64,000 bases of DNA from Bacteroidia bacterium (lineage in GTDB: Bacteria; Bacteroidota; Bacteroidia; J057): assembly GCA_033391075.1 (NCBI GenBank), contig JAWPMV010000001.1:3658001-3722000 (forward strand). Reading direction: 5' to 3'. The position numbers and the translations under genes are program-made. Below, piece after piece: positions 1 to 64,000 of the stretch. The stretch's first letter is position 1. Every line of letters starts with the position of its first letter. The notes beneath the pieces were generated by a model that worked only from the letters and a program-made list of their open reading frames with translations, searched no databases and had not been told where the DNA came from.

Positions 1-111
1 TGCATACAAAATGTGTAATTCTTCCTCACTAAGGGGGTCTCTTCCAGTATCTCGGCAGGAAAAAAACAGAACTGAGATAAGGAGTATTAAGCAGAAGTGA
101 TGGATTTTCAT
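1..111 (-). CDS. N-terminus of a lipoprotein, cut by the window edge
   Basis: Reading leftwards from an ATG at 109-111, the frame stays open for 37 codons to base 1. The peptide starts MKIHHFCLILLISVLFFSC, a hydrophobic signal sequence ending in a lipobox-like F-F-S-C with Cys19 as the lipidation site. A charged, polar stretch (RDTGRDPLSEEELH) follows, as expected for the mature start of an outer-membrane lipoprotein. Nothing more can be said about function because the rest lies outside the window. It is transcribed divergently from the CtlX-like gene at 357. Confidence 0.6.
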   Translation of the reverse strand, partial: MKIHHFCLILLISVLFFSCRDTGRDPLSEEELHILYA

Positions 112-356
112 GGTTTGTAAGGTGTATATATCGGAACAAAAAATGACTTAGAAATTCAGGAAGTCTTCTATTTCATCAGCATCGGTATAAATATAAGACG
201 CAGCAAAGAGCTTTTCCATAAAGTCATCCAATAAAATATTTCCATTTTAGAAGGCTTCCCACTGAAAAAAGCGCAATATATTTCGTCCATTTTCAAATTT
301 TTTTAAGGGCTTCCTTATTATAGATTTGGGCATTACATTCGGGCAATTTTTAATAT
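112..356. other. Intergenic region with possible gene remnant
   Basis: This 245-bp gap separates two divergent genes. On the minus strand an open stretch from 246 down to a TAA at 148-150 encodes an acidic, protein-like tail (LDDFMEKLFAAS, then DADEIEDFLNF). It has no convincing start and is closed upstream by an in-frame stop at 247-249. It may be the decayed end of a gene or chance. No clear TAnnTTTG box was found for either flanking gene. Confidence 0.3.
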
Positions 357-1286
357 ATGACAAAACAGATTTCTTCTCATATTCTCATGGTCCGGCCTGC
401 TAATTTTGGCTACAATGCGGAGACAGCGCAGAACAATGCTTTTCAGACAAACGATCAAAGTTTGAGCATTAATAAGATTAAACAAAAGGCCATTCAGGAA
501 TTTGATGACTTCGTGCAGACTTTGAGAAATGCAGGAGTAGATATTATCGTCGCCCAGGATACAGAGGAACCGATAAAAACGGATGCGGTTTTTCCCAACA
601 ACTGGCTTACGACCCATGAAAATGGAGCTGTCATCACTTATCCCATGTATTCAGAAATGAGAAGTCGGGAGAGAAGAGAGGATATAATAGAGGATCTGGG
701 AAAGAGATTTGAGGTAAAGGATCGTTTCCATTTGGAGGGAGGTGAGTCCCAAAATCTCTATCTGGAAGGAACCGGGAGCCTGATCCTCGACAGACCTAAC
801 AAATTGGCTTATGCCTGTACAAGCGACAGAACCAGTGTAGAACTACTGGATAAGTTTTGTTCTTTCACTGGCTACAAAAAAGTTCTCTTTCAATCCGTCG
901 ATCGAAACGGAATTGCGATTTACCATACCAATGTAATGATGGCTTTGGGAGAAACCTTTGTGGTTATTTGCATGGATAGCATTCGCGATTCCGATCAGAA
1001 CCAGGCATTACGCAGACTTTTTGCCAGTAAGGATAAAGAACTTATAGATATAAGCCTGGAGCAAATGGAAGCTTTCGCAGGAAATATGTTGCAGGTTAAA
1101 AATGAAGATGGAGATACTTTCCTGGTTATGTCCAGCCAGGCATATAAGTCCTTAAGAGAAGATCAAATAGACAAAATTCATCAGCATACGAAAATCCTGC
1201 ATAGTCCTTTAGACACGATAGAGGCTTATGGAGGCGGGAGTGCACGTTGTATGATGGCTGAGGTTTTTCTCCCTTTGAAAGTATAG
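357..1286 (+). CDS. ctlX: CtlX-like citrulline/arginine-deiminase-family hydrolase
   Basis: A 309-residue protein of the guanidino-group-modifying (amidinotransferase/arginine deiminase) superfamily, full length for the CtlX group. The N-terminal MVRPANFGYN, the FPNNW motif near residue 80 and LEGGES near residue 125 are typical. His190 (in YHTNVMM) and Cys298 (in GGGSARCMM) sit where the catalytic His and nucleophilic Cys belong. Family members cleave citrulline, arginine or methylarginine through a covalent Cys adduct. The exact substrate cannot be read here; CtlX (citrulline to ornithine) is the closest named type. There is no signal peptide, so it is cytoplasmic. The gene stands alone with a short AT-rich upstream region and no Shine-Dalgarno sequence. 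Confidence 0.8.
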   Translation: MTKQISSHILMVRPANFGYNAETAQNNAFQTNDQSLSINKIKQKAIQEFDDFVQTLRNAGVDIIVAQDTEEPIKTDAVFPNNWLTTHENGAVITYPMYSEMRSRERREDIIEDLGKRFEVKDRFHLEGGESQNLYLEGTGSLILDRPNKLAYACTSDRTSVELLDKFCSFTGYKKVLFQSVDRNGIAIYHTNVMMALGETFVVICMDSIRDSDQNQALRRLFASKDKELIDISLEQMEAFAGNMLQVKNEDGDTFLVMSSQAYKSLREDQIDKIHQHTKILHSPLDTIEAYGGGSARCMMAEVFLPLKV

Positions 1287-1333
1287 TCTTTCGACAAAGT
1301 GTTTTCTGAGGCCTCCTGAGAATTTTTCGGAAC

Positions 1334-1774
1334 TTACTCCTCTACTTCTTCAGCTGATTGAAGCAGGTAGTTCAATTTATCAATATCCTCGATGTTCAAT
1401 TTTAAAATTCCTTTGAAACTGAGGTACTGATCCGTATAGTAAGTCTTGTCGTAAGACGTCAATTCCAATTCCAGGACCGTTTCCGGACCGGCACCTCCAC
1501 AAAAGAAACAAGAGGCAAAGGGATTTTGAGACAGGATGTATCTTTCCGGTTCGATAGGAATGATGTACCCACTGATTTGCACCTCTTTATCTTCCAGATC
1601 TTTTACACTTTGGCCGAAAGTTGGATACGGTAGATACTGGTCAAATTCTTCATAATACTTATCCTCGAAACTGACATCGCTCAGATTCGACCAGTCAATC
1701 TTGATAAGCGGAGGATGAAAGGCCAGCAAAAGAGGCATAGCCAGAGCTAAAATATAGGTAGTTATCTCTTTCAT
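1334..1774 (-). CDS. Exported DUF3299-like protein, copy 2
   Basis: An envelope protein of about 146 residues. A hydrophobic N-terminus (MKEITTYILALAMPLLLAF) is followed by a domain with VKDLEDKEVQISGYIIP and then PFASCFFCGGAGPETVLEL, which resembles DUF3299. A TTG at 1786 abutting the upstream stop could also serve as start; I chose the ATG at 1774 because it begins directly with the signal sequence. It is the last gene of an ABC-transporter operon (4058 to 1334) and a paralogue of its neighbour at 1787. DUF3299 proteins accompany FtsX-type ABC systems, including the zinc-related Zrg system of Vibrio as I recall it. The Cys pair in CFFC could bind metal, but that is inference. Confidence 0.65.
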   Translation of the reverse strand: MKEITTYILALAMPLLLAFHPPLIKIDWSNLSDVSFEDKYYEEFDQYLPYPTFGQSVKDLEDKEVQISGYIIPIEPERYILSQNPFASCFFCGGAGPETVLELELTSYDKTYYTDQYLSFKGILKLNIEDIDKLNYLLQSAEEVEE

Positions 1775-1786
1775 AAGTTCGAGCAA

Positions 1787-2218
1787 TTAATCATTCAACA
1801 CCTGGGCTTTGTCCAAAATATAATTCAACTCTAATTCTGCATCATTCAGCTTAAGAATGCCTCGAAATTCGAGATATTCATCCGTCTCAAATTTTCGGTC
1901 ATAATCTTCCAAGCGCAATTCAATCACAGACTCCTGCCCTGCCCCACCACAAAAAAAGCAGGAGGCAAATGGAAAGGCAGAAAGTACGTATTGCTCACCA
2001 CTTACATCCATAGGAAGGACATAGCCTTTAATTTTTACTTCTTTCCCCTCCAGTCCTTTTACAGACTCACTGAAACTCGGAGTACCATACCAAAAATTTG
2101 CCTCATAATTCTGGACATAAGAATATTCTATCTCCGCAAGAGTTTCCCAGCTCAAATCAAGCTGAGCGGAAAGTCGAGAAGAGGCTAGTATAAATAGGAT
2201 AAAAATAAATTGTCTCAT
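1787..2218 (-). CDS. Exported DUF3299-like protein, copy 1
   Basis: A 143-residue protein with a signal peptide (MRQFIFILFILASSRLSAQ) and the same core as the downstream copy: VKGLEGKEVKIKGYVLP, then PFASCFFCGGAGQESVIEL. The shared CFFCGGAG motif and identical spacing show that the two genes arose by tandem duplication. It starts 3 bp after the permease stop, so it is co-transcribed and probably translationally linked. It is probably a periplasmic accessory of the ABC transporter; a metal-binding role through the paired cysteines is a guess from sequence. Confidence 0.65.
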   Translation of the reverse strand: MRQFIFILFILASSRLSAQLDLSWETLAEIEYSYVQNYEANFWYGTPSFSESVKGLEGKEVKIKGYVLPMDVSGEQYVLSAFPFASCFFCGGAGQESVIELRLEDYDRKFETDEYLEFRGILKLNDAELELNYILDKAQVLND

Positions 2219-2221
2219 AAA

Positions 2222-3445
2222 TCAGGAACTGAGGGTTTCAGCGATATCCGTCCTCCATGCATTGAGGGCCGGTAAAAATGCAGCCAATACACCGAGGATC
2301 AAACTGGCAATTAACAAAAAGCCCTCTTCTTGCATACTCGATAATACGTCAAGATCATATCGGTAGTTGGTTTGGATTAAAGAATCCAGGATCTGGATTC
2401 CCAGGCGACTCATCAGAATACCCGCTATGTATCCAATAATGGCAATCATCAAGCCTTCCAAAACAATCATCATGAACAATTCAGGGCGCGTCGCTCCCAG
2501 GCTTCTCATCAAGGCCAATTCGTATTTGCGGTCGAGCAGATTATTATAGAGGGAAATAAAGATGCTGATTCCAGAAATAATCATGATTGCAATAGCAATC
2601 CCTCGAATCAGTTGAATTCCTACGGCAAAGAGGTCAAAAAGACGATTCACCTCAATAGCAGGCAATGCTGCCTGCATACTCGTTTGGCTATTGACCATTC
2701 GGGGCAGCTGCATCATACCCATAGGACTACGAAACTTGATGAGCATGGCAGTTATATCGCGGTCTTTTTCCTCCACATCATCATGCTCCTCCTCATGTTC
2801 CTCATGCACTCCCCAAATACTTTCGAGACCTGTCAATATCAATTGATCCAGAACAGTACCTGATTTCTCAAGCGTTCCTACTACTTTATAAGGATGATTT
2901 TCATGCGCATTGACTTCTCCTATCAGGCCGTGATTGCTAAAAAACTCATCGCCTATCTTGAGTCCGAGTCTTTCAGCCAGGACTCCTCCCAGCACTACCT
3001 CAAACTCATGATCCCAGGCATTCCCTGCTTCGATTTTCCCTTCGTAGAGTTTCAGGTATTCATCTGTAGTTCCCAGTATTTTAAAGCCTTTGTAGTTATC
3101 TCCAAACGCCAGGGGGATTCCCTGCTCTACCAAAGGATGCTTTTTTAGTTTATTAGCTTCTGCAAGGGAAATATTACCTGTCGGATTATCGATATGATAG
3201 ACACTGCTTAGAATCAATTGAAGAGGACTGCCTTTCGCCCCTATCACCATATCGATCCCCCTGATGTTCTTTTTAAAGCTTTCATCCAAACTTTCCCGCA
3301 TAATCAAAAGCAAGGAAATAATCCCTACTCCCATAGCAAAAAGGAGCAGACTCATAAAAGTCGGCCAGGGTCTTGCCCAAAGATTCTTCCAGCTTATTTT
3401 AAATAGATTCAATTTCTTTTGCTTAGAGTTCGACTCGGTTATCAA
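2222..3445 (-). CDS. FtsX/MacB-type ABC transporter permease
   Basis: A 407-residue inner-membrane protein with FtsX-like topology: one membrane helix near residues 30-50 (TFMSLLLFAMGVGIISLLLI), a large periplasmic domain (about 50-265), and three C-terminal helices separated by RSLGATRPELFMMIV, the coupling region typical of FtsX permeases. A His/Glu-rich stretch (HEEHEEEHDD, near residue 217) in the periplasmic domain could bind divalent metal. No ATG is available near the start. The frame begins with TTG at 3445, overlapping the ATPase gene by 23 bp; a TTG a few codons in (LNLFKISW) is the alternative. It pairs with the ATPase at 3423. Confidence 0.8.
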   Translation of the reverse strand: MITESNSKQKKLNLFKISWKNLWARPWPTFMSLLLFAMGVGIISLLLIMRESLDESFKKNIRGIDMVIGAKGSPLQLILSSVYHIDNPTGNISLAEANKLKKHPLVEQGIPLAFGDNYKGFKILGTTDEYLKLYEGKIEAGNAWDHEFEVVLGGVLAERLGLKIGDEFFSNHGLIGEVNAHENHPYKVVGTLEKSGTVLDQLILTGLESIWGVHEEHEEEHDDVEEKDRDITAMLIKFRSPMGMMQLPRMVNSQTSMQAALPAIEVNRLFDLFAVGIQLIRGIAIAIMIISGISIFISLYNNLLDRKYELALMRSLGATRPELFMMIVLEGLMIAIIGYIAGILMSRLGIQILDSLIQTNYRYDLDVLSSMQEEGFLLIASLILGVLAAFLPALNAWRTDIAETLSS

Positions 3446-4058
3446 TGCGATCCTTCAGACGCTTATCATGGGTAACGATCACTAAGCTCGCTCCAGCGAT
3501 TTCTGCCTGTTCTTTCAAAAGATCCAGCACCTGTTCACAGTTCTTGTCATCAAGCGCACTAGTAGGCTCATCTGCCAAAATCACTTTAGGTTGATTAATA
3601 AGCGCACGAGCAATGGCTACTCTTTGTTGTTCGCCGATACTTAGTCTATGGGGATAGTCTTTCAACTTCCCCCCTAAATTCAATCGACCCAGGGTATCTC
3701 TTATAATCCCACTTCCCCTATTTTCTGATCGGGCAAAAAGCTGGGCCATCTTCAGATTTTCCTCCACGTTCAGGGCCTTGACAAAATGGGCTGACTGAAA
3801 TACCATACCTATGTGTCTTCCCCGAAATATATCCAGGCTAGCTGCCGGCATGCTACTAATTTCTTCTTCGTCTATAAAAATTTGCCCCGAAGAAGGCCGA
3901 ATAAATCCCGCAAGTAAATTGAGAAAGGTAGTTTTCCCTTTTCCCGATTCTCCCAGAATCAAAAGACTTCCCCCTTTCTCGACATCAAGATCAGGAAAAT
4001 GAAAAGTTCGTTCAGGAGTATATGAAAATGCTAAAGCCTGGGTTTGCAACATAGACAT
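3423..4058 (-). CDS. ABC transporter ATP-binding protein (LolD/MacB type)
   Basis: A 211-residue ATPase with Walker A GESGKGKTT (about residues 37-45), a signature loop read as LSIGEQQR, Walker B VILADEPTS and the H-loop VTHD. Small size and an FtsX-family partner place it in the LolD/MacB/FtsE class, whose complexes drive mechanical or lipoprotein work in the envelope rather than classic solute uptake. It is the first gene of the operon ATPase-permease-two DUF3299-like proteins. A -7 box TATATTTG lies at 4070-4077, 11 bp before the ATG. The substrate is unknown; the neighbouring MerC-like gene and palindrome suggest metal homeostasis. Confidence 0.85.
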   Translation of the reverse strand: MSMLQTQALAFSYTPERTFHFPDLDVEKGGSLLILGESGKGKTTFLNLLAGFIRPSSGQIFIDEEEISSMPAASLDIFRGRHIGMVFQSAHFVKALNVEENLKMAQLFARSENRGSGIIRDTLGRLNLGGKLKDYPHRLSIGEQQRVAIARALINQPKVILADEPTSALDDKNCEQVLDLLKEQAEIAGASLVIVTHDKRLKDRIDNRVEL

Positions 4059-4069
4059 GAAATTCCCTG

Positions 4070-4077
4070 CAAATATA
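4070..4077 (-). promoter_or_regulatory. -7 promoter box for the ABC operon
   Basis: On the minus strand this reads TATATTTG, an exact match to the Bacteroidota -7 consensus TAnnTTTG, 11 bp upstream of the ATPase start codon. No good TTTG -33 element is present at the expected distance. Confidence 0.5.
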
Positions 4078-4235
4078 GTTTGAAATCTGTTGAATGCTTA
4101 AATATAAGAGCTTCTTTCCAGCGATTTGAATATTCTCGACCAATGGCTTAGAGGCTTTGACAAACAGGATTTGGGGAGATATGAGGCAATCCGTTGCTAG
4201 CTGACGATCGAAGGCTAAAATTATTTAGAAATATT

Positions 4236-4268
4236 TTTGCAACCCTGTTGCAAGAAGCATTATATTTG
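4236..4268 (+). promoter_or_regulatory. Promoter of the MerC-like gene
   Basis: TTTG at 4236-4239 and TATATTTG at 4261-4268 are separated by 21 bp, an exact match to the Bacteroidota -33/-7 consensus. Transcription should begin only a few bases before the ATG at 4277, giving a very short or absent leader. The palindrome at 4237-4253 covers the -33 element. Confidence 0.65.
4237..4253. promoter_or_regulatory. 17-bp palindromic operator, probable metal regulator site
   Basis: TTGCAAC-CCT-GTTGCAA is a perfect 7-bp inverted repeat with a 3-bp spacer lying on the -33 element of the MerC-like promoter, an ideal position for repression. Fur-family repressors bind inverted repeats of about this length. 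The flanking genes (MerC-like, and an ABC system resembling Zrg) make a Zur- or Fur-type regulator the best guess. No regulator gene is present in this window. Confidence 0.6.
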
Positions 4269-4276
4269 CCCTATCT

Positions 4277-4681
4277 ATGATGAACATCCACAGAAAAGAT
4301 AGAGATAGTAGAGAACTTTCTGATGTATTGGGAATGGGCAGTGCACTTTTATGCCTGCTTCATTGCGTTGCTGCTCCGGTCCTTATCGGATTTGGTGCCA
4401 GCTTACAGGAAGTCCACAGCTCTTTCTTCCTCCATGAATTTTGGGATATTGTCTTTCTTGCATTGGGTTTTATCGCGGTTTTCTTCTCAAGTAAACATAG
4501 CCGAAGCAGCTTCCTGAAGATTCTCTTGTGGACGACTTACCTTTCTCTTTTCTGCAGCGTTTTGCTTCACCATAGCAGCCCCGTGTTTGAATACCTCATA
4601 TATGCTGCTTCTATCATTCTCATCATAGCTCACACCCTCAATTTTCGGAAACTCGTCTTACAGAAAAGTAGCCGTATCTAA
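4277..4681 (+). CDS. MerC-domain membrane protein
   Basis: A 134-residue integral membrane protein with about four helices. The segment LLCLLHCVAAPVLIGFG near residues 24-40, with two cysteines and a His in the first helix (CLLHC), is the hallmark of MerC-family metal transporters. The start can be ATG 4277 or 4280. MerC proteins carry mercury across the inner membrane in mer operons. Bacteroidota chromosomal homologues without mer genes are usually linked to zinc or Fur-type regulation, which fits the palindrome in its promoter. It faces the ABC operon divergently. Confidence 0.75.
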   Translation: MMNIHRKDRDSRELSDVLGMGSALLCLLHCVAAPVLIGFGASLQEVHSSFFLHEFWDIVFLALGFIAVFFSSKHSRSSFLKILLWTTYLSLFCSVLLHHSSPVFEYLIYAASIILIIAHTLNFRKLVLQKSSRI

Positions 4682-4734
4682 ATTGCGATTCAGCACCTGA
4701 GATACTATATTGACCTAAACAAATCGAAACTACT

Positions 4735-7700
4735 ATGTCTCGCCCTATTAGCCTATTTTCCATTTTTTTCCTCCTCCTGATTTTCTTCATCAGTCCTGAA
4801 ATCCAGGCACAAAAGAAAAAGAAGAAAAAGAAAGAAGTAGCAGAAGTTCCTACTCTCACTTACTCAGAAAGCATGTACCAGGCCATGAGCTGGAGAAATG
4901 TCGGTCCTCATCGCGGAGGCCGTTCTACAGCTGTTGCAGGCTTAGCACATGATCCCTTTACTTATTATATGGGAACCACCGGAGGAGGATTATGGAAAAC
5001 TAGTGATGCAGGTGCGAGCTGGAGTAATATCTCCGATGGTTTCTTTCAGACAGGATCTGTGGGGGCTATAGCTATAGCAGATTCAGATCCAAATGTCATT
5101 GTGGTTGGCATGGGTGAATCACCTGTAAGAGGGGTTATGACTTCCCATGGAGATGGGGTTTATAAATCAACGGATGCGGGAAAAACCTGGAAGCATATGG
5201 GCCTGAATAAAGTGCGCCAAATTTCACGGGTTCGTATCCATCCAAAAAATCCTGATCTGATCTATGTTGCCGCCCAGGGGAGTCCGTATGGATATACGGA
5301 AGACCGAGGTATTTATAAAAGTACAGATGGCGGAGAAAATTGGGAGAAAGTTTTGTACGTAAGCGAAAAAGCAGGTGCATCGGATCTGAGTATGGATGCC
5401 CATAATCCTCGTGTACTATATGCCGCTTTCTGGGAACATATCAGACATCCCTGGAAAGTAGTCAGCGGTGGACCTGGTAGTGGAATATATAAAAGTACAG
5501 ATGGAGGGGAAAATTGGGAAGAATTGAGTAAAGGTCTACCGGATTTGATGGGGAAAATCGGAGTTTCAGTTTCTCCCGCAGATCCCAATCGTGTATATGC
5601 CATTATAGAATCCCCGAAAGGAGGGCTGTATCGCTCAGATAATGCCGGAGAATCTTGGAGACTTATCAATGGAGACCGTATCCTGCATGCGAGAAGTTGG
5701 TACTATATGCATGTTTTTGCCAATCCGGTGGATGCCGATCAGGTCGTAGTCTTGAATGCTCCTTACCTTCGTTCCAAAGACGGGGGCAAAAGTTTCAGCC
5801 CTGTAAGAACGCGACATGGGGACAACCATGACCTTTGGTACAATCCCACCAATCCCGATATACAAATCAATGCCAATGATGGAGGTTCAAACATCACCTT
5901 CAATGGAGGAAAAACCTGGAGTATTCAAAGCAATCAGCCTACGGCCCAGTTTTACCGTATAAATGCCGATAACCGCATACCTTACTATATATACGGCGGC
6001 CAACAGGACAACAGCAGCATGGCCGTACCAAGCCGTACAGCTCGCGGAGGAATCTCCGTAAATGATTTTTATCCGGTAGGAGGCTGCGAAAGTGCCTATA
6101 CGGCTTTCGACCCTAATGATCCCAGCATTGTTTATGCGGGTTGTTATCAGGGAATCATCGAAGCCTATAATACGGAAACACGTACCGGCAAAGATGTGAT
6201 GGCCTACTCTTTCCTTGGATTGGGTACACAGCCTAAAGATCAGAAATATCGCTTCAATTGGAATGCCCCAATTCTGGTTTCCAAACATAATCCTGAGGTG
6301 ATTTATCATGCAGGAAATGTATTGCTCAAATCCACCAATAAAGGATTGGCATGGGAAGATATAAGTGGAGATTTGACCAGAAATGTAGATGAGCATCTGG
6401 GCTTTGGCGGCGGACCTATTACCAGTGAAGGAGCCGGTGGAGAAGTATATCATACCATTTACTATATCGCAGAATCCCAAAAAGACGCCGAGACGATTTG
6501 GGCAGGAACAGATGATGGTTTACTTCACCTTACCAAAGATGGTGGAAAAAGCTGGACCAATATCACTCCTCCCAATATCGGGGAAGCCATGATTAATGCG
6601 ATCGAAACTTCCTCTCATGAAGAAGGCACAGCCTATGTTGCTGTAAATAGATACAAATTCAATGACTTTACCCCCCATATCTTTATCACCAAAGATTTCG
6701 GCAATACCTGGGAAAGAAAAGTATCAGGCATAGAGGAAGAAGCCCATGTACGAGTTGTTCGTGAAGATCCCAAAAGAAAGGGCTTACTATATGCAGGTAC
6801 AGAAACCGGTTTGTATATCTCTTTTGATGAAGGAAATAGCTGGAAGAAATTTCAATTGAATCTCCCCATTGTCCCAATTACAGACTTGAAGGTACACCAC
6901 AATGATCTTCTGGCTGCAACCCAGGGACGTGCATTTTGGGTCTTGGATGACCTTACTCCTTTGCATCAGATGGAAGAAAGCATTTCAGATGCCCAGGCCC
7001 ATCTCTTTCAACCCCGAAATCCTTATCTCTATGGAGGTGGAAGAAATGACCGCTCCAAGACCCTGGGGGTAAATCCGGATAATGGAACCGTCTTCTTCTA
7101 TACCCTCGCCAGCGACAGCTTGAAGCCCACTGCAAAGATTTATGATGAAGGAGGAAACTTGATCCGGGAGATCAAAAAAATGCCTGCAAAAGAAGGGATG
7201 AACAAATGGGTATGGAATATGCAGACTGAGAAGATAGAAGGAATAAAAGGGATCATGGTTATTGGAGGGTTAAATGGCTTTGAAAAAGGACCGGGCAATT
7301 ACAGAATGGAAATGTTTGTTGGTGAAGACACTTTGAGTAGAAGTTTCAAAGTATTGCCTGATCCACGTTTTGGAGCCTCACTCAGAGAATACCAGGAAAA
7401 AGAAAGCAGCATGATCAAAGCCTATGATGCTGTTACAGATCTTTATGCTTCTGTAAGGGATTTACGAGCCGCAAATAAGCAGATTTCTTCTTTTCTGGAA
7501 CTATTGGGAGACGATCACGAAGAACTGACGAAAGAAGGAAAATCTATTCAGAAAGAAATCAAGGAATTGGAAGCTCTATTGATCCAGCCGAAACAAAAAA
7601 CATTTCAGGATGTAATTAATTTCGAGAATAAACTGGACGCGAATCTGGTATACATCATGGGTGCAATTGATGGTTCTCCCCCACCCGTAACACAAGGGCA

Positions 7701-7842
7701 GAAAGATCGTTTAGTTGATGTTCTTGCGGATTGGCAGGAAGTTTCTGCAAGGATTGATCAGCTTTTGGGAGAAAAACTCTCTGCATTTAATCAGGCAATC
7801 AAAGCGAAAGATATCCCCCTTATTCAAGTGGGAAATGAATAA
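4735..7842 (+). CDS. Secreted VPS10/Asp-box beta-propeller protein
   Basis: A 1035-residue exported protein. The signal peptide ([26 protein letters not shown]) is followed directly by a run of seven lysines. The body contains many Asp-box (BNR) repeats of the form S-T-D-x-G-x-x-W, for example [27 protein letters not shown] (twice), RSDNAGESW and TKDGGKSW, which build sortilin/VPS10-type propellers over about residues 50-740. The C-terminal 250 residues form a beta domain and then an alpha-helical region. Bacteroidota homologues are often labelled glycosyl hydrolase, but no sialidase-type catalytic set is evident. It may bind carbohydrate or protein; enzymatic activity is unproven. Confidence 0.75.
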
Positions 7843-7880
7843 AATTGTAAGAATAGGTCAAGTTCAACGACAATTCTGAT

Positions 7881-8405
7881 ATGAGGAAATATTTATTTAC
7901 ATCCGGCTATAGCCTTTTGATAGTAGCTGTCTTTAGCCTGCTCCTTGTTGGATGCAAATCCGGGGGCAAAGATAATTCCAGCTTTTCCCAACCTTTGGAA
8001 CCTAAATTTGTGAAAGAAGGAAGTTTAACCCTCATTGATAAAGACAATCAGGCCAGTATTCGCCAGATTGATATAGAGATTGCAGATGAACCGGAAAGTA
8101 TTGAAATCGGATTGATGTATCGCCGGAACATGAGCGATAGTCAGGGAATGCTATTTATCTTCCCGGCATCGGAACCCCGCTCTTTTTGGATGCGAAATAC
8201 CTATATCTCTCTGGATCTGATCTTTATTGATTCCGAAAACAGGATAGTCAATATCCAAAAAAATGCCTCTCCAATGTCTGATAAATCCTTGCCCAGCACC
8301 GCTCCAGCACAATATGTACTCGAGGTGATCGGTGGCTTTTCTGACAAATATGGATTAGAAGCCGGAGACCTGATCAGTTTTGAACGAATAAAAAATCCTG
8401 CCTGA
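7881..8405 (+). CDS. DUF192-domain lipoprotein
   Basis: A 174-residue lipoprotein (signal sequence ending LLLVGC, Cys at about residue 25) carrying a complete DUF192 domain. Recognisable pieces are IEIADEPESIEIGLMYR, MLFIFPASEPRSFWMRNT, LDLIFIDSENRIVNI and YVLEVIGGFSDKYGLEAGD. DUF192 is a small beta-fold of unknown biochemical role, common as periplasmic or lipoprotein forms. It lies 38 bp after the propeller gene on the same strand, so co-transcription is possible. Family assignment is firm; function is unknown. Confidence 0.85.
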   Translation: MRKYLFTSGYSLLIVAVFSLLLVGCKSGGKDNSSFSQPLEPKFVKEGSLTLIDKDNQASIRQIDIEIADEPESIEIGLMYRRNMSDSQGMLFIFPASEPRSFWMRNTYISLDLIFIDSENRIVNIQKNASPMSDKSLPSTAPAQYVLEVIGGFSDKYGLEAGDLISFERIKNPA

Positions 8406-8474
8406 TTGAATTTCTGTCATCTTTAAGACATACCCAAGCCAGACTATCGACTATTTTTGATTGTCTAGTTTGGT

Positions 8475-9587
8475 ATGAAAGCAATTGCCCACATATTTTT
8501 TGCAATTATTCTCCTGGGTTTTATCGCCTGCGAAGAATCAGCAGAGGTACCTGATCCCGGTACAAATCAAGGCAATGGAAATCCTAACCCCAACCCAAGT
8601 CCCAGTCCTACAAATCCTGATTGGCTAGTTCCCATAGAAGAAGTATTGGATGGGGGTCCGGGCAAAGATGGTATCCCTTCTATAGATGAGCCTGAGTTTA
8701 CAGATGTTATTGACGCGCGTTCATTTTTGTCAAACCAGGACCTGGTAGTAGGGATAAAAATCGGGAATAAGACAAAAGCCTATCCACACATGATTCTGGA
8801 TTGGCATGAGATTGTGAATGATAGTCTGAATGGGCAGTATTTTTCGCTGAATTACTGTCCCTTGACAGGTACTGCTTTTGCCTGGGATAGAAATATTAAT
8901 GGAAATGTAACCACTTTCGGAGTTTCTGGTCTATTGTATAACTCCAATCTCATTCCTTATGATAGGGAAACGGATAGCGAGTGGTCCCAATTGCTCCTGA
9001 CATCTATTCACGGGAATAATAAAGGAGTAGAAGCAGATTTGATCCAGGTGGTAGAAACCAGTTGGGAAACCTGGAGTCAAATGTACCCGGATACACGGGT
9101 GATGAATACGAATACAGGGTTTGAACGGAGATATGGCCTTTATCCTTATGGGGATTATCTGACAAACAATTCACTCATATTTCCGGTTAATCCCTTAAAC
9201 GATCTTTATCATAAAAAAGAGAGGTTCCTCGGCATCTTGCAAGGACAATTCCTCAAAGCCTATCGATTCAGTGCGGTGAATCATTCACCTATCGAAGTTC
9301 GGCCAGATTTTTTTGCAGGAATTCCTTTGGTGGTTGTTGGCAGCGAAAGCAAAAATTTTCTACTCGCCTATCAGCGTAAATTGGAGGATGGTACAGAGCT
9401 GAATCTATCTGCGGTTCAAAATGAGTTGCCGGTAGTTATGAAAGACCAGGAAGGAAATAAGTGGGATGTTTTTGGGGAAGCAGTGAGTGGACCTAGGCAA
9501 GGAACAAGATTAGTAAAAATTAAACAGACCATCGGATATTGGTTCGCTTTAGCAGCATTCTATCCAAATCCGGAAGTTTTTAGATAA
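8475..9587 (+). CDS. DUF3179-domain lipoprotein
   Basis: A 370-residue lipoprotein: signal sequence with lipobox LLGFIAC (Cys19), a proline/asparagine-rich linker (residues 30-50), then a DUF3179 domain shown by LVVGIKIGNKTKAYPHMILDWHEIVND, NYCPLTGTAFAWDR and LYNSNLIPYDRETDSEW. In most DUF3179 proteins the YCPLCGT motif has a second Cys; here it is YCPLTGT, so a CxxC pair is missing. The family is widespread in marine bacteria and uncharacterised. The terminator hairpin at 9664-9699 ends the unit. Confidence 0.85.
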   Translation: MKAIAHIFFAIILLGFIACEESAEVPDPGTNQGNGNPNPNPSPSPTNPDWLVPIEEVLDGGPGKDGIPSIDEPEFTDVIDARSFLSNQDLVVGIKIGNKTKAYPHMILDWHEIVNDSLNGQYFSLNYCPLTGTAFAWDRNINGNVTTFGVSGLLYNSNLIPYDRETDSEWSQLLLTSIHGNNKGVEADLIQVVETSWETWSQMYPDTRVMNTNTGFERRYGLYPYGDYLTNNSLIFPVNPLNDLYHKKERFLGILQGQFLKAYRFSAVNHSPIEVRPDFFAGIPLVVVGSESKNFLLAYQRKLEDGTELNLSAVQNELPVVMKDQEGNKWDVFGEAVSGPRQGTRLVKIKQTIGYWFALAAFYPNPEVFR

Positions 9588-9663
9588 AAAATCAACAAAA
9601 CCGAAAACACAAAGAGTTATTGATTTGTTTCATTAAGAATAATTAGTGAAGTGTGGTGTGAAC

Positions 9664-9707
9664 AAAGACATCGACTGTGCAAAACGGTTCGGTGTCTTTT
9701 CCTTTTT
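9664..9707 (+). terminator. Rho-independent terminator after the DUF3179 gene
   Basis: AAAGACATCGA (9664-9674) pairs with TCGGTGTCTTT (9689-9699) over 11 bp with one T-G wobble, followed by a T-rich run to 9707. It overlaps the 5' extension of the next open frame, supporting the later ATG at 9722 for that gene. Confidence 0.7.
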
Positions 9708-9710
9708 ATA

Positions 9711-9718
9711 TATATTTG
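9711..9718 (+). promoter_or_regulatory. -7 promoter box just before the deformylase-peptidase gene
   Basis: TATATTTG matches the TAnnTTTG consensus and ends 3 bp before the ATG at 9722. If used, the transcript would be leaderless. No exact -33 TTTG is present because the terminator stem occupies that region. Confidence 0.4.
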
Positions 9719-9721
9719 AGG

Positions 9722-12214
9722 ATGAAAAGAACACTCCTGTTAACAGCATTATCCCTCATCCTGTTTTTTCCACTTTTTTCCCAGGATTCATTTAGTGAAA
9801 CTGAAAAAGAATTCATCCTCTCCGGTGAGAAAGAAAGCCCTATGCGCTTGTATTTAATCACCCAAAAAGAGGATTCAACTTTACTGAGAGAAAAGTCAGC
9901 AGATGTAAGGGTGGATAAAGAGGATGAAGTACTTCAATATTTCATCCGAAGATTATACAAAACCGTTACCGACCCAAAATCAATGGGAGTAGGCATAGCC
10001 GCTCCACAAGTAGGTCTTTCGAGAAGAATCATCTGGGTACAAAGATTTGACAAAGAAGGATTTCCTTTCGAAGTATATCTCAATCCCAAAATTGTACAAT
10101 ACACCAGTTTGAGACAGGAAGGCCTGGAAGGATGTCTGAGTATTCCGGATGTGAGAGATACTGTAAATCGCGGATATGCCATCCTGATTGAATACGATAA
10201 GCTTGACGGATCTCATCATTATGAGATGATCGAAGATTTTACAGCTGTAATCTTTCAACATGAGATCGATCACCTCAATGGCATCGTATTTACCGATCAC
10301 CTGAATGAAGAGATGGAGAATGCCCAGAAAGGCAAAGTCCTGGCATCAGATAAAGCCACTGAATCAAGTATCCCACGTGCAGATGAACGCTGGCAGCAAA
10401 GAATTTCCTATAAAATGGAAATCGACATGGATGTACAGAAGGATCAGTTAAGCGGAGTTCAAAATATCGCATACACCAATCATTCACCCGATACCCTCAA
10501 TTCTGTTTTTTATCATCTTTACTTCAATGCTTTTCAACCAGGTAGTATGATGGATGTGCGTTCCAGAAGTATCCCTGATCCGGACGGTCGTGTCAGAGAT
10601 CGAATTTTTCATCTGGAAGAAGATCAGATTGGGTATCAAAAAATCAAATCTCTCAAATACCGCGGGGAAGCCATAGAGTTTAACATGCAGGGAACTATTC
10701 TGGAAGTAGAGCTCCCTTCTCCCATTTTACCTGGGGAAACGGTACAATTGGATATGGAATTTGAGGCGCAGGTTCCCCTACAAATCCGTAGAACCGGTAG
10801 AGATAATCGCGAAGGCATTGAATATTCAATGGCTCAGTGGTATCCGAAGCTGTGTGAGTATGATTATGAAGGATGGCATGCCAATCCCTATGTAGGCAGA
10901 GAATTCTATGGGGTTTGGGGAGACTTTGATGTAACCATCAATATTGATAAGAAGTACGTAGTTGCAGCTTCAGGCTATTTACAAAACCCCAATAAAATCG
11001 GGCATGGATACGAGGATGAAGGAGTTGAAATTGAGCCGGTCGAAGGGGATAAATTGAGCTGGCGTTTCATCGCCCCGAATGTACATGATTTTCTTTGGGC
11101 AGCTGATCCGGACTATCGCCATACCAAACACCAGGTCCCTGATGGTCCTATGCTTCATTTCTTTTATCAGGTGGACTCTACCCGCAACAATTGGGAGAAA
11201 CTTCCTGAAGATGCTTCAAAAGCATTTCAAATCCTGAATAAGACCTTTGGCAAATATCCCTATAAACAATACTCTGTGATCCAGGGAGGAGATGGGGGAA
11301 TGGAATATCCCATGGCGACCCTAATCACAGGATCTCGTTCTTATGGAGGTCTCCTTGGAGTTACGGTACATGAAGCCATCCATAGCTGGTATCAAATGGT
11401 ACTGGGAAGTAATGAGTCTCTCTATCCCTGGATGGACGAAGGATTCACCAGTTTTGCCAGTAGCTATGTATTGGACAAGATCAACAATAAGAATAGCCTG
11501 AATCCCTATGCGGGTTCATATTTCGGATACCAAAGCCTGGTGCAAGCCAATGCAGTTGAGCCTATGAGCATGCATTCAGATCATTATAGTCTGAATAGAG
11601 CATATATTACCTCTGCCTATTCCCGGGGAGCCATCGCGCTTAACCAACTAAGTTATATCATGGGCGAGGAGAAATTCTATCCAGCCATGCTTCGCTACTA
11701 TAATACCTGGAAATTCAAGCATCCCAATGTAACCGATTTCAAACGCGTGATGGAAAAAGAATCCGGTCTGGAACTGGATTGGTATTTTGAATACTGGATC
11801 AATAGTACGCACAATATTGACTATGAGGTCAGTACGCTGGAAGCCTTTAAAAAAGGAAGCAAGGTAAGCTTGAAGAGAGTAGGTAAAATGCCGATGCCAT
11901 TGGACATTCTTGTTACCTATAAAGATGGGAGTCAGGAGCTGATTTATATTCCCCTCGTTATGATGCGGGGCGAGAAAGAGGCTGAAGCCTGGTATGGGGA
12001 GGTAAAAAGGACGGTATTAGAAGACTGGCCCTGGACAAACGAAGAATATACCTTCACCCTCGATAAGAATCCCAAAAATATTGATCGTATTGTGATTGAT
12101 CCCAGCTACCGGGTAGCTGATATTGATCGTAAGAACAATTATTTCCCGTCAAGTAGTAGAAAAAAAGGCGGTATGTTTGGCTCAAGAATGAAGCGAGAAG
12201 AGATACGGGAATAA
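9722..12214 (+). CDS. Exported fusion: peptide deformylase + M1 aminopeptidase
   Basis: An 830-residue two-enzyme protein, counting from the ATG at 9722 (an upstream in-frame ATG lies in the terminator). The signal peptide is MKRTLLLTALSLILFFPLFSQ. Residues about 38-205 are a peptide deformylase with all three motifs: GVGIAAPQ (89-96), EGCLS (136-140, metal ligand Cys138) and QHEIDH (179-184, His180, Glu181, His184). Residues about 215-770 are a gluzincin M1 peptidase with GGMEYP (525-530), HEAIH (550-554) and Glu573, exactly the HExxH-X18-E spacing. Both active sites look intact. The pair could deformylate and then trim formyl-Met peptides outside the cytoplasm; this role is inference. Confidence 0.85.
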   Translation: MKRTLLLTALSLILFFPLFSQDSFSETEKEFILSGEKESPMRLYLITQKEDSTLLREKSADVRVDKEDEVLQYFIRRLYKTVTDPKSMGVGIAAPQVGLSRRIIWVQRFDKEGFPFEVYLNPKIVQYTSLRQEGLEGCLSIPDVRDTVNRGYAILIEYDKLDGSHHYEMIEDFTAVIFQHEIDHLNGIVFTDHLNEEMENAQKGKVLASDKATESSIPRADERWQQRISYKMEIDMDVQKDQLSGVQNIAYTNHSPDTLNSVFYHLYFNAFQPGSMMDVRSRSIPDPDGRVRDRIFHLEEDQIGYQKIKSLKYRGEAIEFNMQGTILEVELPSPILPGETVQLDMEFEAQVPLQIRRTGRDNREGIEYSMAQWYPKLCEYDYEGWHANPYVGREFYGVWGDFDVTINIDKKYVVAASGYLQNPNKIGHGYEDEGVEIEPVEGDKLSWRFIAPNVHDFLWAADPDYRHTKHQVPDGPMLHFFYQVDSTRNNWEKLPEDASKAFQILNKTFGKYPYKQYSVIQGGDGGMEYPMATLITGSRSYGGLLGVTVHEAIHSWYQMVLGSNESLYPWMDEGFTSFASSYVLDKINNKNSLNPYAGSYFGYQSLVQANAVEPMSMHSDHYSLNRAYITSAYSRGAIALNQLSYIMGEEKFYPAMLRYYNTWKFKHPNVTDFKRVMEKESGLELDWYFEYWINSTHNIDYEVSTLEAFKKGSKVSLKRVGKMPMPLDILVTYKDGSQELIYIPLVMMRGEKEAEAWYGEVKRTVLEDWPWTNEEYTFTLDKNPKNIDRIVIDPSYRVADIDRKNNYFPSSSRKKGGMFGSRMKREEIRE

Positions 12215-12248
12215 AAGATTTTTTATAAACGCATGATGCAATGCTTTA

Positions 12249-12280
12249 GGGGTCGATTAAGATCGGCCCCTATTTTTTTT
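12249..12280 (+). terminator. Rho-independent terminator between convergent genes
   Basis: GGGGTCGAT (12249-12257), loop TAAG, ATCGGCCCC (12262-12270) form a 9-bp stem with one T-G wobble, followed by TATTTTTTTT. It terminates the deformylase-peptidase gene; the T run touches the stop codon of the convergent beta-lactamase. Confidence 0.85.
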
Positions 12281-13115
12281 ACATCAGTTCGAGGGCTTCT
12301 AAACTCACATCGATACGATGATTGACGAAGTCTCCAATATTTTCCTGATCCAGAGGTTGAATATGTGTGGCGAAATAGAGGATACGATCCCCTTTCTCCA
12401 TTCTTCCTACGTACCAACCCATATTTATTCCGCCATCTATTGACCAACCACTTTTGGCATAAAGTGGATCCTCTGACTTCCCTTCCACCCGCATAATCTT
12501 TTTGAGTATTTCCACGAACTTTTCTTCCACCTTTAATTTCCCTTCAAAAATCCGCTGCAGAAAATCAATCTGTTGAAATGGGCTAATCCGGGAGTCCCCC
12601 ATGAGCCAAAAGGTATCCAAACTTTCCTCATCAAAGACCATCTCTTTATACTCCATTTTGTCTACCCAATGCCTCATTTGTTTTACTCCCACTTCTCTTG
12701 CCAAATGCTGATAACAAGGCACACAGGAAACCTGAAAGGCACGAGCCAGATTCATATCTTCTTCCCATACATCCAGGGCCTTCTCTTCCCCATCCCAGTA
12801 GAACATACTCGTTTCATCTTTCACCACTCCCGTACTCAAACCTACCAGGCTATTAGCGATCTTGAAGGTTGATGCAGGTAAGTAGCCCGATTCACTATAG
12901 GATTTATCATTGCCATAGTAGGTATTCTGATCAGGATCATAAATCAAGATTCCTCCAAAAACATTCCTTGCCTTCAACAGACTGTCAAAGGCAGGCATTT
13001 CTTCGAATTTCATTTGGCTGGAGATTTCCATAGATTTCATCTCATCTTTCTTCTTCTCTTCCTGACAGGAAAATAAGAAAAAGATTATCAGGCTTAGGGC
13101 TGCTATTTTATACAA
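12279..13115 (-). CDS. Class D (OXA-type) beta-lactamase lipoprotein
   Basis: A 278-residue protein with a lipoprotein signal (lipobox FLFSC, Cys17). Class D motifs are clear: Ser82-Thr-Phe-Lys85 (nucleophile and the Lys that is carboxylated), Ser130-Cys-Val132, Trp170 in DTFWLMG, and Lys221-Ser-Gly223 in YAKSGWSIDGG. The usual YGN motif is replaced by Tyr156-Lys-Glu158. It is likely a periplasmic penicillin-hydrolysing or penicillin-binding enzyme anchored in a membrane. It stands alone, without mobile-element neighbours, so it looks like an intrinsic chromosomal gene. Hydrolysis spectrum cannot be predicted. Confidence 0.85.
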   Translation of the reverse strand: MYKIAALSLIIFFLFSCQEEKKKDEMKSMEISSQMKFEEMPAFDSLLKARNVFGGILIYDPDQNTYYGNDKSYSESGYLPASTFKIANSLVGLSTGVVKDETSMFYWDGEEKALDVWEEDMNLARAFQVSCVPCYQHLAREVGVKQMRHWVDKMEYKEMVFDEESLDTFWLMGDSRISPFQQIDFLQRIFEGKLKVEEKFVEILKKIMRVEGKSEDPLYAKSGWSIDGGINMGWYVGRMEKGDRILYFATHIQPLDQENIGDFVNHRIDVSLEALELM

Positions 13116-13166
13116 TTTGAGTAATTTTCAGGCTTAATCTCAGGATCCAAATTTAGGTATTTATCC

Positions 13167-13916
13167 ATGAATTTCTACTACTGCCTGCTCGCTGCCTGGT
13201 CCCTACTTGCGATTATTATTTTGCTGGTTCTTTTGTTTACAAAACTGATTGCTCCTTATGGGAGACACAATCATTTGAAAAGCAAAATGACCATCGCCAA
13301 TCACTGGGGATGGTTCTGGATGGAATTGCCGGCTTTGGTCTTGTTTCCATTAATTACCTGGATCGGTCCTTCTACAAAATCCTCCTTCCTCTATTTATTG
13401 CTCGGGCTTTGGGTTCTCCACTATTTCAACAGAAGTATACTATTTCCTTTTCGACTAATAAGTCAGGGAAAACAAATGCCTTTGCTTATTCTCATTTCGG
13501 CCTTGCTTTTCAATGCCACAAATGGATTTTTCAATGGCTATTATCTGGGCTTTCTGGGAGAAAGTCAATCCCTGGATTTTAGCTTAAACCAAATACTAGG
13601 GCTTCTCCTATTTTTTGGAGGTTTCTTCATCAACCTTCAGGCAGATCAAATACTTATCAAGCTCAGGAAAAAGGGCAAAGGATATCAAATTCCCCAAAAG
13701 GGTCTATATCCTTTTATTTCCTGCCCAAATTACTTGGGAGAAATAATGGAATGGACAGGCTTTGCTTTATTGGCCTGGAATCCGGCTGCAGCAAGTTTTG
13801 CACTCTGGACCTTCTGCAATTTATTTCCTCGCGCACTCACTCACCACAAATGGTATCAAGAAAAGTTCCCGACTTATCCCGCATCGCGAAAAGCCATTAT
13901 TCCTTTTTTGATATAA
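13167..13916 (+). CDS. Steroid 5-alpha-reductase-family membrane protein
   Basis: A 249-residue polytopic membrane protein of about six helices. Its C-terminus carries the family signature: LHYFNRSILFPFR near residue 90, IPQKGLYPFISCPNYLGE (about 176-193) and HHKWYQEKFPTYPASRKAIIPF at the end. The family reduces enone double bonds with NADPH, on steroids in eukaryotes; bacterial substrates are mostly unknown. It converges on the MsbA-type gene with a 15-bp gap. Family assignment is good; the substrate is not known. Confidence 0.8.
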   Translation: MNFYYCLLAAWSLLAIIILLVLLFTKLIAPYGRHNHLKSKMTIANHWGWFWMELPALVLFPLITWIGPSTKSSFLYLLLGLWVLHYFNRSILFPFRLISQGKQMPLLILISALLFNATNGFFNGYYLGFLGESQSLDFSLNQILGLLLFFGGFFINLQADQILIKLRKKGKGYQIPQKGLYPFISCPNYLGEIMEWTGFALLAWNPAAASFALWTFCNLFPRALTHHKWYQEKFPTYPASRKAIIPFLI

Positions 13917-13931
13917 CTTCAAAAAAATAAT

Positions 13932-15707
13932 CTATATCCGGGATTGATAGGTATGCAGATCAAAATAACGCCCTTGCTTTGCCATCAATTCATCATGGCT
14001 TCCTCTTTCGGCTATTTTACCTTCTTCTATCACCAGGATTTGATCAGCTTTACGAATGGTACTCAAACGGTGAGCAATGACAAAGGTAGTTCTCCCTTTG
14101 AGTAACTCAGTCAAACTCTGTTGGATAAATTTCTCACTCTGATTGTCCAGGTTTGAAGTAGCTTCGTCAAGGATAAGTATACGCGGATTGGCCAGGATCG
14201 CTCTTGCAATGGTAATTCTTTGCCTTTGTCCACCAGAAAGCTTCACTCCTCTTTCCCCAATCAAGGTTTCCAGTCCCTCCTCAAAACGATCTGCGAATTC
14301 ATGTACATAGGCTGCTATGACCGCATTTTCGATTTCATCTGTGGTCGCTGAAGGACGTGAGAAGAGAATGTTTTCTCGTATGGTCCCTTCAAACAAAAAG
14401 TCATCCTGCAAAACCACCCCGAGTTGAGAACGGTAGGATTCTAAATTGATGCTTGAGAGATCGATTCCATCGACTGTAATGGTCCCGGAATCGGGATTTA
14501 AGAAAGAAGCTGCTAATCCGGCGATGGTTGTCTTTCCGGAACCAGAAGTCCCTACCAAGGCTATGGTAGAGCCTGCAGGAGCATCAAGATTTATGTCAGT
14601 CAATACCTCTTTACCTTCATCATAGGAGAAATGAACATCCGAAAAAATAATATCTCCTTTGATTTCGCCAATCTTATATGTCCGATTCGGGTCATCATCT
14701 TCGGTTTTCATTTGCAATAATTCTTCTGTCCGATCCAGTCCGGCAAGGGCATCTGTCAGCTGGCTACCGATATTTCCGATCTGAACAATAGGAAATACCA
14801 TAAGGGCGAGTATACCCATATAGGCAAGCAAATCCCCTTCAGTCATATTCTCTGCAATCAAATCCGGAGTAGCCAATAAAAGAATCAAGACAGTCGCTAA
14901 TCCAATCAGAAAAGTTGCCATACTGGTAACAAAACTGGTGGTAGTCAGAGAGCTTTTGATGTTTTCATAAATTCGGAGCACACCGGATTTAAATACTTGA
15001 ATCTCCTGTTCCTCCGCATGAAATCCTTTGATTACCCGTATGCCACCCATTGACTCTGTCAGACGTCCGTTGACTTCTGCCTGAATCTTTCCCCTCTCCC
15101 GGAAGATAGGTCGAATCCTTCCAAAAGCGCGAAAAGATATAACGCCAAAAATGATCAAAGGAACCAAGGCGACAAAGGTAACTTTCGCATTGATGTAAAT
15201 GAGGAAAACAAAGGCTCCGACAGCCGTAATACTGCCTCCGATCAATTGGGTAAAACCTGTTCCGACCAGATTCCGAACCCCTTCCACATCCGTCATCACC
15301 CGGGAGACCAGACTCCCCGATTGGGTATTATCATAGAATTTGGTTGGCAATTTTATAATATGCTGCTGCACCCGAGAACGCAGTTCTGCAATCAGGTACT
15401 GAGCTTCTACGCTCAATAGTTTAACCAAATAATAAGAAGTAACGGCCTGTATAGAAATGGCAATCAAAATCGCTGCCAAAAGGGGGTAGAGTAATTCGGT
15501 ATTGCCCATTCCTACTACCTCATCTATGATGTATTTAGGTGCTATAGGCAAAACAAAGCCGGCAGCTCGACTTATCAATACCAAAAAAAGCCCGAAGCCC
15601 AGCAGCCGCCTACGCGGCCAAATATAGGTTTTAAATGCGGCTTTGAGGTTACTTCTGGGTTTCGCTTTCTTTTGCTCAGTTTTCTTAGCTTCTAGTGTTT
15701 CAGCCAT
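13932..15707 (-). CDS. MsbA/LmrA-type ABC exporter (half transporter)
   Basis: A 591-residue fused half-transporter. Residues about 35-330 form six transmembrane helices (ABC_membrane); the C-terminal ATPase has Walker A GTSGSGKTT, signature LSGGQRQR, Walker B ILILDEATS and the H-loop IAHRLSTI. Order and length are typical of MsbA-like lipid or drug exporters acting as homodimers. The N-terminal 30 residues are charged and lysine-rich. Without a specific neighbour the substrate (lipid A, drug or other) cannot be assigned. Confidence 0.85.
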   Translation of the reverse strand: MAETLEAKKTEQKKAKPRSNLKAAFKTYIWPRRRLLGFGLFLVLISRAAGFVLPIAPKYIIDEVVGMGNTELLYPLLAAILIAISIQAVTSYYLVKLLSVEAQYLIAELRSRVQQHIIKLPTKFYDNTQSGSLVSRVMTDVEGVRNLVGTGFTQLIGGSITAVGAFVFLIYINAKVTFVALVPLIIFGVISFRAFGRIRPIFRERGKIQAEVNGRLTESMGGIRVIKGFHAEEQEIQVFKSGVLRIYENIKSSLTTTSFVTSMATFLIGLATVLILLLATPDLIAENMTEGDLLAYMGILALMVFPIVQIGNIGSQLTDALAGLDRTEELLQMKTEDDDPNRTYKIGEIKGDIIFSDVHFSYDEGKEVLTDINLDAPAGSTIALVGTSGSGKTTIAGLAASFLNPDSGTITVDGIDLSSINLESYRSQLGVVLQDDFLFEGTIRENILFSRPSATTDEIENAVIAAYVHEFADRFEEGLETLIGERGVKLSGGQRQRITIARAILANPRILILDEATSNLDNQSEKFIQQSLTELLKGRTTFVIAHRLSTIRKADQILVIEEGKIAERGSHDELMAKQGRYFDLHTYQSRI

Positions 15708-15880
15708 TTTATGGTGTTAAATAGGAGTTTCGGTTTCTGTGTATGCTTGACACAGTGCGGGAAAAAACGTGACAGATAGAATTCCCGTTTTTGCATAGAT
15801 TCCTTCTCCTGATTTGCCTCTCGCAGACTTTTTTAGGAGATTGAATACTATTAATCAGGAAGTTCGAAAAAGATTTCAGT

Positions 15881-16297
15881 ATGGCAAAATTAAAGACACA
15901 TGTAACGAATCAGGATGTCATCGCATACGTCGAAGCAATCGATCATGAGCGAAAAAAAGCAGAAGCTTTTCAAATCCTGGATATGATGAAAGAGATCACA
16001 GGAATGGAGCCTCGGATGTGGGGACCTTCCATCATTGGATTTGGGTCTTATCATTATAAATATGAAAGCGGGCATGAAGGAGATGCAGCCTTACTTTCTT
16101 TTTCCCCCCGCAAAGCAAAGCATGTTCTATATGTACTGAACCAATTTGAGGGACAGGAAGCCCTATTGGAAAAGGTCGGGAAGTACAAAACCGGAAGAGT
16201 ATGCCTGTATATTAACAAATTGGCAGATATAGACTTTGAAGTACTTCGAGAGATTTGCAAATCCGCATTTGAGCATGCAAAACAACAACACACTTAG
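15881..16297 (+). CDS. DUF1801-domain protein
   Basis: A 138-residue cytoplasmic protein with a DUF1801 (YdhG-like) domain: MWGPSIIGFGSYHYKYES at about residues 46-63, then ALLSFSPRKAKHVLYVL and ALLEKVGKYKTGRVCLYINKL. The fold resembles frataxin-like/YdhG proteins; no activity is established. It is 18 bp upstream of the serine hydrolase at 16316 on the same strand and may share its transcript. Confidence 0.8.
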   Translation: MAKLKTHVTNQDVIAYVEAIDHERKKAEAFQILDMMKEITGMEPRMWGPSIIGFGSYHYKYESGHEGDAALLSFSPRKAKHVLYVLNQFEGQEALLEKVGKYKTGRVCLYINKLADIDFEVLREICKSAFEHAKQQHT

Positions 16298-16315
16298 CCT
16301 ATCTCAAATATAAAT

Positions 16316-17767
16316 ATGAAACAACTATCTACTTTCATTGTGGCTTTGCTGCTATTAGGCAGCTCATTCGCCCAACAAAAAGAAACCTACGATTACACAC
16401 GGGCCAACAGAGACATGGTGAGCCATGGAGTTCAGGCCATCCTCATGTGTAATGGACTCTTTACCTCTGAAAGAAGCCTTGAGCAGGTTTTTTCTCAGGA
16501 ATTAGCTTATCTACCCCAGCCGGTAGGTACAGCCAGAGGAGGTGATTATCAGGTGGATTGGGAAAGAAAAACCGTATCCATCGGTGTACCCGGTGGGACT
16601 CCCGTTATGCGAGCTGTATTTAGAGAAGGTATCGGCTGCATCATACTTGCCCCGGACCAGACCTTTGAAGATATCCCTGATTTACCGGAACAAAGCCTTC
16701 CCATCCTGGCCGGTGATCCTGCAGAAATCGATTGGCCTATGGGAGATCAAAATGCCCACAAGGAAATTCCCAAAATGGTGGATAAAGAGGCATTGGCAGC
16801 TGCCTCTGATTGGGCATTTGAGCGGGAAAGTTCCGAGCAGGTAAGTCTGAGTCTGATTGTTATGCATAAAGGAAAAATCATTCATGAGCGTTATGCAGAG
16901 GGCGTAAATATGTTTACCAAAACCCGTACCTGGTCCACAGCCAAAAGCATAGCTGTAAGCCTGATCGGGATGATGGTAGATCAAGGAAAAATGAATCTGG
17001 ATGAACCTCTGGGACTTGATTGGTTACCTAAAGGGAGAGATCCGGAAACTGATCCCAGAAATAAAATTACCTTACGCCATGTACTCAATATGTCCAGCGG
17101 TTTGTATACCGTCGATAATGGTCGAATGGAATATGCTACCGGTTCCGGGCTTTCATACTGGGCAGGAGCCAGCTCTATCAATGGAGCTCGGAATCGTGGC
17201 CTGATCCGTGAACCTGGCAGCCATTGGGATTATGAAAATTATGATACCATTTTGGGTGTAGTGGCAATGAAAAAAGCCCTGGGTGGTGATTCAAAAACCT
17301 ATATCGAATTTCCACGCAAAGCCCTATTAGATAAACTGGGAATGAGAAATACCTTTTTGAGTACAGATAGATTTGGCGATTTTATATTGAGTAGTCAGGT
17401 CTATACCAATGCTCGCGATTTGGCGCGATTTGGTCAATTGTACTTACAGGGAGGTGTTTGGAAAGGAGAAAGGTTAATCTCTGAAGATTGGATCGAATTC
17501 GTTCGAACTCCTGCTCCATCCACTGCAAAAATTGGGAATATGTATGGCGGCCAGTGGTGGTTGGTTCCGGATAGTAGAAATGATGTTCCAAAGACGGCCT
17601 ATTCTACTGCGGGGAATCGTGGTCAATATGTTATTGTGGTCCCCGAATATGATCTGGTAATTGTACGCCGAGGACTTGATTATGGACGCCAGGGTTTCAA
17701 TCGATGGGACCTGACCCGAGAAGTTCTCAAAGCTTTTCCAGAAAAGGCAACTTCTGACAATGATTAA
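16316..17767 (+). CDS. Exported serine hydrolase, class C beta-lactamase family
   Basis: A 483-residue protein with a signal peptide (MKQLSTFIVALLLLGSSFAQ). After a roughly 150-residue N-terminal region comes a beta-lactamase/DD-peptidase-like domain with Ser207-Thr-Ala-Lys210 (SxxK nucleophile) and Tyr306-Glu-Asn308 (YxN); the third motif is probably the TAGNRGQY segment near residue 428. Such proteins are often esterases or peptidases rather than true beta-lactamases. A strong terminator follows (17799-17823). Confidence 0.8.
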   Translation: MKQLSTFIVALLLLGSSFAQQKETYDYTRANRDMVSHGVQAILMCNGLFTSERSLEQVFSQELAYLPQPVGTARGGDYQVDWERKTVSIGVPGGTPVMRAVFREGIGCIILAPDQTFEDIPDLPEQSLPILAGDPAEIDWPMGDQNAHKEIPKMVDKEALAAASDWAFERESSEQVSLSLIVMHKGKIIHERYAEGVNMFTKTRTWSTAKSIAVSLIGMMVDQGKMNLDEPLGLDWLPKGRDPETDPRNKITLRHVLNMSSGLYTVDNGRMEYATGSGLSYWAGASSINGARNRGLIREPGSHWDYENYDTILGVVAMKKALGGDSKTYIEFPRKALLDKLGMRNTFLSTDRFGDFILSSQVYTNARDLARFGQLYLQGGVWKGERLISEDWIEFVRTPAPSTAKIGNMYGGQWWLVPDSRNDVPKTAYSTAGNRGQYVIVVPEYDLVIVRRGLDYGRQGFNRWDLTREVLKAFPEKATSDND

Positions 17768-17798
17768 TTAGGCATAAAGCCTGATAGAGAAATATATG

Positions 17799-17831
17799 AA
17801 TGGAAGGATCTTCTCCTTCCATTTTTTATTT
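17799..17831 (+). terminator. Rho-independent terminator after the serine hydrolase
   Basis: AATGGAAGGA (17799-17808), loop TCTTC, TCCTTCCATT (17814-17823): a perfect 10-bp stem followed by TTTTATTTT. It lies in front of the true start of the next gene (17857), excluding an upstream ATG at 17800. Confidence 0.85.
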
Positions 17832-17856
17832 TATACTCAATACACCTACACCACCC

Positions 17857-18687
17857 ATGAAGAAATTACTGTTCAGCATCCTCCTCCTATCCCTCTTCGG
17901 ACTTAGCCATGCCCAACACAGTGCGGCCAAACCTGGTGAAATGGTCGTCATCGAAGGCGATTATTTCGGTGATCCCATTGATGGATATAATTTGTATTTA
18001 CCGAAGACTTATCCTTCCAACATTCAATCTTATCCGATCCTCATCTACCTATGCGGCGGAAGTTCGGTTGGAGGTGAAATTGATGTGGTTAAACGCTGGC
18101 CCATTCCCAAATTGCTAGTGGAAGAAACAGACATGAGCCTGGAAAGAAACCAATATGCCCTGGACTCTTTTATTGTGGTTGCGCCTCATATGAAAGCGGG
18201 TCCTTTTCGTGAACGCCAATGGTACCTGAATGAAGGAGCCATTGAAATGATTTTATCAGAGATATACGAGAAATACAATGCCGATCCCTACCGGGTGTAT
18301 ATCACCGGATTGAGCCGAGGAGGTCATGGTACCTGGGGATTGATGTCAAAAATGGGAGATCAATTTGCAGCAGCCGTACCTATAGCCGGAGAAACCCATG
18401 GAGTTGAAGGCTATGATAAAATGCTTAAGCTTCCCATTTGGACGGTTCATAATACGGAAGACAATATGGTGGGAGACGGTGACACAAAAAAGATCGTTAG
18501 CAAGTTGGAGGAATTGACGGGAGAGAAATTTCTTAAATTGAATAGCCCTACAGGAGCTGAAAGTGATTACCTGAATCATAGCCGTATTTTCAGTTCTGTT
18601 CCTGCGGAAGGTCATGATTCCTGGACCCCTATGTATGAGAGTGTAGAATTTTATAAATGGCTGCTCAAACATCGCATTAAAGATTGA
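17857..18687 (+). CDS. Exported esterase, alpha/beta hydrolase
   Basis: A 276-residue secreted alpha/beta hydrolase. The start at 17857 gives a clean signal peptide (MKKLLFSILLLSLFGLSHAQ). The nucleophile is Ser153 in GLSRGGHG; an acid in WTVHNTEDNMV and the His of EGHDSW complete a plausible triad. The fold and size match phospholipase/carboxylesterase or feruloyl-esterase-like proteins with a DLH-type core. Its TGA overlaps the ATG of the following acetyltransferase by one base, so the two are translationally coupled. The substrate is unknown. Confidence 0.8.
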   Translation: MKKLLFSILLLSLFGLSHAQHSAAKPGEMVVIEGDYFGDPIDGYNLYLPKTYPSNIQSYPILIYLCGGSSVGGEIDVVKRWPIPKLLVEETDMSLERNQYALDSFIVVAPHMKAGPFRERQWYLNEGAIEMILSEIYEKYNADPYRVYITGLSRGGHGTWGLMSKMGDQFAAAVPIAGETHGVEGYDKMLKLPIWTVHNTEDNMVGDGDTKKIVSKLEELTGEKFLKLNSPTGAESDYLNHSRIFSSVPAEGHDSWTPMYESVEFYKWLLKHRIKD

Positions 18688-19442
18688 TGAAAGAATTGGA
18701 TATTGACATTCGAAAAGTAGCCCTAAGTGAGATTTTGCCTTTACGCGAACTCTATCTACAGGAATGCAATTTCCAGATTCGATACGATGCCTGCCACATC
18801 AGAAACTGGACAGACTCTTACCTTATTTCTTTGGCTGGGAAAAAGATCGGATATGCATCCATCAAAGGATTGGATGAGCTTGCGGATAGAAATGCCATTT
18901 TTGAATTCTACCTGCTTCCTCATCTTAGAAATAAATCTTCCTTAGTTTTCGCAGCAGTTCTGGAAAAGGTTCAAGTTCCCTATTTGGAATGCCAGAGCAA
19001 TGATCTCATCCTTTCTCCTATACTTTATGAATTTGGGAAAGAAATTGAAAGCAAAGTCATTTTATTTGGGGAAAGTCATCAAAGTCTGATCAAGAAAGAG
19101 AACGTTATTTTTCGCCCTCTCAAAAAAGGCGATGATGTATTTGGGAAGAAAGAAAGTGATAAGGGAGCATATGTTTTAGTATGGGAGGGCGAAGTTATTG
19201 CAGATGGAGGCTTTCTCACCCATTACAATCATCCCTTTGCAGATCTCTACATGGAAGTAGCCAAGGATTTTCGGGGAAAAGGATATGCCAGTTATATCTT
19301 GCAAGAAATTAAAAAGGCCTGCTATGAAGCGGGAAAAGTCCCTGCAGCCAGATGCAGCATTTCCAATCCAGCCTCAAAAGCCAGTCTGCTTAAAGCAGGT
19401 ATGCAGGTGCTTGGCTATATGTTGAAGGGGAAGGTCAAATAA
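18687..19442 (+). CDS. GNAT-family N-acetyltransferase
   Basis: A cytoplasmic protein of about 251 residues. The C-terminal half has the acetyl-CoA-binding signature of GNAT enzymes: LYMEVAKDFRGKGYASYIL (motif A with the R/Q-x-x-G-x-G/A loop as RGKGYA) followed by CSISNPASKASLLKAGM. The N-terminal half looks like a diverged second GNAT-like domain. The ATG at 18687 is preferred over a TTG one codon earlier. The start shares one base with the stop of the esterase gene, so they form one operon. The acceptor is unknown. Confidence 0.75.
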   Translation: MKELDIDIRKVALSEILPLRELYLQECNFQIRYDACHIRNWTDSYLISLAGKKIGYASIKGLDELADRNAIFEFYLLPHLRNKSSLVFAAVLEKVQVPYLECQSNDLILSPILYEFGKEIESKVILFGESHQSLIKKENVIFRPLKKGDDVFGKKESDKGAYVLVWEGEVIADGGFLTHYNHPFADLYMEVAKDFRGKGYASYILQEIKKACYEAGKVPAARCSISNPASKASLLKAGMQVLGYMLKGKVK

Positions 19443-19524
19443 ATGTTGGAGCAGCACAGATTTTCTCAGAACGAGTTATAAATCAAGAAACGATATAGAG
19501 GTTAAACCTAAACTCAACAAGACT

Positions 19525-19576
19525 CTGTCATCCCGGATATTTTCCTCACTCTGCTCGAAAAACTCCGAGATGACAG
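19525..19576. repeat. Inverted repeat between convergent genes
   Basis: CTGTCATCCCGG (19525-19536) pairs with CCGAGATGACAG (19565-19576) over 12 positions with one mismatch; an inner TTTTC/GAAAA pair extends the hairpin. It could be a bidirectional terminator for the GNAT and aminotransferase genes or a copy of a short palindromic REP-like repeat. No second copy was seen in this window. Confidence 0.5.
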
Positions 19577-19665
19577 TTCTTATTTGATAATTGAATGCTT
19601 TGACAATGTTAATATTGTTCCCTAAATGGTACAATATATGAGCTGGCCCTAGCGGTGTATTATTA

Positions 19666-20943
19666 TCAATCAATCTGATCTTCCATTGCTTTAATCAAAA
19701 AATCCACATCCTTTTTCGAAGTACAAATCGAAAGGGATATCCGCAAGGCATTAAGCCCATGTGTGCTCATGGGACGACAATCAATTTTATACTCATCGAA
19801 AAGGGCTCGCTTTACCTTCCAAACATCCTTGCCCACAACTTCAACTCCCTGGATGGGACCCGAAAGATCATCCGCAGCAGGGCTTTTCAATTTCAGCCCC
19901 TCAATTTTAGAGACTTTCTCCCGAAAATACCGCTTTAGCTCATAATGCCTGCCTACGATTTTCTCATGACCGATCTCATTTCGATAATCGACCGCCGCTC
20001 CGAGCCCTAAATATTCTGGCAAATTGCGGGTATTATAGTTTTCAAAACGGCGAATACTTTTGTCTTTGTATCCTCTGGCGACAATCATGGGAGTGAGTAA
20101 TTTTTGCGCTTTTTCTGTCGCATAAAAAATCCCCATTCCTTTGGGTGAGAACAACCATTTATGTGCACTATTTGCATAAAAATCACATCCCAATTCATGC
20201 ATATCAACATCTATCGCACAAGAAGATTGAGCCCCATCAACTGCTACTAAAATTCCTTTTTCATGCGCCATTTCGGAGATTTCCTTGATCGGCAGGATCA
20301 TTCCATTGGTATTGGTAAGGTGAACGATGGAAATGACTTTAGTATGTTTCGTGATGGCTTTTCGAAAAACATCCAGCAATTCTTCTTTAGATTCTGGCAA
20401 GGTGGGAAGTTTGGGACGCACAAGTTTTACTCCCCTACTCTCCTGATGAAACCGCCAGGGAGCCATTGCACTCATATGCTCATGATCACACAGGATTACT
20501 TCGTCTCCTTTCTTAAGATCCAGACTGGAGGCAATGAGGTTCATGCCTTCGGTAGTATTATGGATCAAGGCAATTTCTTCTTCATCAGCTTTCATCAAGC
20601 CAGCTACTTTCGCCCGGACTTTTTCTTTCTCTTCCTGCCAACCTCCCCACATGTATTTGGAGGGAAAGCCATCCAGGGTAGCTCGGAATCCGTTGGTCGC
20701 CTCGACAATAAAGCGAGGACAGGGGCCTAAAGAACCCGTATTGAAATAGTTTAAGTCATCTTCAAAACTGAATTGGGCTCGAATTTCTTCCCAATAGGCT
20801 TCATCTTCTTTAGTAGAAAGGGAATTCCCCAGATCCTCCCAGCTTTCCAAAAGGCTATTCTGTCTGGCCTGAGTTAGTATCGGTAGTCCGGCTAATCCTA
20901 AAAGTCCTGCTCGGAGGAAATTGCGTCTGCTCTTAGTCTTCAT
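19666..20943 (-). CDS. Tat-exported class V aminotransferase (isopenicillin-N epimerase-like)
   Basis: A 425-residue PLP enzyme of fold type I. The N-terminus MKTKSRRNFLRAGLLGLAG is a twin-arginine signal, so the folded holoenzyme should be exported. The PLP lysine is in SAHKWLFSPKG (about residue 265); LIHNTTEGMN and VAVDGAQS (Asp pairing with the pyridine nitrogen) match the cysteine desulfurase/isopenicillin-N-epimerase subfamily. Periplasmic members of this group are common in Bacteroidota and their substrates are largely unknown. It is divergent from the VOC gene at 21063. Confidence 0.85.
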   Translation of the reverse strand: MKTKSRRNFLRAGLLGLAGLPILTQARQNSLLESWEDLGNSLSTKEDEAYWEEIRAQFSFEDDLNYFNTGSLGPCPRFIVEATNGFRATLDGFPSKYMWGGWQEEKEKVRAKVAGLMKADEEEIALIHNTTEGMNLIASSLDLKKGDEVILCDHEHMSAMAPWRFHQESRGVKLVRPKLPTLPESKEELLDVFRKAITKHTKVISIVHLTNTNGMILPIKEISEMAHEKGILVAVDGAQSSCAIDVDMHELGCDFYANSAHKWLFSPKGMGIFYATEKAQKLLTPMIVARGYKDKSIRRFENYNTRNLPEYLGLGAAVDYRNEIGHEKIVGRHYELKRYFREKVSKIEGLKLKSPAADDLSGPIQGVEVVGKDVWKVKRALFDEYKIDCRPMSTHGLNALRISLSICTSKKDVDFLIKAMEDQID

Positions 20944-21062
20944 AGATCGATGTTTGAAAGAAATATGAATCTACGGATTTTAGTGAGATGCTTAGGCTAT
21001 TTTTGAAATTCTCTTGTTTTCAGCAGGTAATTTCACCAGATTTAGCCTACAAATACATTCAT

Positions 21063-21752
21063 ATGCAAGCACTTATCCAAACTCCTTGCCCCTCTCTCGA
21101 AGAAAGCCTTTCCTTTTATACCCGTCTGGGATTCAAGATTGTTTCTCCGGAAAATCCATGTGTCGTTTCTGATGGAAAAGCTTTTATTGAGATAAATCCG
21201 GATCGCTTTGCACGAGCCGGATTGAAATTGTACAAGGAAAGTTGGAAAAATGAAATCGCAAAACTCAAAAGAAGTATACCTGTCCTGGAGACAGAAAATG
21301 GAGCTTTATTTGCAGACCGAAGTGGCGTTTGGATTTACCTTATTGAAGGTAAAGCTGGTCTGGAATTGAAAGCAGAAGAAAACAGCAGTTCTCATCTTGG
21401 CAATTTTGCTGGTCTGAGTTTAGAAACCATTGATATAGCTGCTGCAGCTGAAGTCTATGAAATCCTGGGGTTTAACAAGACTATGGGAGGTCCCGAACAA
21501 GGATGGGCCGCCTATCAGCATGATAGCGGTATAGGGGTCAGTTTGATGAAACCCAATGCTTGTCCTCACCTCTTTTTCAATCCCTCTATGACTTATTTCA
21601 ATGGAGGCAAAAATCTTCCAGTTATCGCCAAAATCAAAGAAGCAGGCATTCCGATAACAGAAGGTATCACGGTTTTCAATAAAGAAGGAATAGTTGACAA
21701 TGTGATCATCCGTGATCCAGGCGGATATGGCTTTTTCATTTTTAATGATTAA
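21063..21752 (+). CDS. Glyoxalase/VOC-superfamily protein, two-module
   Basis: A 229-residue cytoplasmic protein. I start it at ATG 21063 (MQALIQTPCPSLEESLSFYTRLGF), where the first VOC beta-alpha-beta module begins; an in-frame upstream ATG at 20988 would add a non-conserved hydrophobic tail. A second module begins near residue 110 (LSLETIDIAAAAEVYEILGF). Some residues at metal positions are visible but no substrate can be named. The stop codon overlaps the terminator stem at 21751. Confidence 0.75.
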   Translation: MQALIQTPCPSLEESLSFYTRLGFKIVSPENPCVVSDGKAFIEINPDRFARAGLKLYKESWKNEIAKLKRSIPVLETENGALFADRSGVWIYLIEGKAGLELKAEENSSSHLGNFAGLSLETIDIAAAAEVYEILGFNKTMGGPEQGWAAYQHDSGIGVSLMKPNACPHLFFNPSMTYFNGGKNLPVIAKIKEAGIPITEGITVFNKEGIVDNVIIRDPGGYGFFIFND

Positions 21753-21777
21753 GACTTTGAGAAGTCTTCCCTTTTTT
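21751..21777 (+). terminator. Rho-independent terminator after the VOC gene
   Basis: AAGACTT (21751-21757), loop TGAG, AAGTCTT (21762-21768): a perfect 7-bp stem followed by CCCTTTTTT. Confidence 0.75.
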
Positions 21778-21889
21778 CACCGAAAATGAAAACAAGCCAC
21801 CGACCTGCATATGGAAGGACTTGTAGGCGCATTTCCATTGATGGTACATTCAGGAAATTGGGGCAGACCTTGAAGGCTTTAAAGGAAAC

Positions 21890-22534
21890 CTAAGATAACA
21901 ATAGAATCCCCTTTACATATTTACTGTTTTTGCTCTGGCGAAAAGGGAGTCTCTGACTGATCTTACCTACTTCATCATCCCATTCGCGATTGTATTTAAG
22001 CTCCAAAATGAAAGCAGGGTCTATACTGGCCTCATAGCTATTCCATCTCGAAGCATGGATGGGAAAGAATTCCAGTTGCCGATCCAGAGTAAGGCGAAAT
22101 TTCTGATCAAAAGAAAGTAAATAGGAACGACTGTATCTATTAAAAAGACTGGGCTGTAAAGCGCCGAGTTCCGGAAAGGACTGTAAGATAGCTGGAAGCT
22201 TTTCGCCTAATTTCGCCAGATCAAAATCCTCCACATCAAAGGCATCCTTCCAGCCCAGTTCATTATGCTTATGCTTTATTTCCAGTTTTGCTCCCTTTAT
22301 GATCTGCTGAGTATCGCCATACCACCTGATTCGATATTTCTTTCTTTCATTCCAACCCAGGACATTTTGATTCCAGGTATTCCTATCCGGGAAATCGAGG
22401 TAAATATTGTTGACGATCCTATCGGGATATAAGGTACTGAAAGAAGCCGGATGCAAATCAATGATTTGTTTCACCGCATCCAGACTCATGGACTCGATCC
22501 TGAATTTTCGTTCATATCTCAATTCTTTTTTCAT
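21890..22534 (-). CDS. VTC-domain (polyphosphate polymerase-like) protein
   Basis: A 214-residue cytoplasmic protein with the triphosphate-tunnel fold signature of the VTC domain: RYERKF (6-11), KKYRIRWY (65-72), KLEIKHK (83-89), NRYSRSYL (132-139), RLTLDR (147-152), ILELKY (176-181) and SKNSKY (201-206). The basic and acidic residues lining the tunnel in yeast Vtc4 have counterparts here. Vtc4 makes polyphosphate from ATP; bacterial stand-alone VTC proteins are uncharacterised for the most part. It overlaps the upstream phosphatase gene by 4 bp (ATGA) and ends an operon with DUF4956 and CotH genes. Confidence 0.85.
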   Translation of the reverse strand: MKKELRYERKFRIESMSLDAVKQIIDLHPASFSTLYPDRIVNNIYLDFPDRNTWNQNVLGWNERKKYRIRWYGDTQQIIKGAKLEIKHKHNELGWKDAFDVEDFDLAKLGEKLPAILQSFPELGALQPSLFNRYSRSYLLSFDQKFRLTLDRQLEFFPIHASRWNSYEASIDPAFILELKYNREWDDEVGKISQRLPFRQSKNSKYVKGILLLS

Positions 22535-23403
22535 AGCAGTTCATTGAGTATGGGAAAATCCCAGACCAAACTGGAATCAATAGGATCATATTCCAGATAA
22601 AGCAGTCGATCTTTGGGCAATTGAGCTCTTTTTATAGGATCTTTTTCAACACTATTGTTGATACCTGAAGCCAGAAACCAAATGCCATCCTTGCTTTGGT
22701 ATTGATAGGATTTTGCTTTGATGCCCAGATCACCTGAAATCACGACCACTTGTATGCCTCTTTCCTGTACTGCCTGCAGCAAAGGGTAAATTTTCCTTTG
22801 AAATTGAGTTCTTGCCTCACAGGTATAGGGCCACCAGGCTTTGTCTGCATTGGCCGTTTCTTTGGCATCCATCTCAATTTCGGTATCTGTCCAGGTCAGC
22901 ATATGGGACATGAGGATCAAATGGCTGGCATTGCGAAGGGTATCGCAGGTCCGTTGGATCATCCTGAATTGGTTCTCCTTGGCTTCGCACTCTGTTTCTT
23001 TATAGGAGGTATGGGTAACTAATACTTTCATTCCTCCAAAATCAGCTAAATAATGCAAGGGCCTACCCGTTTTTTCCCTTAGCCAATCCATATTCCCATT
23101 GCGGTAATCGTGATTGCCCAGGGCCCAGAGAGTTGTATGTTCTCCTAAGGAAAAAAGTCGATCCAGATAAGTCAGGGTCGCCTTTTCTTTCGTTGTCTCG
23201 GAGCACATATCGCCTCCTAGCCACAATTGCTCGTAACCACTCAAATCCAAGTGTTCCAACCTTTGATCCACCTTATTATCACCCCTGTGCCAGCTATATG
23301 TATGCCCCATGAATAGGATGCCTTTTTTAGGCTGGGGATCAATCTCTTCTTTACAAGAAAGCAAAGAGATAATCAGGATGATATATAGGAAAGCTTTTTG
23401 CAA
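22531..23403 (-). CDS. Calcineurin-like metallophosphoesterase lipoprotein
   Basis: A 290-residue lipoprotein (signal ending LLSC, Cys17). Phosphoesterase motifs are LGGDM (Asp metal ligand), ALGNHDYRNGN (the GNHD/E signature), LMSHML and VVISGDLG; the first D-x-H block is read as GHTYSWH, which is unusual. The enzyme would act outside the cytoplasm on a phosphoester that cannot be named. It lies between the CotH gene (9-bp gap) and the VTC gene (4-bp overlap), so it belongs to the same phosphate-related operon. Confidence 0.75.
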   Translation of the reverse strand: MQKAFLYIILIISLLSCKEEIDPQPKKGILFMGHTYSWHRGDNKVDQRLEHLDLSGYEQLWLGGDMCSETTKEKATLTYLDRLFSLGEHTTLWALGNHDYRNGNMDWLREKTGRPLHYLADFGGMKVLVTHTSYKETECEAKENQFRMIQRTCDTLRNASHLILMSHMLTWTDTEIEMDAKETANADKAWWPYTCEARTQFQRKIYPLLQAVQERGIQVVVISGDLGIKAKSYQYQSKDGIWFLASGINNSVEKDPIKRAQLPKDRLLYLEYDPIDSSLVWDFPILNELL

Positions 23404-23412
23404 ATAGAACGA

Positions 23413-26346
23413 TTATAAAGTCTCTGCCAGTTTGCCCTTGAGTCGTAATTCTGAACCTCTTTCGATCAGATGGAGAAAGTTAACTTTATCAAGAATCAAT
23501 TCTTCTACTTTTATTTTTGCAGGGCCAAATTCCGGTTTTTTCTGGTAAGCGGTAAAGGCCGTATTGCAGGAGCTGATTTCGATCCTTTTGACTTCTGCAT
23601 TTGAAAGGTCTTTGGAAGCCAGGGCGATATTAGCTCCTTCGATTTTTGCATCATAGATGATCACAAAAGACTCCTCCCCTACACTGATGCCTTTATCACC
23701 AGGATTTCTCACTTCCAATCCAAACAAATTGACACGGCTACCCGAAAAATCTACTCCATCATTCCCAGTTGAAATACATAGCAAATCATGGATATCACCT
23801 TTTCCAAAGTCTACATCTAAGCCATCTGAAAAGCTATGACTGATCACCGAATTACGGATTTCAAACTCCGAACGAATGAGGTTGATCGCATCTTCGCACT
23901 GGTTTTCATGAACCAGGAGATGCGCTATATCCACCTCAGATTCATAAAAACACAAGGCACCCGTCAATTGCCATTGGGCTTTATTCAGAGAAGAAAAATG
24001 CTCCAGATTTGTATAGCGAATATTTGATTTTTCAGCTGCTTGTAAGACGGTAAAGCCAGAGGCTGTTTTATCTGAGGAGTACAAATGAATGGCTTCTTCT
24101 TCGGTTCCCAAAAGCTGTACAGCAGATCGTGAGATAAAGGCAGCTCCTTTTACGAAATCCAAGCGAGTTCCGGGAAGTATCTCAACCCTATATCCAGGCG
24201 GAATCAGGATATCCTTATCTATCTGATGCTTTCCTGATATCAAGACTTTCTGTCCCTCAATTTTCAGGAAATCACTTTCTTCCAGCTTAAAGTTTGCCGA
24301 AGCCAAAGGAATTTCCGCCAATTCTCTTGACCAGGGAAGTACTCGACTTTCATAGATTTCATCTAATCCGGGTAATTTGAAAAGAAGTTTTCTTGTATCC
24401 TTTGGCCCTTCAAATTCTGTAAACTCAATCAATTGCTCCTGATCAGAAGGCCAAACAAAGATTGGCTCCTCCAAATGCGTTTCATCCAGCGCAATAATTT
24501 CAAGCGGAAGCAGGTGATAATTTCTCAGTCTATAGACCGCCTGATTCCCATTCCCTTTTTCCATAGATACCCGGATGCTATTGTCATTGAGGGGAAATAG
24601 CAAAGCCCGTATCCTTCGGGCATGTGCCTTCAATTGATCGGGATCATAAGTGTAGTCAAAATATTCTTTTCGAAGCTGGTATAATTTACCTTCCCATAGC
24701 GGTCTGAGGTCAAGAATCAGATCATCGAGATAGGCAGGCTGCGTGAATTTATTCAGATACTGATGGTATTTCTTGACAAAGGCAGTATCCCGCATATGCT
24801 GTTGGATGAGTTCATCTTCCGGGTTTCCCAGGGCAAGGTTTATCCCTTCTCCCAAAATTCGCTTTCCTCCTCCCAATCCAAAAATGCCGGATTCTGTATA
24901 ACCATCATAGGCTATAGGTTCCAGTTTCGCGAGGACTGGATTATAGTAGAAGCGCTGGTTATGCCAGATAGTACTGTGATGTGCCTGACAGATATCGGTG
25001 ATCGCATAGTATTTGGCCAGCAGATCCAGGTCGAATATCTCAGAAACAGCTTTCTTTCCTTCCTTGTAGGACAACATCAGGCTCCGCCCCACTTCAAACT
25101 GTTTGCGGAGCACCGAATCCTCCAGTATTCTTTTTTCTCTGAAAGCCAGTACTTCTGCAGCTTCAAAACTTTTATGTTTATCCTCCACCTCTCTACCGGG
25201 GATATCCATATCAAGTGATCTTTTCCGGGCATTCCAGACCCCATCTTCAGAAAACTTCAAAATCGGTCCTTCTCTTCTAGCTCTGTATTCTGGCAGGATT
25301 TTTTCGAAATGCTCTTCCAGGGCGTATATTCCTTTTTTCTCTCCATTAAGGGATACTTTCACGAAGTCATAGCGAGGACTCAGGACATCTTCTCTTGCCA
25401 GGAATTGATGATACATCCATTCACTCAGGAAGTCTCGATTCTCAGGTCTTTGAATGGAAAAGGTTGTCATGCGATTCCAGGCATGTTCTTCTTTTGCCCG
25501 AATTCGAAAAGACCATTTTTCATATTTCAGGTGATCCATCCAGTCTCCCTTGAAGCGAAGTTTAACAGGAATTTCATCTGTGGTTTCGATAATACGAGCT
25601 TTTACCCAATCCTTATCCTCCGCAAAATAAATCCCGGTATTGAGGATTTCCTGCCGACGATTTTTGAGAAAATCCATTCGGCTGTCATCTATCTTGAGAT
25701 TTAGGCTAAAAATACTGCTATCAATATGTCCGACGATCGCACTTGAAGCCATCGCAACTCTTTCTATACTCAGGTCATCAAAATAAACTGCACTGGCTCC
25801 TCCCATAGGATAAATCCTAATTCCCTGTTCCTGATAATAAGCAGGAACCTCAAAGCTGAGTTCAAGCTTTTCCCATTCTTTATCGTCAATCTCAGAGGCT
25901 ATGTCGCTGTGCTTATAGAAAGCTTCCCCAGCCGGATTATCTATGCTTACAACCAATCTACTAGCCTCCAGCTTATTCCCATACCGCCAAATGCTCACCC
26001 GATATCTATCTCCGGGTCGAGCTTTTTTCATCAGATAAAACATCCCATAAGCCTGGTCTTTATCGGTTTTGCTGGAATGATTTCCCGTTCGGGCATAGGT
26101 ATCCGACTGGCTTTCTGCATTCTCAAACAAAGCCCCTTCTCCCTGGAACATACTTTTGCTTCCATCAAACACCAATTCTTCTGCCCCACAAAAAATGCGC
26201 TCTTTTACCTGAGCCTCATAGGAGGAGCGAGGGATATAACTGATCAGGATAAGCAATAGACAAATCCCTAGTAGAATCAGCAGGGATTTTTTCCCTATTT
26301 GGATAGGAAAAGAATATGAGCTACTATGTCCATCTTTCAGGATCAT
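23413..26346 (-). CDS. Membrane-anchored CotH-family kinase with beta-helix domain
   Basis: A 977-residue protein. One N-terminal transmembrane helix (about 21-38) is followed by a galactose-binding-like jelly roll (45-200), then a CotH kinase domain (about 210-600) and a right-handed parallel beta-helix (about 725-950). In the kinase, KGDW (266-269) marks the N-lobe, Asp451 in TDICQAHHS is the likely catalytic residue, and Asp481 in AYDGYTE the likely metal ligand. CotH proteins are Fam20-like kinases shown to phosphorylate spore-coat proteins. Here the catalytic part faces the periplasm or cell surface. It shares ATGA with the DUF4956 gene upstream. Confidence 0.8.
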   Translation of the reverse strand: MILKDGHSSSYSFPIQIGKKSLLILLGICLLLILISYIPRSSYEAQVKERIFCGAEELVFDGSKSMFQGEGALFENAESQSDTYARTGNHSSKTDKDQAYGMFYLMKKARPGDRYRVSIWRYGNKLEASRLVVSIDNPAGEAFYKHSDIASEIDDKEWEKLELSFEVPAYYQEQGIRIYPMGGASAVYFDDLSIERVAMASSAIVGHIDSSIFSLNLKIDDSRMDFLKNRRQEILNTGIYFAEDKDWVKARIIETTDEIPVKLRFKGDWMDHLKYEKWSFRIRAKEEHAWNRMTTFSIQRPENRDFLSEWMYHQFLAREDVLSPRYDFVKVSLNGEKKGIYALEEHFEKILPEYRARREGPILKFSEDGVWNARKRSLDMDIPGREVEDKHKSFEAAEVLAFREKRILEDSVLRKQFEVGRSLMLSYKEGKKAVSEIFDLDLLAKYYAITDICQAHHSTIWHNQRFYYNPVLAKLEPIAYDGYTESGIFGLGGGKRILGEGINLALGNPEDELIQQHMRDTAFVKKYHQYLNKFTQPAYLDDLILDLRPLWEGKLYQLRKEYFDYTYDPDQLKAHARRIRALLFPLNDNSIRVSMEKGNGNQAVYRLRNYHLLPLEIIALDETHLEEPIFVWPSDQEQLIEFTEFEGPKDTRKLLFKLPGLDEIYESRVLPWSRELAEIPLASANFKLEESDFLKIEGQKVLISGKHQIDKDILIPPGYRVEILPGTRLDFVKGAAFISRSAVQLLGTEEEAIHLYSSDKTASGFTVLQAAEKSNIRYTNLEHFSSLNKAQWQLTGALCFYESEVDIAHLLVHENQCEDAINLIRSEFEIRNSVISHSFSDGLDVDFGKGDIHDLLCISTGNDGVDFSGSRVNLFGLEVRNPGDKGISVGEESFVIIYDAKIEGANIALASKDLSNAEVKRIEISSCNTAFTAYQKKPEFGPAKIKVEELILDKVNFLHLIERGSELRLKGKLAETL

Positions 26347-27020
26347 AGGGCCAGTTCAGCTTGATCAACGAGGGAATAGGTAGTGGAAGCAGAAAGGGCA
26401 GTCAATTTTGTTTGCAAGCTTGAAATTTGATCCAGGGAATCTGTTTTGATCCGGTAACTCAAACTCATTTGTTCCAGGCCTTTGTCCAATCTTTTCAACT
26501 CCACAAAAGGGAACAGTTCGGTAAGTACCTCACTCACCACTTTTACATCCTCTACGTCCGTTTGGATATTGAGATACATGGCATCGGATTTTTTCAATTC
26601 CTCAAATCCATTATATCTATGGAGGAAGTACATAAACAGCAGGATAAACACAAAAGCAACAAAGGCAATCAGAATTTGACTGGCTCCTGCTGCCAGACCG
26701 ATGGCTATGCACAAAAACAAATACGTCAATTCTTCAGGGTCTTTGATTGCCGCTCTAAAGCGAACGATAGACAAGGCTCCAACCAGGCCCAGAGATAGAG
26801 CTATGGATGACTTTACGATGGTTATGATAAGTAAAGTAGTGAGTCCCAACGGAAGAAATATATTGGCAAAGCGCTTTCTATTGGAGATGGCATTTCCAAA
26901 ACGAATATAAAATTGCCTGAGAATGGCGCATAAAGCCGCTGCAAAAAATAAATTAATCAGAAAATCCCCCAGGCTTACCGACTGGGAAAACTCTTCAAGA
27001 TAAGACTCAAATATGTTCAT
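26343..27020 (-). CDS. DUF4956 membrane protein
   Basis: A 225-residue protein with about four transmembrane helices in the first 130 residues. The segment LVGALSIVRFRAAIKDPEEL is the diagnostic motif of DUF4956, with its conserved basic-acidic loop between helices. The remaining 90 residues form a soluble alpha/beta domain. DUF4956 proteins are frequently found beside VTC-domain and CotH genes; I infer a membrane component of a polyphosphate- or phosphorylation-linked machine. It is the first gene of the operon, with a 4-bp overlap to the CotH gene. Confidence 0.8.
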   Translation of the reverse strand: MNIFESYLEEFSQSVSLGDFLINLFFAAALCAILRQFYIRFGNAISNRKRFANIFLPLGLTTLLIITIVKSSIALSLGLVGALSIVRFRAAIKDPEELTYLFLCIAIGLAAGASQILIAFVAFVFILLFMYFLHRYNGFEELKKSDAMYLNIQTDVEDVKVVSEVLTELFPFVELKRLDKGLEQMSLSYRIKTDSLDQISSLQTKLTALSASTTYSLVDQAELAL

Positions 27021-27191
27021 GAAATTGCGTTAGCAGGATCTTGATCCATTTATCTTACGAAGGTAACAATTTGTTTACAAGCATGCTGAAAAATGCCTAC
27101 GCTGCCGTTTTCTGCAAATTATGCACAGCTCTCTGCAATTTTTCTTCAAGTCAGCTTAATCTTATGTATCATTATGCTTAAACCCTTAGAA

Positions 27192-28619
27192 ATGAATAGA
27201 CAGAACTACTACTCGATCCTCCTTTTTTGCCTCTTTGCATGCTTTAGTAGTCAGCTAAAAGCTCAATCCTGCGACTTTATCCCGGGTATGAGTCAGCAGG
27301 CCCGTGTTCAATGTGGCCTACTCGAAGTACCTGAAAATCACGACAATAAAGCCGGAAGGAAAATTGAAATTGCCTATGTGGTTCTCAAAGCCAAAAATGA
27401 GCAATCTACTGCACATCCGCTGATTTACTTTTCCGGCGGTCCGGGAGGTGCCTCTATCCATCCCATGATTGCTCAGGGAAGAGCTCAAAGTAGCATCAAC
27501 CAGGATCATGACATCATTATGTTTGATCAAAGAGGGATCGGATATTCCTCAGGACTCCCCAATATGGAAGCTGATTTCTTCAGCCTTATGTCTCAAAATG
27601 CCGATGAGGCGAAGGAACAGAGCCTGATGAATGACTTAATAAAGAAGTACAAAAAGATGTGTGATGACGAAGGCATTGGTTTGGAACACTACAATACCTT
27701 CCAGAATGCCAGAGATGTGGGCGCACTTATGGATCATTTGGGATATGAGAAATACAACATATCCGGAGGATCATATGGTACTCGTCTGGCTCGGGTGGTT
27801 CAGGATATGTTTCCGGAGAAAGTCAATTGTAGCTTGCTCAATTCGCCCAATCCTTTGGGGGATGATTTTCTGATTGATCGCATGGAAAGTTATAGCCTGG
27901 CATTGAGCAGAATATTCGATTACTGTGAAGGAAGTGAAGACTGTAAAAAGAAGTATCCCAATCTCAAAGAAGAATACATTGCAGCTATTAAAAAACTTAA
28001 GCAGAAACCCATCATTGCAAAGGTAAAAGGAGAAGACTTCTATGTAAATGCCCAGGATGCGGTTTACCTACTTCGCCGACTTTTATACGGAAATGCCTCC
28101 CGGGAAAAAGCTCCTGAATTGATCATGGCTTACAAAACCGGAAATACCGCTCCGATTGAGGCGGTTTTGGCAAATGAAATTCTCTTTACCAATTTCTACA
28201 ATTCCTCCATGTGGTTATCGGTTGAACGCTATGAAGCTTTCCACGAAGAAAATACGCCCAAAAAAATCGCTGCGGTTTATAAAAAAATGGAACTTCTTCC
28301 CGCACGACTGGGTATTTTTACTTCTGCTTATACTGCGACTATGAATCACTGGCATCAATCTGTTTTGCCTGTATCTGAAAGAGACTTTAAACAGTCCGCA
28401 GTACCATCCCTTATCATGGTCAATCAATACGATCCGGTGACACCTCCGGAAAATGGCCACATATTCCAGAAACACTTAAGCAATTCCTATCTCTATATCC
28501 TCGATGAAGGAGGGCATGGAGGAGGTAATGAGGATTGTCGGGAAAAGGTCATGCTGGAGTTTATGGAGAATCCGAAAAAGGAACCTAATACCTCCTGTCT
28601 CAATCTTTATAAGGAGTAG
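27192..28619 (+). CDS. Exported alpha/beta hydrolase, tripeptidyl/prolyl aminopeptidase type
   Basis: A 475-residue secreted hydrolase. ATG 27192 gives a signal peptide (MNRQNYYSILLFCLFACFSSQLKAQ); upstream in-frame ATGs would destroy it. The oxyanion region PLIYFSGGPGGAS, the nucleophile Ser in SGGSYGTRLA, the acid in NQYDPVTPPENG and the His of EGGHGGGN match the proline-iminopeptidase/TAP-like family (S33). Such enzymes clip N-terminal residues from short peptides. Six or more cysteines suggest disulfides, as in other exported members. Confidence 0.8.
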   Translation: MNRQNYYSILLFCLFACFSSQLKAQSCDFIPGMSQQARVQCGLLEVPENHDNKAGRKIEIAYVVLKAKNEQSTAHPLIYFSGGPGGASIHPMIAQGRAQSSINQDHDIIMFDQRGIGYSSGLPNMEADFFSLMSQNADEAKEQSLMNDLIKKYKKMCDDEGIGLEHYNTFQNARDVGALMDHLGYEKYNISGGSYGTRLARVVQDMFPEKVNCSLLNSPNPLGDDFLIDRMESYSLALSRIFDYCEGSEDCKKKYPNLKEEYIAAIKKLKQKPIIAKVKGEDFYVNAQDAVYLLRRLLYGNASREKAPELIMAYKTGNTAPIEAVLANEILFTNFYNSSMWLSVERYEAFHEENTPKKIAAVYKKMELLPARLGIFTSAYTATMNHWHQSVLPVSERDFKQSAVPSLIMVNQYDPVTPPENGHIFQKHLSNSYLYILDEGGHGGGNEDCREKVMLEFMENPKKEPNTSCLNLYKE

Positions 28620-28680
28620 GCTTGATTTAGCATTCTTCTGAGAAAGGTTTATCTTGTTTTTCACACACAAGAAAAGCCCT

Positions 28681-29847
28681 ATGCCTTCATTAGAATTCAA
28701 TGATTTTGTAACGGCTATCCTTACTGCCGTAGGAACGCTTGCTTTGTTTTTATTAAAGGAAAGAATAGATCGGAATAAAGAGCGCAAAAGTCAGGAGCAA
28801 GAAAGATTGAGCTATTTCAAAGCTTACACAGATCCTTTACGGGATTATTGTTATTCCTTGCAAAAGCGCTTGTATGATATCTTTAAATACAAAGCCAGAT
28901 TTGTAGATCAGACGGTCCAGCATGATGAATTTCAGAATTACCAGTACATCAGTACCCTATATCGGTTTTGTGCTGTACTGGGATGGATCAGGGCAGTAAA
29001 CAGAGAGTTGGCAGGGGTAGAGCTAGGTAATGCTGAGAATTATAAAAATCTTAAGCAAGCTTTGAAGAAATTTGAGAAGGCACTAACTAATAAAGAAGTT
29101 GATTCGAGTCGCCTGGAGTATTTGGCCATAAAATGGGGATTAGACATCAGTAGTTTACAAGCTGATGCGCAAAAATTAAAATCCTTTTGCAATGAATTGG
29201 ATCAGGCACTTTGGCAGGAATTGATTTTGGTAAATCAGGCTAAAAAGCAAAAGGAAGGAGAAATGATCACCTCTGATTCTTTGCAAAGCCTAAGCAAAAA
29301 GGATCAATTGTCTGTACTGAGGTCTATTGCAAATAAAATCTGCAAAGAAATTGGTCAGGAAGAGGTAGAAATGCAGCTGATCGAAGATACCCGGGAATAT
29401 GCTTCCTTCGTTCTAGCTCGAAAAGAAGCATGGATCTATAGTAACTGGCAACAAGCCATCGGAGATATGATGCTATCTCCCAGTGATGGCAGCAATCCCA
29501 ACAGGCGATTTGAGGTCATGGGTTTCAGGGCTTTCGAAAGTTTGTATTTGAAACATGAAAAAGAAGATCATGAAGACAGCCGGTGGATCAAGCGGGTAGA
29601 TGCGCTCTTCAGAAACTTAAAGGTAAGATCAATTAGTAATTCTCCCACGGACGCCCGCATTCCTGTTTTAAAGGAACTTTGTGAATGTCTCTTAATTCTC
29701 ATTGAAAGTCTGGAAAGACTGGATGGTGAACCGGATAAGAAAACCCGGGACAAACTAGATCAACTTTCTGCAAAAACTCAGGAAGTATTAAACGGAAATC
29801 AAAAGAAACATGAAGAGGAAGTCTCCAAATTAGCACAGGCTGAATAA
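28681..29847 (+). CDS. Single-pass membrane coiled-coil protein, unknown function
   Basis: A 388-residue protein, taken from ATG 28681. It has one predicted helix near the N-terminus (FVTAILTAVGTLALFLL, about 8-24) followed by a strongly charged, mostly alpha-helical cytoplasmic region (KERIDRNKERKSQEQERLSYF and onwards), ending in a Lys/Glu-rich tail. The pattern of a short anchor with a helical body recalls putative bacterial membrane scaffold or phage-defence sensor proteins, but no catalytic motif is visible and I do not recognise a family. Confidence 0.6.
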   Translation: MPSLEFNDFVTAILTAVGTLALFLLKERIDRNKERKSQEQERLSYFKAYTDPLRDYCYSLQKRLYDIFKYKARFVDQTVQHDEFQNYQYISTLYRFCAVLGWIRAVNRELAGVELGNAENYKNLKQALKKFEKALTNKEVDSSRLEYLAIKWGLDISSLQADAQKLKSFCNELDQALWQELILVNQAKKQKEGEMITSDSLQSLSKKDQLSVLRSIANKICKEIGQEEVEMQLIEDTREYASFVLARKEAWIYSNWQQAIGDMMLSPSDGSNPNRRFEVMGFRAFESLYLKHEKEDHEDSRWIKRVDALFRNLKVRSISNSPTDARIPVLKELCECLLILIESLERLDGEPDKKTRDKLDQLSAKTQEVLNGNQKKHEEEVSKLAQAE

Positions 29848-29913
29848 AGGTATTTCAGCTTCCTACAACCTATTCTGGAATTTCTCTGTCTTTCCTTGTA
29901 AATCACACACGCT

Positions 29914-32286
29914 ATGCGCTACTATTATCAAAAATTCAGCAGTTGGATAAAAGAAAAACAAGCGAGAATAAAGCCTGGCAACAGGGCTTTTATGGGCGCT
30001 CAAAAGGGTTTACTGTATTTTTCAATAGCCATATTTTCTATATCTGGTCTTCTAACTACCCTTTCATCCAATGACTGGAGATTTATCCTCTTCCTGATTG
30101 CATTTGCTGCCAGTAGCCTCTTAGGAGGGATTCTCATTTCCAGACTTTCCCGCAAACTTAATCGCCTTCCCAAAAAATTCCATTGGACCCTGATAGCCTC
30201 TATTCCTCTTCTTCTGATAGCAGGTGGATTTTCAGGGAAGCACCTATTTTATATGATGATCATGGCTTCTCTTTTGGGAGCCTCTGTCGCCGTTTTGAGT
30301 TCAAATGTCTTTCGAGAAAAACCCAGGGCTCACAAAATCACAACATTTATAGGCTTAGGTCTCGGAAGTATCATGCTCATTGCAGCCATATTCTATTTTG
30401 CTCCCAGAGGCTTTGAGTTGGATGATCCTTTGCCAGAAGCGAGTAGCCCTAAATGGTCTTATCCGACCTTGGCTGATCCTAGCGAAACCGGTGAGTATAC
30501 AGTCAAGGAATTTTTCTATGGAAGCGGAAAGGACAAACATCGTGATGGATTCGGTGCCGCTGCGGATTATATAAGCCCAACAGTTGATGGAACTGCTTTT
30601 TTGGATGATTGGGATGGTTTTGGAGGATGGTATAGGACTTGGTACTGGGGACATGATTATCGAGAACTCCCCTTAAATGCCCAGGTTTGGTATCCGGAAG
30701 GAGAAGGACCCTTTCCCCTTGTGCTCATCACCCATGGCAACCACGGCATGCAGGATTATTCAGATGTGGGTTATGGATATTTGGGGGAAATGCTGGCAAG
30801 TCGGGGCTATATTTTTGCAACGGTAGATGAGAATTTCCTTAATGGTTCCTGGTCCGATATTTTTGGGGGACTGGAAAAGGAAAATGATGCCCGAGCATGG
30901 ATACTATTGGAACATCTGAAACTTTGGCATCAATGGAATGAAGAGGAAGAACATCCTTTTTTCGGGAAACTGGATACAGAGAATATTGCCCTTATCGGAC
31001 ACTCTCGAGGTGGAGAAGCTATGTCTCATGCAGCAGCCTTCAATCAGCTTTCTACTTATCCGGATGATGGAAGTGTAAAATTTGATTATGGCTTCAACCT
31101 CAAAGCCGTTTGTGCTATCGCCCCGGTAGATGGTCAATATCAACCGGGAAGGACAAGAACCTATTTCAATAATGTCAATTATTTCTCCTTGCATGGCGCA
31201 CAGGATGCTGATGTCACAAGTTTTTCCGGTTCACGGATATATGAAAGAGTAGGATTTACAGACTCACTCTACCACTTCAAATCGGGACTATATATTTATG
31301 GAGCCAATCATGGGCAATTCAATACCTCATGGGGCGACAATGATCGGGGTGGCGTTTCTTTCACCCGTTTACTCAACCTCAAACAATTGATGCCCGCAGC
31401 CGAGCAGGAGCAAATTGCCAAGGTGTATATCAGTGCTTTTCTGGATGCCTCCCTAAAAGGAAAAACAGAATACCTTCCCCTATTTACAGATGCCCGATTG
31501 GGAGCTGATTTCCTCCCCAAAAATGTTTACCTGAATCAGTTTGAGGATACGGAGATGCAGTTTCTGACTAAGTTTGATGAGGACCTGGATTTGAAAAGCA
31601 GTCCTTATCGTCCAAATAGCTTTTCTGCTTCAGCATTGACGGTCTGGAAGGAGGCCAATATTAAGATGAAATACGGAGTAAAAGATACTCGGGCTGTTTA
31701 TTTGGGATGGCATAGAGATGAGGAACCTACAGACACTGCTTTCTTTGATATGGAGGTAGCAGGAGCTGAGATCAAATTGGATTCCAGTAGTCAATTGGTT
31801 TTCAGCATGTCTCATGTAAAAGGATCTACAAATCCTAAATCCAAAGGGAAGTGGATCAATAATGAGGAAGAAAATGAATCTGAAGAGGAAGAAGATGAGG
31901 ATGAGGATGAGGATGAGGATGAGGATGAGGATGAGGATGAGGATGAGGATGAAGATAAGGAGGAGGAGGAAGGGTCTAAAAAGGCAGAAGGAATTGACCT
32001 GAGCATCCAACTTACAGATACACAAGGCAGACATATTTCATTTCCTTTAAGTGATTTCAGCCCCTTGAATAAATTACTTAAAGTCAAAGTAATGAAAGAT
32101 GATTTTATCTTCGGGGATCCTCAATCTGAAAGTATCTTTCAAAGCTATGTTTTTCCCCTGGAATCCTATCTTGAGAAGAACCCGACATTTGAAATCGAAT
32201 CACTACAAAGCATAAGATTTGTATTTAATAAGACGGAAAAAGGATTGCTGATCCTGGATAATATTGGTTTCCGAAGCCCCTGGTAA
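29914..32286 (+). CDS. Membrane-anchored alpha/beta hydrolase with acidic repeat
   Basis: A 790-residue protein. Five predicted transmembrane helices lie at about 32-50, 56-75, 88-106, 110-130 and 143-165. An alpha/beta hydrolase domain follows (about 195-530) with ITHGNHG as oxyanion region, nucleophile Ser364 in GHSRGG and a candidate His in GANHGQF. A C-terminal beta domain is interrupted by a tract of alternating Asp-Glu (about 661-679) coded by a GATGAG hexamer repeat. The hydrolase resembles cutinase/PET-hydrolase-like lipases. The active site would face outside if the fifth helix exits the membrane. Confidence 0.7.
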   Translation: MRYYYQKFSSWIKEKQARIKPGNRAFMGAQKGLLYFSIAIFSISGLLTTLSSNDWRFILFLIAFAASSLLGGILISRLSRKLNRLPKKFHWTLIASIPLLLIAGGFSGKHLFYMMIMASLLGASVAVLSSNVFREKPRAHKITTFIGLGLGSIMLIAAIFYFAPRGFELDDPLPEASSPKWSYPTLADPSETGEYTVKEFFYGSGKDKHRDGFGAAADYISPTVDGTAFLDDWDGFGGWYRTWYWGHDYRELPLNAQVWYPEGEGPFPLVLITHGNHGMQDYSDVGYGYLGEMLASRGYIFATVDENFLNGSWSDIFGGLEKENDARAWILLEHLKLWHQWNEEEEHPFFGKLDTENIALIGHSRGGEAMSHAAAFNQLSTYPDDGSVKFDYGFNLKAVCAIAPVDGQYQPGRTRTYFNNVNYFSLHGAQDADVTSFSGSRIYERVGFTDSLYHFKSGLYIYGANHGQFNTSWGDNDRGGVSFTRLLNLKQLMPAAEQEQIAKVYISAFLDASLKGKTEYLPLFTDARLGADFLPKNVYLNQFEDTEMQFLTKFDEDLDLKSSPYRPNSFSASALTVWKEANIKMKYGVKDTRAVYLGWHRDEEPTDTAFFDMEVAGAEIKLDSSSQLVFSMSHVKGSTNPKSKGKWINNEEENESEEEEDEDEDEDEDEDEDEDEDEDEDKEEEEGSKKAEGIDLSIQLTDTQGRHISFPLSDFSPLNKLLKVKVMKDDFIFGDPQSESIFQSYVFPLESYLEKNPTFEIESLQSIRFVFNKTEKGLLILDNIGFRSPW
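31894..31947 (+). repeat. GATGAG hexanucleotide tandem repeat in coding sequence
   Basis: Nine perfect consecutive GATGAG units (54 bp) encode Asp-Glu repeats inside the hydrolase gene at 29914, with an imperfect unit GATGAA next. Loss or gain of units keeps the frame, so length can vary without inactivating the gene. Confidence 0.95.
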
Positions 32287-32594
32287 AAGAATTTGATGAG
32301 CGTTATAGCAAAAAAAGGTTTAGGGTAATTATTTAAACCTAAAGAAGAAGCTTTTGCAATTTCAGGGCAAGCACGCATCCTTGATATCGAAGATGTGAGT
32401 AGTCCCGCTTATATCCTTAGCGAGGATCAATACCTCCTAAATTTGCCCTGCAGATTTAAAAATATCTTTTCTCATTATTTCCTTTTTACACTTGCTTCAA
32501 ACATCAATACGCTTATCCGGATTTCAGGAAGATTTTGTCAATTCTGCATTTATGTATTTCTCTTCCTAAATTGCGGATATTTTAGAAAAACTAC
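32287..32594. other. Gene-free stretch of 308 bp
   Basis: AT-rich DNA between the hydrolase and the M20 peptidase. A plus-strand open frame runs from 32329 to 32598 without an ATG near its beginning; its first third (AFAISGQARILDIED) is protein-like but the rest is low-complexity hydrophobic, so I do not call a gene. No terminator or exact TAnnTTTG box was found. Confidence 0.5.
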
Positions 32595-34031
32595 ATGAAA
32601 AAATTATTACTACTAATTGGAGGAATATTCCTATTGCTTATTGCTGTCCTCCTATTCAATACCCTGATGGTATCCAGTTCTCAACCTCAATATGATGAGG
32701 TTCAGCCCATGGAAATTTCTAATAATGCCATCCTGAATTTTCAAAAAGCTATTCAATTCCCGACGATATCCTATACAGATCGCAGTCGCATGGATACAGC
32801 GGCATTTGAAAATTTTCTCGAGTATATTAAAGGAGCCTATCCCCTGTTTCATGAAAACTTGGAGCGCGAGCTTTTTAACTATACCCCCCTTTACACCTGG
32901 AAAGGGAGTGATCCCAATGCTCCTGCTTTAGTTATGATGGGACATTATGATGTGGTTCCAGTTGATTCAAATACCATAGATCAATGGGAAGCCGGGCCTT
33001 TTTCTGGTGAAATCAAAGATGGTAGTGTCTATGGAAGAGGAACGATGGATGACAAGATCAATGTAATTGCAGCACTGGAAGCTGTAGAAACCCTATTGGA
33101 AAAAGGCTATCAACCTCGCAATACTATATACCTCTCTTTTGGGCATGATGAAGAAATCGGAGGAGATGAAGGGGCCAAAAAAGTAGCAGAACATCTCAAA
33201 GCAAAGGGAGTTCCGATCAGTTTTGCTATAGACGAAGGAGGTTTTATCGCCAGTGAAGAGATAACTCAAACCAAAGGTCCTATCGCTATGGTTAATACCG
33301 GGGAGAAGGGCTATGTATCTTATCGACTAACGATCCATACAGATGGAGGACATTCTTCTGCTCCTCCAGAGGATAACACCATTGGCTCCCTGGCAAAAGC
33401 TATCACTGCTCTTGAGGCAAATCAGTTTCCTTACAGAATGCTTCCCGTGATGGAAGCGCAATTGGAAAAAATGGCACCAGCTATGGACGGTTTTTTCATG
33501 CGCATGGTGATGGCCAATCCCTGGTTGTTTGGCAGTTTTATGGCTGAATTTGCAAATGCGCATACAACCACCGCTCCCACCATTATCGAAGGAGGGGTGA
33601 AAGACAATGTTATTCCGACCCAGGCTTCTGTTGTGGTAAATTTCAGGATCATGCCGGGCGAAACAGGGGAAATGATTGAAAAACATATCGCTGAGACGGT
33701 AAATGACGAAAGGATTAGCATTGAAAAATATGATATACTCAATGAAGCTTCACCTGTATCCGATCATGAATCAGATAGTTATAAGTTGTTGGAAAGAACC
33801 ATCATTGAGATGTTTCCGGAAGTGACCGTAACTCCCGGCCTTTTAGGTGGGGGAACTGATAGTAAACATTTCATCGGGGTGGCTGATCAGGTATACCGCT
33901 TCTACCCTACCCGCATTAATCCAGAATGTATGAGCTGTTTCCATGGAAACAATGAACACATCAGTGCCAATAATTATAAAGAGACCATCCAATTCAACAT
34001 GCAATTGATCAAAAATTTCTGTGAATTGTAA
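32595..34031 (+). CDS. M20-family carboxypeptidase, PM20D1-like
   Basis: A 478-residue metallopeptidase with an N-terminal membrane anchor or uncleaved signal (residues 3-25). Motifs: GHYDVVP (His117, Asp119), YGRGTMDDK (bridging Asp), GHDEEIGGDEGA (catalytic Glu and metal Glu), and a C-terminal HGNNEHIS with the last metal His. Domain order and length fit PM20D1, which in animals makes and breaks N-acyl amino acids; bacterial members are di-zinc carboxypeptidases or acylases. It is 3 bp upstream of an arylamine N-acetyltransferase gene, suggesting a shared transcript. Confidence 0.8.
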   Translation: MKKLLLLIGGIFLLLIAVLLFNTLMVSSSQPQYDEVQPMEISNNAILNFQKAIQFPTISYTDRSRMDTAAFENFLEYIKGAYPLFHENLERELFNYTPLYTWKGSDPNAPALVMMGHYDVVPVDSNTIDQWEAGPFSGEIKDGSVYGRGTMDDKINVIAALEAVETLLEKGYQPRNTIYLSFGHDEEIGGDEGAKKVAEHLKAKGVPISFAIDEGGFIASEEITQTKGPIAMVNTGEKGYVSYRLTIHTDGGHSSAPPEDNTIGSLAKAITALEANQFPYRMLPVMEAQLEKMAPAMDGFFMRMVMANPWLFGSFMAEFANAHTTTAPTIIEGGVKDNVIPTQASVVVNFRIMPGETGEMIEKHIAETVNDERISIEKYDILNEASPVSDHESDSYKLLERTIIEMFPEVTVTPGLLGGGTDSKHFIGVADQVYRFYPTRINPECMSCFHGNNEHISANNYKETIQFNMQLIKNFCEL

Positions 34032-34034
34032 AGC

Positions 34035-34829
34035 ATGGATGTACAGGCATATCTAAACAGGATCGGGTATCAAGGAAAGCTTGAGCCCGATCTTGCGCTT
34101 TTACGCGAGCTTCAAAGTCATCACATATACAAGATTCCATTTGAGAATCTGGATATCCACTATGGAAGGAAAATACGCCTGGATAAAGACCAGATTTTCC
34201 AAAAGCTCATGGTCGAACATAGAGGGGGATTTTGTTATGAATTAAATGGCTTGTTTTACTTTCTACTAGAAGAATTGGGATACCGCTTAGTCAGGATTTC
34301 AGCACGTGTATATGGATCGAATGGAGAATTGGGACCAGAATATGATCATTTAGCAATCCTTTGTCAGCTAGCAGAAGGTCTCTTTTTGGTAGATGTCGGC
34401 TTTGGTGAATTTTCCCTTTATCCTCTGGCCTTTCAAACAGCAGAAGAAATTGAGGATCCCAGAGGTAGATATCGATTTGAGGTTTATGACGAAACACATT
34501 TTCTTCTTTCCAAAAAAGTAGACGAAATCTGGAAAGCTGAATACCTCTTTAGCCCGGAAGATAGAACTTATCAGGAATTTGAGAAAATGTGTGAGTTTCA
34601 TCAGATCTCTGAACATTCCCCCTTCACCCAAAAAAGAGTATGCAGCCTGGCTATTCCTGATGGCAGAATCAGTTTACTCAATGATAGGCTGAAAATTCGC
34701 AAGGGAGAACAAACGAAGGAAATAGACATTCATGACGAAAAAGAAGTCAAAGTCTATCTGGATGAGTATTTCGGAATTCGCAGCGATTTCTGGTCAGAAG
34801 AATTTTCAAATAATTCCAGACCAAATTAA
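34035..34829 (+). CDS. nat: Arylamine N-acetyltransferase
   Basis: A 264-residue cytoplasmic enzyme with the full NAT triad: Cys67 in RGGFCYELN, His105 in YDHLAI and Asp120 in LVDVGFGE, at nearly the same positions as in characterised bacterial NATs. It moves acetyl groups from acetyl-CoA to arylamines or hydrazines through a Cys thioester. The start follows the M20 peptidase stop by 3 bp. NATs often act in xenobiotic handling or aromatic metabolism; the natural acceptor here is unknown. Confidence 0.9.
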   Translation: MDVQAYLNRIGYQGKLEPDLALLRELQSHHIYKIPFENLDIHYGRKIRLDKDQIFQKLMVEHRGGFCYELNGLFYFLLEELGYRLVRISARVYGSNGELGPEYDHLAILCQLAEGLFLVDVGFGEFSLYPLAFQTAEEIEDPRGRYRFEVYDETHFLLSKKVDEIWKAEYLFSPEDRTYQEFEKMCEFHQISEHSPFTQKRVCSLAIPDGRISLLNDRLKIRKGEQTKEIDIHDEKEVKVYLDEYFGIRSDFWSEEFSNNSRPN

Positions 34830-34873
34830 TCGGCAGTCGTACAATAAAACTTAGTTAAACCAAGAGACTCCCT

Positions 34874-35449
34874 ATGGCAAAATTTACAGATACCCTAACT
34901 GAAGCCCACCAAAAGTTTATCCAAAACCAAAAACTCTTTTTCACAGGAACTGCTGCACTTGAGGCTGATTCCCGTATCAATATTTCTCCCAAGGGCCTGG
35001 ACTCCTTCAAAGTAATCTCAGCAAGCGAGGTAGCCTATATGGACCTGATCGGAAGTGGAAATGAGACTTCTGCTCACACCCTGCAAAACTCCCGGATAAC
35101 CATCATGTTTTGTTCATTTGACAAGCGTCCCAATATCCTGAGAATTTATGGCAAAGGGAGAGCCGTTATTCCTGGCACAAAGGATTGGTCGAAGTATGCT
35201 GCCCATTTTGATCTGGCTAAAAACACCCGACAAATCATCGTAATCGATGTTGAATCAGTCCAAACTTCCTGCGGGTATGGTGTACCCGTTTATGAGTATA
35301 AAGGAGGTCGTGATCAGTTTGACAAATGGACCGAACACAAAGGAGAAGAAGGTATGAAAACCTATATTCTGGAAAAGAATATGAAAAGCATAGACGGATT
35401 GGAAACGGACTGGGCCAAATATGCTGTTGAGAAAAAATTAAATAATTAA
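34874..35449 (+). CDS. Pyridoxamine 5'-phosphate oxidase-family protein
   Basis: A 191-residue cytoplasmic protein of the PNPOx-like split-barrel family: FFTGTAALEADSRINISPKG at about 22-41, then YMDLIGSGNETSAHTLQN and ITIMFCSFDKRPNILRIYGKG. Proteins of this group bind FMN or F420 and reduce small organic substrates or haem; PNP oxidation itself is unlikely because the short form lacks the PNPOx dimerisation region. It is probably a stand-alone gene. Confidence 0.8.
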   Translation: MAKFTDTLTEAHQKFIQNQKLFFTGTAALEADSRINISPKGLDSFKVISASEVAYMDLIGSGNETSAHTLQNSRITIMFCSFDKRPNILRIYGKGRAVIPGTKDWSKYAAHFDLAKNTRQIIVIDVESVQTSCGYGVPVYEYKGGRDQFDKWTEHKGEEGMKTYILEKNMKSIDGLETDWAKYAVEKKLNN

Positions 35450-35546
35450 TTGACAAATCGTTTCTGGTTCAGATGATTCCAGCAGACAGTGTATGAAATA
35501 TTTTATATATTGAATGTTGACTTAATATACTGTCTGGGAAACGCAC

Positions 35547-36677
35547 ATGAACGCCGAAGAAAAAATTCTCGCAACATTTCTTGATTTTTGGAATACCTGG
35601 GCTGCAAGAGCCAAAAAACGTGAGACTATTGAAGAACTTATCCCTTTCTTTTGTCCGGAGGTAAGTGCCATTGGTACCGGATTCCATGAAGTCGGGAAAG
35701 ATCACAGCATGGTTATCAAGAATTTTGAAGATGACCTCAATGACTGGCAACACCCCATAGATCTGGAATTCTTTTTTACCAGGGTAAAAGTCTTGTCAGA
35801 CACATCCGGGCTGGTTGAAGCCGAGGCCAATGTGTATTTGCGAATGCAAAATTCCCCTGACCTTCATTTCCATTTGAGGTTTACGACTATCTTTATTCTT
35901 AGTGAAGGTCAATGGAAATTGACCCATAATCATGTTTCAATTCCAGCCCAGGAACAAGATGTCGGTGAAGCTTATCCAATTGATGCCTTAAGAGCAAAAA
36001 ACAATCGCCTGAAACAGCTGGTAGAAGAACAGACAGCTGAGCTTAAAAAAGCCAAAGAAAGATCTGAAGAACTCTTATATAATATCCTTCCTTCGGTTGT
36101 GGCTCAGGAACTCATGGAAACGGGAAAAACCGTTCCTTCAAGATTTGAAGAGGTGAGTATACTTTTTACCGATTTTAAGGAATTCACGAATATAGTTGCT
36201 ACTATCCCGGCTCGAAAACTGGTAGAAGAATTGAATGAGATTTTTCATGAATTCGATGACATCATGGAAGAAGTCGGGGTCGAGAAAATCCAGACCATTG
36301 GAGATGGATATTTAGCAGCCTGTGGTCTTCCTAAAGAAGATCCGGATCATGCCTTGAAGTGTGTCATTGCGGCCCAGAAGATTTTGCTGTATCTGGATAA
36401 AAGGAATAAAAACAGTGCCATCAAATGGAAGGTCAGGATCGGTATTCATTCGGGTCCTATAACCGCCGGAGTGGTAGGAAAGAATAAAATCACCTATGAC
36501 CTCTTTGGTGACACAGTCAATACAGCCAGTCGAATTGAGACAGCCGGGGAAGAAGGTCGAATCAATATCTCTGCTTATACCTATTATCTCATCAAGGACA
36601 AATTGCCTTGTGAGTATAGAGGCAAAATTAAAGCTAAGGGTAAAGGAGAACTGGACATGTATTTTGTCAGTAAGTAA
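35547..36677 (+). CDS. Class III adenylate cyclase with N-terminal SnoaL-like domain
   Basis: A 376-residue cytoplasmic protein. Residues about 1-140 form an NTF2/SnoaL-like fold (SnoaL_3 type: EEKILATFLDFWNTWA, WKLTHNHVSIP). A helical linker (150-185) leads to a class III nucleotidyl cyclase domain. Metal-binding Asp209 (LFTDF) and Asp253 (IGDGY), purine-selecting Lys247 and Asp322 (adenine type), and transition-state Asn325 and Arg329 are all present, so an active adenylate cyclase is expected. The N-terminal domain may sense a small ligand. No phosphodiesterase or CRP gene is nearby. Confidence 0.85.
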   Translation: MNAEEKILATFLDFWNTWAARAKKRETIEELIPFFCPEVSAIGTGFHEVGKDHSMVIKNFEDDLNDWQHPIDLEFFFTRVKVLSDTSGLVEAEANVYLRMQNSPDLHFHLRFTTIFILSEGQWKLTHNHVSIPAQEQDVGEAYPIDALRAKNNRLKQLVEEQTAELKKAKERSEELLYNILPSVVAQELMETGKTVPSRFEEVSILFTDFKEFTNIVATIPARKLVEELNEIFHEFDDIMEEVGVEKIQTIGDGYLAACGLPKEDPDHALKCVIAAQKILLYLDKRNKNSAIKWKVRIGIHSGPITAGVVGKNKITYDLFGDTVNTASRIETAGEEGRINISAYTYYLIKDKLPCEYRGKIKAKGKGELDMYFVSK

Positions 36678-37269
36678 GAGTAGCTCAAAAAGAAAGCCCG
36701 GGATTGCTCCCGGACTCGAGGGTACTAATACTAAGTACAATAAGGGTATCTTTAATGGAATCAGTCTTCTTCCTGATTTCCATCCTTTTGTCATTAAATC
36801 TTGCCTAATTGCCCTACTCTTTCAGGGCTTTAAAATTCTGTCTATAGATAAATCTTGTCAACTTTCTTTAAGAACATATTAGATAACTTATATAAGTTAT
36901 ATTTTGTTTAACATTTATACAAATTTATTAAACAAAACATATAGAAATTGTCTCCCATCTGTCCTTTTTATCCTACATATCTACCTGTTTTTAATTCAAA
37001 ATGTATGAATTGAAAACGGTATCCTTTGAAATTGATATTTCGGCTTAATAATAAATTTTTTATGTGCCTTAATAGATTTTTCAGATATTGTATAGGAAGC
37101 ACGCATATCACATCTAAATAACCATGAAGATCAAAAAGATAGCATCCTATATCTTTTTTTGTTACAGTCCTGATTTAGCCCAAAGAATTATCCTTCGGGG
37201 ATGATCTTAGATATTAACACCTAATAGTGTCTGAACAATTTTTGTATTTACAACTTTATCTCACGAATC
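36678..37269. other. Gene-poor stretch of 592 bp
   Basis: It contains a GC-rich hairpin (CCGGGA 36698-36703 / TCCCGG 36708-36713), whose A-rich left flank would be a T run only on the minus strand, the AT-rich inverted repeats at 36883-36937, and a possible 26-codon frame at 37124-37204 beginning MKIKKIASYIFF, which resembles a truncated signal peptide. No further gene is supported. Confidence 0.5.
36883..36937. repeat. Perfect 18-bp palindrome plus neighbouring inverted repeat
   Basis: ATAACTTATATAAGTTAT (36883-36900) is an exact palindrome. Two bases later TTTTGTTTAA (36902-36911) is mirrored by TTAAACAAAA (36928-36937). Both lie in very AT-rich DNA far from coding sequence and could be protein-binding sites or a cruciform-forming region. 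Confidence 0.7.
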
Positions 37270-38559
37270 ATGAAAAAAACTTTTACCTATTTACTGTCTT
37301 TTCTAATCCTATTAAGCTTTCAAAAGCATGCATTGGCTCAAGGAGGCAATGCACTGGATTTTGATGGAGTCGATGATGTAGTATCTATTAGCTCAATCAC
37401 AGGGAGCCTTCATACGATCGAATTTTACCTCAATGCCAACACTACTCTGGATGGAACAGGAGCCATTTCTCTATTGTTCAACTTCAATTTAAATACTCAA
37501 TGGATTGCTTTAAATGGTGTCACAGGTGCTTTAACGGATGAAACTATAAGTATCAGTAGCGGGGGTGGAAATTACAGTGCTACGGATACTGATATCAGCA
37601 GTGGATGGCATCATATTGCCATTGTAAGTGATGGTGCAACATACAACCAAATCTACATTGATGGCTTAGCTGCAAATATGATTGCCACCGGAGCAACAGT
37701 ATTTAGCAATACTACTATTGATCTGGGAAGAAGGATCATTTCTCCACCAAACAGTCCCTTTAGTGGCCAAATCGAAGAATTACGACTTTGGACCGTGAGC
37801 AGAACACCGGGGGAGATCATGTCAACCTTAAATATGGAACTTACTGGTGCTGAGGCGAACCTAGCGACCTATTTTAACTTCAACCTGGGAACAGCAGGTG
37901 GAGATAATGGAAGTAGTTGTCCAGCCGCTCCTTGTATTATTAGTATTAATGATGTAAGTGGAAGTGGGGTAACTGGTACACTCGCCGGCTTTAGTCTAAC
38001 AGGAGCAAACTCTAATTGGGTAGCCTCCAATGCTCCTCTACCCGTCGAATTCTTATCCTTCAAAGCACTTAATACGCCTACAGGTATTTCCCTGGATTGG
38101 GAAACGACTCAGGAAATCAATAACTCAGGTTTTGAGGTACAATTTTCAACTGACCTGAACAATTGGGAAAAACTGGGCTTTGTTGAAGGTAAAGGAGCTG
38201 TTACAGAGATCAATAGCTACAATTTCCTCCACAGCAATCCAAAGAAAGGACAGAACTATTACCGACTAAAGCAAATTGATATCAATGGAGCCTTTGATTT
38301 CTCAGAACTCGTTTCTGTTTATTCCAGTGGATTAGGTGTACTCAACATCTATCCTAATCCAAGTCAATCATTGATAAATATTGATGGGATTGATGTCGAA
38401 AATGTAAAATACCGGATCATAGATAATACAGGAAGAACGATCCGCCAATCCGAATTGGACAAAAATCAGATTGATATTAGCTCCCTGGCAAATGGCATGT
38501 ATTTCCTAAGTCTCGATATAGCAGGAAAAAATATTGTCCAGCGAATCCTTAAATTCTAG
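37270..38559 (+). CDS. LamG-domain protein exported by type IX secretion
   Basis: A 429-residue secreted protein: signal peptide (MKKTFTYLLSFLILLSFQKHALAQ), a LamG/concanavalin-like jelly roll at about 25-205 (ALDFDGVDDVV, WHHIAIVSDG, IEELRLW), a fibronectin-like segment (EFLSFKALNTPTGISLDWETTQE) and a C-terminal T9SS type A sorting domain of about 75 residues (LNIYPNPSQSLINI, GMYFLSLDIAGKNIVQRILKF). The C-terminal domain targets it to the type IX secretion system for surface attachment or release. Ligand is unknown. A perfect terminator follows. Confidence 0.85.
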   Translation: MKKTFTYLLSFLILLSFQKHALAQGGNALDFDGVDDVVSISSITGSLHTIEFYLNANTTLDGTGAISLLFNFNLNTQWIALNGVTGALTDETISISSGGGNYSATDTDISSGWHHIAIVSDGATYNQIYIDGLAANMIATGATVFSNTTIDLGRRIISPPNSPFSGQIEELRLWTVSRTPGEIMSTLNMELTGAEANLATYFNFNLGTAGGDNGSSCPAAPCIISINDVSGSGVTGTLAGFSLTGANSNWVASNAPLPVEFLSFKALNTPTGISLDWETTQEINNSGFEVQFSTDLNNWEKLGFVEGKGAVTEINSYNFLHSNPKKGQNYYRLKQIDINGAFDFSELVSVYSSGLGVLNIYPNPSQSLINIDGIDVENVKYRIIDNTGRTIRQSELDKNQIDISSLANGMYFLSLDIAGKNIVQRILKF

Positions 38560-38597
38560 GATATACGAATTGACAAATAATTCGAAATTCGAATAAA

Positions 38598-38631
38598 GGA
38601 ATCCCGTAATCTATTCGGGATTCCTTTTTTT
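38598..38631 (+). terminator. Rho-independent terminator after the T9SS-exported gene
   Basis: GGAATCCCG (38598-38606), 9-base loop, CGGGATTCC (38616-38624): a perfect 9-bp stem followed by seven T. Confidence 0.9.
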
Positions 38632-38718
38632 GGTACAAAGATTCTTGCAGCGAATGCAATCAACTTTTCGTTCGATTAAAAGAAGCACAGCTTTTTCATT
38701 CACCTAAAAACAAACACA

Positions 38719-39069
38719 ATGAAAACCTACAAGATTTTTGCTTTTAGTCTATTGATATATTGCTTGGCCTGTGAAGAAGTTGACTTTTCAAAGGTTTGCA
38801 ATGTAAGTGATCCCTCGACCGAATTAGACTGGTTGAAAGACATGATTGAAAATCGAGGAGATATCTATCAAAATGAAATAAGCTATTTTAGTTTCATTTT
38901 TGAGAATACTGTATATATCCAGGATTTGTATTGCGGAAACTCATTCATCTTGTGGAATTCTACCTATTTTGATTGCAAGGGAAAGGAGAAAAGTTTCAGC
39001 ACAGAAGATCTCCAAAAAATCAATATGCAAGAGAAAGAACTTGTTTGGAAAGGTACAGATTGCGATTAG
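38719..39069 (+). CDS. Small cysteine-containing lipoprotein, unknown
   Basis: A 116-residue lipoprotein (lipobox YCLAC, Cys18). The mature part has the pattern LDWLKDMIENRGD followed by a beta-rich segment with TVYIQDLYCGN and YFDCKGKE, reminiscent of small Bacteroidota lipoproteins with an xLPWLKxxI motif. Three further cysteines could pair. Function is unknown. Confidence 0.65.
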   Translation: MKTYKIFAFSLLIYCLACEEVDFSKVCNVSDPSTELDWLKDMIENRGDIYQNEISYFSFIFENTVYIQDLYCGNSFILWNSTYFDCKGKEKSFSTEDLQKINMQEKELVWKGTDCD

Positions 39070-39209
39070 GTTTACGGTTTCCTGATTAGTTGTAATTTTT
39101 TAAGCTGCTTTTTGGAAAGATATGCATTGTAGAGATTTTAGTAGCTGAAAGGGAAAGATAAAAGAGATTATCCTTAACTTGTATTCATCTACTACAAATA
39201 AGTTTCGAA

Positions 39210-42200
39210 ATGCTAGAAAAAGCTTTTCGCCTGGTATTTTTTACAGGGATAGTCTATCTCTTGTCCTCCTGCAATATTGGATCAAGCCCTGAGCATCAAT
39301 TTGCTCAAGAACTTCCGCAAAAGCTAGATTTCAATTTCCATATAAAGCCCATTCTATCGGACCGATGTTACAGCTGTCACGGCCCGGATGAAAAAGCGCG
39401 AGAAGCCGATCTAAGATTAGACCGGGAGGAAGATGCATTTAACGCATTAAAGAATGATCCATCTACTTATCCCATTGTTGCCGGGAACGCTCATAAAAGC
39501 GCAATTTTCCAAAGGATAAGCAGTTCAGATCCTGAACTGCAAATGCCACCCCCAAGCTCAAAGCTCCACTTATCAGCTTATGAAATTGCCTTGATTGAGA
39601 AATGGATAGAACAAGGCGCAGAATGGAAAGATCATTGGGCCTTTATTCCACCCTCAAAAGGATCGCTTCCCATTTCTCAGAAAAACACATGGGCCCAAAA
39701 TGAAATTGATCATTTCATCCTGAAAAAGTTGGAAGATTCAGGTCTCCAGCCCTCTCCAACAAGCGATAAAGCAAGTCTTCTGAGACGGCTTTCTTTTGAC
39801 CTAAGGGGTCTTCCACCCAGTTTGGATGAACTGGATCAGTTTCTGGCAGATGAAAAACCAGCAGCGTTTGAGAATTGGATAGATAGGTTTCTGGAAGATC
39901 CTGCTTATGGAGAACGCATGGCAGCAGATTGGATGGATGTTGCCCGCTATGCAGACACGCATGGATATTTGGATGATACCCATCGAGAGGTCTGGCAATG
40001 GAGAGAATGGGTCATTAAGTCCTTTAATGAAAACCTCCCCTACGATCAATTCATTATTTGGCAAACGGCCGGAGACTTATTACCCAATCCAACGAAAGAA
40101 CAAATTCTAGCAACCTGTTTTCAACGTCTACATCGGCAAAATCAGGAAGGAGGTGTATTGCCGGAAGAGTATCGGGTTGAGTATGTCGCAGACAGGGTTC
40201 AAACAACTTCCAAAGCTTTCCTCGGACTCACCATGGAATGCGCTCGCTGCCATGACCACAAATATGATCCGATTAGCCAGAAAGAATATTATAGTATGGC
40301 TGCTTTTTTCAATAGTACGTTTGAAACAGGCAGAGCGCCCATCGGATATGAATCCGGCCCTACGATGCTCCTGACAGATGATGAAGTTGATGCTCAAATA
40401 AAGAGCCTTAAAGGGGCGATTTCGAATAGCAAATCTATACTCCGGCAAAAAGAGCAGTCCCTGATTAAAGCTTTTGATGAATGGATGAAAAAAGAAAGGT
40501 TCAAAGCTGCTGCATCTTCCCGAAAAAACACAGCTCTATTGGCTCATTTTTCTTTTGACAAATCCACAGGAAACACTTACCCTAATATCATAAATCCCAG
40601 GAATTCGGCCATCATGATCAAAGGCAAAGCAGAGGATTATGCGGAGGAAGGTTTTAGAGGAAAAGCCATTCAATTCGATGAAGAAAATGCGGTATTATTT
40701 GGGAAAGAATTAGGACAATTTGATCGAACAGATCCCTTTAGTTTCAATCTGGCCATTTTTCCAGCTGAAGCCTATGAGGATGCCAGCATCTTTGACAATT
40801 GCGATCATAAATGGCATGCCTACAGAGGATATGAGCTCAGGATTAAAGAGGGAAAGCTTTTGTTCCGAATCAGTCATAACTATCCTCAAAATGCCCTGGA
40901 AATAATCTCAGAGCAAGCCCTTCCTGTAAATCAGTGGAGCCAGATCGCCATCAGTTATGATGGAAGTAGCAAAGCCGAGGGTATGCAGCTTTACCTGAAT
41001 GGTGAAAAGATGCCAAGCAAAATCAACCTGAATCATTTATATAAGTCCAGCCTCCATACAGATAAAAATGATATGGTAGTCATGCCTTATTTTGGCCTGA
41101 ACATGGGATGGCGGATGAATGATCCTAGTTTGCTGGACGGTAAACTGGATGAATTCAGCATTTATTCTCGTGAACTAAGTCCTTTGGAAATTGCAGACCT
41201 CCACCAAAGACGGAACATCAAAGATATTCTGCTATCAAACAGCCTTGAAGGAGAGGAATTGGATCTATTAAAAGACTACTATCTACTGAGTGTCAGAGAT
41301 AGTCTGGAAGAAGAAAAAAGACTCAAAAAGTTAGAGCGGGAAGAGAACAAATTATTGAGTGAGATTTCTGAAATCATGGTATTGGGAGATCAGCAATCTC
41401 CCAGACCTACATTTGTTTTGAATCGGGGAGCTTACGATGATCCTCTGGAAGAAGTCTTTATGACTACTCCTGAGAAGATTCTGCCTTTCCCAGAAAAAGC
41501 AGAAAGAAACCGACTAGGTCTGGCGAAATGGCTGGTTTCTCCGGACAATCCTCTTACCGCACGAGTGATGGTAAATAGATTATGGCAAATGTGTTTTGGA
41601 GAAGGCCTGGTCCGTACGCCAGATGATTTTGGGAGCCAGGGAGCTCTCCCCAGTCATCCGGATTTGCTGGACTTTCTGGCAGTGAATTTTATTGAATCCG
41701 GCTATGATATAAAAGCCATGCTCAAATTTATACTGAGCTCTGCTACCTACCAGCAAAGCTCTGTTATAGATGAAGAATTACTAGAGAAAGATCCCGACAA
41801 TATCTTATTGGCCAGAGCGCCCAGATATCGACTTTCTGCTGAAATGCTCCGTGATCAGGCATTGGCTGCCAGTGAACTTCTGGTACGAAAACCAGGTGGT
41901 GAAAGCATCAAACCCTATCAGCCCAAAGGTTTGTGGGCGGAAGCAGCCTTTCAGGCCTGGGCAAATTATCAGCAGGATACTGGAGAAGATCTCTATAAGC
42001 GAAGCTTGTATATTTATTGGAAGCGAAACACCCCGCATCCCTTTATGACCACCTTCGATATTCCGGATCGGGCAAGTTGTACAGTAAAGCGCCTGCGAAC
42101 CAGTAGTCCGCTTCAGTCTTTGATGCTGCTCAATTACCCACAATTTCCAGAAGCAGCCAGAGCATTGGCAGAATGGACCATGAAAAAGGGAGGAGAAAAC

Positions 42201-42452
42201 CTTGAGGAAAGACTTATTTATATCTACAGAAAACTGAGTAGTCATTTTCCGGATGAAACAAGCATGCAATTGATGAAGGAATTTTATGAATCTGAATATA
42301 AAAGGTTCCAAGAAGCAGAAGGGTCTGCCCAGGACTTTCTTTCTGTGGGAGAATACGAGCTACAAGCACAATCAGATCTTCCTCAATTGGCAAGCCTGGC
42401 ATCTCTGAGTCTCAGTCTCTTAAATACGACCCCTGTTTATATGAAACAATAA
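39210..42452 (+). CDS. PSD1 cytochrome c / DUF1549 / DUF1553 lipoprotein with LamG insert
   Basis: A 1080-residue lipoprotein (lipobox LLSSC, Cys21). A planctomycete-type cytochrome c domain has a single haem site Cys53-x-x-Cys56-His57 (CYSCHGPDEKARE). DUF1549 follows at about 150-350 (ADWMDVARYADTHGYLDD, TMECARCHDHKYDPI), then a LamG jelly roll at about 440-660 and DUF1553 at about 770-1030 (NPLTARVMVNRLWQ). Such proteins are co-transcribed with DUF1501 proteins and abundant in Planctomycetes and marine Bacteroidota, probably in polysaccharide or redox metabolism at the envelope. The partner gene starts 5 bp downstream. Confidence 0.85.
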   Translation: MLEKAFRLVFFTGIVYLLSSCNIGSSPEHQFAQELPQKLDFNFHIKPILSDRCYSCHGPDEKAREADLRLDREEDAFNALKNDPSTYPIVAGNAHKSAIFQRISSSDPELQMPPPSSKLHLSAYEIALIEKWIEQGAEWKDHWAFIPPSKGSLPISQKNTWAQNEIDHFILKKLEDSGLQPSPTSDKASLLRRLSFDLRGLPPSLDELDQFLADEKPAAFENWIDRFLEDPAYGERMAADWMDVARYADTHGYLDDTHREVWQWREWVIKSFNENLPYDQFIIWQTAGDLLPNPTKEQILATCFQRLHRQNQEGGVLPEEYRVEYVADRVQTTSKAFLGLTMECARCHDHKYDPISQKEYYSMAAFFNSTFETGRAPIGYESGPTMLLTDDEVDAQIKSLKGAISNSKSILRQKEQSLIKAFDEWMKKERFKAAASSRKNTALLAHFSFDKSTGNTYPNIINPRNSAIMIKGKAEDYAEEGFRGKAIQFDEENAVLFGKELGQFDRTDPFSFNLAIFPAEAYEDASIFDNCDHKWHAYRGYELRIKEGKLLFRISHNYPQNALEIISEQALPVNQWSQIAISYDGSSKAEGMQLYLNGEKMPSKINLNHLYKSSLHTDKNDMVVMPYFGLNMGWRMNDPSLLDGKLDEFSIYSRELSPLEIADLHQRRNIKDILLSNSLEGEELDLLKDYYLLSVRDSLEEEKRLKKLEREENKLLSEISEIMVLGDQQSPRPTFVLNRGAYDDPLEEVFMTTPEKILPFPEKAERNRLGLAKWLVSPDNPLTARVMVNRLWQMCFGEGLVRTPDDFGSQGALPSHPDLLDFLAVNFIESGYDIKAMLKFILSSATYQQSSVIDEELLEKDPDNILLARAPRYRLSAEMLRDQALAASELLVRKPGGESIKPYQPKGLWAEAAFQAWANYQQDTGEDLYKRSLYIYWKRNTPHPFMTTFDIPDRASCTVKRLRTSSPLQSLMLLNYPQFPEAARALAEWTMKKGGENLEERLIYIYRKLSSHFPDETSMQLMKEFYESEYKRFQEAEGSAQDFLSVGEYELQAQSDLPQLASLASLSLSLLNTTPVYMKQ

Positions 42453-42457
42453 GGAAT

Positions 42458-43924
42458 ATGGATCAGGATTTTCATAAAGAAATACAAAAACGGGATAGAC
42501 GAAGCTTCCTCTCCACATCCACCCTGGGACTGGGAGCTCTGAGTCTTTCATTATTAGGGGGAGCTGGAACTTTGCTGGGCCAGACTTCTCAGGCAGAGAC
42601 AAAAATACCAACAACTATAGGAGAGCTTCCCCATCATATCGCAAAGGCCAAGCGTGTTATTTTTCTCTTCCAGGCAGGAGGTCCCTCTCAAATGGATCTT
42701 TTCGACCACAAGCCCATCCTCAGTCAACGACATGGGGAAGAAATGCCCAAATCTATCCGAGGCAAGCAACGGGTTTCTGGTATGACTGCCTCTCAGGGTA
42801 AATTCCCCATTACTGCTTCCCATTTTTCCTTTCAACAATACGGAGAAAGTCGAGCCTGGATCAGCGAACTACTCCCCTACACGGCTCAAGTCGCTGATGA
42901 TCTCTGTTTTGTAAAAAGTATGCATACCAATGCCATCAATCACACCCCTGGAGTAAGCTTCTTTCAAACAGGTTCTGAGCAAAGCGGAAGGCCCAGTTTT
43001 GGTTCCTGGGTAAGTTATGGACTGGGAAGTGATAATGAAGATTTGCCAGCCTTTGTAGTTCTACTTTCACGTGCTCAGCGGGTTCAAATCACCCTCAACT
43101 CCAGCTTATGGAGCAATGGATTTTTACCTACCTTCCATCAAGGGGTACAATTTCGGTCCGGGAAAGATCCTGTTTTATACCTCAATAATCCAGCTGGCAT
43201 TGATCGGAGAAGCAGGCGAAAAGCACTTGACCTGATCAAAAGTTTAAATGAAAGAGAACAGGCAAAAAGTGGAGATCCGGAAATAGCAAGTCAGATCGCA
43301 CAATATGAAATGGCCTATCGTATGCAGACCTCTGTTCCGGGTGTCGTTGATATTTCCAATGAACCCCAGTATATCCTGGATATGTACGGCAAGGATGCCC
43401 AAATCCCGGGAACCTATGCAGCCAATTGTTTGCTTGCCCGGAGATTGGCAGAACAAGGGGTGAAATTTATCCAATTGTACCACATGGGATGGGACCATCA
43501 CTCTGATTTGCCTTCCCGATTGCAAGATACTTGTAGAGAGACCGATCAGGCTTCAGCTGCCCTGGTAAAAGACCTTAAACAAAGAGGCTTATGGGAAGAT
43601 ACCCTAATAGTTTGGGGAGGTGAATTTGGAAGAACGGCTTTTTCGCAAGGGACGGTTACGCCCGACAATTATGGTCGGGATCATCACCCTCGCTGCTTTA
43701 CAGTCTGGCTTTCAGGGGGAGGAATTAAGCCGGGAATTTCCTATGGAGAAACCGATGACTTCAGCTACAATATTGTCAAAGATCCGGTTCATGTACATGA
43801 CCTGCAGGCGACTCTTTTGCATCAATTGGGACTGGACCATGAACGACTTACTTTCAAACATCAGGGTCGAAGATATAGGCTTACAGATGTACATGGACAA
43901 ATCGTAAAAGGGATTCTCAGTTAG
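42458..43924 (+). CDS. DUF1501 sulfatase-fold protein, Tat-exported
   Basis: A 488-residue protein with a twin-arginine signal (KRDRRSFLSTSTLGLGALS). DUF1501 landmarks are VIFLFQAGGPSQMDLFDHKP, AWISELLPYTAQVADDLCF, HTPGVSFFQTGSEQSGRPS, WDHHSDLP and WGGEFGRT with DNYGRDHHP; these line an alkaline-phosphatase-like metal centre. It is the usual partner of the PSD1/DUF1549 protein just upstream. Substrate and reaction are unknown. Confidence 0.85.
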   Translation: MDQDFHKEIQKRDRRSFLSTSTLGLGALSLSLLGGAGTLLGQTSQAETKIPTTIGELPHHIAKAKRVIFLFQAGGPSQMDLFDHKPILSQRHGEEMPKSIRGKQRVSGMTASQGKFPITASHFSFQQYGESRAWISELLPYTAQVADDLCFVKSMHTNAINHTPGVSFFQTGSEQSGRPSFGSWVSYGLGSDNEDLPAFVVLLSRAQRVQITLNSSLWSNGFLPTFHQGVQFRSGKDPVLYLNNPAGIDRRSRRKALDLIKSLNEREQAKSGDPEIASQIAQYEMAYRMQTSVPGVVDISNEPQYILDMYGKDAQIPGTYAANCLLARRLAEQGVKFIQLYHMGWDHHSDLPSRLQDTCRETDQASAALVKDLKQRGLWEDTLIVWGGEFGRTAFSQGTVTPDNYGRDHHPRCFTVWLSGGGIKPGISYGETDDFSYNIVKDPVHVHDLQATLLHQLGLDHERLTFKHQGRRYRLTDVHGQIVKGILS

Positions 43925-43955
43925 CAAAGGATTAGAAGAAATCCCATCTTTAAAC

Positions 43956-44654
43956 ATGATTCAGAGTTTCTTCAATTGGAGCGGAGGAAAGGACTCCTCT
44001 TTTACCCTCTATAAAGTTTTACAAGCAGACAAATTTGAGGTAAAGGCCCTGCTCACCAATATCAGTGAAGAGTATGAACGCATCTCTATGCATGGGGTAC
44101 GCAAAGAACTTCTTGTGGCGCAAGCTCAGCAATTAAATATTCCCCTTCACACCCTTTCCCTTCCAAAAGGAATCGATATGGAGGCTTATGGCAAACTTGT
44201 CAATAACAAGATTGCTGAATTTAAACGGGCAGGTATAGATACAGCCATATTCGGAGACATCTTTCTGGAGGACTTACGAAAGTATAGAGAGGATCAATTG
44301 GCGAAAGTCGGGATAAAAGCCGTCTTCCCGATCTGGAAAAAAGATACCCGGGAATTGGTGCAAGAGTTTATAGAGCTAGGATTTAAAGCCTATGTAGTTT
44401 GCTGCAATGCCCGACTGATGGGCAAAGAATTTGTAGGTTGCCTCATTGATGAAGACTTTTTAGCCAATCTTCCCAAAGAAGTCGATCCCTGTGGAGAGAA
44501 TGGCGAGTTTCACAGCTATGTTTTTGATGGACCCATTTTTCAGGAGGAAATAAAAGTGAAAGTAGGTGAAAAGATCCTGCGGAGCTATCAGAAAGAGGAG
44601 GAAGAAACCAATTGGGATAGTGAGTATTGGTATTGTGATTTGTTGGCGGAATAG
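43956..44654 (+). CDS. Dph6-like ATP pyrophosphatase (diphthine-ammonia ligase family)
   Basis: A 232-residue cytoplasmic PP-loop ATPase: WSGGKDSSF at residues 8-16 binds ATP pyrophosphate, and DPCGENGEFHSYVFDGP near residue 175 is the family hallmark. In eukaryotes Dph6 amidates diphthine on EF2; bacteria lack diphthamide, so the bacterial role must be different and is unknown. It follows the DUF1501 gene by 31 bp and may be co-transcribed. Confidence 0.85.
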   Translation: MIQSFFNWSGGKDSSFTLYKVLQADKFEVKALLTNISEEYERISMHGVRKELLVAQAQQLNIPLHTLSLPKGIDMEAYGKLVNNKIAEFKRAGIDTAIFGDIFLEDLRKYREDQLAKVGIKAVFPIWKKDTRELVQEFIELGFKAYVVCCNARLMGKEFVGCLIDEDFLANLPKEVDPCGENGEFHSYVFDGPIFQEEIKVKVGEKILRSYQKEEEETNWDSEYWYCDLLAE

Positions 44655-44851
44655 AAGACAATAAACATCCTACTTATTTGCAGTAGTTTAATAAAGATGA
44701 CAGCTCTTGTGAATCGGACAATTAAAGTATCTCTTTCTTTTCAGTACCTGACTATTCTCTTCAAATGGGCTAAATGGAGCAAGAAACCTTAGCTTTTTCA
44801 TTGAAACCTTTTCCAGTACCATTTCATCTAGGAAAATCAGGTGAATTGCCC

Positions 44852-45349
44852 TTAATTTCGCTTGGGATTATTCACTTTATTTGTGTTACAATAGTAGTAC
44901 AGAGAGCAATATCTTTCTTTCTTCCATTTCCTCTTCACACTTATGGCACGATCTGAAAATGGGAAATCCGGTCCAAGGAAAATTAGTTTCTTCTTGGACA
45001 CAAGCTTTAGCTTAACTATATCGGGAATGTAAAGATGTTGAAAAGGGCAAAAATCTGTATTCGATGTATCTTGAAAGAAGTAGGAACTATCTTCCGTATT
45101 GTAGACATAGTGCAAAGAGGAAAGTGAAAAGGTCATGGTATCATTTGCATACTCAATTTCACCGAGACACCTCCCAAGAAAAAACTCTTCTTCCGTATTA
45201 AACCAACGCATACAATAGGTTGAATCAGAATGAACGGCCAGATTGATGGTAACATCTTCTGCATAGCCCATATAGAAGTCCGTGTAAATAAACTGGGAAA
45301 ATCCCATCAGCGGCAGAATGTCTATTAAGCAAAGCAGCAATATTCTCAT
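44852..45349 (-). CDS. Small exported protein, unknown
   Basis: About 165 residues from ATG 45349, with a hydrophobic signal (MRILLLCLIDILPLMGFSQ) and a beta-rich mature part containing several Cys (YCMRWF, LGRCLGE, FCPFQH, RYCSLYYYC). I do not recognise a family. It lies just beyond the carB terminator on the same strand. Confidence 0.55.
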   Translation of the reverse strand: MRILLLCLIDILPLMGFSQFIYTDFYMGYAEDVTINLAVHSDSTYCMRWFNTEEEFFLGRCLGEIEYANDTMTFSLSSLHYVYNTEDSSYFFQDTSNTDFCPFQHLYIPDIVKLKLVSKKKLIFLGPDFPFSDRAISVKRKWKKERYCSLYYYCNTNKVNNPKRN

Positions 45350-45371
45350 AGTGATAAGATACAAAAGCAAT

Positions 45372-45406
45372 AAAAAAATCAGCTGGCAATCGAAATCACC
45401 AGCTGA
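45372..45406 (-). terminator. Rho-independent terminator after carB
   Basis: On the minus strand TCAGCTGG, a 12-base loop and CCAGCTGA form a perfect 8-bp stem followed by seven T (A at 45372-45378). Confidence 0.9.
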
Positions 45407-45430
45407 AATTTATTCTACATGACAAAGGAT

Positions 45431-48244
45431 TTACCTCGTCAAATACATATTTCGTTCATTGTATGCCTTCACAAAGAAAGGGTCTTTCAAATCTTTGATG
45501 AAGTAGATCTTCTCACCGGTAGATTTCATCTCTGGCCCTAGGGCTTTATCTACATTCGGGAATTTGTGGAAAGAGAAGACCGGTACTTTGATCGCATAGC
45601 CTTTCAGTTTCGGTTGGAAATTGAAATCCTTGACCTTATGGGTGCCGAGCATTACTTTGGTCGCATAATTCACATAGGGAATTTCATGAGCTTTTGCGAT
45701 GAAAGGTACAGTTCGTGAAGCCCTTGGATTAGCCTCAATGATAAATACTTTTTCATCTTTGACCGCGAATTGAATATTGATCAATCCTTTGATCTTCATG
45801 GCAACGGCCAGTTTATTGCTGATGGCTTTGATTTCTGTCAGGACTTTCTCGCTGAGGTCGAAAGGAGGCAGGACTGCCATAGAGTCTCCCGAGTGAATCC
45901 CTGCAGGTTCAATATGCTCCATCATTCCGATGATATGCACTTCTTCTCCATCACAAATTGCATCCACTTCTCCTTCTAAGCCTCCATCCAGGAAGTGGTC
46001 CACGAGAACTTTATTGCCCGGACTGCGACTCAGGATGCTGATTACATGCTTGGTAAGTTCATCATCATTGATCACGATCCGCATATCCTGTCCTCCCAAT
46101 ACATAAGAAGGTCTCACCAGTACCGGATACCCGACTCTATTTGCAATTTCGATGGCATCTTCTGCACTTTCCGCTACCCCAAAATCAGGATAAGGAATCT
46201 CCAGATCTTTCAATAGCTGAGAAAAGCGTCCTCTGTCCTCGGCCATGTCCATCATATCGAAGCTGGTACCGATGATCTTGATACCAAACCTGTGGAGCTT
46301 CTCAGCCAGTTTAAGCGCCGTTTGCCCACCCAACTGCACAATGACTCCTTCAGGCTTCTCATGCTCTATAATCTCAAATACATGCTCCCAGAAGACTGGC
46401 TCGAAATAGAGTTTGTCTGCTATATTAAAGTCTGTAGATACAGTTTCCGGATTACAATTGATCATGATGGTTTCATAACCCATCTCTTTGGCTGCCAGAA
46501 CCCCATGCACACAGCAGTAATCAAATTCGATTCCCTGTCCGATTCGGTTAGGGCCCGCACCAAAAACTACTACTTTCTTTTTATCGCTAACGATGGATTC
46601 ATTCTCCTCATCAAAGGTTGAATAGTAATAAGGAGTCTCCGCTTTAAATTCAGCCGCACAGGTATCTACCAGCTTATATACACGGGTAACTTTCAGTTGC
46701 TTACGCTTTTTGTAAACATCTGATTCCATACAACCGAGCAAATGGGCAATCTGGCGATCTGCATATCCATTTTTCTTGGCTTCCAGCATCACCTCGCGAG
46801 GAATATTTTTGATGGTATATCTGGAAACCTCTTTCTCCAGAATCACCAGGTATTCAATTTGTTTGAGGAACCAGGGATCGATTCGGGTTGCATCCAATAT
46901 GTCCTTTAGGGGTACGCCCAGATGCATGGCATCCTTGATATGGAAGATCCTATCTGCAGAAGGATGCTTAAGGCTGTACATGATGTGCTCCAAATTCCTC
47001 AATTCCTTCCCATCTGCACCCATACCATTTCTATTGTTCTCCAGAGATTGACAGGCCTTTTGCAAAGCTTCATTGAAGCTCCTGCCGATGGCCATCACCT
47101 CTCCGACCGCTTTCATCCCTAATCCTAACTGAGGATCAGCTCCCTGGAATTTAGAGAAATTCCAGCGAGGGATTTTTACAATTACGTAGTCAAGGGTTGG
47201 TTCGAAGAAAGCCGAAGTATTTTTCGTGATCTGGTTGGGCAGCTCATCCAATCTGTACCCTACTGCCAATTTCGCAGCGATACGGGCGATGGGATATCCT
47301 GTCGCTTTGGAGGCAAGGGCTGAAGAGCGAGATACCCGAGGGTTGATCTCAATGATGATGATCTGATCAGTAATCGGATCAACCGAAAACTGCACATTAC
47401 ATCCTCCTCCAAATTCTCCCAACTCATCCAATACCCGGAAAGCCATATTTCTCATTTCCTGATAAATGGTATCAGGAAGGGTCATAGCAGGTGCAACGGT
47501 AATTGAGTCCCCGGTATGAATCCCCATGGGATCAAAGTTCTCAATCGTACAGATTACCAGTTTATTTCCAGCATAGTCCCTCATCACCTCTAACTCATAC
47601 TCCTTCCATCCGAAAATACTTTGCTCCACCAGTACTTCATGAATAGGACTAGCCTGCATAGCACGAGTAAGGAGGGTATCAAAGTCTTTTTCTTCATTCA
47701 CAAAGGCACCTCCATATCCTCCCATGGTATAAGAAGGTCTTAGTACCAAAGGAAAGCCGATCCTTTGCGCAATTTCTTTTCCTTTCAGAAATGAATTGGC
47801 GGTCTCTGCTTTACAAACGGGAATTCCCATTCGATTCATGGTTTGCCGGAAAAGCTCCCGGTCTTCCGCTTTTTCAATAGCGGCCATGTCAGCGCCTAGA
47901 ATTTTCACATTGTATTTCTTCCACAATCCAGCTTTTTCACATTTCTCCGCAAGGTTTAGTGCCGTTTGTCCTCCCATGGTGGGAATAACGGCATCTATAT
48001 CCTGCTTCTGGAGGATGTGCTCGATGGATTCAACTTCAAGAGGTAAAAGGTAAACGTCATCAGCGGTTACGGGGTCCGTCATGATCGTTGCCGGATTACT
48101 ATTGATCAAAGCAACTCTTAAGCCCTCTTCTTTGAGTGCGAGAGAGGCTTGAGATCCAGAATAATCAAATTCACAGGCTTGTCCGATGATGATGGGTCCG
48201 CTACCAATAATGAGCACGGATTTGATGGATGGGTCTAATGGCAT
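45431..48244 (-). CDS. carB: Carbamoyl-phosphate synthase large subunit, lacking MGS domain
   Basis: A 937-residue protein joining two ATP-grasp halves. The first half runs from VLIIGSGPIIIGQACEFDYSG; the second begins near residue 557 with VVVFGAGPNRIGQGIEFDYCC. Metal and ATP residues appear intact (for example NPRVSRSSALASKATG and NPRASRTVPFIAKAHE). It makes carbamoyl phosphate for pyrimidines and arginine together with CarA (not in this window). Typical CarB has about 1070 residues; this one stops right after LGPEMKSTGEKIYFIKDL, so the C-terminal MGS-like allosteric domain is missing. The end is followed by a clean terminator, so it is not a frameshift artefact visible here. Confidence 0.92.
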   Translation of the reverse strand: MPLDPSIKSVLIIGSGPIIIGQACEFDYSGSQASLALKEEGLRVALINSNPATIMTDPVTADDVYLLPLEVESIEHILQKQDIDAVIPTMGGQTALNLAEKCEKAGLWKKYNVKILGADMAAIEKAEDRELFRQTMNRMGIPVCKAETANSFLKGKEIAQRIGFPLVLRPSYTMGGYGGAFVNEEKDFDTLLTRAMQASPIHEVLVEQSIFGWKEYELEVMRDYAGNKLVICTIENFDPMGIHTGDSITVAPAMTLPDTIYQEMRNMAFRVLDELGEFGGGCNVQFSVDPITDQIIIIEINPRVSRSSALASKATGYPIARIAAKLAVGYRLDELPNQITKNTSAFFEPTLDYVIVKIPRWNFSKFQGADPQLGLGMKAVGEVMAIGRSFNEALQKACQSLENNRNGMGADGKELRNLEHIMYSLKHPSADRIFHIKDAMHLGVPLKDILDATRIDPWFLKQIEYLVILEKEVSRYTIKNIPREVMLEAKKNGYADRQIAHLLGCMESDVYKKRKQLKVTRVYKLVDTCAAEFKAETPYYYSTFDEENESIVSDKKKVVVFGAGPNRIGQGIEFDYCCVHGVLAAKEMGYETIMINCNPETVSTDFNIADKLYFEPVFWEHVFEIIEHEKPEGVIVQLGGQTALKLAEKLHRFGIKIIGTSFDMMDMAEDRGRFSQLLKDLEIPYPDFGVAESAEDAIEIANRVGYPVLVRPSYVLGGQDMRIVINDDELTKHVISILSRSPGNKVLVDHFLDGGLEGEVDAICDGEEVHIIGMMEHIEPAGIHSGDSMAVLPPFDLSEKVLTEIKAISNKLAVAMKIKGLINIQFAVKDEKVFIIEANPRASRTVPFIAKAHEIPYVNYATKVMLGTHKVKDFNFQPKLKGYAIKVPVFSFHKFPNVDKALGPEMKSTGEKIYFIKDLKDPFFVKAYNERNMYLTR

Positions 48245-48260
48245 TGGAACAAATTTCGCG

Positions 48261-48290
48261 CAAAGTTAGCAGGTTTCAGGCTAAGTCAAA
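48261..48290 (-). promoter_or_regulatory. carB promoter
   Basis: On the minus strand TTTG (48287-48290) and TAACTTTG (48261-48268) are 18 bp apart and match the Bacteroidota -33/-7 elements; the -7 box ends 16 bp before the ATG. Confidence 0.65.
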
Positions 48291-48308
48291 ACAATGGAAT
48301 TTTAAATC

Positions 48309-49865
48309 TTAGTTTTCTTGAGATTCCGTTGAAATATTGAGCTTTAATTCTTCAGCAGAATTAACTTTTCGGCCCTTAATTTCAAAGAGTCTGCATTGAT
48401 CGTACATTTCTGCCCGATAAACTTCATACTTCTCTTTTATTGCTTCGACAAAATCGTCATGGCAAGCCATGACATATTCGCCAGTTTTCAAATTACTAAC
48501 GCTATCTATCAGTCTGATATTGAATTTCTTAGCACGATTATAATAGGCAGCATAAAAAGAGGCATGCGGGATGCCCATAGGAGCCGCCAAATAGTAATCC
48601 TTCACCTCCAGTTTTCTGTCGACCTGCTCCATAATATAGGCGAATTTTTCCTCTGGATATAGCAATTTATACACATGGAATTCACTATTGATCCAGTAGT
48701 ATGGGAAGGCAAAAAGGAGGAAGATTAAAATGTAATTAAAAGATTGAGAGAAGTAAGGAGAGCGAGCCATTAGTTCTCTTCCGGCTGACCAAAGCATATA
48801 TAAGGCAGAAGCCGTGATCATTGCAAGTAAGGGATATAGGGCTGCATCGTACCATTCCAGCTTGGTTACGGAGAAACTAATGATCAGAAAAAAACTTGCC
48901 AGGGATAAGCTCGCCAACAGGCTCAAATCTCTTAATCTGGGGAAATTTCGGTTGAAAGCTACAGAGAATCCCAGCGGAAGGAAGAAATAAAAGGGATAGA
49001 AATTCCTCCCCGTAATTCTATGGAGATAATAATCCCATTTGTGATCATGTGCCTGAGATACATGAACATTTACAAATTGCCGAAATACTCGAAAATGCAT
49101 GGTGCTGTGATGTACACTTGCAAATGAATTCAGAAGCAGATGATAAATCAGAATTGAGAGTCCCAGTGCAGCAAAAGCTATATAGGTAGATGGCCTTTTC
49201 AGGATACTAAGCAATTGCCCTTTTACTAATGCATAAGCAATGAATCCAAAGACAAAGAAGAAAGCCATCACGCTTTTTGTCAGATAGGCAAGTAAAAAAC
49301 TCAGGCTTAGCAGGAATAAATGTCGATTTCTCTCTTTCTGGCTTTTTGCTTCCATATAGTGGTAGAAAGCAAATAATCCCATGCACATGATCACTGCCAA
49401 TGGCGCGTCATGATCACCGGTTTTGCCAATATGGATCATGTGGTACCCTCTGCTACAAAGGAGGACCATACCTGCCAGCACTCCCCAGGAAATATTACCA
49501 AACTTCTTCAGTGAAAAATATGGGAAATAGAATAATAAGGTAAGCGTTCCCAAGGCTATAGGTAGGCGCATAGCCAATTCTACCATATTCGCTCCAAATA
49601 TTTTATAAAAAAATACCTGAAGGAGGGTGATAAATGGAGGCTTATGATTGGGATGCCCCATGCCCTGAAAGGCATCAAAGTTTTTGAGATACTCTCCATC
49701 CTCGGCTATGGAAAGCATTCGCATCCCAAATAAAGATTCATCCCAACTGATTAGGGGAAAGAAATCCAGATGGTGGAGAACCTGCATATAAGCCAGAATT
49801 GCATAGATCGTTAGGATCACTCGATCCCGCCATTTCCGGTCGGTATACAGGTCTTTGAGCTTCAT
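48309..49865 (-). CDS. GT39-like (ArnT/PMT family) membrane glycosyltransferase
   Basis: A 518-residue membrane protein with about ten helices. The first periplasmic loop contains SWDESLFGMRM, the Asp-Glu signature of polyprenyl-phosphate-sugar-using GT39/GT83 transferases; NHKPPFITLLQVFFY follows as in ArnT-like proteins. It transfers a sugar from a lipid carrier to an envelope acceptor (lipid A, glycan or protein); the sugar cannot be read. It begins 18 bp after guaA on the same strand, so it may be co-transcribed with it. Confidence 0.8.
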   Translation of the reverse strand: MKLKDLYTDRKWRDRVILTIYAILAYMQVLHHLDFFPLISWDESLFGMRMLSIAEDGEYLKNFDAFQGMGHPNHKPPFITLLQVFFYKIFGANMVELAMRLPIALGTLTLLFYFPYFSLKKFGNISWGVLAGMVLLCSRGYHMIHIGKTGDHDAPLAVIMCMGLFAFYHYMEAKSQKERNRHLFLLSLSFLLAYLTKSVMAFFFVFGFIAYALVKGQLLSILKRPSTYIAFAALGLSILIYHLLLNSFASVHHSTMHFRVFRQFVNVHVSQAHDHKWDYYLHRITGRNFYPFYFFLPLGFSVAFNRNFPRLRDLSLLASLSLASFFLIISFSVTKLEWYDAALYPLLAMITASALYMLWSAGRELMARSPYFSQSFNYILIFLLFAFPYYWINSEFHVYKLLYPEEKFAYIMEQVDRKLEVKDYYLAAPMGIPHASFYAAYYNRAKKFNIRLIDSVSNLKTGEYVMACHDDFVEAIKEKYEVYRAEMYDQCRLFEIKGRKVNSAEELKLNISTESQEN

Positions 49866-49883
49866 TTGATTAAAGGGGCCGCT

Positions 49884-51410
49884 CTACTCCCACTCTATAG
49901 TCGCAGGAGGTTTTGAACTAATATCATATACGACACGATTTACTCCTTTTACCTCATTGATAATGCGATTGGAGACATAAGCCAAAAATTCATAAGGCAA
50001 ATGCGACCAGTCAGCAGTCATTCCATCTCGACTTCCTACAGCACGCAGCGCAACTACTTGTTCGTACGTTCTTTCATCTCCCATTACTCCTACAGAGGAA
50101 ACAGGTAAAAGAACCGCAAATGCCTGCCAGACTTTGTCATATAAATCCTGTGCTCTGAGTTCACTGATAAATATATGATCCACTTCCTGCAAAAGGGATA
50201 CTTTTTCTGGAGAGATATCGCCCAAAATTCGGATAGCCAAACCGGGTCCGGGGAAAGGATGCCTTCCAACAAATTCTTCGCTCAAGCCCAAGTCTCTTCC
50301 TACCTTTCTAACCTCATCCTTGAATAAATATCGCAGGGGTTCAACCACCTTCATATTCATTTTCTCTGGCAGACCTCCCACATTGTGGTGAGACTTGATT
50401 GTCGCAGATGGGCCTTTCACCGAAACACTTTCAATCACATCCGGATAAATGGTACCCTGAGCGAGAAAGTGAACATCTTTGAGTTTCTCCGCTTCCTGTT
50501 GGAAGACTTCTATAAATACGCGACCAATGGTTTTGCGCTTCTTCTCAGGATCGCTGATGCCTTCAAGTTCTCCCAGGAACTGATCTTTTGCATCCACCCC
50601 GATTACATTGAGCCCTAATTGCTCATATTGCTTGAGTACATCTTCAAATTCATTCTTCCGCAAAATCCCATTATCAACAAATACGCAATAGAGATCATCT
50701 CCAATCGCTCTGTGAATGAGGCTGGCAGCAACCGTCGAATCTACTCCTCCGGAAAGCCCGCAAATCACCTTCTGCCCTTGTAATTGCCCTTTTAGCTCAG
50801 CAACTGTGGATTCGATAAAAGCTGCAGGTGTCCAATTTCCTTCCAGGCCACATATCTCCTGCAGGAAGTTCTGAACAATCCTAAAACCTTGTTGAGAATG
50901 GGTTACTTCCGGGTGAAATTGGATGCAATACACGGGCAATTCCTCATGTTGAAAAGCAGCAACTTCGACAGAATCTGTGCTGCCTGTTATAAAGTATCCA
51001 TCCGGCAGTTGGGTAATGGTATCCCCATGACTCATCCAAACCTGGCTTTGCACATCGACCATATCCAGCAATTGAGAACTCCGGCTATGCTCAAAAATGG
51101 CCCGGCCGTATTCTCTTTTAGAGGAATTGCTTACAATTCCCCCCTGATTTCTGGCGATCAACTGAGCGCCGTAGCAAATTCCCAGTACCGGCAGTTTTCC
51201 AATGATGGTATCCAGATCGAAATCCGGAGCATCTTCATCATTTACGGAACTTGGACCCCCGGAAAGAATTACTCCTTTTATATCGGGATCATTGGGGAAA
51301 GGACGGTTATAAGGGACGATTTCGCAATAGACATTTGCCTCGCGAACTCTTCGAGCAATCAGTTGGGTAAATTGCGAACCGAAATCAATGATCAGGACTT
51401 TCTCATTCAT
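49884..51410 (-). CDS. guaA: GMP synthase (glutamine-hydrolysing)
   Basis: A 508-residue enzyme of normal length. The class I amidotransferase half has the Cys nucleophile in [11 protein letters not shown] and the His-Glu pair in FHPEVTHS; the synthetase half has the PP-loop [12 protein letters not shown] and ends in the dimerisation domain [15 protein letters not shown]. It converts XMP to GMP with ATP and glutamine in the cytoplasm. A TAATTTCG box at 51415-51422 (minus strand) ends only 4 bp before the ATG, so its mRNA may be nearly leaderless. Confidence 0.97.
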
Positions 51411-51832
51411 GCCGCGAAATTAGGACATTTCCGTTCTTTTTCCGAATCGGTTTTCTTCTTTCTTCGTTGTTTTATTTTCTGTTTTAATTGGGGCTTTTTT
51501 CCACCTTTTTAGAAAAGGTGGAGCCAAAATCGCAGAGCCCAAAACCAGCCGCACTCGCCGCCCCGGCTCCCGATGGGCTCTGCAAGGCCTGCTCACTTGG
51601 GTAGAGGGCAGGATTGATTAGGGAATTGACGCTAACACCCTAACACGCAAAAACACAAACACCTTTTATTTGCCTTATTTGCTAGATTCCTTTACTTCCT
51701 GTAATTTATGGACGAGTTTTTGGTAGTAATACTAAAAGATTCAATCAGTAAATAATACTGATGGTCGATTTTCGTTAGTTTTTAATTATTCCGAAAGTAC
51801 ATGTGTCTATTTTTCATATTTAGATTAATCAC
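51411..51832. other. Gene-free stretch of 422 bp
   Basis: It holds the guaA -7 box (51415-51422), the structured GC-rich element at 51500-51583 and an AT-rich leader to the SPOR-like gene. No supported gene was found in any frame. Confidence 0.6.
51500..51583. repeat. Structured GC-rich intergenic element with two hairpins
   Basis: TCCACCTTTT (51500-51509), loop TAG, AAAAGGTGGA (51513-51522) is a perfect 10-bp hairpin. Immediately after, GCAGAGCCC (51532-51540) pairs with GGGCTCTGC (51575-51583) over 9 bp, enclosing 34 GC-rich bases. Its composition differs sharply from the AT-rich flanks, which suggests an interspersed palindromic repeat or a small structured RNA. Confidence 0.6.
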
Positions 51833-52267
51833 ATGAAAAAAATCATTTTGTCAAGCGTTGCCTTTTTCTTGTTCCTTGGCAGTATTCAGGCACAGATCTA
51901 TTACCAACCCCCCCGTGGCGAGGGTGCTCGCCGAACCATAGAACCCGGTAAAGGACAATTGTTCAACAAGAAATTCTACACCAATGATGTGTATTATTTT
52001 GTTCAATTTGCCGTTTACAGTCCTTCAAAAGACTGGAGAAATATCAAAGGACCCTCAAATATTGGGATTGTGTGGCTAATCTTTCACTATGATACCTATA
52101 TCAAAGGAAGAGATATGCCCGGTGCTTATTACATCGTAAAGCCTTTTGAAAGTTCCTCCAAAGCCAAAGCTTATGCTGACCGCTATAAAAAGATGGGCTA
52201 TGATTGCTTTTTCAATCCGGAATTGACCGGATCGAAATTTGAACTCCGGGCATCCACCCTGGAATAA
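51833..52267 (+). CDS. Exported SPOR-like protein
   Basis: A 144-residue protein with a signal peptide (MKKIILSSVAFFLFLGSIQAQ). Its C-terminal part, DVYYFVQFAVYSPSKDW and YYIVKPFESSSKAKAYADRYKKMGYDCFFNP, has the beta-alpha-beta pattern of SPOR domains, which bind denuded septal peptidoglycan. The match is by pattern, not proven. A terminator hairpin shared with the convergent GT32 gene follows. Confidence 0.6.
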   Translation: MKKIILSSVAFFLFLGSIQAQIYYQPPRGEGARRTIEPGKGQLFNKKFYTNDVYYFVQFAVYSPSKDWRNIKGPSNIGIVWLIFHYDTYIKGRDMPGAYYIVKPFESSSKAKAYADRYKKMGYDCFFNPELTGSKFELRASTLE

Positions 52268-52290
52268 AACAGACAGTAACACAAAAATAC

Positions 52291-52331
52291 AGATCAGGAA
52301 GGACTGAACTATTTCAGCATCTTCCTGATCT
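52291..52331. terminator. Bidirectional terminator embedded in the GT32 gene end
   Basis: AGATCAGGAAG (52291-52301) and CTTCCTGATCT (52321-52331) form a perfect 11-bp stem; T-rich sequence follows on the plus strand and the convergent gene's stop codon (52309) lies in the loop. Confidence 0.7.
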
Positions 52332-53001
52332 TTAGTTTTAGATAGGCTGTGGACCAGCGTTCCCGCCAGCTTCCTGCACAGTGATGTGCCCCATAGATCT
52401 CCGGATCCTTGAGGTAGAATTCCGGTAATCGGTATTTTTTAGGGACTTCCATATGAAATGCCTTTCTCGAAGGACTTAGGATTCCCTGAAATTCTCCAGC
52501 TTCAAAAATCCGAGTTAAAAGCATCGGACCTGTAGCGTCTACGATTTGGGTAAAATCTTTGACCTGGGGGGGATTTTCAGTCAAATCATCGATGACGGCT
52601 TTCCAAAAAGGATGGCCGGGAACTGAAGCAAATACGGCATTTCCTATTCCATCATATGCATCTCCCATTGCTTTTTGCCGATTATAGGGCAATACCAGCT
52701 CTGCTTCTGTAAAATCGAAGGGCCGGATCATTTCATAATCCAAATCCAGATAAAGCCCTCCCATTTTATACATAATGAGATAGCGAAAGACATCTGCCCG
52801 CATAATATTGCGAGAGAAGCCCTGATAAATGGGATAAAAATCTGGATATTCCTTTGCTACATAATCCGCCGAACTCTCATCTGTCCATAAGATATACTCC
52901 CAATCCGGGTGTAGCTGCTGTACTTTTTCTTGAAAGGCCTTCCACTCTTTCGGGACTTGCTGGTTTTTCCAGCTTTGGTGAATGAGTTTTGGAATCTTCA
53001 T
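52309..53001 (-). CDS. GT32-family glycosyltransferase (OCH1-like)
   Basis: A 230-residue cytoplasmic enzyme. MKIPKLIHQSWKNQQVPKEW and the metal-binding DxD of GGLYLDLDYEMI (about residues 80-91) are typical of the Gly_transf_sug/OCH1 family, which adds a sugar to capsule or envelope glycans. It starts 2 bp after the pgl stop and so is the last gene of the pentose phosphate operon; why a sugar transferase sits there is unclear. Confidence 0.8.
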   Translation of the reverse strand: MKIPKLIHQSWKNQQVPKEWKAFQEKVQQLHPDWEYILWTDESSADYVAKEYPDFYPIYQGFSRNIMRADVFRYLIMYKMGGLYLDLDYEMIRPFDFTEAELVLPYNRQKAMGDAYDGIGNAVFASVPGHPFWKAVIDDLTENPPQVKDFTQIVDATGPMLLTRIFEAGEFQGILSPSRKAFHMEVPKKYRLPEFYLKDPEIYGAHHCAGSWRERWSTAYLKLKIRKMLK

Positions 53002-53003
53002 AT

Positions 53004-53723
53004 CTATTGACCGGCAGCTGCCTGGTCAATGAACCAATACAGCTCTCCTTTCTCTGGATGAATATAGGAAGCTGGATAACTTTCAAAGCTCCCTTTTTGC
53101 TCCACTATTTCGGAATATTTTTCAGCTTTTGAAACCCCAGTTGCTAAAAAGGCAATTCTTTCTCCTTCATTGATCACTCCTCCACTTAGAGAAATCCGTT
53201 TCTGGCCTGAGTCGGGATGAGTGGCAACGACACAAACATTGGGGTCTTCCAGCAATTCCATTTGATGGGGGAAAATAGAGGCCGTATGGCCATCTGTTCC
53301 CAGTCCTAGCATAATCAAATCAAAAACCGGCCAGCCATTTCGAATCGGCAGGAATTCCTGAATCGTCTTTCCATACCGGATAGCTTCAGTCGCAGGATCA
53401 TTTTCCCCTCTTACCCGGTGTATATTTCCTTCGGGAATATCAATATGATCCAGGAGATGCTTGCGGGTCATTCCAAAATTGCTATCGGCATCATCTGGCG
53501 GAACGCATCTTTCGTCTCCCCACCAAAAATGCATAATATCCCAGGGGAACTTATTTGCATAATCTCTGGCTAGCAGATCGAATAAAAGACGAGGAGTACT
53601 CCCGCCTGAAAGGGCTATGTGAAAGTGCTCTTGTTCACTTTCAGCCATCCATTCAGCCAGATGCCTGGCGAATTGCTCGGCAACTCGCTCAGGATCGGCA
53701 TATATTTTTTGAAATATCTTCAT
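53004..53723 (-). CDS. pgl: 6-phosphogluconolactonase
   Basis: A 239-residue cytoplasmic enzyme of the DevB/NagB-like type: LSGGSTPRLLFD, FWWGDERCVPPDDADSNFGM and LGLGTDGHTASIFP are the family motifs. It hydrolyses 6-phosphogluconolactone, the product of Zwf. Its ATG shares one base with the zwf stop (TAATG), so translation is coupled. Confidence 0.95.
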   Translation of the reverse strand: MKIFQKIYADPERVAEQFARHLAEWMAESEQEHFHIALSGGSTPRLLFDLLARDYANKFPWDIMHFWWGDERCVPPDDADSNFGMTRKHLLDHIDIPEGNIHRVRGENDPATEAIRYGKTIQEFLPIRNGWPVFDLIMLGLGTDGHTASIFPHQMELLEDPNVCVVATHPDSGQKRISLSGGVINEGERIAFLATGVSKAEKYSEIVEQKGSFESYPASYIHPEKGELYWFIDQAAAGQ

Positions 53724-55249
53724 TACAATTCACAAAATTCACCATCATTGGTGAGATTCGCACAGGGATATCTCCAGTGCATTCCCTCACCATCAATCAT
53801 ATTATCTGCCACTTCGGGCCCCCAGGTTCCGGCAGGATATCCAAATACCGGAATGCTATCATCCTTTTCCCATGCATTGAGGATGGGATCAATGAATTCC
53901 CAGGCAGCTTCGACAGCATCTCCACGCGCATAAAGAGTAGAATCTCCCAGCATAGCATCGAGCAGGAGTCTTTCATATGCACTGGGTACATATTGGCCTC
54001 CCAAATCTTTGTACTGGAAATCCATATTTACTTTTTCCACCTCAAATCCCATACCCGGAACTTTCAGGCCAAACTTGAGCAAAATCCCTTCATCCGGTTG
54101 GATACGGATGATGAGCTGATTATGGCCATCAAAGCCCTGCAGACCTTCGAAAAGTCTGTGAGGGGTTCGCTTGAAGTGAATGACGATTTCAGCAACTCGA
54201 GTCGGTAATCTTTTTCCTGAACGGATGTAAAAAGGTACGCCTCCCCAACGCCAATTGTCGATGTAAAATTTCATCCCGACAAAGGTGGGAGTACGGGATT
54301 CTTCCGGAACGCCCTTTTCTTCCCGATAGCCTTTTACTTTCTCACCTTTCACGGTCGAAGCTGTGTATTGTCCACGAATGACAAAGTCAGCTACTTCCTC
54401 TTCCTTTATGGGCCGAAGAGATTGAAAGACTTTCAGGATTTCATTTCTGATAGAATTAGATTCGATCACAGAAGGTGGTTCCATTGCGGTCATTCCTACA
54501 ATTTGAAGCAGGTGATTTTGAATCATATCCCGCATCGCACCCGAACCATCGTAATATCCTCCTCTATCCCCTACTCCGATACTTTCAGCAGAGGTGATCT
54601 CGACATGATGGATATATTTATTGTTCCAAAGGGGCTCAAAAATCCCATTTGAAAAACGAGTTACCAGGAGGTTTTGAACCGTTTCTTTCCCCAAATAGTG
54701 ATCGATACGGTAGATCTGATGCTCTTTGAATCTTCGGAGAAGCTTTCTATTGAGCTCTTTGGCAGTCTTCAGATTGTAACCAAATGGTTTTTCTACAATC
54801 AATCTTCTAAATCCATCTTTCTCTTTGTTCAGTTTATGGGCGGCCAGATTATTGGCGATTACCTCATATAAACTGGGAGGAGTGGACATGTAAAAGATAT
54901 AGTTTCCTCCCGTATTGCAGGAGGCATTGATTTCATCCAGTCTGCTATTCAATATGCCATAATCATCAACCGACTTGGTATCTATAGGTTGATAATACAG
55001 CATTTGTATGAAAGCTTCCAATCTTGTCTCATCATCCGTAGGCTTTTTGGCAAACTCTACAATTCCTTTCCTTACTTTTTCTCTGAAAGCCTCATCGCTA
55101 AATTTTGTCCGACTTACCCCTAAAACCGCAAAGCAATCCGGTAGTAAATTTTGAACATAGAGATCATAAAGAGCAGGTATGAGTTTCCTGTTTGTCAAGT
55201 CTCCGGAAGCACCGAAAATGACAACTATTTGATTCTGATCTGCTTTCAT
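53723..55249 (-). CDS. zwf: Glucose-6-phosphate 1-dehydrogenase
   Basis: A 508-residue enzyme of normal length. The N-terminal FGASGDLTNRKLIPALYDLY is the nucleotide fold and YRIDHYLGKETVQN holds the catalytic Asp-His and substrate Lys. It makes NADPH and 6-phosphogluconolactone from glucose-6-phosphate. It lies 4 bp after gnd and overlaps pgl by one base, completing the oxidative pentose phosphate branch in one operon. Confidence 0.97.
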   Translation of the reverse strand: MKADQNQIVVIFGASGDLTNRKLIPALYDLYVQNLLPDCFAVLGVSRTKFSDEAFREKVRKGIVEFAKKPTDDETRLEAFIQMLYYQPIDTKSVDDYGILNSRLDEINASCNTGGNYIFYMSTPPSLYEVIANNLAAHKLNKEKDGFRRLIVEKPFGYNLKTAKELNRKLLRRFKEHQIYRIDHYLGKETVQNLLVTRFSNGIFEPLWNNKYIHHVEITSAESIGVGDRGGYYDGSGAMRDMIQNHLLQIVGMTAMEPPSVIESNSIRNEILKVFQSLRPIKEEEVADFVIRGQYTASTVKGEKVKGYREEKGVPEESRTPTFVGMKFYIDNWRWGGVPFYIRSGKRLPTRVAEIVIHFKRTPHRLFEGLQGFDGHNQLIIRIQPDEGILLKFGLKVPGMGFEVEKVNMDFQYKDLGGQYVPSAYERLLLDAMLGDSTLYARGDAVEAAWEFIDPILNAWEKDDSIPVFGYPAGTWGPEVADNMIDGEGMHWRYPCANLTNDGEFCEL

Positions 55250-55253
55250 ATGA

Positions 55254-56153
55254 CTAGTCAGCTTTTTTTACTGCATGTCCTCCAAACTGATTTCTCAAAG
55301 CTGCTAACATTTTCATCGCAAATGATTCGTCCTGACGAGACTCAAAGCGTGTAAAGAGCGAAGAGGTAATTACATGAGCAGGCACATCGAAGTCAATAGC
55401 TGTTTGTACAGTCCAACGGCCTTCTCCACTATCATTTACATATCCTTTGATTTCTTCAAGCTTAGGATCATCCTTGAGGGCCAATCCAGCCAACTCAAGT
55501 AGCCAGCTTCGGATTACAGATCCATACATCCACATATCCGCAATTTTTGGAAGGTCGAGGGCCTGAGGCGCTTTTTCCAGGATTTCAAATCCTTCTGCAT
55601 ACGCTTGCATCATACCGTACTCGATTCCATTATGAACCATCTTTACCATATGACCTGTACCGCTTTCTCCACAGTGCAGCCATCCCTTTTCAGGTGCCAA
55701 AGTTCTGACAATAGGTTCTATATAATCAGCCGCTTCTTTTTCACCTCCATACATCAGGGCATAGCCTTCTGTAAGTCCCCATACTCCACCACTTACTCCA
55801 CAATCGATCATATGAATGCCTTTTTCTTTCAAAGTGGCAGCACGTCTAACCGAATCTCTCCAAAATGAGTTCCCTCCTTCTATGATGATATCTCCTTCAT
55901 TGAGCAAAGGTGCCAGACCCTCCAAAGTCATATCGACTGGCTTACCCGATGGAACCATGATCCAAATCACTTTTCTTTCGGGGAGTTGGGACAGCATATT
56001 TTCAAATCCACTGGCAGCAGCGGCTCCTTTAGAAACAGCTACCTCAATTGCTTCCTGAGAAAGATCATAGGCTACTACTTCATGCTCATTCAGCAAAAGA
56101 CGGTGGACCATGTTTCCACCCATTTTTCCGAGTCCGATGAATCCAATTTTCAT
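55254..56153 (-). CDS. gnd: 6-phosphogluconate dehydrogenase, short (GndA-like) type
   Basis: A 299-residue enzyme, clearly shorter than the 470-residue classical Gnd and like the NAD-preferring short form known from other bacteria. Motifs: IGFIGLGKMGGNM (NAD-binding loop), DCGVSGGVWGL and KMVHNGIEYGMMQAYAEG (catalytic Lys and Asn). It decarboxylates 6-phosphogluconate to ribulose-5-phosphate. A TACCTTCG box at 56206-56213 (minus) may be its promoter. First gene of the operon gnd-zwf-pgl-GT32. Confidence 0.9.
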   Translation of the reverse strand: MKIGFIGLGKMGGNMVHRLLLNEHEVVAYDLSQEAIEVAVSKGAAAASGFENMLSQLPERKVIWIMVPSGKPVDMTLEGLAPLLNEGDIIIEGGNSFWRDSVRRAATLKEKGIHMIDCGVSGGVWGLTEGYALMYGGEKEAADYIEPIVRTLAPEKGWLHCGESGTGHMVKMVHNGIEYGMMQAYAEGFEILEKAPQALDLPKIADMWMYGSVIRSWLLELAGLALKDDPKLEEIKGYVNDSGEGRWTVQTAIDFDVPAHVITSSLFTRFESRQDESFAMKMLAALRNQFGGHAVKKAD

Positions 56154-56626
56154 AAGATTTTGTGTTGAGAATTTTCTATTAAATGCTTCGCTAATGTCTT
56201 CGGGGCGAAGGTAAGGCGAAATAAGGAGAAGTTCTCATTTAAAGATGTAGAATAGAAGACAAAGCACTCCTATTCTGACAGCTCTCTATTTCGGCTACTA
56301 AATAAGTCAAAATGTAGAAATCTCGCACTACTTTTTATCGAAAGTTGGAGGACCACTTTCCCGAAGGAAGAGTAAGGCATCAAATCTTTGAGTTAATATA
56401 TACTGGCTGAATCCATTTTGCTGAAAACCCCAGAGGCCCCAATTGAACATCCAGGAGTTTTCTTCGTTTTGGGTGAGACCTTCCAAATTGAGGAGAAAAT
56501 AATCCTCCGCAGCAGTATTGAGCTGGTAATAACAGGGTAATTTGGGAATGCTTTTTATATATACAAAGGCGAAAAAAAACACCCTCCTGTTTAGGAGGGC
56601 GTCCGATTATTTTATGCTTGTATTAC
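56154..56626. other. Intergenic region of 473 bp
   Basis: It contains the gnd promoter side, and on the minus strand an 84-codon open frame (56328-56582) that begins with GTG inside the terminator hairpin at 56572-56599. The frame encodes protein-like sequence (NTAAEDYFLLNLEGLTQ) but lacks a credible start, so I do not call it a gene; it could be a remnant. Confidence 0.4.
56572..56599 (-). terminator. Rho-independent terminator after the TonB-like gene
   Basis: On the minus strand CCCTCCT, loop AAAC, AGGAGGG form a perfect 7-bp stem, then TG and eight T (A at 56572-56579). Confidence 0.85.
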
Positions 56627-57409
56627 TTACAAAAATTTAAAATTCACTGCCAGGCTAGAGAATACCGGAACTTTTTGTCCCTTGATCTCTCCCGGGTTCC
56701 AGGCTGGCATAGAGCGGATCACCCTAAGGGCTTCCTCATCGCAGCCAAAGCCTATCCCTTTCATCACTTCCGGACTGGTAATGGCTCCATCAGGCTGAAT
56801 AACAAAGCGAACATATACCGTACCTTCTGTTTTGTTCTTAACAGCTTGCCTTGGATAGCGAATTTGTTTGGAAAGAAATTGATAGAGTGCAGCTTCCCCG
56901 CCCGGAAATGAAGGCATAATGTCAGCGGCTACTACCGGCTCATTCACCTCCAATCTACTAGCGGTGGTTTGCACTTCTCTTTTCACCTTATCCATTTCCG
57001 GATCAAAAGCATTGCTGCTTACGGTCTCCAACTCCATATTTTCAGAGGGGATATTTGTGATCTGGGTCCGGGTGGTAGAGGGTGCAGAAATGATCCCTGC
57101 GATATAACGAAATTCATCTATACTTCTCAGGGTATCGATCTGACCATTCGCAGAATTCTTAACAATGATTCCATTGGGCTCTTCCTTCAACATTTTTGCA
57201 ACCCCCTGCAAACTTAGATCAGCACTGGCATAGATAGGCTTCAAAGGTAGAGGATTTTTTCTCATGTTTAGGAAGATACCAAATCCTGTCAAGGCTAGCA
57301 CCAAAACGGTACCTGTATAGATAAACAGTTTTTTACGTTTGGCTGCCTTTTCCTTACGTTCTTTCTCAAGAATGTAGGTCAATAATTTGGTATTCCCTTT
57401 GTTACTCAT
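56627..57409 (-). CDS. TonB-family protein with C-terminal TonB domain
   Basis: A 260-residue inner-membrane protein: short charged cytoplasmic tail (residues 1-26), one helix (LFIYTGTVLVLALTGFGIFL, about 28-47), a periplasmic spacer and a C-terminal TonB domain (MPSFPGGEAALYQFLSKQIRYPRQA, GTVYVRFVIQPDGAI, NPGEIKGQKVPVFSSLAVNFKF). Such proteins contact TonB-dependent receptors. The unusually long lysine-rich cytoplasmic part and the 6-bp spacing from the Hsp70-like/pseudokinase gene suggest the two work together, not as a general energy transducer. No ExbB/ExbD genes are near. Confidence 0.85.
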   Translation of the reverse strand: MSNKGNTKLLTYILEKERKEKAAKRKKLFIYTGTVLVLALTGFGIFLNMRKNPLPLKPIYASADLSLQGVAKMLKEEPNGIIVKNSANGQIDTLRSIDEFRYIAGIISAPSTTRTQITNIPSENMELETVSSNAFDPEMDKVKREVQTTASRLEVNEPVVAADIMPSFPGGEAALYQFLSKQIRYPRQAVKNKTEGTVYVRFVIQPDGAITSPEVMKGIGFGCDEEALRVIRSMPAWNPGEIKGQKVPVFSSLAVNFKFL

Positions 57410-57415
57410 GTTTTA

Positions 57416-59971
57416 TTAAAGCTGAAACTTTTCTCTAAAATCCTGATAAAATGCGTCTCCAAGTAGGCCTGCAAAGACTTCATGTGTTCTCTCCAACATT
57501 TGTTCTGCGCTTGCATCTTCCGAAGTAAAGCCTACTACTTTGATTTCCATATTCTTCTGTAGATTCCACTTTCTTTTGGAGATAACCAGAATATTGTCCT
57601 CACTTAGTTCTGCATGTCCGGTAGGCAATTCGCGGATTTCCTTGAATACCTGAAGGATAAATTTCAGATCTGTACTGCTAAGCTCATCAATATCCATTTT
57701 GTTGTCTAGCCCAGATTTCTTCACATAGCTCTTCAAAGAGTTTCTTTCGATATAAGGACGGAAGTAAAACAATCCTTCCTTAGCCTCTGTGATTTCGCTC
57801 ATGTCCTGATAATAGCTCAATTCCTTCTTATGAAGTTTTTTGAATCGGGCCACCTTATCAGCATCTTCCAAATCAGCGGCTGACAATACTCGCACAGACT
57901 TCAATTCCTGATCCCCTACCATCATTACTTTCTTAGTAGAAAATTCATCATCTGGTAAGGTCCCTTTTATGCTAAAGAGATCGCTGAGAGAAATAGAAGC
58001 ATCCAGATTTTTCTTGACCGGTGCGATATTCTCAGACATCTCTTCTTTCTCATTTATCTGCTCTTCCAGCTGCTCCTCAATTTGCTCTTCAATTTGCTCC
58101 TCCAGCTTCTCTTCTATCTTTTCTTTCACCTGAACTGCCTCAGGTTGTGTATTTCCGATATTGGCATGATTACCATTGCTGGAAACAGGCTCCTGGGTAA
58201 GTTCTTCCGGAAGCTTATCCAGAATGTCCATATTTTCAACTTCCAAAGAGAACATATCTTCAGAAATAGGTTTATCAACAATGGATTTCTCTATTTCAGG
58301 AACAATTTCTTCTTTACTCAGCTCTGCAGAAATATCCGTATCCAATACGTCTACTTTGGCAGGAGTATCCTGAATTTTGGCTTCAACTGACAATTCATTT
58401 TCTACCGAAGAAAGTTCATCCATGTTCAGATCCAGCTCAGACTCTGCATCAATATCAGACATATTGCTGATTTCCTCAGAACTCAGTGAAGCACTTTCTT
58501 CTTCATCTTTCGCCAAAACTTCATCCAGAGAAGCTAACAACTCTTCATCCGAATAATCACTTAAGTCAGTATCAAGTTTCTCCTCAAGCTCAATCTTTAC
58601 TTCCTCATCTTTTTTTTCCTCTATTTCTTCTTTTACCTCTTCTTCTGTCGTGTCCAGATCATAAATAGAAAGATCTTCTGCCGGCTCGGAAGTATATGAA
58701 GTCTCGCTTTTGCCAGGCGTTGTGTACAAGCCTACCCCTTCCCCTTCTTTCTGCAATTCAATTTTGCTCAGCACCTCAGTAATGTTCCAGCTGATAACCA
58801 TTTCAGGAATCCCCAAATTGGCACCACGCTCTTTGAACATTTTTTCGTAATCAGCTTGCTTGGAAGGATCCACACATGTTTTTGCGATTTCCTGAAGAAG
58901 GGAATCACGATCCTCTTTGACTTTCAGCTCAGCAGCAATTTTTGCTCTTTTCTCCGCTTCCAGTCTTTTTCTCTCTTCCTCTGCCAGACGGATTCTCTCT
59001 GCCTCCATGACCTGTTCCGTCCTATTGGCCAGGCCATTTACTATCACAGAAAATTCGTCCTTGCTATTTTCTAAATCCAGACCAATGACCTTATTGCTAA
59101 TCTTAAGATCTTTATTGATATAATTTTTAAAGGCCTGGGTACGCAGGAAGCTTCCTATCAGAAGGATGTTTCCCACTTTATTTTTTTCTAACTCTTTGTT
59201 GCTGAATTTCTCAGCCAACTTGTCTTTATTGACCAGTAAGAGTTCTTCAAATTTTTCTGGCTTCAGGCTTACTTCTGCTTCCAATTGAACCGAGTCTGTA
59301 GTTTTGCTTACTACGTAGGTGTGCGTTGGATTAGGTTCTTCCAACTGGCGAGCCAGTTGTGCCTGTCCTTTGAAATCAACTGTCAGTCCTGCGACGGAGC
59401 ATTCTGCCATCAATTCCGTCAATACCCGGTCATTTCCTGCCAGGGTACCAAAATCTTTATAAGAATGGAATTCAAAATGTTCGTCATTGAAGAGTGCAGC
59501 TTTTCCTAATTCTTTCAGATTAGGCGCTGGTGCATGCTCATCAATATTTTGATAACAAAGGTGAGTGTAATCATCCATGGATTCCAGGACCATCACATTT
59601 TTCTCTGTGACTTTGTCGCTATCCGGAAGCCCATGCATGAAAGAGACAACGATATTGTCTCCATGGATATATTCCAAATCCAGGGATTGGGAATTATTGA
59701 TAGTATCAATGATTTTTTTCTTGTCTTCCTCGCTTTTCATGTCAACGGGAAAGGCAATGGCAGTAGGTATGGCTCCTGCGAGCTTCTTGCCATCTTTTTT
59801 GGCCTGGTCTTTATATGCCTGGCCAATAGCATCTAAATGAGTGGCTAATACTTCATGCGGAGAGGAAGGCTCATAATTGAAATGGCCTCTTCCTTTGATG
59901 TCCAGCAGTTGTGCTTTATCAGTCTTAATCCCCGCAAGTAGTTTTCTCTTAGTAAATATAATACAAAGCAT
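57416..59971 (-). CDS. Hsp70-like / acidic linker / pseudokinase protein
   Basis: An 851-residue cytoplasmic protein, started at ATG 59971 because the upstream extension is not protein-like. Residues about 8-300 have the layout of a degenerate Hsp70/actin ATPase: AGIKTDKAQLL replaces the usual GIDLGT, and NILLIGSFLRTQAFKNYI resembles the adenosine loop. A coiled coil (about 322-350) and a very acidic, repetitive region (about 430-650) follow. Residues about 655-851 resemble a protein kinase, but HRD is His786-Ala-Glu788 and DFG is Val813-Gly-Phe815, so it should be inactive. It is co-transcribed with a TonB-like protein. I know no described protein with this architecture. Confidence 0.7.
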   Translation of the reverse strand: MLCIIFTKRKLLAGIKTDKAQLLDIKGRGHFNYEPSSPHEVLATHLDAIGQAYKDQAKKDGKKLAGAIPTAIAFPVDMKSEEDKKKIIDTINNSQSLDLEYIHGDNIVVSFMHGLPDSDKVTEKNVMVLESMDDYTHLCYQNIDEHAPAPNLKELGKAALFNDEHFEFHSYKDFGTLAGNDRVLTELMAECSVAGLTVDFKGQAQLARQLEEPNPTHTYVVSKTTDSVQLEAEVSLKPEKFEELLLVNKDKLAEKFSNKELEKNKVGNILLIGSFLRTQAFKNYINKDLKISNKVIGLDLENSKDEFSVIVNGLANRTEQVMEAERIRLAEEERKRLEAEKRAKIAAELKVKEDRDSLLQEIAKTCVDPSKQADYEKMFKERGANLGIPEMVISWNITEVLSKIELQKEGEGVGLYTTPGKSETSYTSEPAEDLSIYDLDTTEEEVKEEIEEKKDEEVKIELEEKLDTDLSDYSDEELLASLDEVLAKDEEESASLSSEEISNMSDIDAESELDLNMDELSSVENELSVEAKIQDTPAKVDVLDTDISAELSKEEIVPEIEKSIVDKPISEDMFSLEVENMDILDKLPEELTQEPVSSNGNHANIGNTQPEAVQVKEKIEEKLEEQIEEQIEEQLEEQINEKEEMSENIAPVKKNLDASISLSDLFSIKGTLPDDEFSTKKVMMVGDQELKSVRVLSAADLEDADKVARFKKLHKKELSYYQDMSEITEAKEGLFYFRPYIERNSLKSYVKKSGLDNKMDIDELSSTDLKFILQVFKEIRELPTGHAELSEDNILVISKRKWNLQKNMEIKVVGFTSEDASAEQMLERTHEVFAGLLGDAFYQDFREKFQL

Positions 59972-60432
59972 AGGTAATAATCGGTGTAATGGGTTCTTGA
60001 AATAATGATTAAATAAGAACGTACCGCTACCCCAAGTAAGACGGTAATAATGAGAGTCAGTGGTAAAGGAGTGAAACACCTCAGCCTTCGGTGTATTCAA
60101 AACCTTCGACTAAAATACTGCAAGAATGGTGCTAAATACGGCAGGAGAGTATGAATGGCTAAAAAATAGTTTCGTATGGTAATAATCCTAGCTTCAATCT
60201 TTGCTAGGCGTTTTTGGGAGCAGTTTTCGGTAAAGGTCTAAAAGTGCCTTTTATGCAATATTGAGGCTATTTTACTTAGCTTCAAGGATATATAGAAGTA
60301 AGGAAAACAGAAATCAGGCCAGCGAGGGCCTATGTAAGATTTTTTAAAATAATTTTATTATTCGACTGTAATATCTCAAAAATCGTAACAAGTGTCTACT
60401 ATTGAGAACAGCAGTCATTATCAGCTGCATTG
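59972..60432. other. Intergenic region of 461 bp
   Basis: Long leader of the Hsp70-like gene between two minus-strand genes. No exact TAnnTTTG box, terminator or supported gene was seen. Confidence 0.5.
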
Positions 60433-61119
60433 TCAGGAAGGAAATTGCAGGAGGTATAAATTCACTACGGTATTGATTTCCCGGTATCTAATTTCGCTTT
60501 TATGTTTTTCGACTTTCAATCCGCTTCCCTCCAGCATTTTGAGGAATTCTCTGGCGATATGTCGGTTGGGTTCTGTGAGGATTAACTTAGTGTCTGGTTG
60601 CATGAGAATCTTGAATGCATGCATCAATGGTTCAAAAGCTCTTTCTTCGTAGGCAACATCTGCTGCCAGGATAACATCCGCTCCCTGTTCAGGCTTGACT
60701 TCCCGCCAATCCAGCTGCAGCAATTGAGCATCTTCCTCGAAATTCTTATTCCAATTATATTCCGCTAATTCTAAAGCAGCCGGGAGGTAATCTGAGAGGG
60801 TGACCTTTCCTCCTAAAGCATGAGCAACCATACCCGAAAGTCCTAGCCCACAACCGATCTCTAATACAGTCTTGCCTTTTACGAGTTCGGGCTTTGCAGA
60901 AAGATAGCGTCCCATGGCAATGGCAGATGGCCAGAGTTCCGCCCAATAGGGAATGCGCTCGTCCAATACGTCTTCGTGTTCTTCGCCTTTTTCGATGAGT
61001 TCGTCGAGGAGGGCATCGGTGTCGGCGATGCGGGAGATGGTCATATCTAGCTCTCCCATAGAGATTTTTTCTTCTATCAAGTTATAGCGTTGATCTATGG
61101 GGTTTAAGTCCGGTTTCAT
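60433..61119 (-). CDS. Class I SAM-dependent methyltransferase
   Basis: A 228-residue cytoplasmic enzyme from ATG 61119 (an upstream ATG at 61158 overlaps the promoter box). SAM binding: LEIGCGLGLSGMVAHALG; acidic loop in LSDYLPAALELAEYNW; LQLDWREVKPEQGADVILAADVAYEE matches the PF10294/METTL21-type group that methylates protein lysines. Substrate unknown. Its own promoter box TATATTTG is at 61146-61153. Confidence 0.8.
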   Translation of the reverse strand: MKPDLNPIDQRYNLIEEKISMGELDMTISRIADTDALLDELIEKGEEHEDVLDERIPYWAELWPSAIAMGRYLSAKPELVKGKTVLEIGCGLGLSGMVAHALGGKVTLSDYLPAALELAEYNWNKNFEEDAQLLQLDWREVKPEQGADVILAADVAYEERAFEPLMHAFKILMQPDTKLILTEPNRHIAREFLKMLEGSGLKVEKHKSEIRYREINTVVNLYLLQFPS

Positions 61120-61145
61120 ATGGCTCGGGGGCTTTTTTCGCCCCG

Positions 61146-61153
61146 CAAATATA
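61146..61153 (-). promoter_or_regulatory. -7 promoter box of the methyltransferase gene
   Basis: Minus-strand TATATTTG followed by GCGGGGC, 26 bp before the ATG at 61119. GGGGCGAAAAAAGCCCC forms a small hairpin in the leader. Confidence 0.55.
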
Positions 61154-61272
61154 GGCATTGATCCCTTGATATTCAGAGCTTCTCTGTCTTACGAGGCAAC
61201 CCTTCCCCCCAAATAAACATTATCTATATAACGATTACGATTTACTACTCTACCCCACATGCACGCTTCTCC

Positions 61273-62454
61273 ATGGACATCCCTGATATAACACTGGATT
61301 TCTGGACCATTCTTTTTCTGGTAGCCGGAGCTCAGGCCTGTTTCTTTTCTATCCTGATTCTACTATTGAATCAGGAGAAGGGTAAAGGCAGAATCTATCT
61401 GTCCGTTTTCCTTTTTCTTTTTGGCTACATGCTCATCTTTAATTTTTGCTACTGGACCAATTATTTATATCGCTTCCCGGCTTTACTCCATACCATCTCC
61501 CCGCTCAATTATGTCTTTGGTCCCTTGCTCTTGCTTTATTTCGACAAGCAAAGAAAAGAGCCCAAACTGCAAAAATTCTGGTACCTGCATTTTATTCCTG
61601 TCGTCCTGGTATTTTTGCATTTGTCTCCTTTTTACCTGGCCGATGGTTCCAGTAAACTCCTGATGATTTCCGGAGAAATGCCTTTTCCTAAAGGTCTGCT
61701 GTTTCGATATGTTGGGTATCTATACACTCCCCTTGTATTTGGGAGTTATATGATTGCGTATTTTTTCTGGAAGATCATGCTCCTGCTAAAAATTTATTCA
61801 GAAGACGGTCTTTCTGAAAAGTCTCCTGAATTGATTCTGATCAGGAAACGCTGGTTTTTGGTATTGCTTTCCCTCTACGCAGCTTTTATGTCTAGCTACC
61901 TGATTTATTATGTCATTTCGGGCAAAGAATTCTTCACCATTGCCTATGACTATGCGATTACAGCTGTCATGACTGTGTCTATCTACTCCCTGGCTTATTT
62001 GGGTATAAAAAGAAACTTCATCCTTTCTGGAGAGCTGCATAGAAAGGTTTTCACCAAAGATAAATATGCCAACTCCTCTCTTAGCCTGGGAGCCGCGGAG
62101 TCGATCGTCATGAAAACAGAAAATTATATGAAGGATGAAAAGCTTTTCCTACAGAATGATTTGAAACTCATAGACCTGGCAAATCGCCTGACAATTTCGC
62201 CTCATCATTTGTCTCAGGTTATCAATGAACATCACGGAAAAAGCTTTAATCAATATGTCAATGAATACCGGATCCGGGAGGCTCAGGCCTTACTTTCTAA
62301 ACCGGAAAATCGAGAGGAACACATAATCCAGATCGCCTATCAGGTGGGATTTAATAATAAAAGTACCTTCAATCAGGCCTTTAAAAAGGTATTGGGTTTG
62401 ACACCCAGCCAGTATCGAAAAGAGGTCTTTGCGGAAAGCCTGAATAATCCGTAA
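61273..62454 (+). CDS. Membrane-anchored AraC-family regulator
   Basis: A 393-residue protein: about seven transmembrane helices (residues 12-245) and a C-terminal AraC HTH pair (about 285-385: DLKLIDLANRLTISPHHLSQVINEHHGKSFNQYVNEYRIREAQALL; IIQIAYQVGFNNKSTFNQAFKKVLGLTPSQYR). This layout is common in Bacteroidota and suggests that a membrane signal controls DNA binding. Targets and ligand are unknown. Confidence 0.85.
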   Translation: MDIPDITLDFWTILFLVAGAQACFFSILILLLNQEKGKGRIYLSVFLFLFGYMLIFNFCYWTNYLYRFPALLHTISPLNYVFGPLLLLYFDKQRKEPKLQKFWYLHFIPVVLVFLHLSPFYLADGSSKLLMISGEMPFPKGLLFRYVGYLYTPLVFGSYMIAYFFWKIMLLLKIYSEDGLSEKSPELILIRKRWFLVLLSLYAAFMSSYLIYYVISGKEFFTIAYDYAITAVMTVSIYSLAYLGIKRNFILSGELHRKVFTKDKYANSSLSLGAAESIVMKTENYMKDEKLFLQNDLKLIDLANRLTISPHHLSQVINEHHGKSFNQYVNEYRIREAQALLSKPENREEHIIQIAYQVGFNNKSTFNQAFKKVLGLTPSQYRKEVFAESLNNP

Positions 62455-62539
62455 AGATTTATAATTCTGAACCTCTGAGAGCAGCTTTGCAGGCATATTC
62501 GTCTTTTCGGATATAAAATCAACCTCAAAGCTAAGATCT

Positions 62540-63361
62540 ATGAATTTCAGATTTATCTATGTAATCCTCTTTTCTCTGTTCTTTCTCATTGCCTGTGAAG
62601 GTGAAAATCCTGAACCCACTCTGGGCCAGATTGATCTGGTAGAAGGGATAAAGGTGATCGATTTTGAGAACAATGGAAATGCTGGCGACCTGGTACTTTT
62701 ATTTAGCATCCAAAATCCTGGGGATGTAGATCAGGTGCAGATATTTCTAAGAAAAGGTCCGGACCTGTCCAATTTAGACAGACAAGATGTAGATAATCCT
62801 AGTCCGGACCGTCTTTTTACAATAGAGCTTTCTGGTCCCAACTATGAGCTTCGCCTACCGGCAGATTTTTTAGACATAGAAGGGAATGTGATAGAGAAAG
62901 ATACAGAATACAGCTTAGGATTTCTAATCAGTCAGGGAGGAGAAAAGCTATTGAATAAAGAATTTGAAAATTTTAACCTGGTGGAAGAGCATGTCTTAAA
63001 CGGTGAATTTGTAGGAACCTGGGACGATAATCTTTACACGGCCTTTGGCATAAGTACAAATATCAGCCTTCGATTAGCGGGTGGACGAGCCTCAGGCATT
63101 TTTTACTATAGCAATAATTTCACCTCCTGCTGCGAAGGTGAAAATGACGGAAATATCTCTTTCAATCTCAAGGAAGATGGAACAATAGAAGACTTTATTT
63201 ACAGACAGGATTTAGCAAACTTCAGAGGAGGAGCCTGTCCTGGAACCTATAATGGGGAAGGATTTGTTGAGAATTATACCACTCTGGTAATCAATTTCAG
63301 CGGGGATGATTGCGAAGGACCACACACGGGAGGACGTATCCGACTTGAGAAGCAACTGTAG
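62540..63361 (+). CDS. Lipoprotein of unknown function
   Basis: A 273-residue lipoprotein (lipobox FLIAC, Cys19) with a beta-rich mature part; a Cys-rich patch FTSCCEGENDG and GACPGTYNGEG lie in the last third. I do not recognise a family. It follows the AraC regulator by 85 bp on the same strand and could be one of its targets. A terminator lies 105 bp after its stop. Confidence 0.6.
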   Translation: MNFRFIYVILFSLFFLIACEGENPEPTLGQIDLVEGIKVIDFENNGNAGDLVLLFSIQNPGDVDQVQIFLRKGPDLSNLDRQDVDNPSPDRLFTIELSGPNYELRLPADFLDIEGNVIEKDTEYSLGFLISQGGEKLLNKEFENFNLVEEHVLNGEFVGTWDDNLYTAFGISTNISLRLAGGRASGIFYYSNNFTSCCEGENDGNISFNLKEDGTIEDFIYRQDLANFRGGACPGTYNGEGFVENYTTLVINFSGDDCEGPHTGGRIRLEKQL

Positions 63362-63675
63362 CAATTAGGCTTATCATGGTTAGTTTAAATTGATGAACGT
63401 GTGTAGGAACTCCGGATGAAAACTCCTCCTTTTTTATTGTATTCATCTGGATTCAGGTGAAAAATGAGAGGCAAGCCAAGGCTTGTCTCTTTTTTGTTTT
63501 CGGGTATCTCAGGAAGCCTTTCGCGCTTGCCCCCATTTCCCTTAATGTGCGATTATCGGAAATGAGCACACAGGCCTTTGGATGAAAAGGCAGGGCGGGT
63601 CGTTTCCTTTTTTAAACCTGCCATGCGACATTGAGTCAGGTCTTATCAATAAGGCGTAAGTTGTGCCCTTTTTTG
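63362..63675. other. Intergenic region of 314 bp
   Basis: Contains the terminator at 63466-63496 and AT/GC-mixed sequence before the transposase-like gene. No gene is supported. Confidence 0.5.
63466..63496 (+). terminator. Rho-independent terminator
   Basis: Stem of AGAGGCAAGCC (from 63467) with GGCTTGTCTCT (63480-63490), loop AA, with one or two G-U pairs, followed by a T run. It ends transcription of the lipoprotein gene. Confidence 0.8.
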
Positions 63676-64000
63676 TTACTGGTCCAATCTTGCAAAATCA
63701 AGGATTTCCCTTTGTGACACGATCTCTCTTTTACTTTGATTCAGGAGTGTTCCATCCGCATCATGTATGAGCCAAAGTTTTTCAATAGGATCAAAAGAGA
63801 TAGATACTTCTTTCCCTGCGTAGGGTCTTCCCATATGGAATTCCTTGCTCATAAATCTGATTCTCCCATTATGTCTTATTTTTCGCCTCCATACCCGCTC
63901 TGAAAGATATTGCTCTACCCTTTGAAAATCGAAACATTCATAGCTAAACACTCGAGTGTTAGTTTTCAATTCCGGGAACAATGATATTCTGGATTTATAT
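63676..64000 (-). CDS. C-terminal part of a transposase/integrase-like protein
   Basis: The minus-strand frame is open from 63676 to the window edge, so the gene continues beyond 64000. The visible 107 residues include WRRKIRHNGRIRFMSKEFHMG and RPYAGKEVSISFDPIEKLW, the small beta-barrel C-terminal segment found after the DDE core in integrase-type transposases. The catalytic domain is outside the window, so family and intactness cannot be judged. A TTG at 63981 could mimic a start but the frame stays open above it. Confidence 0.5.
   Translation of the reverse strand, partial: YKSRISLFPELKTNTRVFSYECFDFQRVEQYLSERVWRRKIRHNGRIRFMSKEFHMGRPYAGKEVSISFDPIEKLWLIHDADGTLLNQSKREIVSQREILDFARLDQ

Follow-up and report, generated by a model that had tools for sequence, protein, structure and literature searches.

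What is encoded by the 851-codon reading frame in which a first-pass annotation, made from the sequence alone, saw an Hsp70-like ATPase fold joined to a pseudokinase, and what might such a protein do? The frame lies in the window, by which we mean the whole 64,000-nt stretch of DNA that was analysed (contig JAWPMV010000001.1, positions 3,658,001 to 3,722,000); the genome, 9.5 Mb in size, belongs to the class Bacteroidia. Our analysis confirmed that the observation on this ORF is real. The parts of the predicted protein follow one another in the order degenerate Hsp70-like domain, coiled coil and helical module, acidic linker and pseudokinase, at these window positions:

57416..59971 (-): whole gene, 851 aa, ATG at 59971
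58967..59971 (-): predicted Hsp70/actin (ASKHA)-like domain with degenerate nucleotide motifs, residues 1-335 (AF2, Foldseek, hhalign)
59924..59965 (-): phosphate-1 position (GIDLGT in Hsp70), reading CIIFTKRKLLAGIK, residues 3-16, degenerate in all members
59138..59170 (-): adenosine-motif-like NILLIGSFLRT, residues 268-278, with one invariant Gly
58733..58966 (-): most of the coiled coil and the conserved helical module, residues 336-413
58010..58732 (-): acidic low-complexity linker, residues 414-654, length and charge not conserved
57419..58009 (-): pseudokinase domain with truncated C-lobe, residues 655-851 (AF2, Foldseek, hhalign)
57608..57616 (-): pseudo-HRD H786-A787-E788 (His in 11/11 members, Asp in 2/11)
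57524..57535 (-): pseudo-DFG V813-G814-F815-T816, read as VGF or GFT (Asp at either position in 0/11)

The reading frame and its relatives

The frame at 57416-59971 on the minus strand yields 851 aa with no stop. Besides the window protein we found 10 homologues of full or nearly full length, every one of them from a single Bacteroidia family; motif and identity counts given here refer to these 11 aligned members, window protein included. The homologues stay open and align end to end at 24-45% identity, which indicates that the ORF is more than a chance frame. An origin as a pseudogene or frameshift artefact was rejected, as the frame is open and conserved in 10 genomes. The ATG at 59971 is the correct start, since Met1 is invariant in the 11 aligned members, and a longer 894-aa reading from an upstream TTG was rejected because the homologues begin at the same Met. 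No membrane helix was found in the protein.

Homologues are present in 10 of the 13 genomes of the host's own family and in none of the remaining genomes of the same order. The sole out-of-family match in a class sample of 395 genomes was an ORF assigned by Pfam to the protein kinases; it spans profile positions 582-647, which lie before and at the catalytic loop. No additional match came from a phylum sample of 395 genomes. Scanning contigs with the window protein as a single query returned no relatives, and scanning with the alignment as query returned four loci, all in genomes already counted. The host genome also carries two paralogues: the second copy is full-length (28% identity) and the third appears to be frameshifted; a partial twelfth copy lies at locus L036. 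Searches with the window protein assigned no family in Pfam, NCBIfam or PADLOC and gave nothing usable against PDB sequences. A role in anti-phage defence was rejected, PADLOC being without a match, and a functional tie to the adjacent pentose-phosphate genes was rejected because this synteny is seen in some relatives only.

Two other genes of the window are recorded here for their own sake. The plus-strand gene at 9677-12214 combines a likely signal peptide with a peptide deformylase domain (PF01327, E 2.6e-35) and a peptidase M1 domain (PF01433, E 1.1e-13), an unusual pairing for an apparently exported protein. The plus-strand gene at 29914-32286 encodes a hydrolase-like protein with a long alternating Asp-Glu run (EDEDEDED...) in its C-terminal part.

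A pseudokinase, a probable Hsp70-like fold and the region between them

The C-terminal domain is the best conserved globular part of the protein. Its AlphaFold2 model, built on five sequences (pLDDT 86.8, pTM 0.80), places strands and helices in kinase order, with an N-lobe including alpha-C and hinge followed by the catalytic loop. All 50 of the top 50 Foldseek matches to this model in PDB were protein kinases, with M. tuberculosis PknI in first place (best E 4.8e-6, probability 1.00), and hhalign aligned the domain to kinases of the same genomes at 96.7% (E 4e-10), with eight unrelated control families at E of at least 0.12. The kinase layout that had been read into the last ~200 residues was thus borne out, and an inactivated kinase fold is strongly supported by the model and the profile comparisons.

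The catalytic residues of this fold have largely gone. The window protein lacks the VAIK Lys, the HRD Asp and the DFG Asp. Family-wide, the beta-3 (VAIK) position holds Lys in three members and Arg in eight, the alpha-C Glu is invariant and the catalytic-loop Asn is kept in 10 of 11. The annotated change of HRD to HAE at residues 786-788 is present in the window protein; it does not extend to the whole family, since two members keep the Asp. The change of DFG to VGF was found at residues 813-815 as annotated, and GFT (814-816) is an equally possible reading, given that the invariant F815 sits where the DFG Phe would; neither reading contains an Asp. Only about 35 residues remain past the pseudo-DFG, 27 of them predicted as helical, in two helices; the larger part of the C-lobe, including the activation segment and alpha-F to alpha-I, is thus missing. 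The domain is a pseudokinase across the whole family. It shares with PknB/PknI-type Ser/Thr kinases and with the pseudokinases ActPs1-3, GLW, CP1, DYD and DLHK the N-lobe, the alpha-C Glu and the catalytic-loop His and Asn, and DYD and ActPs2 also carry Arg for Lys (PMC12599244). It differs from bacterial kinases and pseudokinases in its shortened C-lobe, the loss of the DFG Asp and its junction to an Hsp70-like domain. Bacterial pseudokinase functions are largely unknown, and the text of a 2025 review of them contains neither Hsp70, TonB, 'bacteroid' nor 'fused' (PMC12599244).

At the N-terminus an Hsp70/actin fold is moderately supported. In the AlphaFold2 model of this domain residues 1-115 were modelled well and run b-b-b-a-b-a-b-a, as lobe I does in actin/Hsp70 proteins. 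Residues 117-302 (lobe II) were modelled poorly, with pLDDT below 50; we believe the small input of only 5 sequences probably cost lobe II. The top Foldseek match was the T. thermophilus DnaK nucleotide-binding domain (E 3e-3, probability 0.96), and by our own count 45 of the top 50 matches were ASKHA proteins (Hsp70, hexokinase, NTPDase, ROK-type kinase, MamK, actin). hhalign matched the domain to DnaK at E 0.003, with unrelated control families at E of at least 0.17. This match covers the Hsp70 segment that precedes and crosses the adenosine motif; when the domain is aligned to DnaK globally, the lobe I part of the alignment carries no meaning. Alignment to MreB and to 830-aa Hsp70 variants gave nothing significant, and the window protein had no match in Pfam at E up to 10. 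On these comparisons the N-terminal domain probably adopts an ASKHA fold, and Hsp70 is, with somewhat less certainty, the favoured candidate for its nearest kin.

The Hsp70 layout assigned to the N-terminus therefore stands in part: lobe I, the DnaK fold match and the hhalign result speak for it, while lobe II is unmodelled and the best fold E is 3e-3. The adenosine-like ILLIGSFLRT is indeed present, at residues 269-278, and GIDLGT is indeed lacking, the phosphate-1 and phosphate-2 signatures being absent in 11/11 members. The first-pass annotation had proposed structure prediction, fold search and profile comparison of both ends. At the kinase end the folds agreed throughout (E 4.8e-6); at the Hsp70 end the search led to DnaK at the modest E value noted above, and the family profile PF00012 matched none of the 11 members at E up to 1. 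The degeneracy suspected in both enzyme cores was found family-wide, in the losses of catalytic and nucleotide motifs. Like the Hsp70/DnaK nucleotide-binding domain, the protein has the lobe I strand-helix order and a pre-adenosine stretch that aligns to DnaK; unlike it, the protein lacks GIDLGT and DLGGGT, retains one Gly of the adenosine motif and lies below Pfam detection. The Hsp70 substrate-binding domain is absent, and a predicted coiled coil and helices, then the linker and the pseudokinase, take its place.

The predicted long helix starts at residue 304, and the coiled coil with its helical module spans about 304-412. The module itself (about 369-412, consensus CvDPsK..YE..F...GA.LGIP..VI.WNI.E.LS) is 40-65% identical in 8 of the 10 homologues and absent in the two most divergent. 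The earlier picture of an acidic coiled linker as the sole joint was thus incomplete: in most members a conserved coiled coil and helical module also lie between the folds. The roughly 220 acidic residues said to join the two ends correspond in the window protein to a 241-aa linker (32% D+E, net charge -59, pI 4.05), and neither its length (25-241 aa among the 11 members) nor its charge is conserved. Conservation is lowest in the linker, with this spread in length and about 20% identity to the window protein, against 32-61% identity for the pseudokinase and 23-44% for the N-terminal domain. The better conservation of the pseudokinase indicates that it is maintained and not decaying.

A bitopic TonB_C protein and related tail genes

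The gene that follows was overlooked in the first-pass annotation, and we infer that it belongs to the functional unit:

56627..57409 (-): partner gene, bitopic inner-membrane protein with TonB_C, 260 aa, starting 6 nt downstream of the 851-codon gene
57329..57409 (-): cytosolic tail of the partner, residues 1-27, net +7, YxxxxExxEK then a basic run; proposed docking peptide
56636..56866 (-): TonB_C domain of the partner, residues 182-258 (Pfam)

In order, the partner comprises a cytosolic tail of ~27 aa that carries a conserved motif, a single membrane helix, a periplasmic part and TonB_C (PF03544, E 6.9e-18). In 9 of the 11 aligned loci, among them two paralogous loci of one genome, the next gene downstream encodes a homologue of it, and the other neighbours vary. 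No partner adjoins the copy in G009 or one of the paralogues in G001; at L036 a partner is present beside the partial copy, split over two ORFs. Partner tails, about 26-33 residues long and usually net positive, contain a basic run as well as a motif similar to Y-x4-E-x2-E-[KR]. Like TonB, the partner has a C-terminal TonB_C and one N-terminal membrane helix, and the YP motif of TonB_C is conserved among partners. Unlike TonB, it has a longer tail with its own motif, a helix in which no conserved His was found among partners, several paralogues and, in some members of the partner family, a PKD domain in the periplasmic part.

The arrangement resembles FtsA-FtsN and PilM-PilN, in which the actin-superfamily proteins FtsA and PilM bind the roughly 30-residue cytosolic tails of bitopic FtsN and PilN; in the FtsN tail, of ~32 residues, basic stretches accompany a conserved motif (PMC7613929). 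Tail-binding proteins of the FtsA/PilM type use their IC subdomain. In both cases an actin-superfamily cytosolic protein is paired with a bitopic protein that has a tail of about 30 residues, the pairing here being known from the genes. It differs in the lost ATPase motifs, the fused pseudokinase and the TonB_C at the partner's periplasmic end.

The tail family is expanded, with 6 matches in the host genome. Within the order, the genomes with strong matches are exactly the 10 in which the fusion gene occurs; the tail family is absent from genus g9, which also lacks that gene, and another genome of the order, G015, has one weak match. Matches in the class sample outside the family were weak only. 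This co-occurrence is suggestive and not independent evidence, as the in-family absences all fall in one genus and phylogeny confounds it. Tail/TM/PKD proteins, some of them lacking TonB_C, were also seen in tandem clusters away from the fusion gene (L154:9055-12980 in G003, L153:9597-11976 in G000, L160:34-2047 in G009).

Other tail genes are adjoined in G000, G003, G004, G006 and G007 by a gene for a protein of about 305 aa, whose C-terminal segment is hydrophobic in those copies that were read completely. Its residues 1-75 match DnaJ J-domains over their full length (hhalign 79%, E 1.6e-5; controls at least 0.08), with AEFEL replacing HPD. This J-like protein is found in 9 of the 10 genomes that carry the fusion gene and also in G016, where it is co-directional with an 830-aa Hsp70 and a TerB gene. 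The 830-aa Hsp70, with intact GIDLGTTNS, is adjoined by a gene for a 109-124 aa protein (L224:4330-9118 in G016, L235:6257-9108 in G000, L225, L233). The surroundings of the J-like protein and tail genes suggest a wider system of degenerate chaperone parts.

Readings of the proposed two-gene module

The near-constant adjacency to a membrane protein with a TonB-like outer end suggests a scaffold by which the inside of the cell is linked with its envelope, and comparative genomics makes more specific the scaffolding role that the first-pass annotation had proposed. The reading we put forward, at about even odds, is a two-gene envelope module in which a double pseudoenzyme would act as a non-catalytic, membrane-attached scaffold that docks on the partner tail. 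The 851-aa cytosolic protein, its two folds spaced by the coiled coil and the variable linker, would bind the tail of the bitopic partner much as in FtsA-FtsN and PilM-PilN; docking may organise TonB_C proteins that would in turn touch the outer membrane or the cell wall, and the fold not holding the tail would bind a second partner. Computed support covers the folds (kinase strongly, Hsp70/actin moderately), the motif loss and the genetic linkage. From these we infer docking, signal direction and biological role.

The same parts could be arranged in other ways. An actin/Hsp70-like domain that polymerises, with the TonB_C protein anchoring the filament (cf. MreB-RodZ, FtsA-FtsN), would fit the actin-family fold, the coiled coil and the bitopic partner, as well as the third paralogue, in which the N-terminal domain is followed by a ~1000-aa coiled coil weakly like the crescentin rod; we consider this unlikely, as the nucleotide motifs are lost in all members, the closest match, Hsp70, does not polymerise like actin, and linker length varies widely. 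The third paralogue (L038:9885-13914; G000:C1, about 3,291,900) has its Hsp70-like domain split over two overlapping frames, possibly by a frameshift, and continues into the coiled coil without a pseudokinase.

TonB_C may instead point to energised outer-membrane transport, which could count against a scaffold. The partner would then be energised by ExbBD and work outer-membrane receptors, with the double pseudoenzyme regulating it from the cytosol. The conserved YP motif agrees with this, but canonical TonB needs a His in its membrane helix for ExbBD coupling, which the partners lack as a conserved residue, and no exbBD gene adjoining these loci was recognised by eye; we doubt this reading. 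It seems rather improbable, too, that one or both domains are ligand sensors that bind nucleotide without hydrolysis and switch conformation. The invariant alpha-C Glu, the catalytic-loop Asn in all but one member and a beta-3 Lys or Arg in 11/11 would suit such a sensor, but the DFG Asp, the Gly-rich loop and the Hsp70 phosphate loops are all lost. An active atypical kinase using migrated catalytic residues, to which the HxD of two members might point, was rejected as highly improbable, with no DFG Asp in any member and the C-lobe cut short before the activation segment.

For the docking scaffold that we prefer, the parts and the principle have precedents, and the combination, within the sources searched, has none: we found no description of the architecture in Pfam, NCBIfam or the open-access literature, in agreement with the earlier statement that no described protein has this domain order. 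More tentatively, one Bacteroidia family may possess an envelope-spanning system made from inactivated chaperone and kinase parts, in which the pseudo-Hsp70/pseudokinase scaffold and the pseudo-J protein each stand beside bitopic PKD/TonB_C proteins, the shared tail serves as a docking code, and the Hsp70 cycle has turned into a static assembly or sensing platform.

If the docking scaffold is real, it would be a bacterial case of two unrelated enzyme folds losing catalysis and being joined as one scaffold, and its near-constant membrane partner would make that function testable. The principle of FtsA-FtsN and PilM-PilN, that an actin-superfamily protein reads a bitopic tail, would extend to a new family, and bacterial pseudokinases would gain a concrete genetic context.
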